Below the pieces are notes generated by a model. That model saw only the letters and a program-made list of their open reading frames with translations, was not told the origin of the DNA and did no database searches. From assembly GCA_029262755.1 (NCBI GenBank), contig JAJCYU010000306.1:1-35922 (forward strand): DNA of 35,922 nt, in the 5' to 3' direction. The position numbers and the translations under genes were made by a program. Within the stretch, counting starts at the first letter, position 1. The number at the start of each line of letters is the position of its first letter. Shown here piece after piece: positions 1-35,922 of this stretch. This DNA is from Anaerolineae bacterium (GTDB taxonomy: Bacteria; Chloroflexota; Anaerolineae; Epilineales; Epilineaceae).

Positions 1-952
1 TGGACGCATCGTCCAGGTCCGCGTGCGGGCCGGCGCTCCAACGCGCGTCGAGCGCGACGCGGCCTTGGATTGCGGCCCACGTCGAGGTGGCCACCACGGC
101 CATGCCGCTGGACACCGGCCGCACGTCGATGACGCCGGGCACGGCGCGGGCCGCCGTCTCGTCGTAGTCCTCCAGCCGCGCGTCGAAGGCGGGCGGGCGC
201 GCCACAACCGCAAAGCGCATGCCGGGCAGGCGCACGTCCATGCCGAAGGTCGCGCTGCCGCGCACCACATCGGGGTTGTCGACGCGCGCCTTAGACTGCC
301 CGATGATGGTCCATTCCGAGCGCGGTTTGAGGCGGATGGACGAGGTTGCCGGAATCGGCAGCTGAGACGCCTCCTCGGCCAACGCGCCGTAGCCGAGCGA
401 GCGCCCGCTGGCCGCGTGGCGCACAACGCCGAGTGCGGCAGTGCATGCGCCGGCGTCCACGCCCCAGCGCGCGGCCGCCGCGGCGACGAGCATCGTACGC
501 GCCGTCGCGCCCGCGGTGCGCAGCGGCTCCCACGTCTGGCGCACGCTGCCGCTGCCCGAGGACGTCTGGCCACCATATTGATCGCCCGCCGGCGCCTGCT
601 CGACGCGCACGTCTTCCCAGTCGACCTCGAGCTCCTCCGCCACAAGCATGGCAAGCGAAGTGCGCACGCCCTGCCCGATCTCCGGCTTGGGCACGATGAC
701 CGTGCACACGCCCGCCGGATCCACGCGCACGAAGGTACCGAGCGCGTCGCCCGCCTGCTGGAGCGCGGACTCGGTGGCCGCGACGGCTCCGTCGCCCGGA
801 CGCCCGATGCGCCACGTTGCGGGCTCGAGACGCGAAAGCAGGACGCCGACTTGCAGCCCCGCGGCGCCGGCGAGGAAGCGCCGGCGCGTGAGGGGGCGCG
901 GCTCGATCGGGTGCGTCGCCGACGTGTGTTGCTGGTTCGGATCCATAGACAT
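1..952 (-). CDS. Molybdopterin-binding oxidoreductase subunit, IorB / xanthine dehydrogenase family (C-terminus cut by window edge)
   Basis: About 317 residues of the N-terminal part are visible on the minus strand; the frame is still open at position 1. Residues 22-32 (LTRRRFLAGAA) form a twin-arginine-like signal. Next comes a segment typical of isoquinoline 1-oxidoreductase beta subunits: FVRVDPAG, PEIGQGVRTSLAMLVAEELE, then YGGQTSSGSGSVRQTWEPLR. In this family the subunit binds the Mo cofactor and hydroxylates N-heterocycles or oxidises aldehydes, with a small 2Fe-2S partner. The real substrate cannot be told. The start at 952 has GGGAGG upstream with about 7 nt spacing; a second ATG lies two codons in. 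It lies 85 bp downstream of the FG-GAP gene in the same direction and may be co-transcribed with it. Family assignment is firm, export likely, substrate unknown. Confidence 0.85.
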   Translation of the reverse strand, partial: MSMDPNQQHTSATHPIEPRPLTRRRFLAGAAGLQVGVLLSRLEPATWRIGRPGDGAVAATESALQQAGDALGTFVRVDPAGVCTVIVPKPEIGQGVRTSLAMLVAEELEVDWEDVRVEQAPAGDQYGGQTSSGSGSVRQTWEPLRTAGATARTMLVAAAAARWGVDAGACTAALGVVRHAASGRSLGYGALAEEASQLPIPATSSIRLKPRSEWTIIGQSKARVDNPDVVRGSATFGMDVRLPGMRFAVVARPPAFDARLEDYDETAARAVPGVIDVRPVSSGMAVVATSTWAAIQGRVALDARWSAGPHADLDDAS

Positions 953-1037
953 GGTTGGCCTCCCGCGGGCTCGCGATGCCTGTCCCATGTCGTTCGCGGG
1001 TCTTGAGGTCACGCGCGAACGCTAAGAGCCCGCGCCC

Positions 1038-3077
1038 CTACTCCCGAATCACCCGCGGCAAATGGATCGCGAAGTCATCCGTACCCGGTGGCTCGTCCGT
1101 CGGCGGCAAGTTCGTCGGTGGGGCCGGTGTGGCCGTCGGCTCGTCGGGCGCCTCCGTTGCTTCGCGCGTCGGCGTGGGATCGCCCGGATCGCCGGGCTCG
1201 CTCGGCTCCGCCACGAGCGCGCTCTCGCCGTAGGTCATCGATAGGTAGCGGTTGCGGCCGACCTGCTCAGCGTCGAAGGTCTGTTCCGTACCGTCCGGCC
1301 AGCGGACGCGCAGCGTGAAGTCGCAGCCTAGGTCGCCCAGACCGAAGTGCAGCGTGCGGGTGTCCATCGAGTTGTACATGCCGCGGCTGGACGTGACCTC
1401 GCGGGTCAGTGTTCGGTCCGTGAACTCCAGTGCGGCGCGTGCGCCGATGGCGTCGCGGTTGATGGTGTCACCGTCGCCGTGTAGGCGCAGCGCGAGCCAG
1501 TCGTTTTGGCTGCCGATCTCGTTTTGGAAGAGGAAGTTGGGACGGCCGGTCTTGCCGCCCGTGCGCCCGCCGACCAGCAGGTCGACGTCGCCGTCGTGAT
1601 CGACGTCGGACCACACGTGGTTCTGGGCGGCCTTCATGCGGTTGAGCTCGGGCGGATCGTTGGTCTGGTCGTTGATGCCGCTGACGAGGCCGACGCTCTC
1701 GAAGGTGCCGTCTGGTTGTTGGTGCATCAGACCGAACCAGGACTTCTGCTGCGGATCCGTGTAGTTCGGCTCGTACTTCCTGTCGCGCGACATGGAGAGG
1801 TCCACGTAGCCGTCGTTGTCGAAGTCGACCGCGCCGCCGTCGACATCGCCCTCGTTGAAGGGCAGGCCGGCGTCCAGCCAGACGTTCTCCAGCGGCGGCG
1901 ATGCGTCCGCGCCGCGGTTGAGCAGGAGCACGGAGGGGTCGGACCACTTGCGGTTGTAGTCGGTGTCCACCGGGTGCGAGATGTTGGTCTGGTAGATGTC
2001 CATCCGGCCGTCGTTGTTGATGTCTGTACACACGTGACCAAAACCGTTGCCCGCCACCTGATCTGCCGGCGACACGCCTTCCGGGTTGCGGCCGAAGCCG
2101 GTCGTGGAGAGGAAGTAGTTGCCCGTCGCCAGGCTCTCCCAGCCCCAAGCGCGCGCCGTGTTTTCGAAATTGCCGGCGCCGTCGTTCTCCCAGAGCACGT
2201 TGTGGCCGTGCTCGACGCTCACGCCGTATACGCTGACCACGATGTCCGTGTCGCCATCGCCGTCGATATCGCAGGTTGTGGAGCCGTTCGAAGCGCGCTG
2301 GGGGCCGTTGGGGAGCCGTTCCTGGGCCGCGACGAAGGTGCCGTCGCCGCCGCCCATGAAGAGCTGGTCGGGCAGCCCGGCGATCGTGTGTCCGTTGCCC
2401 AGGAATAAGTCCAGGTTGGCGTCGCCGTCCACGTCGAGGAAGACCGCGTTGCCCGTGGCGTGAATGATGTTGCCGTTTTGATCGCGGAAGGGGATGTTCA
2501 CGCCCGCGTTGGGCAGCTCGGTGAAGTGCCCCTCGCCGTCATTGAGCAGGATGCGATGGCGGTTCGTCGCCTGCGGGATCGGGTAGTCGAGGCCGGCGAA
2601 TACGTCCTGGTCGCCGTCGTTGTCGATGTCGCCGAAGAGGAAGAAGCCGGCCTGGACGTCGCGCAGACCGCTGGATTCGGCCACGTCTTCGTACGTGCCG
2701 TCCCCTTTGTTGCGCAGGACAACGTGGGTGTAGGGCAACCCGGCATTGGGGTTCGGATAGAGATCGTGCGCCACGATGTCGTCCCAGCCGTCCCCGTCCA
2801 GGTCCGCGAAGGCCAGCCGGCTGTGGTCGTTGATTACGATGTTGGCCGGCGGCTCGGGCGCGAAGTTGCCGGCGCGGATGCCGCTCGCGTCGGACACGTC
2901 CGTGAAGAAGCCCTCGCCCAGCGGCGTGATCACGCGGCGGGGGCACTCGGCCGGCTGCGCGACGGCCAGTGGCGGCGCCGGCTCATGGACGATGGCCGCG
3001 GATGCGCCGATCGACACGAACGCCAACGCGACCAGAACGCGCGTCGCACGCGGGTGCCATCGATGGGGCGAGGTCAT
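1038..3077 (-). CDS. Exported FG-GAP/VCBS repeat protein with ASPIC/UnbV domain (CRTAC1-like)
   Basis: 679 residues. Residues 12-30 are a hydrophobic signal segment. Calcium-type FG-GAP/VCBS loops recur, for example DLDGDGWDD (92-100), DIDNDGDQD (150-158), DVDGDANLD (215-223), DIDGDGDTD (270-278), DINNDGRMD (352-360), DFDNDGYVD (418-426) and DVDHDGDVD (491-499), consistent with a seven-bladed propeller. Residues about 525-613 match the ASPIC/UnbV domain (NRDAIGAR at 540-547, then RVRWPDGTEQTF). A Pro/Thr linker (about 634-665) leads to the terminal motif AIHLPRVIRE. The likely role is adhesion or carbohydrate binding at the cell surface, inferred from the family. The start at 3077 was preferred over longer forms because CCTCC at 3086-3090 gives GGAGG 8 nt upstream and the signal peptide then begins correctly. 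Confidence 0.88.
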   Translation of the reverse strand: MTSPHRWHPRATRVLVALAFVSIGASAAIVHEPAPPLAVAQPAECPRRVITPLGEGFFTDVSDASGIRAGNFAPEPPANIVINDHSRLAFADLDGDGWDDIVAHDLYPNPNAGLPYTHVVLRNKGDGTYEDVAESSGLRDVQAGFFLFGDIDNDGDQDVFAGLDYPIPQATNRHRILLNDGEGHFTELPNAGVNIPFRDQNGNIIHATGNAVFLDVDGDANLDLFLGNGHTIAGLPDQLFMGGGDGTFVAAQERLPNGPQRASNGSTTCDIDGDGDTDIVVSVYGVSVEHGHNVLWENDGAGNFENTARAWGWESLATGNYFLSTTGFGRNPEGVSPADQVAGNGFGHVCTDINNDGRMDIYQTNISHPVDTDYNRKWSDPSVLLLNRGADASPPLENVWLDAGLPFNEGDVDGGAVDFDNDGYVDLSMSRDRKYEPNYTDPQQKSWFGLMHQQPDGTFESVGLVSGINDQTNDPPELNRMKAAQNHVWSDVDHDGDVDLLVGGRTGGKTGRPNFLFQNEIGSQNDWLALRLHGDGDTINRDAIGARAALEFTDRTLTREVTSSRGMYNSMDTRTLHFGLGDLGCDFTLRVRWPDGTEQTFDAEQVGRNRYLSMTYGESALVAEPSEPGDPGDPTPTREATEAPDEPTATPAPPTNLPPTDEPPGTDDFAIHLPRVIRE

Positions 3078-3182
3078 GGGGCCATCCTCCTTGGGGACCG
3101 GAGTGGGGAGTTGCAATCGGCGCCGTCCGGACTCGGCGCTCGGGACTATGGAACGCACGGCGACGCGGCGCAAGGTCGGCGG

Positions 3183-3216
3183 GGCAACAGGGTGACTGCG
3201 GCAACAGGGTGGCTGC
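3183..3216. repeat. Two tandem 17-bp direct repeats in the spacer between two exported-protein genes
   Basis: GGCAACAGGGTGACTGC at 3183-3199 is followed directly by the same unit with one change (A to G) at 3200-3216. It lies in the 214-bp spacer upstream of the FG-GAP gene (minus strand) and downstream of the vWA gene. It could be an operator or a simple slippage duplication. Confidence 0.6.
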
Positions 3217-3291
3217 GCAAAGCTCGCTGGAACAGGAACGGTCGCTCCCCCTACTCGTAGCCGTCCACTTCGACATTCGCACCCGCCGTGC

Positions 3292-5130
3292 CTACGGCCA
3301 ACCGCGGCTCCAGTCGTGCCGCCCGGTCGGGCACGGCACGATCGTGGCGATCCGCTGGTAGATCGCCGCCAGGTCTTCGGCACGCGGCGCACCGAAGTAG
3401 CGGGCGACGCCGCCGGCCACGCGGCGGAGCAAGGCGGGGTCCACGTCCTCGCCGAGACCGACGGCGAAGACCGTGACGCCCGCGTCTCGCGCGCGCTCGC
3501 CCTCGCGCGTCACGTCGGACGCGAGGCCGCGGGTGGGGCGGCCGTCGGTCAGCACGATCAGGCTCGCCGTGTTGTCCGTGCGGCGTCGCGTGCTACGCAG
3601 CTCCGCGAGGCCCACGCGCAGGCCGGCCGCGATGTCCGTGCCCTCCCCGTGCGGCAACGCGTCGACGACGCGGCGCGCGTCTTCGCGGTCCTCGCCGAGC
3701 GGGCGCAACAGCCGCGCATCGGCGTCGAAGACGACGATGGCCACCTGGTCGCGCCTGCCGCCTGCCACATCGAGGAAGGCGCGCGCCGCCATCCGCGCGG
3801 CGCGATGCTTCGTCATGCCGCCGGGTCGCGTCGGGACGTCCATGCTGCTGGATATGTCGAGCACGAGCACCACGTCGGCGGAACGGCGCGTGGGATCGCA
3901 GTGTTCGCGCAACAGCACCGGGAGGTAGATGGCGCCGGGCGTCGGCGTCGGGCTTGGGACCGCCGTCGCGGTCGGGGTCGCGGTTGGAGTGGCCGTGGGC
4001 GGGACGTCGGGCGTCGGTGTGGCGGTGGCGATCTCGCGCGGCGCGAGCACGAGCACGCGCGGCACCGGAAAGAGCGCGGCGCCGATGCGCTCCGCGTCAT
4101 CGCGATACGTGGCCTCCGCCTCGACGTTCGTCGGCCACAGCCCGACATCCTGCGGCGCGACGCGGTACGTGAGGGTCACACCCACTGTCGGAATGGCGTC
4201 CGCGTCCCACTCCCAGCGCAGCACCCGCAACGCACCGGTATCGTCGATCTCGTCGGGCGGTGGGTCGGCGGAGCCTGCAACGTAGGTCATGTTCGCAGGC
4301 AGCGTGTCGTCGATGCGCAGGGCGACCAGCTCCACCGCGAGGAGCTGGTCGGCGATCTCTTGAAACGTTGCGGTGAGCCGTCCCGCGTTGCGGACATTGA
4401 AGTAGTACTGACGCTCGCTGGCCAGGGAACGCATCAGGGCAGGGTCGCAGTCGGTGCCCACGCAGATCGTGAAGACGTGGACGCCCTGGCTCTTGAGCTG
4501 GTTGGCCTCGGACCGCCCGTGTCGATCGCGCGGGAAGGGCTTGCCGTCCGAGAGCAGGATCACGACCTCGACGGGTGTCGGCTCGCCCGCGGCAGGCGGG
4601 TGGGCGCGGCGTTCCTTTTGGAGCAGCCGCAGGGATTCGGCCAACCCGCCCTCGATGTCCGTGCCGAACACGAAGCCGAGGTCGTTGATGGCGCCGATGA
4701 CGCGCGCCCGATTGTCCGTGATCTCGTGCATGACGTAGCCACGATCCGAGAACGCGACCACGCCGACCTTGCTGTACGAGAAGTCGATGCGCTGAACGAA
4801 GTCGCGTGCGGCCGTTTGGGCATCGCGCAGCTTGTTGTTGTTGCGCATCGAGTTCGAGGAGTCCAGAGCCAGCACGATGCGCAGCGGCACCCGCGCTTCA
4901 GGACACTCCGTCGTGGTCGTGAGGGTCACCGTGACCTGCTCCCCGAGCAGGATCACGCCCGGCGCGGCCCACTTGTTGGGCACCAGCTCGCACGGCGTCC
5001 GCTCGGGCTCGTCCTGGGCGCGCGAGGTGTCGGGACGCGCGGCGAAGATCGTCACGGTCACGACTGCGAGAAGTAGGAGCCAGGGCGGAAAGGCCGGGCG
5101 GATGTTCGGTGCTTCGCGTGCAAGGGCCAT
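3292..5130 (-). CDS. Exported protein with two von Willebrand factor A domains flanking a Pro/Thr linker and IYLP motif
   Basis: 612 residues. The signal peptide is about residues 1-38 (hydrophobic core WLLLLAVVTVTIF). vWA domain 1 (about 82-270) has an intact MIDAS, D90-S92-S94, and ILLSDGKP. A beta-rich middle domain (about 270-362) resembles conserved-repeat/DUF11 modules. A Pro/Thr linker (about 370-398) ends in AIYLPVLLRE (400-409). vWA domain 2 (about 417-597) has MIDAS D425-S427-S429 and IVLTDGRPTRG. Cys pairs (for example C223/C228, C411/C600) suggest an extracytoplasmic location. vWA domains usually mediate metal-dependent protein binding; the partner is unknown. The start at 5130 has CGGAG upstream on the minus strand and gives a clean signal peptide, whereas the 81-residue upstream extension has no protein character. 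It is paralogous to the gene at 11850-13736. Confidence 0.88.
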   Translation of the reverse strand: MALAREAPNIRPAFPPWLLLLAVVTVTIFAARPDTSRAQDEPERTPCELVPNKWAAPGVILLGEQVTVTLTTTTECPEARVPLRIVLALDSSNSMRNNNKLRDAQTAARDFVQRIDFSYSKVGVVAFSDRGYVMHEITDNRARVIGAINDLGFVFGTDIEGGLAESLRLLQKERRAHPPAAGEPTPVEVVILLSDGKPFPRDRHGRSEANQLKSQGVHVFTICVGTDCDPALMRSLASERQYYFNVRNAGRLTATFQEIADQLLAVELVALRIDDTLPANMTYVAGSADPPPDEIDDTGALRVLRWEWDADAIPTVGVTLTYRVAPQDVGLWPTNVEAEATYRDDAERIGAALFPVPRVLVLAPREIATATPTPDVPPTATPTATPTATAVPSPTPTPGAIYLPVLLREHCDPTRRSADVVLVLDISSSMDVPTRPGGMTKHRAARMAARAFLDVAGGRRDQVAIVVFDADARLLRPLGEDREDARRVVDALPHGEGTDIAAGLRVGLAELRSTRRRTDNTASLIVLTDGRPTRGLASDVTREGERARDAGVTVFAVGLGEDVDPALLRRVAGGVARYFGAPRAEDLAAIYQRIATIVPCPTGRHDWSRGWP

Positions 5131-5262
5131 GGGGGACTCCGTCTCATGAACACGTCGAATCGAGCCCGGCCAGCGTATCCCACTCCCTACGTTGCCGCGA
5201 GTGCAGGATGCGCTCGCGTGAAGTAGAGGCCCCTGCGAACGCCGGAACCCCGGGCGGAGGCG

Positions 5263-5292
5263 TCGAGTAGGCGCGAGTACACGTGTTACCCT
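5263..5292 (+). promoter_or_regulatory. Possible promoter for the CotH fusion gene
   Basis: An extended -10-like TGTTACCCT ends at 5292, with a TCGAGT-like -35 at 5263-5268 and an 18-nt spacer. The leader would be about 125 nt. A very similar TACCCTTGG block lies upstream of the rhodanese gene at 33644. The 293-bp gap 5131-5423 is divergent and must hold promoters for both flanking genes; no other clear element was seen in it. Confidence 0.25.
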
Positions 5293-5423
5293 TGGTGGGT
5301 GGGCACGCCATCGCGGCGGAGATCGGCACGTCGCCAAGCATCGCCGCCAAAACACCGCCGCGCGAAGCGCCAAGGACCCGCGGCCACGCGACGTGGCGCC
5401 ATCCCCATCACGAGGTCTCCCCC

Positions 5424-8400
5424 ATGCGCCGTCTTCCCGCCCAGATTCGATGCGCGATCATCGTGTCCGCCCTGCTCGCGATTGCCCGCGCACCGGCCGC
5501 CCGTGCCGACCGCGTGCTCGAGCAAGGCGCGGCGCTGCCCTCCGCGCAGCCGGCCCTCGCGATCACGGTCGTGGGCGACCTCGCGTACATCCCAGCCCAC
5601 GCGCGCGGTGTCCACATCGTCGACATCGGCGACACCGCGGCGCCGCGCCTACTTTCCACCACCCCGACGCTTGGTGCGGCCTATGACGTCGCCGTTTCGG
5701 ACGATGGGCTGCTCTACGTGGCCGCATGGTCGGCCGGACTCGAGATATTCGACGTCCGCGACCCAGCGAAGCCCGTACGACTCGGCGGCGCACCGACCCG
5801 CGCCAACGCGCACGCGGTCGCGTTGCTCGCCGACAGGGACGATGGGCCCTACGTGGTCACGGGCGACTGGGCCGCCGCGGTCTTCGACGCGGGCGATCCC
5901 GAGCACGGGCTGCTCGTGTTCGACGCCTCCGACCCTGTCTCTCCGGTCCAGGTTGGCCGGCTGGACACGCCGGGCTGGGCGGGAGAAATCGCGGTGCGCG
6001 GCAACCGGCTCTACGTGGCGGATGCAACGGGCGGCGTGCGCATCGTTGACGCGAGCGATCCGCGCGCCCTGCGCGAGATCGGGTCGGCGCCCACGGACGT
6101 GCGCGCCTACGGCATCGATCTCGACGGCGAGCACCAGCGCGCGTTGGTGGCCGACAACGAGGGCGGGCTGATCGTCCTCGACATCGCGGACCCATCCAAC
6201 ATCCGCCGGCTCGGGGCGATGACGACGGGTCAGGCCGTGTACGGCGTCGCGTGGGACGCGGGACTCCATGCCGCGTGGCTTGCGACGGCGGCCGGCGGCG
6301 GCCCCGCCGACCCTGGCAGCGTCGTGCTCGCCGCGCTCGATGACTCGGGCGTCCCGAGCGAGCAGGCGCGGCTTCCGACGGCCCAACGCGCCTGGGGTAT
6401 CGCGGCGGATGGCGCGGGCGGCGCATGGGTCGCGGCCACCGGGCTCGGCCTGCTCGGCGTACGTGCGAGGGCGGACGGAACCGGCGAGCCCACGGCGACT
6501 GGGGTCGCGACGGGGCAAGCGACGGGGATGGCGACATCGCCGTCGACAGCGACAGCGACGCCTACGTCGACGCCCACGACCGGCGGCTCGACCGCCACGC
6601 CCTCTTCCACGCCCACGATTCGGCCCTCCGCCTCGCCGCCCGCCACGCCAATTCCTGGACCCGAACCCCTGCCCGTGCCGATCCATCTGCCGCTGGCGAT
6701 GCGCGGCGAGCGACCGCTCGCGCATCCGCGTCCCGCCCCAACGCGGGACGCAACCCGCCCAGACCCGACGCCGCGAATCGCCACAGCCACCGTCACGTTG
6801 GCGGCGACGCCCGTGGTGGAGGAGAGCGACGCTCTCTTCGCGCGCGACGCTCTGCGTGACGTGCGCATCACGTTGCCGGCCGATGACTGGGAGCGGCTGC
6901 GCCACGAGACGCGCACCATGCGCGACATCTTCGGCGCGGAAGAATGTGCGACCGCACCGGTAGAGCACCCCTACACCTGGTACACGGCGACGGTCTCGGT
7001 GGACGGGCTTCGCCTTTCGAACGTCGCGGTGCGCAAGAAGGGCTTCCTCGGCTCCGTGGTTGCCGACAAACCGTCGCTCAAGATCAAGTTCGACCGGGAC
7101 CTGCCGGCGCAGCGCATGTTCGGCATGCGGCGCATGACGCTCAACAACGCCAACGTGGACCCGGGCCTCGTGCGTCAATGCCTCGTCTACGATCTCTTTC
7201 GGGCGGCAGGCGTCGTCGCGCCGCGCTGCAACTTTGCTTCCGTGCGGGTCAACGGCAGGTCCTACGGCGTGTACGTCCATCTGGAGAGCATCAAGAAGCC
7301 CTTCCTCGCCCGCCACTTCTCGGACGACGGCGGCACCCTGTACGAAGGCACGCGCGCCGACTTCCGCGCGGATTGGGCCGTCAGCTTCGAGCAGAAGACG
7401 AACGCCGAACGCGACGACCGGGCCGACATCGCCGCGCTGGTAGCCGCCCTGGACGCGCCGGACGTCGAGCTCATGGCCCGGCTTGAACCGTTGGTGGATC
7501 TCGAATCGTTCTACCGATTCTGGGCGATGGAGGCGCTGGTCGGACATTGGGACGCCTACGCCAACAACCGCAACAACTATTACGTCTACCAGGACCCGGA
7601 AAGCGAGCGCTTCCACTTCATCCCGTGGGGCGTCGACGGCAGCCTGCGCCGGCATGAGATCAGCGGGCAGGGCAGCCCTGCGTCGGTCAGCGCGCGGGCT
7701 CATCTGGCGCGGCGCCTGTACCTTCATCCCCAAGGGCGGGCACGCTATGTGGCAACCATGGAGTTGCTGCTGGCGGAAGTGTGGGACGAGGACGCTTTGA
7801 TCGCGTCGATCAACCGGATGGCGGCGCTCGTGCAATCCGGCGTGCCGGCCGGGCAGCGGGAGGCGCATTCGACGGACCTGGTCGTGCTGCGCACGTTCGT
7901 CCGCGCACGGCGCGCGCGCATCGTACGTGAACTGCGCCGCGGCGGGGCCGACTGGGACGATCCGCCTTCGATCGCGCCCTGTCGTTGGTCGATCGGCACC
8001 TTGCAGGCGACGTTCGCGGCTGTGTACGGCGGCGCTTCGGGGCGCAATATCAGCCTCACCTTCACCGACCTGGACGGCGTGGAAACCCCGCTCGAAGACG
8101 TGGGAATCGCCGCGACGGACGGAGCGTTTCGCACGTGGCCGCGCTACCCAACGTTGGTGATCAACGGGGCATTCAGCCGCGACACGGAGTTTTTCGCGCG
8201 CGGCCGGCGTATGCAACTCTTTGTCTTTGTGGCGCGTGAGCGCTTCGGTCCCGGTTCGGTGGCGCTCGACGGGGACACCGCGTTCGGCTGGGCATACCGC
8301 CAACCATCGGATCCGCGCTGGATCTTTCCCGCGTTGCTGTGGGATGGCGCGCTGACGCTCGACGCCGCGAGCGCGGTACCGGGCGCCCCCGTGAACGGCA

Positions 8401-8450
8401 CGTTCACCACCGACGTATGGTTGTGGCGCAAGGGGCTGGACGAGACGTAG
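5424..8450 (+). CDS. Exported LVIVD-repeat propeller fused to a CotH kinase-like domain
   Basis: 1008 residues. A signal peptide is at 1-28 (CAIIVSALLAIA core, cut near ARA). Residues about 45-345 carry LVIVD repeats: GVHIVDIGD, GLEIFDVRDP, LLVFDASDP, GVRIVDASDP, GLIVLDIADP, a beta-propeller seen on cell surfaces. A Thr/Ser/Pro linker (about 355-415) ends with PIHLPLAMRG. Residues about 470-830 match CotH (spore coat kinase-like fold): DVRITLPADDWERL, AVRKKGFLGS, KPSLKIKFD, NNRNNYYVYQDP and FIPWGVDG. A C-terminal beta-rich part follows (about 860-1008). CotH proteins are atypical secreted kinases in Bacillus; the bacterial extracellular versions are largely uncharacterised. The start at 5424 has cGAGGt about 8 nt upstream and gives the signal peptide; a longer in-frame form from 5283 has no signal. 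Confidence 0.85.
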   Translation: MRRLPAQIRCAIIVSALLAIARAPAARADRVLEQGAALPSAQPALAITVVGDLAYIPAHARGVHIVDIGDTAAPRLLSTTPTLGAAYDVAVSDDGLLYVAAWSAGLEIFDVRDPAKPVRLGGAPTRANAHAVALLADRDDGPYVVTGDWAAAVFDAGDPEHGLLVFDASDPVSPVQVGRLDTPGWAGEIAVRGNRLYVADATGGVRIVDASDPRALREIGSAPTDVRAYGIDLDGEHQRALVADNEGGLIVLDIADPSNIRRLGAMTTGQAVYGVAWDAGLHAAWLATAAGGGPADPGSVVLAALDDSGVPSEQARLPTAQRAWGIAADGAGGAWVAATGLGLLGVRARADGTGEPTATGVATGQATGMATSPSTATATPTSTPTTGGSTATPSSTPTIRPSASPPATPIPGPEPLPVPIHLPLAMRGERPLAHPRPAPTRDATRPDPTPRIATATVTLAATPVVEESDALFARDALRDVRITLPADDWERLRHETRTMRDIFGAEECATAPVEHPYTWYTATVSVDGLRLSNVAVRKKGFLGSVVADKPSLKIKFDRDLPAQRMFGMRRMTLNNANVDPGLVRQCLVYDLFRAAGVVAPRCNFASVRVNGRSYGVYVHLESIKKPFLARHFSDDGGTLYEGTRADFRADWAVSFEQKTNAERDDRADIAALVAALDAPDVELMARLEPLVDLESFYRFWAMEALVGHWDAYANNRNNYYVYQDPESERFHFIPWGVDGSLRRHEISGQGSPASVSARAHLARRLYLHPQGRARYVATMELLLAEVWDEDALIASINRMAALVQSGVPAGQREAHSTDLVVLRTFVRARRARIVRELRRGGADWDDPPSIAPCRWSIGTLQATFAAVYGGASGRNISLTFTDLDGVETPLEDVGIAATDGAFRTWPRYPTLVINGAFSRDTEFFARGRRMQLFVFVARERFGPGSVALDGDTAFGWAYRQPSDPRWIFPALLWDGALTLDAASAVPGAPVNGTFTTDVWLWRKGLDET

Positions 8451-8521
8451 CGCCCAAAGCCCCGTTCCTGTACTGCGATCATCCCCGTCCACCCATATAC
8501 CCCGCATCGAGGAGAGCGCTC

Positions 8522-9229
8522 ATGCCGTCCCATCCCGTCGTTTCTCAGGACGAGTGGCTCGCCGCCCGGCGTGCCTTTCTCGTCAAGGAGAAGGAGTTCA
8601 CCCGCAAGCGGGACGCGTTCAACGCAGAGCGGCGAGCCTTGCCATGGGTGCGTGTCGAGAAGGACTACGTGTTCGAAACCGAAGACGGCCCGCGCTCGCT
8701 CGGCGAGCTCTTCGACGGTCGCAGCCAGCTGGTGGTGTACCACTTCATGCTCGGCCCAGACGAGGAGGAGGGCTGCCCCAGCTGCTCCTTCTGGGCGGAC
8801 AACTTCGAGGGAATCGACGTGCACTTGGCCCACCGCGACATCACGCTGACGGCGATTTCACGGGCCCCGCTGGCGACGATTGCCGCCTACAAGCAGCGGA
8901 TGGGGTGGACCTTCCCGTGGGCATCCGCGTTCGAAAGCGACTTCAACGTCGACTTCGACGTCTCCTTCCCGCCGAAAGCCAAACCCGCGGCAGGCTGGTC
9001 CTACAATTTTCGGCCGGCCGAAGGTGCAAGCGGCGAGGCGCCTGGCGTAAGCGTCTTCTACCGCGACGAGGACGGTGCCATCTACCGCACGTATTCCTGC
9101 TACTCGCGCGGCTTGGACGAACTCAACGGTGCCTACCACTACATCGACCTCGCCCCAAAGGGTAGGGACGAGGAAGGACTGCCGTGGATGCAAGCGTGGG
9201 TGCGAAGGCACGACCAGTACGAAGACTGA
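8522..9229 (+). CDS. DUF899 family thioredoxin-fold protein
   Basis: 235 residues, usual length for DUF899 (PF05988). Recognised by the N-terminal WLAARRAFLVKEKEFTRKRD, the LVVYHFMLGPDEEEGCPSC segment with C85 and C88 in a C-x-x-C arrangement, SFWADNFEG, and the C-terminal YSCYSRGLDELNGAYHYIDL. These proteins adopt a thioredoxin-like fold and are presumed cytoplasmic; their reaction has not been defined. The start has GGAG at 8511-8514, 7 nt upstream. It lies 71 bp after the CotH gene in the same direction and may be read from its promoter. Transcription probably ends at the hairpin at 9320-9353. Confidence 0.9.
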   Translation: MPSHPVVSQDEWLAARRAFLVKEKEFTRKRDAFNAERRALPWVRVEKDYVFETEDGPRSLGELFDGRSQLVVYHFMLGPDEEEGCPSCSFWADNFEGIDVHLAHRDITLTAISRAPLATIAAYKQRMGWTFPWASAFESDFNVDFDVSFPPKAKPAAGWSYNFRPAEGASGEAPGVSVFYRDEDGAIYRTYSCYSRGLDELNGAYHYIDLAPKGRDEEGLPWMQAWVRRHDQYED

Positions 9230-9319
9230 GGGCGCGTACGATCCACGAGAGCGCAAGCGCGGCGCACGGGGGGCGCACCCGGGACGCACGTTGCGCGATC
9301 GTGGAATCGACAAAGAAAG

Positions 9320-9353
9320 GACCCGCGTCACCGAGGGGGTGGTGACGCGGGTC
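9320..9353. terminator. Bidirectional hairpin terminator between convergent genes
   Basis: Perfect 13-bp inverted repeat, GACCCGCGTCACC (9320-9332) and GGTGACGCGGGTC (9341-9353), with an 8-nt loop. On the minus strand it is followed by CTTTCTTTG, a fair U-tract; on the plus strand by TTCGT. It sits between the DUF899 gene (plus) and the 84-aa gene (minus). Confidence 0.8.
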
Positions 9354-9414
9354 TTCGTGCTCAGGGTGTTATCTGTGGCGGGCGCGCGAGGAAAAGGCTA
9401 ACGGCCTCGCACGA

Positions 9415-9669
9415 TCAACGCCACTCCTTGAGCACGTTGTCGTAGGTCTTGCCCTTGCGGCTGTTGAGGTGGAACCGGGCGGCCATGATCTCGGCCTCGT
9501 CACGGGTCTCGAAGGTCTCGTTGTGGATGTTGCCGGTTGAACCGTCCGGATATTCCTCGCGCACGCCGAAGCGCACTTTGTCGTAGCCGAAGGCGTCTTT
9601 ATGCCGCGTCTCGTAGGCCTGCCAGCGCGGATCGTCGTTGGTGCGCGTTTGGTCTTCCACAGCATACAT
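9415..9669 (-). CDS. Small protein of unknown function, 84 aa
   Basis: I do not recognise this family. The sequence (MYAVEDQTRTNDDPRW start, FGYDKVRFGVREEYPDG, FETRDEAEIMAARFHL, KTYDNVLKEWR end) is soluble, rich in charged and aromatic residues, and looks like a compact alpha/beta domain. It has no signal, membrane segment or Cys. Evidence that it is real: GAGGAG 9 nt upstream of ATG on the minus strand, a strong terminator shared with the convergent DUF899 gene, and amino-acid composition of a folded protein. The DEAEIMAARFHLNSRKGK stretch resembles the modified-residue-count style of small DUF domains but no function can be given. Confidence 0.72.
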   Translation of the reverse strand: MYAVEDQTRTNDDPRWQAYETRHKDAFGYDKVRFGVREEYPDGSTGNIHNETFETRDEAEIMAARFHLNSRKGKTYDNVLKEWR

Positions 9670-9804
9670 AAAAACAAGCTCCTCAAAGGGATTGCGGGCC
9701 GCTGATGAAAGAAGGGCCCGCCGAACGAAGGGGGGTGTGGCCGGAGAGCAAGAGGAGTGCCATCAAGGGAGCGGTCGTCGTCTGTGCTGTCGTCGCCGCT
9801 GTAC

Positions 9805-9810
9805 TAGAAT
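9805..9810 (+). promoter_or_regulatory. -10 box placing a leaderless start at 9818
   Basis: TAGAAT, preceded by TGTAC, is followed by 7 nt and then ATG at 9818. This spacing puts the transcription start on the ATG. No Shine-Dalgarno is present. The ATG at 9809 overlaps the box itself. The exporter gene at 27163 has the same arrangement. Confidence 0.45.
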
Positions 9811-9817
9811 GGCCGGC

Positions 9818-11668
9818 ATGAACACAGACCTCTACGACTACTACGTATCGCAGGACGGCGTCTTTACGATCCCGATCGAGGCGCTCACGCCGACCGGAAT
9901 GGACGCGGATCTCGCCGCTGCGCTTCAGGCGCAGGGGATCGTCGACGCAGCGTGGGTGGAGCGCTTCGATGCGGCCTTCGCGACCTATTGGGAGCGGGCG
10001 ACTGCGCTGGCGAGCGCATCGCCCCAGTACTGGTTTCCGCCACGCGTGCAGCACGTGTGCGTGGTCACGGCGCCCGATGTCATTCGGCCGTACTTCCAGC
10101 CCTTTCACCGCAACTCGTGGCTGCTCTACGCGTCGGACTTCGACCCCGAAACGTCCTCGGTTGAGCTGGGCGCGTACCACTTCCTGCACGTCGAGCGCAT
10201 GGCGCTCATGCAAGAGCTCGAACCGGTGCTCGTGACGAACTTGAGCTATTTCCTCAGCCTAGACGAAGCGGCACTGGCCGACTTTGAGGCAGGCTGCCGA
10301 CGCTGCGTTCGGCCGGATGCCCCGGCCTTTCACGCGCTGGCCGACGCCCTGCCGTGGGTACGCACGCTGCATCACGTCGAGCTTCGCCTACCGGAGGGCG
10401 AGTTGGAGCAGGCCGGTGTATTGCCCGGCACCGGCCTCATTCTCACACCGGAGGACCACGCGCCGCTCGAGGCACTCCAGGCGGTTTGGCTCGCGGCCGC
10501 ATCCGACTGCTTCGAGCGCCACCGGGCTGTGCATGGAGCTCCGGGAGCGGGAACGGATGCGGAGAGCGATGTCGGGATGGGGCCGGGAGCGGCCACCGAC
10601 TCTGGCGCGAAGTCGGACGCGCGTGCCGAAACGGGCTTGCGACCGGTTTCGCGGATCGATTCCGGCGACGCGACCGAGTTCAGCCAGACGCCGGCACCCG
10701 AGCGCTCGGCCGGATCGAGGATCGTCGCGTGGCTGGCCGAGACGCGGCCGCCGCTGCTCGTCACGGGCGAGGAGTGGTCCACGCTGTGGGATCCCGCCGC
10801 GCCGGAGGACACGCAGGCCGTGCGCGACGCGCTTGCCGGCGCAACGGCCTCCGGCGAGGACGGCATCCTGGCCGATCTCGAGGTGGTCGCCCGGTGCTCC
10901 CGCCGCTTTCTGGGCGCGCTCACGGCGCCCGATGAGCTTGTCGATCCGGCGTCGTATATCACCGAAGGCGGGCTGAGCTACATCCACAAGCAGCGCAAGC
11001 TCATCGCTTACCACATCGGGCCCGGCGAGAACGAAGGGCGGCTGTGGCAACCTTCACCGCCCTATGAGCGCTTCATGCTCGCGGCGCGCACGATTCATGA
11101 ATGGGGTCACCTGGCCGCAGAGTCGGGCTGGATTCCGGTGCCGGCCCATCGCGAAGCCGAACGCGACGCCGCGCGCGCGGACCTGGTGGCACTGCTCGAG
11201 TCGATCTACGACACCGCGCCGGAGGCCGTGCAGCGCCAGGCCGCGGACGAGGCGGCCGAGATGAAGGCCAAGCACGGCAGCTTCGGCAAGGCCTTGCTCA
11301 AACGCATGAACGTCCGCATCGAGGATTACGAGGCCAACCTGCTTGCCCGGCGCTTCCTGCACCCGCACGAGATGGACACCTACGTGCGCAACAACGTCGC
11401 CTGGCAGGCGCCCGAGCAAGGCACCGGCGCGATCTACCACCAGCTGACCCGCCATGCCTACGAGGTCCAGTACCTCGGCCTCAGCCGCATCCCCGATCCC
11501 CTCAGCTGGCTCATGAAGAGCACCTGGTTCGAGGCGCGCTTCCTGCGCACGGGTGTGGTCACGCAGGCCCTATTCGAGCGTCTCGTCGCCACCATCGGCG
11601 CGATCTGCGCCTGCTACGAGATCGACGAGACGAAGTTCGAATTCGCGGGGACCGTAGACGCCTCCTAA
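9818..11668 (+). CDS. Unrecognised protein with HEWGH zinc-metallopeptidase motif
   Basis: 616 residues, no signal peptide, so presumably cytoplasmic. I do not recognise the family. The N-terminal half (about 1-235) is well folded in composition (WFPPRVQHVCVVTAPDVIRP, YFQPFHRNSWLLYASDFDP). An Ala/Asp/Ser/Gly-rich linker (about 240-295) follows. The C-terminal half holds HEWGH at 427-431, an HExxH zinc motif, then YEANLLARRFLHP near 504-516, which resembles the E-x-x-A-N-x-F-A segment of ImmA/IrrE (DUF955) gluzincins; E502 or E505 could be the third ligand, but the spacing (about 74 residues) is much longer than in that family. The start was set at 9818 as a leaderless ATG 7 nt after TAGAAT; 9809 is the alternative. 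Peptidase activity is an inference from the motif only. Confidence 0.8.
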   Translation: MNTDLYDYYVSQDGVFTIPIEALTPTGMDADLAAALQAQGIVDAAWVERFDAAFATYWERATALASASPQYWFPPRVQHVCVVTAPDVIRPYFQPFHRNSWLLYASDFDPETSSVELGAYHFLHVERMALMQELEPVLVTNLSYFLSLDEAALADFEAGCRRCVRPDAPAFHALADALPWVRTLHHVELRLPEGELEQAGVLPGTGLILTPEDHAPLEALQAVWLAAASDCFERHRAVHGAPGAGTDAESDVGMGPGAATDSGAKSDARAETGLRPVSRIDSGDATEFSQTPAPERSAGSRIVAWLAETRPPLLVTGEEWSTLWDPAAPEDTQAVRDALAGATASGEDGILADLEVVARCSRRFLGALTAPDELVDPASYITEGGLSYIHKQRKLIAYHIGPGENEGRLWQPSPPYERFMLAARTIHEWGHLAAESGWIPVPAHREAERDAARADLVALLESIYDTAPEAVQRQAADEAAEMKAKHGSFGKALLKRMNVRIEDYEANLLARRFLHPHEMDTYVRNNVAWQAPEQGTGAIYHQLTRHAYEVQYLGLSRIPDPLSWLMKSTWFEARFLRTGVVTQALFERLVATIGAICACYEIDETKFEFAGTVDAS

Positions 11669-11720
11669 GGGATCGACCGACCTACGTTGGCGACCCAATT
11701 CTTCGCCCCGCAGTAGCGCC

Positions 11721-11751
11721 AGAGCGGCGACGGACACGCCGTCGCCGCTCT
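11721..11751 (+). terminator. Terminator of the HEWGH protein gene
   Basis: Perfect 13-bp stem AGAGCGGCGACGG (11721-11733) / CCGTCGCCGCTCT (11739-11751) with a 5-nt loop, followed by GTCTTCTC. It begins 52 bp after the stop codon. Confidence 0.7.
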
Positions 11752-11801
11752 GTCTTCTCGCGCAGGTCATGAGCGCTGTTCGAGCGCTCTTCGACCCTGC
11801 C

Positions 11802-11847
11802 CTGTGTCATCGCGACGGGACGCGCTCCCGCCCCGTCGCGAACACAG
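11802..11847 (-). terminator. Hairpin just after the second vWA gene
   Basis: Stem CGCGACGGG (11811-11819) / CCCGTCGCG (11832-11840), extended after small bulges by CTGTG (11802-11806) / CACAG (11843-11847). It begins 2 bp beyond the minus-strand stop codon. There is no U-tract, so intrinsic termination is uncertain. Confidence 0.45.
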
Positions 11848-11849
11848 TG

Positions 11850-13736
11850 CTAGTCCCTTGGGATCTTCGGGCACTCCACGATCTTGCCCGCGATCTGGCG
11901 GTAGATGGCTTGCAGATCCTCGCCGTCCGGCGCGAAGAAGAAGTCCGTGGACTCCGTAGCCGCGTCGGAGAGCAACGACATCAGCAGATCGTCCGGTAGA
12001 CCCAGACCGATCGTGAAGACGCGCGTGTCGGCCTCCTTGGCCGCCGTTGCGAACTTCAGCACCGTGCATTCCTGATTCGGACACTCGGGATGCGCGCTAC
12101 CATCGCCAAAGGGCACCCGGTTGGGCAAGCCGTCCGTGAGCAGGATCATCACCCCGGCGTTGTCCGCGATGCGCGGGCCGGCGTCCAGCACGGCCTGACC
12201 CTGCTGCAACGCGAGGTCCAGCCGCGTACCCTGCGCCACACCGTCCACGAGGCTCTCAAGCCCGGCGTTGGCTGCCGCGCGGTCATGGCCCATCGGGAAG
12301 GCCGTCCAGGCCGTGTCGTTGAAGCCGACGATGCCGACTTGATCGCGACCCAGATCGCCGCCCTCCAAGTCGAGCTGGTCGATGAACTGACCGGCCGCCC
12401 GAAGCGCGTCGTCGAGCTTCACACCGCTGCGCGTCTCGCGATACATGGAGGTCGACATGTCGAGCACCAGCACGACGTCGGCGTAGACTGACTCGGGCAC
12501 GCACTCTTCGTTCATGATCATCGGGATGTAGATGGGGCCCGGCGTCGGGGTCGGTGTTGGCGTCGGCGTCGATGTGTTGGTCGGCGTCGGCTCCGGCGTG
12601 TCGGTTGGGACAGGCGTTGGGGTTGCGGATGGCGGTGGCGGCGTGAAACACGGCACCGTGAGCGTGATCGTCGTGGGATCCAGCTCCGACTCTTGAACCT
12701 TGCGGCCGCTGTCGGTGACCTGCATCCCGCCCTGAATCTCGTAGACGCCCAGCGGTTCCGCGCGCACCTCGTAGGAGATCGCGACGGATTCTCCCGCCTC
12801 GATGTCTTCCCACAGCCAGCGGAGCGTCGTCGACATCCCCTCGCCGCCATCCACCTCGGAAGGCGCGGGGTCCAGGGATCCGTCGACGATCGTAAGCTCG
12901 GGCGGCAGGACTTGTGTCAGGCTCATCTCGCGCAGCCCGATGTCGTCTTGGAAGGCCTGAACCTCATAGCGCACGTAGTTGCGCATCCGGTTGTCGTGCG
13001 CTTCGGAGTAGTAGCGCCGTGGGTCGGGCATCTTCTTGGTGGCTTGGCAATAGTCGGCGTTCGTCTCCGGGCAGCCGGCGATCAGCGTAATGTCGTCGCG
13101 CGTGATCATGCGCGCCGCGCTCAACATGTTGCGCTCGTCCTCGACAAAGATGCTCTTCGTGCTGGCGAAGAAGATCACCATCTCGCAAGGCTCTTCCGCA
13201 TGCTTGCGGCGCTCCGTCTCCAGTTCCTTGAGTGCCGCGCGCGCCGCACCTTCGAAGTCACCATGCGGATCGTGGCCGAATACAGGTCGCCGCAGCGCGG
13301 ACCGCGCCGTGGACAATCGGTCCGTCATGCGGGTCTCGACCTTGACCGTGTTGCTGTCGTAGCTGATGACGGCGACGCGGACATCCATGCCCTTGATGCG
13401 CTCGATCTCCTGGAACGCGTTGACGGACTCCTGCACCATCCAATCGGCCTGGAAGGCCTTGTTGACCTGAATGAAGACGATGTTCAGCCCGCCTGGGCAG
13501 ACTGGGCATTGCGGCACGGCCTCCACCATCACGCGCTGCGCGCATGCGATCTCCGTGTCGGTTATCGCGGTGTCGGCATAGCCCTGACAGCCCGCATCGC
13601 GCGAGTTGCCCTGCGCTTCGGGTCGGGCCTCGACGGTACTGGAAGTGGGCGTTGCTATGCCCAAAACGAAGGCGACGGCGGCCAGGAACAGGCCGGCCAC
13701 CATGGCGGATAGAAAGCGACGTGTCGTACCGGTCAT
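11850..13736 (-). CDS. Exported double-vWA protein, paralogue of 3292-5130, first domain without MIDAS
   Basis: 628 residues. Signal peptide about 1-38 (FLSAMVAGLFLAAVAFVLG). Domain 1 (about 83-265) keeps the vWA layout, but the MIDAS site reads Q90-V-N-K-A where the paralogue has D-S-S-N-S, so it probably cannot bind metal in the usual way. A middle beta domain (about 265-362) and a Pro/Thr linker (365-399) end with PIYIPMIMNE (401-410). vWA domain 2 (about 418-620) has an intact MIDAS D426-S428-S430 and ILLTDGLPNR. Several Cys fit disulfides outside the cell (C77/C80, C222/C230). The start has GGGAGGAG 7 nt upstream. It lies 73 bp downstream of the FG-GAP gene at 13810-15501 in the same direction, probably one operon. 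The two vWA proteins place the IYxP motif at almost the same residue number. Confidence 0.88.
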   Translation of the reverse strand: MTGTTRRFLSAMVAGLFLAAVAFVLGIATPTSSTVEARPEAQGNSRDAGCQGYADTAITDTEIACAQRVMVEAVPQCPVCPGGLNIVFIQVNKAFQADWMVQESVNAFQEIERIKGMDVRVAVISYDSNTVKVETRMTDRLSTARSALRRPVFGHDPHGDFEGAARAALKELETERRKHAEEPCEMVIFFASTKSIFVEDERNMLSAARMITRDDITLIAGCPETNADYCQATKKMPDPRRYYSEAHDNRMRNYVRYEVQAFQDDIGLREMSLTQVLPPELTIVDGSLDPAPSEVDGGEGMSTTLRWLWEDIEAGESVAISYEVRAEPLGVYEIQGGMQVTDSGRKVQESELDPTTITLTVPCFTPPPPSATPTPVPTDTPEPTPTNTSTPTPTPTPTPGPIYIPMIMNEECVPESVYADVVLVLDMSTSMYRETRSGVKLDDALRAAGQFIDQLDLEGGDLGRDQVGIVGFNDTAWTAFPMGHDRAAANAGLESLVDGVAQGTRLDLALQQGQAVLDAGPRIADNAGVMILLTDGLPNRVPFGDGSAHPECPNQECTVLKFATAAKEADTRVFTIGLGLPDDLLMSLLSDAATESTDFFFAPDGEDLQAIYRQIAGKIVECPKIPRD

Positions 13737-13809
13737 ACGAGTACTCCTCCCTCGGTTTCCCGTTGCCGCGCAGGGTCTGGAGGACGCCGCACGGATGCTG
13801 TCGGCGCAG

Positions 13810-15501
13810 TTAGTCGGCGCTCAGCGCGTGATTGCGCAGGCCTAGGGGCAGGTAGATCGCTACGGGAGGATTCCCCGGAATCTCGGTAGCGATCGGCGTT
13901 TGCGGCGTCGCGGTCGGCGACGGAGTCGGCGCATTGGGGGTCGCTGTTGCCTCAACGCCCGCTGTCGGCGTCGGTGAGGGCAATGTCGCCGGAGGCAGAA
14001 GCGGGCCGAAGACGAGCTCGACGCGGCCGGCGAACTCGTCGCCGTCTGGACTGCTGGCCGCGTCCCGCGAAAGGACTACATCGTCGACGCCATCGCCGTT
14101 CATGTCGTGGACGAACCATTCGGCCTGGTCGTGCTCCAGGGGCACCTCGAACACGGCGTCGCCCAACGTCGAGCCCTTCTTGTCACCCACGGCGACCGTG
14201 TCCCCGACGATGGGGCCGCGCAGCGCCGCGTAGCGATACGGGACCTCGTCCCCCGCGCGGTGGGGCAGCTCGAAGACCAGATCGAGCGTGCCGTCCGCGT
14301 CCAGGTCTCCGGCGGCGTAGTACATCTCGTCGACGAAGCGCAGCGGGCAGGCGGCGGCGGACGCGTTTGCCGGCATCGAAAGAGCGGCGGACCAAGCGCA
14401 GTAGCCCGCGATCTGGTGGCCCACACCGTATTCGAAGACCGCTTCGAGCGCACCGTCGCCGTCGAGGTCGCGGGCGTCGACGGCGCGCACGCCGCCGCGC
14501 TCCACGTCGTGAGTGAAGCGCATATCGGCCGCGTCGGCTACGTCGGCCTTGGACGGCCAATCATCGCGGCCACGTAAGAGGGCGGCGTAGCTGCCTCCGA
14601 ATTGGGTCAGGTCGGAACCCGTCACGAGGACGTCATCGACGCCGTCACCGTCAAAGTCGCCCGCGAAGGCCTGGAAGCAGCCCATGGCTAGCCCCGCCTC
14701 CCCCGTGAGCACGACGTGCGCGGCACCGCCGCGAAGGCTGATATTTTCCGGGCCGTCCTCGGGGGACAGGTAGAGGCGCAGGGTGCCGGTTTGGCCTTCT
14801 TCGAACTCCTGCCCGCGCTCCACGTGGCACGACACGATGGCGATGTCTTGGTCGCCGTCGCCGTCGAAGTCGCCGGCAAGGACCTGCTCCGCCATCGGGT
14901 TCCGTTCGGCCAGATGCGGCTCTTGGGGAACCTGGTCCTGCGTGATCGAGAACGCGCCCCGGACACGTTTGATGTCGGGCGTCGACCAATCCGAGCCACC
15001 GAGATAGACCTTGATCTCTTCCTTGCGCACTTCCGATGCGCTTCGGGTCTGTTCGAAGGCCGCCAAGTCTTCGATCCCGTCTCCATCGGCGTCGAAGAAG
15101 GCGCGGAAGCCGTAGAACGATGCTCCGTCGCGGCTGCTCATGTCGTTGCCGATGGTCGGCAGGCCGAGCGACTCCATCCCCTCGATGTCGCCTAGACCGA
15201 CCGGCTCCGCCGGCCAATCGGCGCGCCCGAACAGGATGTCTTGCCGATCCTGCTGGACGCCGCGCAGCCGGACGGCGTAGTCGAGCAGCGCGTCGGCCGC
15301 GCCGTCAGCGTTGACGTCGGCCACCGCGCGCACGGCGAGGTAGGTATTCTCCGCGGGGCCATACAGCACGACGTCCGGCACCAGCGCGATGCCGGCCTCC
15401 GGGGCCGCGGCGAGTGGGCTCGCCGCGTGGCGGCGATCCACGGATAGCACGAACGACGCGGACAGGGCGACGAGCGCGATCACGAGGTTCGCTCGTCGCA
15501 T
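13810..15501 (-). CDS. Exported seven-repeat FG-GAP protein with C-terminal IYLP tail
   Basis: 563 residues. Signal peptide at the N-terminus (MRRANLVIALVALSASFVLS). Seven FG-GAP loops are visible: DVNADGAAD, DADGDGIED, DFDGDGDQD, DFDGDGVDD, DLDGDGALE, DLDADGTLD and DMNGDGVDD, matching an integrin-alpha-like seven-bladed propeller. A Pro/Thr linker precedes AIYLPLGLRN, 6 residues from the stop. It has no ASPIC/UnbV domain, unlike the protein at 1038-3077. The role is presumably surface binding. The start at 15501 has only a weak Shine-Dalgarno (GCGGG); an in-frame ATG at 15558 (MTRSLFGPW...) is the alternative. It lies upstream of the second vWA gene in an apparent operon and is divergent from the aminotransferase at 15799. 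Confidence 0.85.
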   Translation of the reverse strand: MRRANLVIALVALSASFVLSVDRRHAASPLAAAPEAGIALVPDVVLYGPAENTYLAVRAVADVNADGAADALLDYAVRLRGVQQDRQDILFGRADWPAEPVGLGDIEGMESLGLPTIGNDMSSRDGASFYGFRAFFDADGDGIEDLAAFEQTRSASEVRKEEIKVYLGGSDWSTPDIKRVRGAFSITQDQVPQEPHLAERNPMAEQVLAGDFDGDGDQDIAIVSCHVERGQEFEEGQTGTLRLYLSPEDGPENISLRGGAAHVVLTGEAGLAMGCFQAFAGDFDGDGVDDVLVTGSDLTQFGGSYAALLRGRDDWPSKADVADAADMRFTHDVERGGVRAVDARDLDGDGALEAVFEYGVGHQIAGYCAWSAALSMPANASAAACPLRFVDEMYYAAGDLDADGTLDLVFELPHRAGDEVPYRYAALRGPIVGDTVAVGDKKGSTLGDAVFEVPLEHDQAEWFVHDMNGDGVDDVVLSRDAASSPDGDEFAGRVELVFGPLLPPATLPSPTPTAGVEATATPNAPTPSPTATPQTPIATEIPGNPPVAIYLPLGLRNHALSAD

Positions 15502-15798
15502 GCCCGCTTGACCGATGACGCATGGCAAGGACCACGGCCCAAACAGCGACCGCGTCATCCTCGCCCATTGAAACCGGGGCGAGAGCAAGTGGCGCATGGC
15601 AGTTCCGGCGCAATTCGGGCGACCTAGGCCTCCGCCCCACGATGGGGGGATCAGACCGCCGTTTCGGGACCCGCGCAATCCGTACAACCCGCGCACCTTA
15701 TCATTTTGGACACCCTGTCGCAACGAAATGTGCTTCGCTTCGAGCGCGCACGCCGTGTAGCCTTCCCGGGAGTCACGTCCACTCCATCTCGAGGCCGC

Positions 15799-17247
15799 AT
15801 GATCGATCCTTCGACGTCCCCGTCCGAACGAACCCCTGTCGTCGTCAACCGCGACATCCTGGCTATGGAATACGCGGTGCGCGGTGCGATACCCGCTCGC
15901 GCGGCCGCCATGGCTGCCGCGGGCCGGCACGTGATCTGGTGCAACATCGGCAACCCGCAGGCTCTGGGCCAGCGGCCGATCACGTGGTATCGCCAGGTAC
16001 TCAGCGTCGCGGAAGACCACGCGCGCCTGGCTCGCGAGCGCACGTGGGCGGCGCAGCCGTCGCCGGCTCCCGACTTCTTCGCGCTCCCGGACGACGTCCT
16101 GGACACGGCCGCGCACTTCCTGGACGCGATCGGCACGGGGATGGGCGCCTATACCGACAGCACCGGCCCCCGCTTCATTCGCGAGGCGATCGCCGCCTTC
16201 ATCGACGCCCGCGACAACGTGACGCCGGAGCACGGGCTGCCCGCCGACCCGGACCAGATCTTCCTGACCAACGGCGCAAGCGAAGGCGCCAAGTACCTCC
16301 TCGAGATGCTGATCGACGATCCGGCGGATGGCATTCTGATCCCCGTTCCGCAATACCCGCTCTACTCGGCGAGCATCCGCAAGGCGGGCGGAGCCCAGGT
16401 CGATTACGTGCTGGACGAGGAGGGCGGCTGGACCGTCAGCCGCACCTTGCTCGACAAGGCTATGGCCGACGCCGCGCGGCGCGGGGTCCGGGTCAAGGCC
16501 ATGGTGGTGATCAACCCCGGCAACCCCACGGGCGGGGTGATGGATGAAGAGACGATCGAGACGGTGATCGCCTTCGCCGCCGAGCACGAGCTCATCTTGA
16601 TCGCCGATGAGGTCTACCAAGAGAACACCTACGGCGCGCCGTTCCAGTCCTTCGCGAAGGTCCTCGGACGGCGCGCCGTGCCGCTTGCGAGCTTGCACAG
16701 CACATCGAAGGGCTTCATCGGCGAGTGCGGGCATCGGGGCGGTTATCTGGAGATGCGCAATCCACCGCTCGTCGCCGGAAGCGACACAGGCTTCTCGGAC
16801 GTGCTGCGCAAGCTCGCGTCGGTCAGCCTCTGCCCGAATACCGGCGGCCAGCTACTCACGTGGCTCATGGTGAGCCCGCCGGCAGAAGGCGCGCCTTCCC
16901 ACGCCGGCTTCGTGGCCGAGCGCACACATATCCTCGACGAGCTACACGACAAGGCGATCCGGATTCGCGACGCCCTGCACGAGATGGAGGGCGTGCGCTG
17001 CTTCGGCCGGACCGGAGCGATGTACCTCTTCCCGCGGCTCGACACGCTGCCGGAGGGCACGTCGGACTTCGACTACTGCATGCGCCTGTTGGAGGAGACC
17101 GGACTCTGCACGGTCAACGGCGCGGGCTTCGGCCAGGCTGCCGGCACCCAGCATCTGCGGATCGCATTCCTGCCGCCCAAGGAAATGCTGGACGAAGTCC
17201 TGCCGGAGTGGGTGCGCTTCCACAATGACTACGTGGGCGCACGCTAG
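15799..17247 (+). CDS. Alanine aminotransferase-type PLP enzyme (class I aminotransferase)
   Basis: 482 residues, close to eukaryotic-type alanine aminotransferases and longer than most bacterial class I enzymes. Markers: NRDILAMEYAVRGAIPARA at the N-terminus, CNIGNPQALGQRPITWYRQV, GAYTDSTGPRFIREAIAAFI, LTNGASEGAKYLLEML, NPGNPTGGVM, IADEVYQENTY, the PLP-binding lysine K304 in STSKGFIGECGHRGGY, and RIAFLPP near the end. It would interconvert alanine/2-oxoglutarate with pyruvate/glutamate in the cytoplasm. The start at 15799 has cGAGG 5 nt upstream. Its stop codon overlaps the stop of the convergent hydrolase gene: both use the palindrome CTAG at 17244-17247. Confidence 0.9.
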   Translation: MIDPSTSPSERTPVVVNRDILAMEYAVRGAIPARAAAMAAAGRHVIWCNIGNPQALGQRPITWYRQVLSVAEDHARLARERTWAAQPSPAPDFFALPDDVLDTAAHFLDAIGTGMGAYTDSTGPRFIREAIAAFIDARDNVTPEHGLPADPDQIFLTNGASEGAKYLLEMLIDDPADGILIPVPQYPLYSASIRKAGGAQVDYVLDEEGGWTVSRTLLDKAMADAARRGVRVKAMVVINPGNPTGGVMDEETIETVIAFAAEHELILIADEVYQENTYGAPFQSFAKVLGRRAVPLASLHSTSKGFIGECGHRGGYLEMRNPPLVAGSDTGFSDVLRKLASVSLCPNTGGQLLTWLMVSPPAEGAPSHAGFVAERTHILDELHDKAIRIRDALHEMEGVRCFGRTGAMYLFPRLDTLPEGTSDFDYCMRLLEETGLCTVNGAGFGQAAGTQHLRIAFLPPKEMLDEVLPEWVRFHNDYVGAR

Positions 17248-18092
17248 CGCCCCTTCCCACCCCGCTCCCGCTCCGTGAAGCGCGACACCACCAGCCGCGC
17301 GAGCGCGTCCACGTCCGTGCGCTCCAATGGATGCGGCGTCGCGGGCAGCACCGCGAAAGCGCCCGCCGGCAGCGCCTCGAAGGCCGCCATGCACTCCTCG
17401 AAGCCGACCGTCCCATCACGGTCGCCGACGCCGATGCACACCGGCTGCGCGATCTCGGCGAAGGCCGTCGCGTCCAGCAGGGGCCGCTCGCCCAGCCCGC
17501 GCAACAGAGCCGCCGTCTCGGCGCATAGCGCGCGCCAACGCGGCTCACCGTGGCGCTGGGCAAGGCTCCCGGCAAAGCGCGGCACCTTTGCCTCGATGGC
17601 CTCGGGGTCCAAGAGCCTCGTCTCGCGCTCCGCCGTCTCCGGATCCCACGCCAGCTTGGTGCCCAGCGTGACGATCCGCCGAACCAGCTCCGGCCGCGTG
17701 CGTGCCAGGTGCAGCGCAACGTAGCCGCCCATGCTATAGCCGAAGATATCGACGCCGTGCCACGCGTCCGCATCGAGCCGCGCGGCCACCTCGCCCGCCA
17801 TCCGCTCGATGGACAGGGGCGGCGCATCGGAGGACGAGGGCGTGCGCCCGTGCCCGGCGAATTCGTGCAGCATCACCGGCGATGCCGCGGCGTCGATGCC
17901 CGCTTCGGTGCGCATCGCGACAAGCGCCGCCTGTAGCGGCGCGAGCGTCTCCGCGGCGCCGAGCGCCCCGTGGAGCAGGAGGACAGGAGGGTCGAGCACG
18001 CCGGAATGCGGCGCGGCAGCGGGTGCTTTGGGAGCTACAGAGGACGACTTGTGGGAAGCCTTGAGGGACGAACTGTGAGAGGGACTAGGCAC
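17244..18092 (-). CDS. Alpha/beta hydrolase
   Basis: 282 residues. Visible features: PVLLLHGALGA (oxyanion loop, 36-46), HEFAGHGRT, the nucleophile elbow G-Y-S-M-G with S120, GVGDRDGTVGF for the likely catalytic Asp, and ATPHPLERT for the His. It resembles the MenH/epoxide-hydrolase-like group; the substrate cannot be told. The start is placed at the GTG at 18092, which has AAGGAG 5 nt upstream. The in-frame ATG at 18122 has no Shine-Dalgarno and overlaps the -10-like TACAAT, so it is probably not used. The first 30 residues are Ser/Lys/Ala-rich and probably disordered. It converges on and overlaps the aminotransferase by 4 bp. Confidence 0.87.
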   Translation of the reverse strand: MPSPSHSSSLKASHKSSSVAPKAPAAAPHSGVLDPPVLLLHGALGAAETLAPLQAALVAMRTEAGIDAAASPVMLHEFAGHGRTPSSSDAPPLSIERMAGEVAARLDADAWHGVDIFGYSMGGYVALHLARTRPELVRRIVTLGTKLAWDPETAERETRLLDPEAIEAKVPRFAGSLAQRHGEPRWRALCAETAALLRGLGERPLLDATAFAEIAQPVCIGVGDRDGTVGFEECMAAFEALPAGAFAVLPATPHPLERTDVDALARLVVSRFTERERGGKGR

Positions 18093-18120
18093 GGGTACTC
18101 CTTGGGGGATCGTCGCCGGC

Positions 18121-18126
18121 ATTGTA
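18121..18126 (-). promoter_or_regulatory. -10 box of the hydrolase gene
   Basis: TACAAT on the minus strand is followed by G. It would start RNA about 20 nt before the GTG at 18092, leaving room for the AAGGAG site. The -35 region is not clear. Confidence 0.4.
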
Positions 18127-18346
18127 CCGGACCGCCCGGGTGCGGAGAGGCCACATGTCGCTCAAGGGGGTTGACATTCGGCCAGCATTCCGGCTCCTTG
18201 GAGGTCGCGCGCTCTACGGTCAGCACGAGCCTGAAGGAGTCTCAGGGCTGGATGTTGGACAAGATCAGCCACAAGCTCGGCGATCGGCGCGATCATTTCT
18301 CCACCGTGAGCGATGTCTGGCGGGTGGCCGCGGCCTCCCCATCTGC

Positions 18347-18820
18347 TCACGCTTCCACAATCCACGTGCTCGGATCGGCCACGTACTCCAGCTTGCGGGC
18401 GCGGTTCAGGCGCTTGAAGGCGTGCTCGGCGCGCGAGGCGCCCGCACGATCGGCGTAGGGCCAGTCCGCGACACAGGTCAGCGGTCCTCGGCCGCGTGTA
18501 TAGCGCGCCCCGCGGCCTTCGCGATGGGCGGCGATCCGCCGCGACAGGTCATTCGTGATGCCGGCGTATAGGCTACCGTCGCCACAGCGCAGGACGTAGA
18601 GGCGCCAGCCGTGGGTGGAGGCGTCCACCGTCGGAATCTCCGTTGCAGATGCGTCTGCCGCAGATGCGTCTGACGGCGATGCGTCCACCACCGTCGATAT
18701 CTCCTCCGCAGCTGCATCCACCGCTGAGGCGTTCACCTCGGAACACCGCGACCGCGCCGAGGCCGGCGACCCGGGCAGCGGCGCTTCCAGTGGCGTGGAT
18801 GTAGACGAGGACCTCGGCAT
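18347..18820 (-). CDS. GIY-YIG endonuclease-domain protein with a long low-complexity N-terminus
   Basis: 157 residues. The domain covers about 72-147: WRLYVLRCGDGSLYAGITND (variant GIY-YIG core, YVL...YAG), R94-R95, AEHAFKRLNRARKLEYV with the likely metal-binding E132. This is the short YhbQ/UPF0213 type, usually about 85-100 residues in total. Here a 70-residue Ala/Ser/Asp/Thr-rich extension precedes it, built on a short DNA repeat (GATGCGTCTG-like units around 18644-18690). The start at 18820 has GAAGGA about 6 nt upstream, so the extension is probably translated. Likely a structure-specific DNA nuclease in the cytoplasm. The spacer 18093-18346 upstream of the hydrolase showed no convincing gene. 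Confidence 0.82.
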   Translation of the reverse strand: MPRSSSTSTPLEAPLPGSPASARSRCSEVNASAVDAAAEEISTVVDASPSDASAADASATEIPTVDASTHGWRLYVLRCGDGSLYAGITNDLSRRIAAHREGRGARYTRGRGPLTCVADWPYADRAGASRAEHAFKRLNRARKLEYVADPSTWIVEA

Positions 18821-19127
18821 GACATTCCTTCAAGGACACGATCACGGACCAGGCACGGTCTCGTCGGTCGGATGGCACGAGAGGATGCCACCCGGCGCTC
18901 AGATCGCCCCGTGCACGTGCCTCGCGACGCGACGCGGGCGATGGACCCGACGCCGCTCTGGTGCCGCCTTCGGGCCGCTGCTAGCATGGCGCGACGCCCG
19001 ATGTAGACCATGGCGCACGGCAAGCTAGCGCTTTGCCGAGCCGCCTGCCGGCCCGTCGGGACCGTCCGTCGAGACCGCGCTGCACGTTCGCTCAAGCCTA
19101 CCCGTCCCCCGCCCCAAGGCCTACTCC
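18821..19127. other. Divergent intergenic region, 307 bp
   Basis: It lies between the GIY-YIG gene (minus) and the aminotransferase (plus) and should hold both promoters. TAGCAT at 18981-18986 is a possible -10 for the plus-strand gene with a leader of about 135 nt. No RNA gene, repeat or terminator was seen. Confidence 0.5.
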
Positions 19128-20393
19128 ATGGATCCCAGCCCGCGCCACGGCGCCTTCCGCCATATCCCGTTCATGGGCGTGATCTACGTCGTCGACGAGG
19201 CGCACAAGCTCGGCTTCTACAACGGCCATCCGGACTGGTGCAACCTCGGCCAGGGCCAGCCCGAGGTCGGCCCGATGGAGGGTGCGCCGCCGCGCTATGC
19301 GCGCATCGACATGCAGCCCGGCGATCACGCCTATGGCCCCGTCGGCGGTACGGACGAACTGCGCGACGTGATCGCGGCCCACTACAACCGGCTGTACCGG
19401 CAGGGCAAAGCTTCGCAGTACACGCGGGACAACGTCAGCGTGGCCTCGGGTGGACGGCTCATGCTCAAGCGCACTTTCGCGGCCCTCGGCGCGGTGAACC
19501 TCGGCTACCAGATTCCCGACTACACCGCCTATCAGGACCTGATCGATTACCACAGCCATCGCTTCACGCCCGTCTTGTTGCCGGCGCGCGAGGAGGACGG
19601 CTTCGCGATTCCCACCTCGGACTTCGAGCGTGCCGTGCGAACCTTGGGCCTCGGCGCGTTCGTGGTGAGCAACCCCTGCAACCCGACGGGCAACGTCATC
19701 CAGGGGGACGAACTCGCGACCTATATGCGCATCGGGCGCGCGCACGATTGCACGTTGATCTTCGACGAGTTCTACTCGCACTTCATCTACGATCCGGCCG
19801 GCGGCCCGGCCGCGGGCCCCGTCTCCGCGGCGGCGCTGGTGGAGGACGTCGAAACCGACCGCGTGCTGCTGATCGACGGTCTGACCAAGTGCTTCCGCTA
19901 TCCCGGCTGGCGCTTGGGCTGGGCGGTAGGTCCGACCGACATGATCCAGATGCTCGACCGCGCCGCGAGCGCCGTGGACGGCGGCCCGAGCCGGCCGGTG
20001 CAACGCGCGGCCATCGACGTGCTGGAGCCCGGCCGCGCCGATCAGGAGACCACGGCCCTACGCACTATGTTCGCCCGCAAGCGCGATCTCATGGTGGACG
20101 GCCTGTCGGCGATGGGCATCCGCTGCGCACGCGAGACCGAGAGCACCTTCTACACGTGGGCCTCGCTGGCCGAGCTACCGGAGCCGCTGCGCGACGGCCA
20201 CGCCTTCTTCCGTGCTGCGCTCCAGGAGAAGGTCATGACGGTCCCCGGCGTGTTCTTCGACGTGAACCCCGGCGGCCGGCGCACCGGCCCCTCGCCCTTC
20301 GCGCAGTGGACGCGCTTCTCCTTCGGCCCCGACTACGCGACGGTGGAGGAAGGGCTCAGTCGGCTCCGCCGGGTGATTCAAGCGGCCGGCTGA
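19128..20393 (+). CDS. Class I/II PLP-dependent aminotransferase
   Basis: 421 residues. Markers: NLGQGQPEVGP, YGPVGGTDELRDVIAAHYN, VSNPCNPTGNVI, IFDEFYSHFIYD, the PLP lysine K254 in GLTKCFRYPGWRLGW and TRFSFGPDY at the end. The fold-type I aspartate aminotransferase superfamily is clear. The substrate is not: the lysine context GLTK, rather than the common SxSK, and the double Cys in NPCNPTG/TKCF are unusual details. The start at 19128 has AAGG 9 nt upstream, a weak site. Its last 38 bp overlap the 3' end of the convergent haem-copper gene. It is a separate branch from the alanine aminotransferase 2 kb away. Confidence 0.88.
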   Translation: MDPSPRHGAFRHIPFMGVIYVVDEAHKLGFYNGHPDWCNLGQGQPEVGPMEGAPPRYARIDMQPGDHAYGPVGGTDELRDVIAAHYNRLYRQGKASQYTRDNVSVASGGRLMLKRTFAALGAVNLGYQIPDYTAYQDLIDYHSHRFTPVLLPAREEDGFAIPTSDFERAVRTLGLGAFVVSNPCNPTGNVIQGDELATYMRIGRAHDCTLIFDEFYSHFIYDPAGGPAAGPVSAAALVEDVETDRVLLIDGLTKCFRYPGWRLGWAVGPTDMIQMLDRAASAVDGGPSRPVQRAAIDVLEPGRADQETTALRTMFARKRDLMVDGLSAMGIRCARETESTFYTWASLAELPEPLRDGHAFFRAALQEKVMTVPGVFFDVNPGGRRTGPSPFAQWTRFSFGPDYATVEEGLSRLRRVIQAAG

Positions 20394-21768
20394 GCGGCGC
20401 CGAGGATTGCCAGAAGGTGAGCGCCCAGACCCCGATCAGCCAGGTCAAGGCGCCGGCCATCGCGAGACCGGAGAGCACCATGAGCCACGGAAACACGTCA
20501 CCGACAAACGCGAACTTGTCGGGATTCGCCGCCCGGTAACGGATGAGGCCGCGCGTGGCACCGTGCGTGATCCAAGTCACCCAGAAGATGCCGATGGACC
20601 AATTGAGCGTCGGCACCGTCCACGCGACGCCTTGGCCGCGCACGACCGGGTGCTCGCGTCCCGCGACGGCGCGCAGCACGTAGGCCAGGCAGGCCAGCAG
20701 GATCATCGTGTCGATGCCGAGCATGCTACCCATGCTGTGCGCGACGATCACGTGCGTGCCGTGCACGAGCGCGTTGAGCGGCGGAATGGCGATGACCATG
20801 GCCAGGAAGAGCATCAAGAAGATCCACAGGGTTGTCGAGCGCGCGAAGCCGTCCGCCATCCGCAAATCCTTCTCTTCCAGGGGCTTCGCGCGCGTCAAGC
20901 CTGCGACGTCCATGCTGACCTTCGCCAGGATCGCGATCTCCAACATGCTCACGATGAACGAGATCCAGTTGATCCAAGAGCTCTGCGGCAGGTGATAGGT
21001 ATGGTGGCCGTAGTTGGTGAGGGTGTTGAGCATGCCGACGGCGAACAAGGAGAAGGCCAACCGGCAGAAGGCATAGCCGAAGTCGCGACGAATGCGACAG
21101 CCGATGTACATCAGGCAGCCATAGGCCAGCTGGTTGAAGGCACCCACCAACACTCCGTTGGAGCGCCATTGGACCTGCAGGTCCTTGATGGGCCGCATCC
21201 CGACCGCGTCGAGCATCCACAGGAAGCTCTCGCCATAGGCCAGCAGAAACAAGGGGATGGAGACCATCCACATGATCACGAAAACGGGCCGTTTGCGCGG
21301 ATCGATGCCGACGCGGCCGTAGAGATTCCAGCCGAAGAGCACCCAGCCGGCGATGATCAGCAGCGCATAGGGCCATTCGTGGGCCCCGTACTCGCGGCCG
21401 GTAAAGCGTCCCGCGAGGTTCGATACGAGGATCCCCGCACCGGCCAGCGACCACAAGACCATCTGTACTCGGAAGCGCAGCCGCTCCGCGGCACCAAAGG
21501 GCCCGTGCTCGCTGAGAAGGTAGTAGTAGACGACCGCAACACCGCCCAAGAAGATCCACGCGAACGCGAACGACTCATGGATCGGCCGAAAGTGCTGCAG
21601 CGTGAAGCCCGCTTCGCGCAGCGTGGCCTCGAAGGGCGTATAGGCGGTCGTGGCGAGGACGCCGAACGCCACCGTAATCGCGACCGAGAGCAGCGCGAGC
21701 AGGACTTGGAAGACCAAGAGGCGGCGATCTTCGCCCTCGATCGCGTAGCTCGGTTCGCGCTCGCTCAT
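20356..21768 (-). CDS. NorB-like haem-copper oxidase superfamily subunit I lacking canonical FeB ligands
   Basis: 470 residues with about 12 membrane segments, the size of cytochrome c-type nitric oxide reductase NorB. Shared with NorB: PIHESFAFAWIFLGGVAVVY (low-spin haem ligand H64), GREYGAHEWP, YGHHTYH (H255, H256, two FeB ligands) and GTHVIVAHSMG (H344, high-spin haem ligand). Missing: the first FeB histidine and nearby glutamates; the aligned helix reads WRSNGVLVGAFNQLAYG and has no His or Glu. The second His of the A-H-x-H pair is Met (M346). It is therefore either a non-canonical NO reductase or a member with another role. The ATG overlaps the stop of the upstream cytochrome c gene (ATGA), so translation is coupled and the longer frame starting near 22119 is not real. 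Confidence 0.85.
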   Translation of the reverse strand: MSEREPSYAIEGEDRRLLVFQVLLALLSVAITVAFGVLATTAYTPFEATLREAGFTLQHFRPIHESFAFAWIFLGGVAVVYYYLLSEHGPFGAAERLRFRVQMVLWSLAGAGILVSNLAGRFTGREYGAHEWPYALLIIAGWVLFGWNLYGRVGIDPRKRPVFVIMWMVSIPLFLLAYGESFLWMLDAVGMRPIKDLQVQWRSNGVLVGAFNQLAYGCLMYIGCRIRRDFGYAFCRLAFSLFAVGMLNTLTNYGHHTYHLPQSSWINWISFIVSMLEIAILAKVSMDVAGLTRAKPLEEKDLRMADGFARSTTLWIFLMLFLAMVIAIPPLNALVHGTHVIVAHSMGSMLGIDTMILLACLAYVLRAVAGREHPVVRGQGVAWTVPTLNWSIGIFWVTWITHGATRGLIRYRAANPDKFAFVGDVFPWLMVLSGLAMAGALTWLIGVWALTFWQSSAPLSRPLESPGGAD

Positions 21769-22580
21769 CGTCCGTACTCCCACCAGGGTAGCCCGCTCAG
21801 CCGGAAGGGCTCGCGGTCGATGAGCTCCGCGCTGTAGGGCCGTAGCCCGTCGCGTTGTTCGCGCAGGAAGGTCAGCATCGCGGAGAGGTTTTCGACCTCG
21901 CCCTCCGACAGCTCGTAGCGCGGCATCGTCAGCGGGCCGCGCGCGACGGCCGACGCGACGGCGTCCGGCGCGAGATCGACGTCGCCCGTCAGATGATCGA
22001 CGGCGCCGCCGGTGCCCAACGCGAATGGTATGTGGCACGCGCCGCATGCGTTCGTCTCCCACACGGCCAGGCCCTCCGTCACCGCCGCGGGCACCACGGC
22101 ACCCGTGTCCACAGCCCACCGGTCGAGCAGCGTTCGGTGGAGCGTGAGCGGCGAGACCTTGGGCGTCACGGCGAGGGGCGGCAGTTGGCCCGTGCCCGTA
22201 CGGTTAACGGCACGCAGATAGGCCAGGATCGCGCTGCGCTCGTCGGCATCGAATTCGAAAGCCGGCATCGGCGCCTCGCCCACCGTCAGGATCGCCTCGA
22301 AGTCCTCGTCGTCGCGCGCCTCGGTGACCTGGTTGGTCAGGTCGGGACCGAGAAAGCCGCCGAAGCCGTAGATCTGGTGACAGGCCTGGCAGTTGTTCGA
22401 TCGCCAGAGGGCAAGGCCCTGCCGCTCTTGTGCGTTCAACGGCGGCACGTCATCCACCCGACCATGATCCGTGTACGCAATCCACGATACGCCGAAATAG
22501 ATTAGCCACAGCACCACCATCACCGGCAGGCAGAACCGGCGGGCGGGCGGGTGTTCGTGAGGGCTGGCGATCGGCGGCAT
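21765..22580 (-). CDS. Membrane-anchored dihaem cytochrome c, NorC-like with a second haem domain
   Basis: 271 residues. One membrane anchor at about 17-37 (FCLPVMVVLWLIYFGVSWIA). Haem c site 1 is C64-QA-C67-H68, in a NorC-like context (LALWRSNNCQACHQIYGFGG, then GPDLTN), with likely axial M105 in APMPAFEF. Haem c site 2 is C179-GA-C182-H183 with likely axial M219 in LTMPRYE. Classical NorC carries one haem, so this is a NorC-like domain extended by a second cytochrome c domain. It would feed electrons to the NorB-like subunit encoded immediately downstream with a 4-bp overlap. The start has only a weak Shine-Dalgarno (GGACC). It is divergent from the DinB gene at 22826. Confidence 0.9.
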   Translation of the reverse strand: MPPIASPHEHPPARRFCLPVMVVLWLIYFGVSWIAYTDHGRVDDVPPLNAQERQGLALWRSNNCQACHQIYGFGGFLGPDLTNQVTEARDDEDFEAILTVGEAPMPAFEFDADERSAILAYLRAVNRTGTGQLPPLAVTPKVSPLTLHRTLLDRWAVDTGAVVPAAVTEGLAVWETNACGACHIPFALGTGGAVDHLTGDVDLAPDAVASAVARGPLTMPRYELSEGEVENLSAMLTFLREQRDGLRPYSAELIDREPFRLSGLPWWEYGR

Positions 22581-22825
22581 GAGTGGGTCCGGTCCGGTGG
22601 CTTCGGAAGGCTCGCCCGGAACGCGCGTTGGCGGCCCGATCGGCGCGGCATGCTAGCCCGGAGGCTTTCCGACGGTCAAACCTTTCTTGGGTGGGGAGGG
22701 GACGCGGAGTCGATCGTATTGTCCCACAGCAGGTGATTGGCCGCTCGTCGGAAGCACGTTATGCTCGACGACCGATTCGCTGCCGCGCGTCGAGGCGAAG
22801 TCCGAGGCCGCACTGGAGGTCCATG

Positions 22826-23350
22826 ATGTCGCAACCAGCCGCCGGAAGCACCCTCCTCGCCGAGCTGCTCCGTCATCACCGCTGGGCGAACCTCGTGTTG
22901 ATCGACGCCTGCGCCGAGGTTGCGGACACCGTCATGGATCGCGATGTCGAAGCCGCGTATGGCGTGCCCCGCGCGACCCTGATGCACCTGGTATCGGCGG
23001 AGGAAGGCTACGTGCGCCTGCTCGGCCATACGAGCGCGACCGAGCCCCTCGACGAAGACGCGGGCTTCCCCGGCTACGCGGAGCTACGGGCTCGGGCCGC
23101 GGCCAGCGGCGACGCGCTTGTCGCGCTCGCGTCCGCCCTCGATCCCGAGGCAACGTGGCTTCAGCCCCGCGATGACGACGGCACGCGCTACACCGCGCAC
23201 CCGGCCGTGCCGCTGATCCAGGCGGTCAACCACGGCGCGGAGCATCGCGAGCAGATCAAGCACGCCTTGAGCGTGGCGGGCATTGCGCCGCCCCGCATCG
23301 ATGCCTGGGGCTATGCGTTCGCCGCGGACCTGATGCGCGTGGTGGACTGA
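22826..23350 (+). CDS. DinB family protein
   Basis: 174 residues, the family's usual size. It shows the DinB four-helix pattern: LLRHHRWANLVLIDACAEV, LMHLVSAEEGYVRLL and NHGAEHREQIKHAL, with the metal-binding His residues of helices 2 and 4 (H in LMHL, H and H in NHGAEH). Members include thiol transferases (mycothiol, bacillithiol) and DNA-damage-induced proteins; the substrate here is unknown. Two consecutive ATGs exist; GGAGGT at 22815-22820 is 5 nt before the second (22826), which is preferred over 22823. The SRPBCC gene follows after 3 bp, one operon. TATGCT near 22760 could be a -10. Confidence 0.88.
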   Translation: MSQPAAGSTLLAELLRHHRWANLVLIDACAEVADTVMDRDVEAAYGVPRATLMHLVSAEEGYVRLLGHTSATEPLDEDAGFPGYAELRARAAASGDALVALASALDPEATWLQPRDDDGTRYTAHPAVPLIQAVNHGAEHREQIKHALSVAGIAPPRIDAWGYAFAADLMRVVD

Positions 23351-23353
23351 GCC

Positions 23354-23890
23354 ATGGCATCCCGTTCCCACGCCTACCACTTCCTCACCCACTGGCGCGT
23401 GCGCGGCACGGTCGAAGAAGTCGCGAACGTGCTGGCCGACCCGACCGACCTGCCACGTTGGTGGCCGTCGGTCTATCTCGACGTCGAGCAACTCAGTCCG
23501 GGCGACGAAAACGGGATCGGCGGGGTGGTCGAGCTCTTCTCGAAGGGCTGGCTGCCCTACACCGTGCGCTGGCGCTTCGGCGTCACGGAGGCCGATCCCC
23601 CGCACAGTATTGCGCTGGAGGCCTCGGGCGATTTTGTGGGCGAGGGACGGTGGACCTTCATCCAGGACGGCCCTGACGTGGCCATCACCTACGACTGGCG
23701 CGTGGAGGCCCAGAAGCCGATGCTACGCCGGCTGAGCTTCCTGCTCAAGCCCATCTTCGCGGCCAACCACCACTGGGCGATGGCGCGCGGCGAAGAGAGC
23801 CTCGACCTCGAGCTACGCCGCCGCCGCGCCAAGACGGACGCGGAGCGCGACGCTCTCGGATCGCCGCCAGGACCCACGTTCCGTTGGTAG
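23354..23890 (+). CDS. SRPBCC (START-like) family protein
   Basis: 178 residues. The polyketide cyclase/START-like pattern is visible: YHFLTHWRVRGTVEEVANVL, DLPRWWPSVY, VRWRFGVTEADPPHSIALEA, GEGRWTFIQDGPDVAITYDW and a long C-terminal helix (FAANHHWAMARGEESLDLEL). Such proteins bind hydrophobic ligands in a central cavity; the ligand is unknown. No signal peptide. It begins 3 bp after the DinB stop and is probably translationally coupled, as it lacks its own strong Shine-Dalgarno. It converges with the histidine kinase gene, 83 bp away. Confidence 0.85.
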   Translation: MASRSHAYHFLTHWRVRGTVEEVANVLADPTDLPRWWPSVYLDVEQLSPGDENGIGGVVELFSKGWLPYTVRWRFGVTEADPPHSIALEASGDFVGEGRWTFIQDGPDVAITYDWRVEAQKPMLRRLSFLLKPIFAANHHWAMARGEESLDLELRRRRAKTDAERDALGSPPGPTFRW

Positions 23891-23973
23891 CTGACGTACG
23901 AACGGCCTACCGCGGCATCCGCCGGTCACTCCACTCGCCCACCGCTACTACCTCGGTCCGCCGTCGCCCGCCG

Positions 23974-25425
23974 CTACGCGCGCGGCGCGCCATCGACCGG
24001 GAGTCGCAACGCGAACGTCGCCCCGCCGTGCGTCGGCTCGACGGCCGCCAACGTGCCGCCGTGCGCCCGGGCGACCGCACGCGCGACCGCTAGGCCCAGC
24101 CCCGCGCCGCCCACGTCGCGGCCGCGCGCCTCGTCGAGGCGGACGAAGCGCTCGAACACGCGCTCCCGATCGGCGGGCGCGATCCCGGGGCCGTCGTCGC
24201 TCACGAGGATGTCTACCGTGGATGGCGCGGCGGGGTCGGCGTAGGGCGATGCGCTGGATTGCACGTCCAGCCATACGCCGCGCTGCGCGTGGCGCGCCGC
24301 GTTGTCCAGCAGGTTGCGCAGCGCGCGCCGCAGCAGCGCGGGATCGACCGTGAGCGTAGGCGCATCCGCGACGTCCGCGTGCACCGGAAGGCCGTGGCCG
24401 GACTCCGTGGCGGACGCCTCTTCGCGCAGCAGGTCCGCGAGGGCGACGTCGCGCGGATGGAGGGTCAGACCGCGCTCGTCGTGCCGCGCCAGGGTCAGCA
24501 GGTCGTCCGCGAGCCGCTCCAGGCGCAGGTCTTCGCGCAGCAGGTCGCGCACAAGCTCGCCTTGCTCCACGGCCTCGGGATAGTCGCGCGCCACCTCGAG
24601 CATCGTCCGAATGGCGGCGATCGGGCTGCGCAGCTCGTGCGACGCGTCCGCGACGAAGCGGCGTCGTTGCTCGGTGGAGGCGCGGATGCGCGTGATGAGG
24701 TCGTTGAGCGTCAGCGCCAGCCGCTGCACTTCGTCGCGCGTCGCCGGCACGGGTACGCCCGTCGCGAGGTCGTCCGCGCTGATGGCCGCGGCCCGCGCCC
24801 GGATTGCCTCCACGGGACGCAGCGTACGGCCTACCAAGTGCCATACGAGCGCCGCGGTAGCGAGCAGGATCACGGGCAACGCGAGGGCCAGCAGGGGCGC
24901 GAGGACTTCTGTCGCGCGTTCGACAGGGCCGAGGCCGGCAACGACGATGACCGTGGCCGGCCCTGCGGACGTCTCGACGCCGTAGGCCGCCATCCACGCG
25001 GGCTCGAGATCGGCATCGGCGCCGGCGTCGTCCCGATCTTCGTCCTCGATCTCCGGCCACTCGATCCGCCGGCTGACGCTCGCGCCCGGCACGAGGCGGG
25101 GTCCGGCGAGCGGTGGTGCGCCGGCCAGGTCGGGGCTGGCGGCGAGCACCTGCTCGTCCGGGCCGATGACCTGGACGATGAGGGCTTCCCCGCGGCTGGG
25201 AAGGACGGCGGGCAGCGCACCGCTCTCCGCCAGCACGCCGATGTCGCGTGCGCGCGTCTCCGCGGTCGTGCGCACGGCGTCGGTGAGGGCATCGGCCGTA
25301 GCCCATAGCAGGCCGATGCCGCCCAGTGTCAGGACGACGCCGACCACGAGCACGGCCGCGAGCGTCGTGCGAGCGCGCAGGCCGGCCGCTAGATCCCGCC
25401 AACGCGACAAGCGATCAGCCCCCAT
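23974..25425 (-). CDS. Sensor histidine kinase (HAMP, HisKA, HATPase)
   Basis: 483 residues. Membrane segment 1 is about 21-43 and segment 2 about 174-197, with a 130-residue extracytoplasmic sensor between them that contains an acidic stretch (EWPEIEDEDRDDAGADADLE, 122-141). HAMP follows (about 198-250), then the H-box DASHELRSPI with phospho-acceptor H263, the N-box LRNLLDNAARHA, the G1 box SDDGPGI and the G2 box GAGLGLAVA. It phosphorylates the response regulator encoded upstream; the genes overlap by 11 bp, so they are coupled. The acidic sensor loop could bind a cation, and the nearby acidic PepSY protein would fit, but this is inference. Confidence 0.93.
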   Translation of the reverse strand: MGADRLSRWRDLAAGLRARTTLAAVLVVGVVLTLGGIGLLWATADALTDAVRTTAETRARDIGVLAESGALPAVLPSRGEALIVQVIGPDEQVLAASPDLAGAPPLAGPRLVPGASVSRRIEWPEIEDEDRDDAGADADLEPAWMAAYGVETSAGPATVIVVAGLGPVERATEVLAPLLALALPVILLATAALVWHLVGRTLRPVEAIRARAAAISADDLATGVPVPATRDEVQRLALTLNDLITRIRASTEQRRRFVADASHELRSPIAAIRTMLEVARDYPEAVEQGELVRDLLREDLRLERLADDLLTLARHDERGLTLHPRDVALADLLREEASATESGHGLPVHADVADAPTLTVDPALLRRALRNLLDNAARHAQRGVWLDVQSSASPYADPAAPSTVDILVSDDGPGIAPADRERVFERFVRLDEARGRDVGGAGLGLAVARAVARAHGGTLAAVEPTHGGATFALRLPVDGAPRA

Positions 25426-26092
25426 CGGCCGCCAGCAAGTAGCCCGCGCCGCGGACCGTCTTGAGCGCGCACCGCCCGAAGGGGGCGTCGATCTTGCGGC
25501 GGAGTTGGCCGACGTAGACCTCGACGATGTTCGGGCCGCCCTCGTAGCGCCAGTCCCAGACGTGCTCGATGATGCGCGTCTTGCTCAGCACGACATCCGG
25601 ATGTCGCATCAAGTACTCGAGCAAGGCGTACTCACGCGGGGTCAGCTCGATGTCGGCCTCGCAGCGGCGCACGACGCGCCGCGCGGGGTCGAGCACGAGG
25701 TCGCCCGCGGCGAGCACCGCCGGCCGCTCGTGCACCGTGCGGCGTAGCAGCGCCCGAATGCGCGCCAAGAGCACGACGAAGGAGAAGGGCTTGGTCAGGT
25801 AGTCGTCGGCGCCGGTGTCAAGGCCCTCAGCCTCGTCATGCTCGCCGTCCTTGGCCGTGAGCATGAGGATCGGCATCCAGCGCTCCGCGGCGCGCAGATC
25901 GGCGCACACGAGGTAGCCGTTGCGTTTGGGCAGCATGATGTCGAGGATCACCAAGTCGTACTCGATCTCGGTGGCCAGCCACAGACCTTGCTCACCGTCT
26001 TCGGCCAGATCCACCGCGAAGCCCTCGGCCTCCAGCCCGCGCCGCAGATAGCCACCGAGGGTGACCTCGTCCTCGACCACCAAGATGCGCAC
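25415..26092 (-). CDS. OmpR/PhoB family response regulator
   Basis: 225 residues from the preferred start. The receiver domain (about 1-115) begins RILVVEDE, has the phospho-acceptor Asp in VILDIMLPKRNGY, the Thr in MLTAKD and the Lys in LTKPF. The C-terminal winged helix (about 125-222) contains ELTPREYALLEYLMRHPDVV and VEVYVGQLRRKID. The GTG at 26092 is preferred: GGAGG lies 9 nt upstream and the protein then begins at RILVVEDE as in the family. A GTG at 26098 and an ATG at 26131 are alternatives; the ATG overlaps a CACAAT that may be the -10 box. It partners with the kinase downstream. Confidence 0.9.
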   Translation of the reverse strand: MRILVVEDEVTLGGYLRRGLEAEGFAVDLAEDGEQGLWLATEIEYDLVILDIMLPKRNGYLVCADLRAAERWMPILMLTAKDGEHDEAEGLDTGADDYLTKPFSFVVLLARIRALLRRTVHERPAVLAAGDLVLDPARRVVRRCEADIELTPREYALLEYLMRHPDVVLSKTRIIEHVWDWRYEGGPNIVEVYVGQLRRKIDAPFGRCALKTVRGAGYLLAADGG

Positions 26093-26181
26093 GCTCACCG
26101 ACCTCCGCTTGGACTTGAGCTTCGTTTCCATTGTGGATTCCGCACGACCGTAGGGTCATGAAACCGATGGTCGTTCAGCAC

Positions 26182-26248
26182 TCCAACCTTCGTTCCGCCG
26201 TGGGTTGGACGGAAACCATCGTACACGGAAGAAGCCATCGTATACGGA
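26182..26248. promoter_or_regulatory. Repeat-rich region upstream of the response regulator gene
   Basis: An inverted repeat TCCAACC (26182-26188) / GGTTGGA (26203-26209) is followed by two direct copies of a 13-mer, CATCGTACACGGA (26217-26229) and CATCGTATACGGA (26236-26248), 19 bp apart start to start. Direct repeats near two helical turns are typical of OmpR-family binding sites, so autoregulation is possible. Confidence 0.4.
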
Positions 26249-26256
26249 GTCGGAGG

Positions 26257-26290
26257 ACGGGGAAGCCTCTTGAATTCGAGGCTTCCCCGT
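26257..26290 (-). terminator. Hairpin terminator downstream of the PepSY gene
   Basis: Perfect 13-bp stem ACGGGGAAGCCTC (26257-26269) / GAGGCTTCCCCGT (26278-26290), loop 8 nt. No U-tract follows on either strand. It separates the PepSY transcript from the two-component operon. Confidence 0.6.
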
Positions 26291-26380
26291 CTCAGGATTG
26301 AACGCGGGTCCCGCGTCGCACCTATCCCGATCTGACGATCGCGCGGGCGTCGAACCAGTCCGGTCCGTTCGCGAATTCCG

Positions 26381-26884
26381 TCAGTCGTCGTCCCGCTCTA
26401 CCTCGACCACCGCGCCGGTCTCGGCATCGACCTCGACCTCGTAGCCGCTGTCGAAGCTGATTTCGTAGAGCAGCCGGCCATTCTCGCGCTCCAACTCGAC
26501 CGAGCCGGCCACGCCGTCCACCTTCGCGCTTGCGATAGCGATGGCTTCCTCGGCGCTGATGGTGGCTTCGGACGCCAGGTGCGCGCCCTCTTCCTCATCG
26601 GCGCCGTCGTCGTCGCCGTCGTTCTCGTTTTCGTGTTCCACAGCGTCGTCGTCCTGCGTGGTGATCGCGACATCGGACACGTCGCCTGGTGCGGATGAGG
26701 CCGCGTCGGCGGGTCCGGCATTCACGTTCACGTTCTCGACGGCCGCGCTGCTGGTCGTCGTGCGATCGGCCGTTGTGCTATCGGCCGAGGCCGGATCGTT
26801 GCCGAAGGTGCCGCCGACCACCATGGCGGCCGCTATGAACGCAACGACGATCGTCGTTGCGGCAAGCACAGGCTTGATGCGCAT
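26381..26884 (-). CDS. Exported acidic PepSY-domain protein
   Basis: 167 residues. Signal or anchor segment about 6-26 (VLAATTIVVAFIAAAMVVGG). A disordered, very acidic stretch (about 75-105, DDDAVEHENENDGDDDGADE region) precedes a PepSY domain (about 110-165): ISAEEAIAIASAKVDG, LLYEISFDSGYEVEVDAETG, ending VEVERDDD. PepSY domains are found in secreted peptidase inhibitors and in proteins next to two-component systems. The start has AGGAG 6 nt upstream. It is transcribed in the same direction as the response regulator and kinase but is separated from them by a hairpin and 289 bp. A role as a signal or metal buffer for the kinase is only suggested by position. The gap 26885-27162 upstream holds no other recognisable gene. 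Confidence 0.87.
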   Translation of the reverse strand: MRIKPVLAATTIVVAFIAAAMVVGGTFGNDPASADSTTADRTTTSSAAVENVNVNAGPADAASSAPGDVSDVAITTQDDDAVEHENENDGDDDGADEEEGAHLASEATISAEEAIAIASAKVDGVAGSVELERENGRLLYEISFDSGYEVEVDAETGAVVEVERDDD

Positions 26885-27149
26885 GCGGAGCTCCTATTGC
26901 TGGGTTCCGTAAACGGAAGGGGGGCGGACGGTGCTCAGGATGCCCGATGCCTGCTGAGGCGTTGCTGAAGACGGGTGCGGCCAGGATTACGTGCACAGGT
27001 CGAGCTCGCACATTGCTTCTTTCGGCGAGCGGGTGTTGTTCGATCGCGTCGACGTGCTTGGGTTCGGTCCAGCGGCATTTCCGACCAGCGGCGATTCCGA
27101 CCAGCGGGGTTTCCGACATCTAGGACGCCGTGCGGCCGCGTGACCGTGT

Positions 27150-27155
27150 TACCAT
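27150..27155 (+). promoter_or_regulatory. -10 box placing a leaderless start at 27163
   Basis: TACCAT, preceded by TGT (extended -10), is followed by GGCCGTC and the ATG at 27163. The layout is nearly the same as at 9805-9818 (TAGAAT, GGCCGGC, ATG). No Shine-Dalgarno is present. Confidence 0.42.
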
Positions 27156-27162
27156 GGCCGTC

Positions 27163-29334
27163 ATGCACGGCGCTCGATTCCGGGCGCGGTCCGCCCCGGC
27201 CGCGCCTTCCCGCTACCGTCACGTCCTGGCAACCTACCTGCCGCCCTTGCGTGGCAGGCTGGCGTTGCTCGGGCTGTTGATGCTCGTCGACATCTCGCTC
27301 GATTTGATCGGGCCCCGCATCCAGAAGGCCTTCATCGATGGCGCGCTGGAGAGCCGGCCGATGGCCGACCTGCTGCGCCTCGCCGCCGCATACCTCGCGC
27401 TCGCCTTCGTGCTGCAAGGGCTCTTCGTCGCCTCGACGTGGGTGGCCGCCGACATCGCACAGCGGGCCACGAACCACCTGCGTGAGGATCTGCTGGCCCA
27501 CGTGCTGCGCCTCGACCTACGCTTCCACGACCGTCGTACGCCGGGCGAGCTGATCGAGCGCATCGACGGCGACGTTTCGACGCTGGCCAATTTCTTGTCG
27601 CGCTTCGTGCTCGAGCTCTTGGGCAGCGTGCTGCTGCTGGGCGGCGTGCTCGTGCTGTTGTACCGCATCGATCCGCGGGTTGGGCTGATCTTGTCGGCCT
27701 TCGCGCTCGTATCCTTCGTGGCGATGCGCCGCATGACCGCCGGCGCCGCGGCGCGTTGGGAGGCATCGCGCGAAGCCAACGCGCAGCTCTTCGGCTTCCT
27801 CGAGGAGCGCATCGCGGCCACGGAGGACATCCGTGCAAGCGGCGCGGCCGAACACACGATGCGCGGCTTGTTCACGCACGCGCGCGTAACGTGGAAGACG
27901 CGTCTGCGCGCCGCCCTCTTCGGCTCGATCACGGGCAGCACGTCCATCTTCCTGATGGCCGTCGGCTCCGCGCTGGCGCTTGCGCTCGGCATCTGGCTCT
28001 ACTTGAACGACGAGATCACCCTCGGCACCGTCTTCTTGATCTTCAGCTACGGCCAGTTGATCCGCGGCCCCATCGACGGCATCGCCCGGCAGATGGAGGA
28101 CATGCAGCGCGCGGGCGCAGGCATCACCCGCATCGGCGCGCTGCTCGCGGAACCCGCGGTCGAGGCGGTGGCGGGAGCGGAAGGCGACGGGGGCGGGGGC
28201 GGCGACGACGACGGGGGAGGCGACGGCGACGGGGGAGGCGAACGAGTCGCAGTTACGCAACATGGCCGTCGCGACCACGGCGACCGGACGTCGCGCGGGG
28301 CGGTCGCGGGGTCGGCGCCGGATCGCGCGCCGGCCGATGCGCTGCCCGAGGGGCCGCTCGCGGTGTCCCTCGTCGACGTCGGCTTCGGATATGACCCCGA
28401 GCAGCCCGTGCTCTCCAACGTGACGATCGACCTGCCCGCCGGGTCATCGCTCGGGCTGCTCGGCCGCACGGGCAGCGGCAAGTCGACCATCGCCCGACTG
28501 CTGTTGCGGCTCTACGACCCCGATGCGGGTACGATCCACGTCGGCGCTCGGAACCTGCGCGGGCTTGCGCACAGCGCCTTGCGTTCGCGCGTCGCGATGG
28601 TCACCCAAGACGTCCAGCTCTTCGAGACCAGCCTGCGCGACAACCTGACCCTGTTTAACGACCGGATCGCGGACGAGCGCCTCGCCGCCGCTCTCGACGC
28701 GCTCGGCTTGTCCGACTGGCTCGCGGGACTGCCCGCCGGCCTCGACACGCGCCTGCAATCGGACGGCGGCGGACTGTCCGCCGGCGAAGCACAGCTCGTC
28801 GCGTTGGGCCGGGTCATGCTGCGCGATCCCGGCCTCGTCTTGCTGGACGAAGCCTCGTCCCGCCTCGACCCGGTGACCGAGCGCCGCATCGAGCGCGCCC
28901 TCGCGCGCCTGACCGCCGGCCGCACGGTGATCGTGATCGCCCACCGCCTCGCCACGGTGCGCCGCGTCGACCACGTCGCCATTCTCGCGTCCGGCCGTGT
29001 CGTCGAACAGGGTGGGCGCGCGGATTTGGAAGCCGATCCAACGTCGCGCTTCGCCGCGCTGCTGGCCACGGGCCTCGAGGATGTCGAGGCCGCGGTGGAG
29101 GTTGGGCTGGATGGTGGGGTGGATGGTGGTGGGACCGACGGTGAGGGTGAGTCGCGGACGACGGGCGAAGAACGCGATTCGGACGTGGAACCGGGCTCGA
29201 GCGAGGCGGACGCGACCGGCAGGACGACGGGGTCGCGTGGGTCACGGGGGTCGCCTGGGTCGCGAGAACCGAACGCGTCCGGCGATTCGGACGAGCGTCC
29301 GAGTTCGGAACCGAACGTGGATCGCGAACGATGA
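27163..29334 (+). CDS. ABC exporter half-transporter A (membrane domain plus ATPase)
   Basis: 723 residues. Six membrane segments (about 25-310) of the type I exporter fold are followed by a Gly/Asp linker (about 340-360), then the ATPase. Walker A is GRTGSGKST (434-442), the signature is altered to LSAGE (538-542), Walker B ends in LLDEA with catalytic E563, and the H-loop is IAHRLA. After the ATPase comes an unusually long, hydrophilic tail of about 90 residues rich in Gly, Ser, Glu and Arg. Its partner is the next gene, overlapping by 4 bp (ATGA). Substrate unknown; exporters of this kind move lipids, peptides or drugs outwards. Starts at 27130 (GTG) and 27154 (ATG) are alternatives; 27163 fits a leaderless transcript. 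Confidence 0.88.
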   Translation: MHGARFRARSAPAAPSRYRHVLATYLPPLRGRLALLGLLMLVDISLDLIGPRIQKAFIDGALESRPMADLLRLAAAYLALAFVLQGLFVASTWVAADIAQRATNHLREDLLAHVLRLDLRFHDRRTPGELIERIDGDVSTLANFLSRFVLELLGSVLLLGGVLVLLYRIDPRVGLILSAFALVSFVAMRRMTAGAAARWEASREANAQLFGFLEERIAATEDIRASGAAEHTMRGLFTHARVTWKTRLRAALFGSITGSTSIFLMAVGSALALALGIWLYLNDEITLGTVFLIFSYGQLIRGPIDGIARQMEDMQRAGAGITRIGALLAEPAVEAVAGAEGDGGGGGDDDGGGDGDGGGERVAVTQHGRRDHGDRTSRGAVAGSAPDRAPADALPEGPLAVSLVDVGFGYDPEQPVLSNVTIDLPAGSSLGLLGRTGSGKSTIARLLLRLYDPDAGTIHVGARNLRGLAHSALRSRVAMVTQDVQLFETSLRDNLTLFNDRIADERLAAALDALGLSDWLAGLPAGLDTRLQSDGGGLSAGEAQLVALGRVMLRDPGLVLLDEASSRLDPVTERRIERALARLTAGRTVIVIAHRLATVRRVDHVAILASGRVVEQGGRADLEADPTSRFAALLATGLEDVEAAVEVGLDGGVDGGGTDGEGESRTTGEERDSDVEPGSSEADATGRTTGSRGSRGSPGSREPNASGDSDERPSSEPNVDRER

Positions 29335-31241
29335 GCGCGCAGAATTCTGAGCAGCCGCCGACGCCGCAGCCATCGTCACCGCCAGCGTCGCCGCAAGCGT
29401 CGCCGCCACGGTCGCCTTCCACCGCGACGGATTCGCCCACACCTCCGGCAAGTCCGCCTTCCGCGCCCACGAAGATGTGGCCGATTCTGTGGCGCCTCGC
29501 ACGCTATCGGCCCCTCCTCTATCTCACCAGCGGGATGCTGGCGAGCGTGATGTTCTACCTCTTTCCGCTGTTGCCGGGTCTGGTCGTGCGTCGGATCTTC
29601 GATGCGCTCAGCGACGGTGCGACGATGGCCGATGCGCCGTGGGCGCTTGTCGCGCTGCTGGTCGGCATCGCGGTGGCGCGGGTGAACTCGATCTTTGCGG
29701 CCACGGCGGCCGAGAGCAGCATGCAGGAGCTGATCGGCACGTTGCTGCGCGCCAACGTGCTGGAATCGATCCTTGCGCGGCCGGCCGCTCGGGCGTTGCC
29801 CGGAACCAGCGGCGAGGCCATCAGCCGGCTGCGCACGGACGTAAACGCGATTCCCGGCTTCTTGACGTGGACGCTCGACCCCGTCGGCCAGGGCGTCGCC
29901 GTGATCGCGGCGGTCGCCGTCTTGTGGCGCGTGGAGCCGGCGTACACGGCCTTCGTCGTGCTGCCGCTGGTGGCGGTCATCGTGGTCGTGAACGCGGCCG
30001 CGCAGCGCATCCGGGGCACGCGCAGGGTGGCGCGCGAGGCCGAGGGCAGCGTCACGGGCTTGATCGGCGAGGTCGTCGGCGCGGTGCTGGCCATCAAGGT
30101 GGCGGCGGCCGAGGACAGGGTGATCGCCCGCTTCCGCCGGCTGAACGCAGCACGCCGCAACGCCGTGCTGCGCGATACGTTGCTCTCGACGCTCCTACGC
30201 TCCTTCTCGTACAACGCCTCCAACATCGGCGTCGGCGCGCTGCTGCTCTTGGCCGCAGGGTCCATGCGCGACGGCGACTTCAGCGTGGGCGATTTCACCT
30301 TGTTCGTCTCCTACCTCGGTTGGCTGGCCACCGTGACGAGCATGTTCGGCAACTACCTGACGTCGTGGCGCCAGACCTCCGTCTCCGCGGAGCGCGTCGC
30401 AGGCCTCGCGCCCGACGAGCCGCCGGCGGCCATCGCGCGTCATCGTCCGGTCTACCTGTGGGGCGCGGAGGCGCCGGCGCCGGCCGCGACGGTGCGCGGA
30501 TCGGAGGATCGCCTCGAACGGCTGGAGGCAGTCGGCCTTTGCTACGCGCATCCGGACACGGGCCGCGGCATCACCGGCATCGACCTGGTCCTGGAACGGG
30601 GCAGCTTCACGGTGATCACCGGCGAGATCGGGTCGGGCAAGTCGACGCTGCTGCGCGTGCTCCTCGGCCTGTTGCCGGCCGACGCGGGCACGGTGCGCTG
30701 GAACGGCGAGTTGGTGGAGGACACGGCCACGTTCCTGGTGCCGCCACGCTGCGCGTACACCCCGCAAGCGCCGCGCCTCTTCAGCGCTTCGCTGCGCGAG
30801 AACATCCTGCTCGGCCTGCCCCTCGACGACGACGCGCTGCACCAGGCCGTCCACGACGCCGTGCTCACCGAGGACGTCGCCGCGCTCCCGGACGGCCTCG
30901 CGACGCGCGTCGGACCGCGCGGCACGCGCCTCTCCGGCGGGCAGCGACAGCGCGCGGCTGCCGCGCGCATGCTCGTGCGGCGGCCCGAGCTCCTCGTCTT
31001 CGACGACCTCTCCAGCGCGCTGGACGTCGAGACCGAGGCGCGGCTGTGGGAACGCGTCCTGGCGCGCGACGGCGCGACGATCCTCGCCGTCGCGCACCGC
31101 CGCGACGCGCTGCGGCGCGCCGACCAGGTCATCGTGCTCGCGGAAGGCCGCGTGGCCGCCGCGGGTACGCTGGACGCGCTGCTCGAGGAATCCAGCGCCA
31201 TGCGCGCGTTGTGGGACGCTCCTCAGCAAGACCTCAGTTGA
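29331..31241 (+). CDS. ABC exporter half-transporter B, degenerate ATP site
   Basis: 636 residues. A Pro/Ser/Thr-rich N-terminal extension of about 46 residues precedes the membrane domain (about 60-350, six segments). In the ATPase, Walker A is GEIGSGKST (431-439), the signature is a canonical LSGGQ (534-538), and Walker B reads VFDDLSS, so the catalytic Glu is Asp (D559). The H-loop VAHRRD is intact. In heterodimeric exporters such as TM287/288 one ATP site is degenerate through exactly this Glu-to-Asp change, combined with an altered signature in the partner; here the partner has LSAGE. The start overlaps the stop of the upstream gene, so the two are coupled. Confidence 0.9.
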   Translation: MSAQNSEQPPTPQPSSPPASPQASPPRSPSTATDSPTPPASPPSAPTKMWPILWRLARYRPLLYLTSGMLASVMFYLFPLLPGLVVRRIFDALSDGATMADAPWALVALLVGIAVARVNSIFAATAAESSMQELIGTLLRANVLESILARPAARALPGTSGEAISRLRTDVNAIPGFLTWTLDPVGQGVAVIAAVAVLWRVEPAYTAFVVLPLVAVIVVVNAAAQRIRGTRRVAREAEGSVTGLIGEVVGAVLAIKVAAAEDRVIARFRRLNAARRNAVLRDTLLSTLLRSFSYNASNIGVGALLLLAAGSMRDGDFSVGDFTLFVSYLGWLATVTSMFGNYLTSWRQTSVSAERVAGLAPDEPPAAIARHRPVYLWGAEAPAPAATVRGSEDRLERLEAVGLCYAHPDTGRGITGIDLVLERGSFTVITGEIGSGKSTLLRVLLGLLPADAGTVRWNGELVEDTATFLVPPRCAYTPQAPRLFSASLRENILLGLPLDDDALHQAVHDAVLTEDVAALPDGLATRVGPRGTRLSGGQRQRAAAARMLVRRPELLVFDDLSSALDVETEARLWERVLARDGATILAVAHRRDALRRADQVIVLAEGRVAAAGTLDALLEESSAMRALWDAPQQDLS

Positions 31242-31256
31242 AGCCCCGTAGGCTGA

Positions 31257-31279
31257 CAGGGTGTGATCCGCACACCCTG
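31257..31279 (+). terminator. Hairpin between the ABC operon and the lipoprotein gene
   Basis: Perfect 9-bp stem CAGGGTGTG (31257-31265) / CACACCCTG (31271-31279), loop 5 nt. It ends 14 nt before the lipoprotein ATG and just upstream of its GAGGAG. No U-tract. It may be a weak terminator or a stabilising 5' structure of the lipoprotein mRNA. Confidence 0.45.
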
Positions 31280-31293
31280 CTGAGGAGCCTGCC

Positions 31294-32874
31294 ATGTATG
31301 CCACTTTGCGCCGGACGAGAGCGTGGTTGCCTGCCGCGGCGATGACGTTGATCCTGCTGCCCGCCGCGTGCTCGGACACCGATGGGTCGCGCGAAAGTCC
31401 GAGTCCGGACGAAGCGCAGCGCGAGAACGCCGTCGTCGTCGATGGCGTGGATTCCACGGTCGGCGCGGGGGACGGCGCCGGGTCGGCCGGGACCGGCGCG
31501 CGGGACGACGCGTGGGGCGTCACCCGCTTCTACATCGAGCTCACGGAGGACGACATCGAGGTGCAGTCCTTCGTCGACGGTGCCCGGTGGCAGGGGCTGG
31601 AGATTGCGAGTCCCGCCGGCTACACGATCTACGCCACGGAAGCGGACTCGTATCTGGGCGCCCAGGGTCTGAGCGAGTTGCAGATCGACGGTTGGCCGAG
31701 CCACTTCCCCGTAGTCGGCGATCCAGCGCACCTAGAGATCGAATCGGTCGATGAATACCTTGCTCTGTTTCCGGCGGGCACCTACTACTTTCACGGCCGG
31801 CGCGTCGCGGGCGGCACGCTCTCCGGCGAGGCCCGCTTCACGCACGACCTTCCGGGCTTGCCCGAGATCCTCTCGCCGCCCGATGAGGACGAGCTCGCGG
31901 TGCTTGACCCCGAAGACGCCGTCATCCGCTGGGAGCCGGTCACCGAGACCTTTGACGGCAAGGAGCCCATCGAGATCGTCGAGTACGAGGTCATCGTCGA
32001 GCAGGTGGAGCCATTCCGGAAGCTGAGCATCCACGTACCGGGCGACCGTACGAGCCTGCGCGTGCCGCGCGCCTTCCTCGAGCAAGACGCGGTCTACGAC
32101 GTCGAGCTCGTGGCCATCGAAGCGAGCGACAACCAGACGATCGCGGCTTCCGCGTTCCGGACTTCGGCCGACGTGGAAGCGCCCGAAGAGACCGATCCGC
32201 TACCCGGCGCGCTGAAAGCCGCCGCGTTCTATGTCGAGCTCAGCGAGGACGACATCGAGATCCAGACCTTCACCGATGGCTCCCGATGGGACCTGCTCGA
32301 GATCGAAGGCCCCTCCGGCGACTTGGTCCTGCGCACGGAGGCTAGCTCCTTCATGGCGGACCAGGGTCTTAGCGAGCTGACGGTCGACGGCTGGCCTAGC
32401 CACTTCCCCATCGAGGGCGATCCCGAGCACCTCGAGATTCCCTCGATCGACACCTTTCTCTCGGCGTTCACCGAGGGCACGTATCGCTTCCGTGCCGTCA
32501 CCGTGGACGGCGAGGAGCTGACGGGCGCCGCAACGTTCACGCACGATCTGCCCGCCCTGCCGGTGATCACCGCACCCACGGTAGGCGACGAACCCGACGT
32601 GCTGGACCGGGACGATGTGACGATCACGTGGCAGCCGGTCACGCGCTCCTTCGACGGCGAAGACGCCGTCGAGATCGTCACCTACGAGGTAGTCGTCGAG
32701 CAGGTGGAGCCCTTCCGCAAGCTGAGCATCCATCTACCCGCGTCCGCCACAAGCGTCCGCGTGCCGGTAGCGTTCCTCGAGGCCGGACGCGAATACGAGG
32801 TCGAGGTCATGGCCATCGAGCGCAGCGGTAATCAGACATTTGCGGTCACGGAGTTCGCGACGGCGGAGCGGTAG
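31294..32874 (+). CDS. Lipoprotein with an internally duplicated 233-residue module
   Basis: 526 residues. Signal peptide ends in a lipobox-like LLPAAC with C26. A linker rich in acidic residues and Gly (27-75) is followed by two copies of one module with a period of 699 bp: copy 1 from residue 79 (FYIELTEDDIEVQSFVDG) and copy 2 from residue 312 (FYVELSEDDIEIQTFTDG). Each copy then shows GLSEL..DGWPSHFP, FTHDLP, a fibronectin-III-like part (VIRWEPVTETFDG / VTITWQPVTRSFDG) and YEV.VEQVEPFRKLSIH. No known function is recognised; a binding or structural role at the membrane is likely. The start has GAGGAG 6 nt upstream. It follows the ABC exporter by 52 bp and may serve with it, but a hairpin stands between. 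Confidence 0.85.
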   Translation: MYATLRRTRAWLPAAAMTLILLPAACSDTDGSRESPSPDEAQRENAVVVDGVDSTVGAGDGAGSAGTGARDDAWGVTRFYIELTEDDIEVQSFVDGARWQGLEIASPAGYTIYATEADSYLGAQGLSELQIDGWPSHFPVVGDPAHLEIESVDEYLALFPAGTYYFHGRRVAGGTLSGEARFTHDLPGLPEILSPPDEDELAVLDPEDAVIRWEPVTETFDGKEPIEIVEYEVIVEQVEPFRKLSIHVPGDRTSLRVPRAFLEQDAVYDVELVAIEASDNQTIAASAFRTSADVEAPEETDPLPGALKAAAFYVELSEDDIEIQTFTDGSRWDLLEIEGPSGDLVLRTEASSFMADQGLSELTVDGWPSHFPIEGDPEHLEIPSIDTFLSAFTEGTYRFRAVTVDGEELTGAATFTHDLPALPVITAPTVGDEPDVLDRDDVTITWQPVTRSFDGEDAVEIVTYEVVVEQVEPFRKLSIHLPASATSVRVPVAFLEAGREYEVEVMAIERSGNQTFAVTEFATAER

Positions 32875-33042
32875 ACGGGAACCAAGGGCTTCTGCGGTCG
32901 TGATCGTAATCGAACTCGCTCGCGGACGGATTCCAACTGCCGTGTAACAGGTCGCGGTGGCGACAGACCACAGCGGAGCGCCGTTGCGTCGAGTCGCGCG
33001 GTTGATACTTGCCCCGTCTCCGCACCCTGTCAGGAGCCCACC

Positions 33043-33588
33043 ATGCCCGCCCAATGTGTCGAAAGCGACGTCGAGATCGCTGCCCCACGCGAAGCCGTAT
33101 ATGCCTATCTGGCCGACTTTCCGCGCCACATGGAGTGGAACGAGCAGCCGCAGCGGATGACCCCGCTCAACGAGGGGCCTGCCCGCGTCGGCAGCCGCTA
33201 CAGCACGCTTGAGAGCATGCCGAGCAACATGCCGCTCAAGCAGCGCCTGATGTTCAAAGTGGCCATGCCGATCATGAAGATGGTGCACGGGATGTCGGAC
33301 GAGACGATCGCCGAGATCACGGAACTCGACGAGGGGAAGCGGGTCGCATGGGCCGCGCACCTGCCCAGCAAGCGCTCCGGGGACATGATGCGCATGCGCT
33401 GGGCGCTCGATCTTGAGGACGCGGGGGACGGGACCCGCGTGTGCCAGCAATGCGAGGTCGATCCGCCCGAAGGCAGCCCGTTCGCCAAGATGATCAATGA
33501 GGAGTTTGCTGCCGAGATTCGGCACGGCATCGATGGCAATCTAGCCAAGCTGAAGACGATTCTTGAGAACGCGGTGGCGTTCGCCTAG
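33043..33588 (+). CDS. SRPBCC (START-like) family protein
   Basis: 181 residues. ESDVEIAAPREAVYAYLADF and HMEWNEQ at the N-terminus, then ITELDEGKRVAWAAHLP, MRWALDLEDAGDGTRVCQQC and a C-terminal helix (IRHGIDGNLAKLKTILENAV) match the polyketide cyclase/dehydrase group of START-like proteins. A Met-rich middle (SNMPLKQRLMFKVAMPIMKM) could line the ligand pocket. Cytoplasmic. The start has CAGGAG 6 nt upstream. It lies 96 bp before the rhodanese selenoprotein gene in the same direction. It is not closely similar to the SRPBCC protein at 23354-23890. Confidence 0.85.
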   Translation: MPAQCVESDVEIAAPREAVYAYLADFPRHMEWNEQPQRMTPLNEGPARVGSRYSTLESMPSNMPLKQRLMFKVAMPIMKMVHGMSDETIAEITELDEGKRVAWAAHLPSKRSGDMMRMRWALDLEDAGDGTRVCQQCEVDPPEGSPFAKMINEEFAAEIRHGIDGNLAKLKTILENAVAFA

Positions 33589-33621
33589 CGTCCAGGAAGG
33601 CTGAGTGAATCGGGGCCGGGG

Positions 33622-33649
33622 TGGACTCCGCGCCCAAACGTCCTACCCT
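33622..33649 (+). promoter_or_regulatory. Possible promoter of the rhodanese gene
   Basis: TGGACT (33622-33627), a 16-nt spacer and TACCCT (33644-33649). The leader would be about 28 nt and would include the CAGGAG site. The TACCCTTGG block recurs upstream of the CotH gene at 5287. Confidence 0.3.
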
Positions 33650-33684
33650 TGGGTGAGATATCCCTTCGCGAGCAGGAGCGCGCC

Positions 33685-34299
33685 ATGGTCAAATTCACAT
33701 TCGACAAGAGTTTCTTCTACGTTCTGTCCGGCCTGCTGGCCGTGCTGGTCGTGGGCGGCATCGGCTGGTTCGTCAGCCGCGGCGGCAGCCAGGTTGCGAC
33801 CTCACCCGTCGCGCCGGCCGCGCAGCCGTCCGTGCCGGACACGAACATCCCCGCACCGGTCGACGCGGGCGGCGCAACGGGTGCCGAGGCGCCCATCAAC
33901 GTCGCCCCACCGCCCGCGCCCGTCGCGGACGGTTCGCTTGACTCTATTCTGGCCGGCGGCGAGATCACGCCGGAGCAGGACGCGCTCGTCAGCCGGCTGG
34001 GTCCGGCCGATGCGCTCGAGAAGGTCCAGTCGCCGGATACGGTATGGGTTGACACCCGTACGGCGGAAGAGTTCGCCACGAGCCATATTCCGGGCGCGAT
34101 CTCGATCCCGGCCTATAGCCAGGACGCGGCGTTGGCGGAGCTGCCCAAGGATAAAGAAATCATCCTCTACTGTGCCTGACCTAACGAGCACACGAGTGCC
34201 CGTGCGGCACACATCCTGACGGCGATGGGCTTCGAGAACGTGACGACGGTATTCGGCGGTTGGGGCGCGTGGCAGTCCTACGGCTACCCCGTCGAGTAA
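33685..34299 (+). CDS. Membrane-anchored rhodanese-like protein with predicted selenocysteine at residue 165
   Basis: 204 residues if TGA at 34177-34179 is read as selenocysteine. Residues 5-32 form one membrane anchor (FFYVLSGLLAVLVVGGIGWF). A Pro/Ala linker (about 35-80) leads to a rhodanese domain: VWVDTRTAEEFATSHIPGA, then LYCA followed by the TGA codon, PNEHTSARAAHIL, and GGWGAW with GYPVE at the end. Many homologues have Y-C-x-C-P-N-E here, so the TGA replaces the second redox Cys, giving C163-A-U165. Reading TGA as stop would cut the domain in its active loop, 40 codons short of the TAA. UGA ends many other genes in this window, so general reassignment is unlikely. The start has CAGGAG 6 nt upstream. 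Likely a sulfur- or selenium-transferring or thiol redox enzyme on the outer face of the membrane. Confidence 0.85.
34177..34210 (+). promoter_or_regulatory. UGA codon and SECIS-like stem-loop
   Basis: After the TGA (34177-34179), GTGCC (34196-34200) pairs with GGCAC (34206-34210) around the loop CGTGC. The apical loop starts 21 nt after the TGA and has G as its second base; bacterial SECIS elements are expected about 16-37 nt downstream with a G in the first two loop positions. An overlapping alternative is GCAC (34188-34191) / GTGC (34196-34199). The stem is short and its energy was not computed. Confidence 0.6.
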
Positions 34300-34320
34300 C
34301 GCAGCGAGATTCAACCGAGC

Positions 34321-34344
34321 ACTTGAGTACTTGAATACTTGGGA
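34321..34344 (+). repeat. Three tandem 8-bp repeats upstream of the second DinB gene
   Basis: ACTTGAGT, ACTTGAAT and ACTTGGGA follow one another directly. ATTCAA (34309-34314) and TTGAAT (34331-34336) also form an inverted repeat. They lie in the 69 bp between the rhodanese stop and the DinB start and could be an operator or a promoter part. Confidence 0.5.
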
Positions 34345-34368
34345 ACCAAGACCACACGCGGAACGAGC

Positions 34369-34941
34369 ATGAGTACAACGACTCGACCCGAGATGCTGGC
34401 GGACCTCGTCGCCTTCAGCGCAGGCTGGACGCGAGACGCCGTCGCCAAGATGCCCGATGCCATGCTGCGTTGGCGTCCTGACGAGCAGGCCAACGCGATC
34501 GACCTGACCGTCTGGCACATCGCGCGCATGGTGGACATCTTCGGCACACGCTTCGTCCAAGGCCGCGAGCAGGACGACGAACTGTGGTTCACCGGCGGCT
34601 GGGCCGAGCGCACCGGCTACGATCCGCGCGGCATCGGCATTCAAGGTATGGGCGGCCTCCTCGGCTACACCCAAGAGGAGGTCGCCGCCGTGCCGGTCTT
34701 CACGCGCGACGAGCTGCTCGCCTACTTCGACGCGACCCACGATGCGCTGACCGCGCATCTGCGCGCGATGGACGACGCGGCGCTCGACGAGCCACGCGCG
34801 GGCATCTCGGTCGAGCAGAGCACGTACGCCTTCGTGCGGCACCTGCTCATGGACACGACGCGCCACAGCGGCGAGATCTTCGCGATCGCCGAGATGTGGC
34901 GGCGGCGAAATCCCGGCGAGGTCGACGCCTTCATGCCGTAG
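34369..34941 (+). CDS. DinB family protein
   Basis: 190 residues. DinB helices are visible: MLADLVAFSAGWTRDAVAKM, IDLTVWHIARMVDIFGTRF (metal-ligand His in TVWHIAR) and YAFVRHLLMDTTRHSGEIFA (His in VRHLL and in TRHSGEI). This four-helix fold is shared by thiol S-transferases and uncharacterised hydrolases. The start at 34369 has GGAACGAG upstream; a TTG start at 34339 would overlap the repeats and is less likely. It follows the rhodanese gene by 69 bp. A thiol-transferase role next to a selenocysteine rhodanese would make sense but is inference. Confidence 0.87.
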   Translation: MSTTTRPEMLADLVAFSAGWTRDAVAKMPDAMLRWRPDEQANAIDLTVWHIARMVDIFGTRFVQGREQDDELWFTGGWAERTGYDPRGIGIQGMGGLLGYTQEEVAAVPVFTRDELLAYFDATHDALTAHLRAMDDAALDEPRAGISVEQSTYAFVRHLLMDTTRHSGEIFAIAEMWRRRNPGEVDAFMP

Positions 34942-35066
34942 GCGGGTTGGTGATGGCGGTCGTCGAGAATAGCGGAAGAGGCGGTGGACTTTCGACGCCG
35001 GACGGCACGTTCGGCGCGAATCTACGCCGTAGCAATCTCCGTCATCGCTGCTGCCCGTACGCGCGC

Positions 35067-35922
35067 CTAGCCGCCCAATGCGTCGGCCAGCGCGCCTAAA
35101 CCCTCGGCGACCAACAGCCGCTGGAAGCCTGCGCGAGCGCTTTGGAACGCCAGGATCGCGCCACCGAGTTTGACGACTGCTCCGGCCCGCTCGAGCCCCT
35201 GCTTGAAGGGCTCGCCAGTGGCGCAGGCGCCGTTCAGATCGTCGAGGCCCTCCCCCCACAGGCGCATGCTCTCCAACAACGGGTCATGCACAACGTCACG
35301 TGCATTGGCCGGTGGCGTGACCGTTTCCAGGCGCGCGCGCAGATCGGCCATGAGGCGTGCATCCGCGGCCAGGTCCGGATGCGGTTGCCCGCCAAGACCG
35401 CAGAGCTTCTCCGGATCATTCTGCGCATCCTCCACCACTTGCCCATCCCGCTGCGCCGCCTCCAGCGCCTCGCGCACCCACGGCAGCACGGTCTGCGCGT
35501 AGCTCGCCATGGTACCGGCGGCGGCGGACGGCGCGGCGGCGGCCGATCCGGACGACGTGACGGGTGCGGCGGCGGCCGATCCGGGCGACGTGACGGGTGC
35601 GTCGGCCGCGGGGTCGGCGGCGGCCGTCGCGGATCCGGCGACACCGGCGGTATTTTCACTGGCGGTATCGTCGCCCTTGGCGCCGTTCGAGCCTCCGGTG
35701 GCGGCGTCCGATGACGAGGACCCCGAGGCGGCGCGGTCGGCCGCCGGGTCGACCTCGGCCGGCGCGGACGTCGGGTCCACGAGCGCGCCCACCGAGATGG
35801 CGGCGGTCGGCGCCACCATGCGCTCGTCCCTCCGGTCGGTTGTACTACGTCGGTCGCGATCACCCAGCCCACGGAGGACCACGGAGCCAGCGCAGCAGCC
35901 GAAGATCAACACGAGCGGCAAC
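35067..35922 (-). CDS. Exported low-complexity protein of unknown function (N-terminus cut by window edge)
   Basis: About 284 residues visible; the frame is open at the right edge. The first visible residues, LPLVLIFGCCAGSVVL, look like the core of a signal peptide, so the true start is probably just outside the window, although TTG at 35921 could be used. A long Ala/Ser/Pro/Thr-rich part (about 38-135) follows, containing 11-residue repeats of the APVTSPGSAAA type. The C-terminal part (about 138-284) looks folded and helical: TVLPWVREALEAAQRDGQVV, LAADARLMADLRARLETV, then MRLWGEGLDDLNGACATGEP and GFQRLLVAEGLGALADALGG. C-x-x-G-G (EKLCGLGG) and the Cys in GACATG might pair. No family recognised. 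Confidence 0.7.
   Translation of the reverse strand, partial: LPLVLIFGCCAGSVVLRGLGDRDRRSTTDRRDERMVAPTAAISVGALVDPTSAPAEVDPAADRAASGSSSSDAATGGSNGAKGDDTASENTAGVAGSATAAADPAADAPVTSPGSAAAAPVTSSGSAAAAPSAAAGTMASYAQTVLPWVREALEAAQRDGQVVEDAQNDPEKLCGLGGQPHPDLAADARLMADLRARLETVTPPANARDVVHDPLLESMRLWGEGLDDLNGACATGEPFKQGLERAGAVVKLGGAILAFQSARAGFQRLLVAEGLGALADALGG
35541..35606. repeat. Two 33-bp tandem repeats inside the low-complexity gene
   Basis: A unit beginning GGCCGATCCGG starts at 35541 and again at 35574, differing by one base (A to G), with a diverged third part after it. In the protein it is an 11-residue repeat, APVTSSGSAAA / APVTSPGSAAA. Likely produced by slippage. Confidence 0.7.

Follow-up and report, generated by a model that had tools for sequence, protein, structure and literature searches.

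A predicted membrane-anchored selenoprotein with a C-x-U rhodanese domain in a draft Anaerolineae genome

Rhodanese-like selenoproteins with a C-x-U motif have already been catalogued. The accessible text of PMC13188914 lists a "Rhodanese-like domain-containing protein form 3" with a CxU motif and one selenocysteine (Sec), corresponding to the NCBIfam model NF041203, and credits this form to Zhang and Gladyshev 2005. The same kind of protein is catalogued as "COG0607 form 2", also CxU, in the accessible part of PMC9312934. In addition, rhodanese-like Sec proteins are listed in the portions available of the Sargasso Sea and GOS surveys (PMC1088965 and PMC2398784) and of PMC5029168, and three selenoprotein families were counted in Chloroflexi according to the available part of PMC1794560. 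As far as the main texts of PMC13188914 and PMC9312934 are accessible, the string "chloroflex" is absent from them, and the available parts of both mention no membrane anchor for form 3 or COG0607 form 2.

The window, i.e., the whole stretch of DNA analyzed here (35,922 nt), corresponds to contig 306 in the 5.06-Mb draft assembly of an Anaerolineae bacterium (428 contigs, 84% complete). The following features were assigned to the gene under study:

33674-33678, plus strand: AGGAG, Shine-Dalgarno-like sequence, 6 nt 5' of the ATG (from the sequence)
33685-34299, plus strand: predicted selenoprotein coding sequence, 204 aa with Sec165 (ATG ... TGA165 ... TAA)
33706-33780, plus strand: single hydrophobic helix (signal anchor), codons 8-32 (AlphaFold2 helix 8-32)
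34006-34278, plus strand: rhodanese domain, Pfam PF00581, residues 108-198 (Pfam score, fold matches to solved rhodaneses)
34171-34173, plus strand: TGT encoding Cys163, which opens the C-x-U motif; nine U-x-U relatives have TGA here
34177-34179, plus strand: TGA, predicted from its conservation to be read as selenocysteine 165
34196-34200, plus strand: 5' arm of the putative SECIS stem, GTGCC, starting 16 nt after the TGA
34201-34205, plus strand: apical loop of the putative SECIS, CGTGC, whose second base is G and third base T
34206-34210, plus strand: 3' arm of the putative SECIS stem, GGCAC

The reading frame with the internal TGA is real. It reads ...EIILYCA-TGA-PNEHTSARAAHILTAMGFENVTTVFGGWGAWQSYGYPVE-TAA, with LYCAU at residues 161-165 and codon 165 as the sole in-frame TGA. 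The original prediction had given the same frame, including ILYCA before the TGA and the terminal TAA; its 40 codons after the TGA are 39 sense codons and the TAA. A 35-codon open frame is weak evidence on its own, having a probability of about 0.48 by chance in such GC-rich sequence. The codons past the TGA extend the rhodanese domain across it, and 25 of 37 residues after the TGA are conserved in comparison with the nearest relative, versus 38 of 60 in the 60 codons before it. Among the 22 ORFs picked as genes in the window, TGA is the stop in 10, TAG in 11 and TAA in 1; thus, UGA also serves as a normal stop in this DNA, as had been stated for at least ten other genes.

According to the Pfam analysis with the TGA read as Cys, PF00581 is the sole Pfam domain of the protein (67.9 bits, gathering cut-off 22.2). 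Structures were modeled with Cys in place of Sec and compared at the level of secondary-structure strings. The AlphaFold2 model (mean pLDDT 83.5; 93 for residues 161-170) shows a low-confidence Pro/Ala-rich linker between helix 8-32 and the rhodanese domain. The signal anchor noted at the outset agrees with this helix and with the TM-like segment found in 28 of 29 proteins of the family (own included; hydropathy cut); a lipobox was detected in 4 of the 29 by a regular expression. In the topology scoring, which took in 29 of 34 rows, the N-terminal flank of the helix was more positively charged than the C-terminal one in 23 of 29 proteins, equal in 5, including that of the window, and less positive in 1. 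These flank charges suggest an N-in, C-out orientation with the rhodanese domain probably outside the cytoplasmic membrane, as originally proposed, and they do so through the relatives more than through the window protein itself, where the comparison is a draw.

The model places a strand at residues 158-162 and a helix from residue 166. In a control, a modeled rhodanese with the canonical CRTGNRS motif, the strand occupies residues 95-99, Cys100 follows and the helix starts at residue 104. From these differing strand and helix limits, the canonical four-residue loop (CRTG in the control) seems to be replaced in the model by Cys163-Ala-Sec165 at the start of the helix. The equivalent of the canonical rhodanese Cys is U165 when counted from the helix and C163 when counted from the strand. 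Alignments with PDB entries are split in the same way: phmmer places U165 without gaps on the canonical Cys of 6mxv, whose two domains differ in which residue aligns with that Cys, and C163 is aligned in the case of 3tp9. The original prediction placed the UGA at the active-site Cys; more precisely, it falls on the latter Cys of a C-x-C pair, and the canonical Cys corresponds to U165 or C163 depending on the alignment.

Similar genes were found in 66 of 100 genomes (own included) at E <= 1e-8; the 21 best-scoring places all contained an in-frame TGA, and the C/U-x-U gene type was counted in 26 of the 100. Five of 34 TGA-bearing rows were dropped: G048 and G065b belong to a different type of Sec rhodanese, the TGA of G041 lies outside the domain, and G091 and G064 differ in spacing. 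In the remaining 29 aligned sequences (set A, window included), column 165 is TGA in 29 of 29, and R125 and A175 are invariant. A further scan, with one genome per species, used the DNA pattern Y-C-[AT]-TGA-P-x-E-x-x-S-A-[RS]-[AV], which imposes the TGA and the motif and leaves the remaining domain free. It matched at least 118 stretches; among the matches listed, 80 loci with 81 ORFs were read. All 81 of these listed ORFs are rhodaneses by eye and continue past the TGA, a few ending with the locus, and two, too short after the TGA, were dropped from set B. Residues D59 and G128, which the pattern does not fix, are invariant in an alignment of 76 of the pattern-found ORFs among the matches listed. 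The record titles among these matches name Chloroflexi/Anaerolineae, Acidobacteria, Rokuibacteriota, Deltaproteobacteria/Desulfo-, Nitrospirae, Myxococcota and a few others. A gene of this kind is also present in the record titled Desulfofustis glycolicus DSM 9705 (L143). The two best matches among the named loci fetched belong to Chloroflexi (46-50% identity).

Cysteine counterparts were found as well. The plasmid-borne homologues fetched read C-x-C-P in 8 of 8 cases, and the genome's own paralogue reads YCECP, which bears out the original statement that homologues carry Cys at the TGA position. Since the Cys homologues read C-x-C, the predicted Sec takes the place of the second Cys of this pair. 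Together with seven Chloroflexota paralogues, chosen by the C-x-C motif, the eight plasmid sequences made up the 15 C-x-C homologues used below.

Decoding of UGA as Sec by SelB bound to a SECIS element is an established pathway, and the components sought for it, namely selA, selB, selD and tRNA-Sec, were all detected in the same genome. The scores were 507.7 bits for selA, 344.5 bits for selB, 368.1 bits for selD and 70.3 bits for tRNA-Sec (Rfam cut-off 47), the last being identified by ARAGORN as tRNA-SeC with the anticodon TCA. The selD gene has its own in-frame TGA in the motif SSCAGU (positions 1531-1533 of L054), followed by its own GC-rich stem-loop. Co-occurrence with selA was considered as evidence for Sec and set aside: selA occurs in almost the whole class, so that its presence carries no information, and it does not track the gene. 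Of 100 genomes, 87 have a selA above the cut-off, and full selA was absent in 3 of the 26 genomes with the C/U-x-U gene type. A second set comprised 45 genomes, each with a TGA-bearing match (genes were read in part of them); selA was found in 43, and it was not found in G348 (95% complete, with a U-x-U gene) and G122 (88% complete).

The rules for bacterial SECIS elements in the accessible text of PMC13188914 are a loop of 3-9 nt, a stem of 4-16 bp, G in loop position 1 or 2, a distance of 16-37 nt from the UGA to the loop and an MFE of at most -7.5. The element of the window has a loop of 5 nt, a stem of 5 bp, G in position 2 and a distance of 21 nt. Compared with the published limit of -7.5, the 15-nt five-pair core gives an MFE of -6.4 kcal/mol and the core extended by flanks to 19 nt gives -7.9; by energy the element is modest. 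A search of Rfam gave no match to the SECIS region. The SECIS directly after the UGA, as originally expected, is supported by the 5-bp stem at 34196-34210, which fits these rules and can be formed in 29 of 29 aligned sequences (window included).

This pairing was compared with synonymous recoding based on the codon usage of each gene. In set A, the complete stem can form in all 29 genes, against an expectation of 1.6; in set B, it can form in 69 of 79 genes among the matches listed, against an expectation of 3.7. The genetic code leaves the last base of the loop codon free for Arg (CGN) and Gly, yet T or G stands there in all 108 genes (sets A and B, the latter among the matches listed). In the alignment named A2, 145 of 145 cells are paired, and in two pairs both partners have changed (C-G to U-A); the signal is lost when the partner is shifted, and RNAalifold predicts the same helix. 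Further genes came from 40 fetched stretches, and the counts cover 14 TGA genes and 12 thiol-less genes, the latter lacking both Cys and Sec. Excluded from these counts were ordinary single-Cys rhodaneses, L224, whose TGA is oddly placed, L220, whose TGA precedes the domain, and L203 and L205, which are thiol-less but read YGDS, outside the regular expression used. All five pairs were present in 14 of 14 of the TGA genes, some with new compensating changes. Complete stems were found in 0 of 12 thiol-less relatives (at most 2 pairs) and in 0 of 15 C-x-C homologues (0 to 4 pairs each). Thus, the stem is complete in 43 of 43 TGA genes from the protein search versus 0 of 27 relatives without UGA.

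When the window RNA is folded straight after the TGA, in 40 or 51 nt, another fold has the minimum free energy, and the probability of the stem in the 51 nt is about 0.10. When nt 11-40 or 15-33 are folded, the SECIS stem is the MFE fold. At least four of the five pairs are held in the 51-nt fold in 23 of 29 genes of set A and in 56 of 79 of set B among the matches listed. This may indicate that the stem forms while the ribosome covers the first ten or so nucleotides after the UGA.

The conserved TGA, the presence of the machinery and a stem that tracks the UGA make it very probable (about 0.95) that the gene encodes a selenoprotein, as first predicted; the competing fold lowers this estimate a little. 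It is very unlikely that the UGA is recoded in another way, by reassignment to Cys or Trp or by insertion of Cys through the Sec pathway at low selenium. Cys homologues exist, and other organisms are known to misinsert Cys by way of the Sec pathway; however, UGA terminates many ORFs here, a tRNA-Sec above the Rfam cut-off and a SECIS are both present, and the in-frame TGA lies at thiol positions in the members aligned. Nor does a genuine stop, leaving a truncated or pseudogene product of 164 residues, appear at all probable: although UGA ends 10 of the 22 picked ORFs and the stem is not the MFE fold of the window's own 51 nt, the TGA is kept in the 29 aligned sequences and in 81 of 81 named ORFs (among the matches listed) with conserved codons behind it, synonymous codon choice and paired changes in the two arms maintain the stem, and the Sec machinery is complete. 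A sequencing or assembly error turning TGC or TGT into TGA, one base away in a draft genome, is negligible in view of the same TGA in dozens of other genomes and the stem that accompanies it.

Two kinds of relatives deviate from C-x-U. In nine of them (L034, L037, L064 and L191-L196), spread over seven family codes, TGA occupies both positions, giving UTU in eight and UAU in one, and all five stem pairs are present in 9 of 9. The first UGA of these genes lies 27 nt from the loop, still within the published range of 16-37 nt, so one SECIS could serve both UGAs. A tree with Sec letters masked and Cys letters unmasked gave 6 label changes for U-x-U, 2 of them forced by starred branches; with 112 columns and 140 rows, it resolves little. 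No U-x-U rhodanese was found in the literature search or in the accessible parts of the catalogues PMC13188914 and PMC9312934.

The other kind consists of fourteen membrane-anchored relatives from one family (L197-L210) that read YGDA, YGDS or YTDQ. Homologues with neither Cys nor Sec at this position, named in the original prediction as a finding that would speak against it, thus exist in one branch. The 12 of them tested also have no complete SECIS stem, and for this reason they are no argument against Sec in the window gene. Loss of selA as the origin of the thiol-less relatives was rejected: selA is kept in 13 of 14 genomes in which the gene was read and in 20 of 21 genomes of this family that were searched.

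As for the genomic context, the ORFs read in G000, G001 and G002 showed no gene neighbor common to these three genomes. A function based on operon structure was consequently dropped; with so little resemblance between the three neighborhoods, no partner or substrate is indicated. Ten members, most of them picked for length, were scanned for fused domains. The domains found were VTT (3), Na/H exchanger (2) and, once each, trypsin-like, multihaem cytochrome, DsbA-like Thioredoxin_4 and zinc-ribbon. At L036 (931-2064, minus strand), one ORF contains a C-x-U rhodanese and a DsbA-like domain, the latter near NCBIfam NF041057 (Rcas_1661 thioredoxin-like (seleno)lipoprotein; 157 bits, cut-off 190). 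The C-x-U rhodanese lies behind Na/H exchanger domains at L088 and L145, and likewise, as guessed by eye, at L061. At L142 (543-2240, minus strand), it is followed by multihaem cytochrome domains in one frame.

The original prediction had left the choice between a sulfur/selenium transferase and a redox enzyme. The C-x-U motif, the fusions and the rebuilt loop lead us to favor, at roughly even odds, an extracytoplasmic selenol/thiol redox enzyme that would act on persulfide or disulfide sulfur. In such a mechanism, the selenolate of Sec165 would attack the sulfane sulfur or disulfide of an extracytoplasmic substrate, the Se-S adduct would be resolved by Cys163 to a selenenylsulfide, and a thioredoxin- or DsbA-like partner would reduce the latter again. 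The protein would thus use its rhodanese scaffold to work as a selenol/thiol oxidoreductase or persulfide reductase, and not as a classical thiosulfate:cyanide sulfurtransferase.

The main alternative, a selenoprotein that is nevertheless a true sulfur or selenium transferase, in which Sec165 would carry persulfide-like S or Se to an acceptor with Cys163 as a relay, seems less likely. The rhodanese fold, the ungapped alignment of U165 with the canonical Cys of one of the two 6mxv domains and a genome with SelD and Sec synthesis are consistent with it. They are opposed by the modeled three-residue C-A-U loop, which replaces the canonical four with an earlier start of the helix, and by the fusions to DsbA-like and cytochrome domains; moreover, C-x-U pairs are typical of redox couples.

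A wider form of the redox reading may be put forward tentatively. The Sec-rhodaneses could constitute a broad extracytoplasmic selenol/disulfide redox system, spread over Chloroflexota and further phyla, with one strongly conserved SECIS, in which the partner Cys has repeatedly become Sec and a diselenide or selenenylsulfide pair does the work. If one SECIS serves the second UGA, U-x-U could arise repeatedly by one base change. Such a working pair, if true, would be a chemistry for which no description was found for rhodaneses in the accessible parts of the literature consulted. The natural series of C-x-C, C-x-U, U-x-U and neither on one scaffold raises the question of what the second selenium buys.

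There are also consequences for annotation. A gene finder that treats UGA as a stop cuts such genes at residue 164, with loss of the Sec and about one third of the domain, and TGA-bearing members are widespread: among the matches listed, they are present in drafts whose titles include Chloroflexi, Acidobacteria, Rokuibacteriota and Deltaproteobacteria. The SECIS stem separates the TGA genes so completely from the relatives without UGA that it can be used as a clean annotation marker.

Among solved structures, the single-domain rhodaneses GlpE (1gmx), PspE (2jtq) and YgaP (5hbo) share the domain and the fold with the window protein. To our knowledge, they have one catalytic Cys and no C-x-U or C-x-C pair, and in models the loop length of the single-domain type, represented by a Chloroflexota control of the CRSGNRS type, differs from that of the window protein. 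The C-x-C-P rhodaneses, some of which are DedA/VTT fusions by annotation, have Cys at both positions, whereas they have no UGA and a complete SECIS stem in 0 of 8. A second TGA-bearing rhodanese type, VTYU...HPG...SERAA, was observed at L060 (436-825, minus strand) and L062 (437-760, minus strand); its Sec, right after the strand, is at the canonical Cys place, and these genes perhaps correspond to the published UxxG/UxxS forms. The rhodanese at L224 (genome G165) has its in-frame TGA at an odd place, YCTGAT-TGA-GSS, and is not of the C-x-U type. Another Sec rhodanese with, by its name, a redox module is TsoB, the rhodanese/DsbD fusion-like double selenoprotein (NF045694), which has the motif UxxxxU in the accessible text of PMC13188914, whereas the window gene contains a single TGA. 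The window protein reached 32.5 bits with NF045694 (cut-off 805).

The closest described system remains NF041203, rhodanese_LYCAU ("rhodanese-related (seleno)protein"). This was the top model for the window protein, with 89.5 bits against 48.6 for the next, and the two share the C-x-U motif, LYCAU and the rhodanese domain. However, the score is below the curated cut-off of 115, and the window protein differs in having a signal anchor and a linker before the domain. At E <= 2.3e-33, estimated to equal 115 bits, NF041203 was reached by 0 of 29 sequences of alignment A1 and by 15 of the 76 named ORFs scanned with NCBIfam (of 81 among the matches listed). The catalogued form 3 and COG0607 form 2 are, like the window protein, predicted rhodaneses with C-x-U. 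A signal-anchored C-x-U rhodanese had originally been regarded as unfamiliar; the C-x-U rhodaneses themselves are not new, being present in NF041203 and in the accessible parts of PMC13188914 and PMC9312934, and what stands is the anchored, divergent character. Since such rhodaneses are in NCBIfam and in reviews and the window protein falls below the NF041203 cut-off, the window gene is a divergent, membrane-anchored form of the already catalogued C-x-U rhodaneses.
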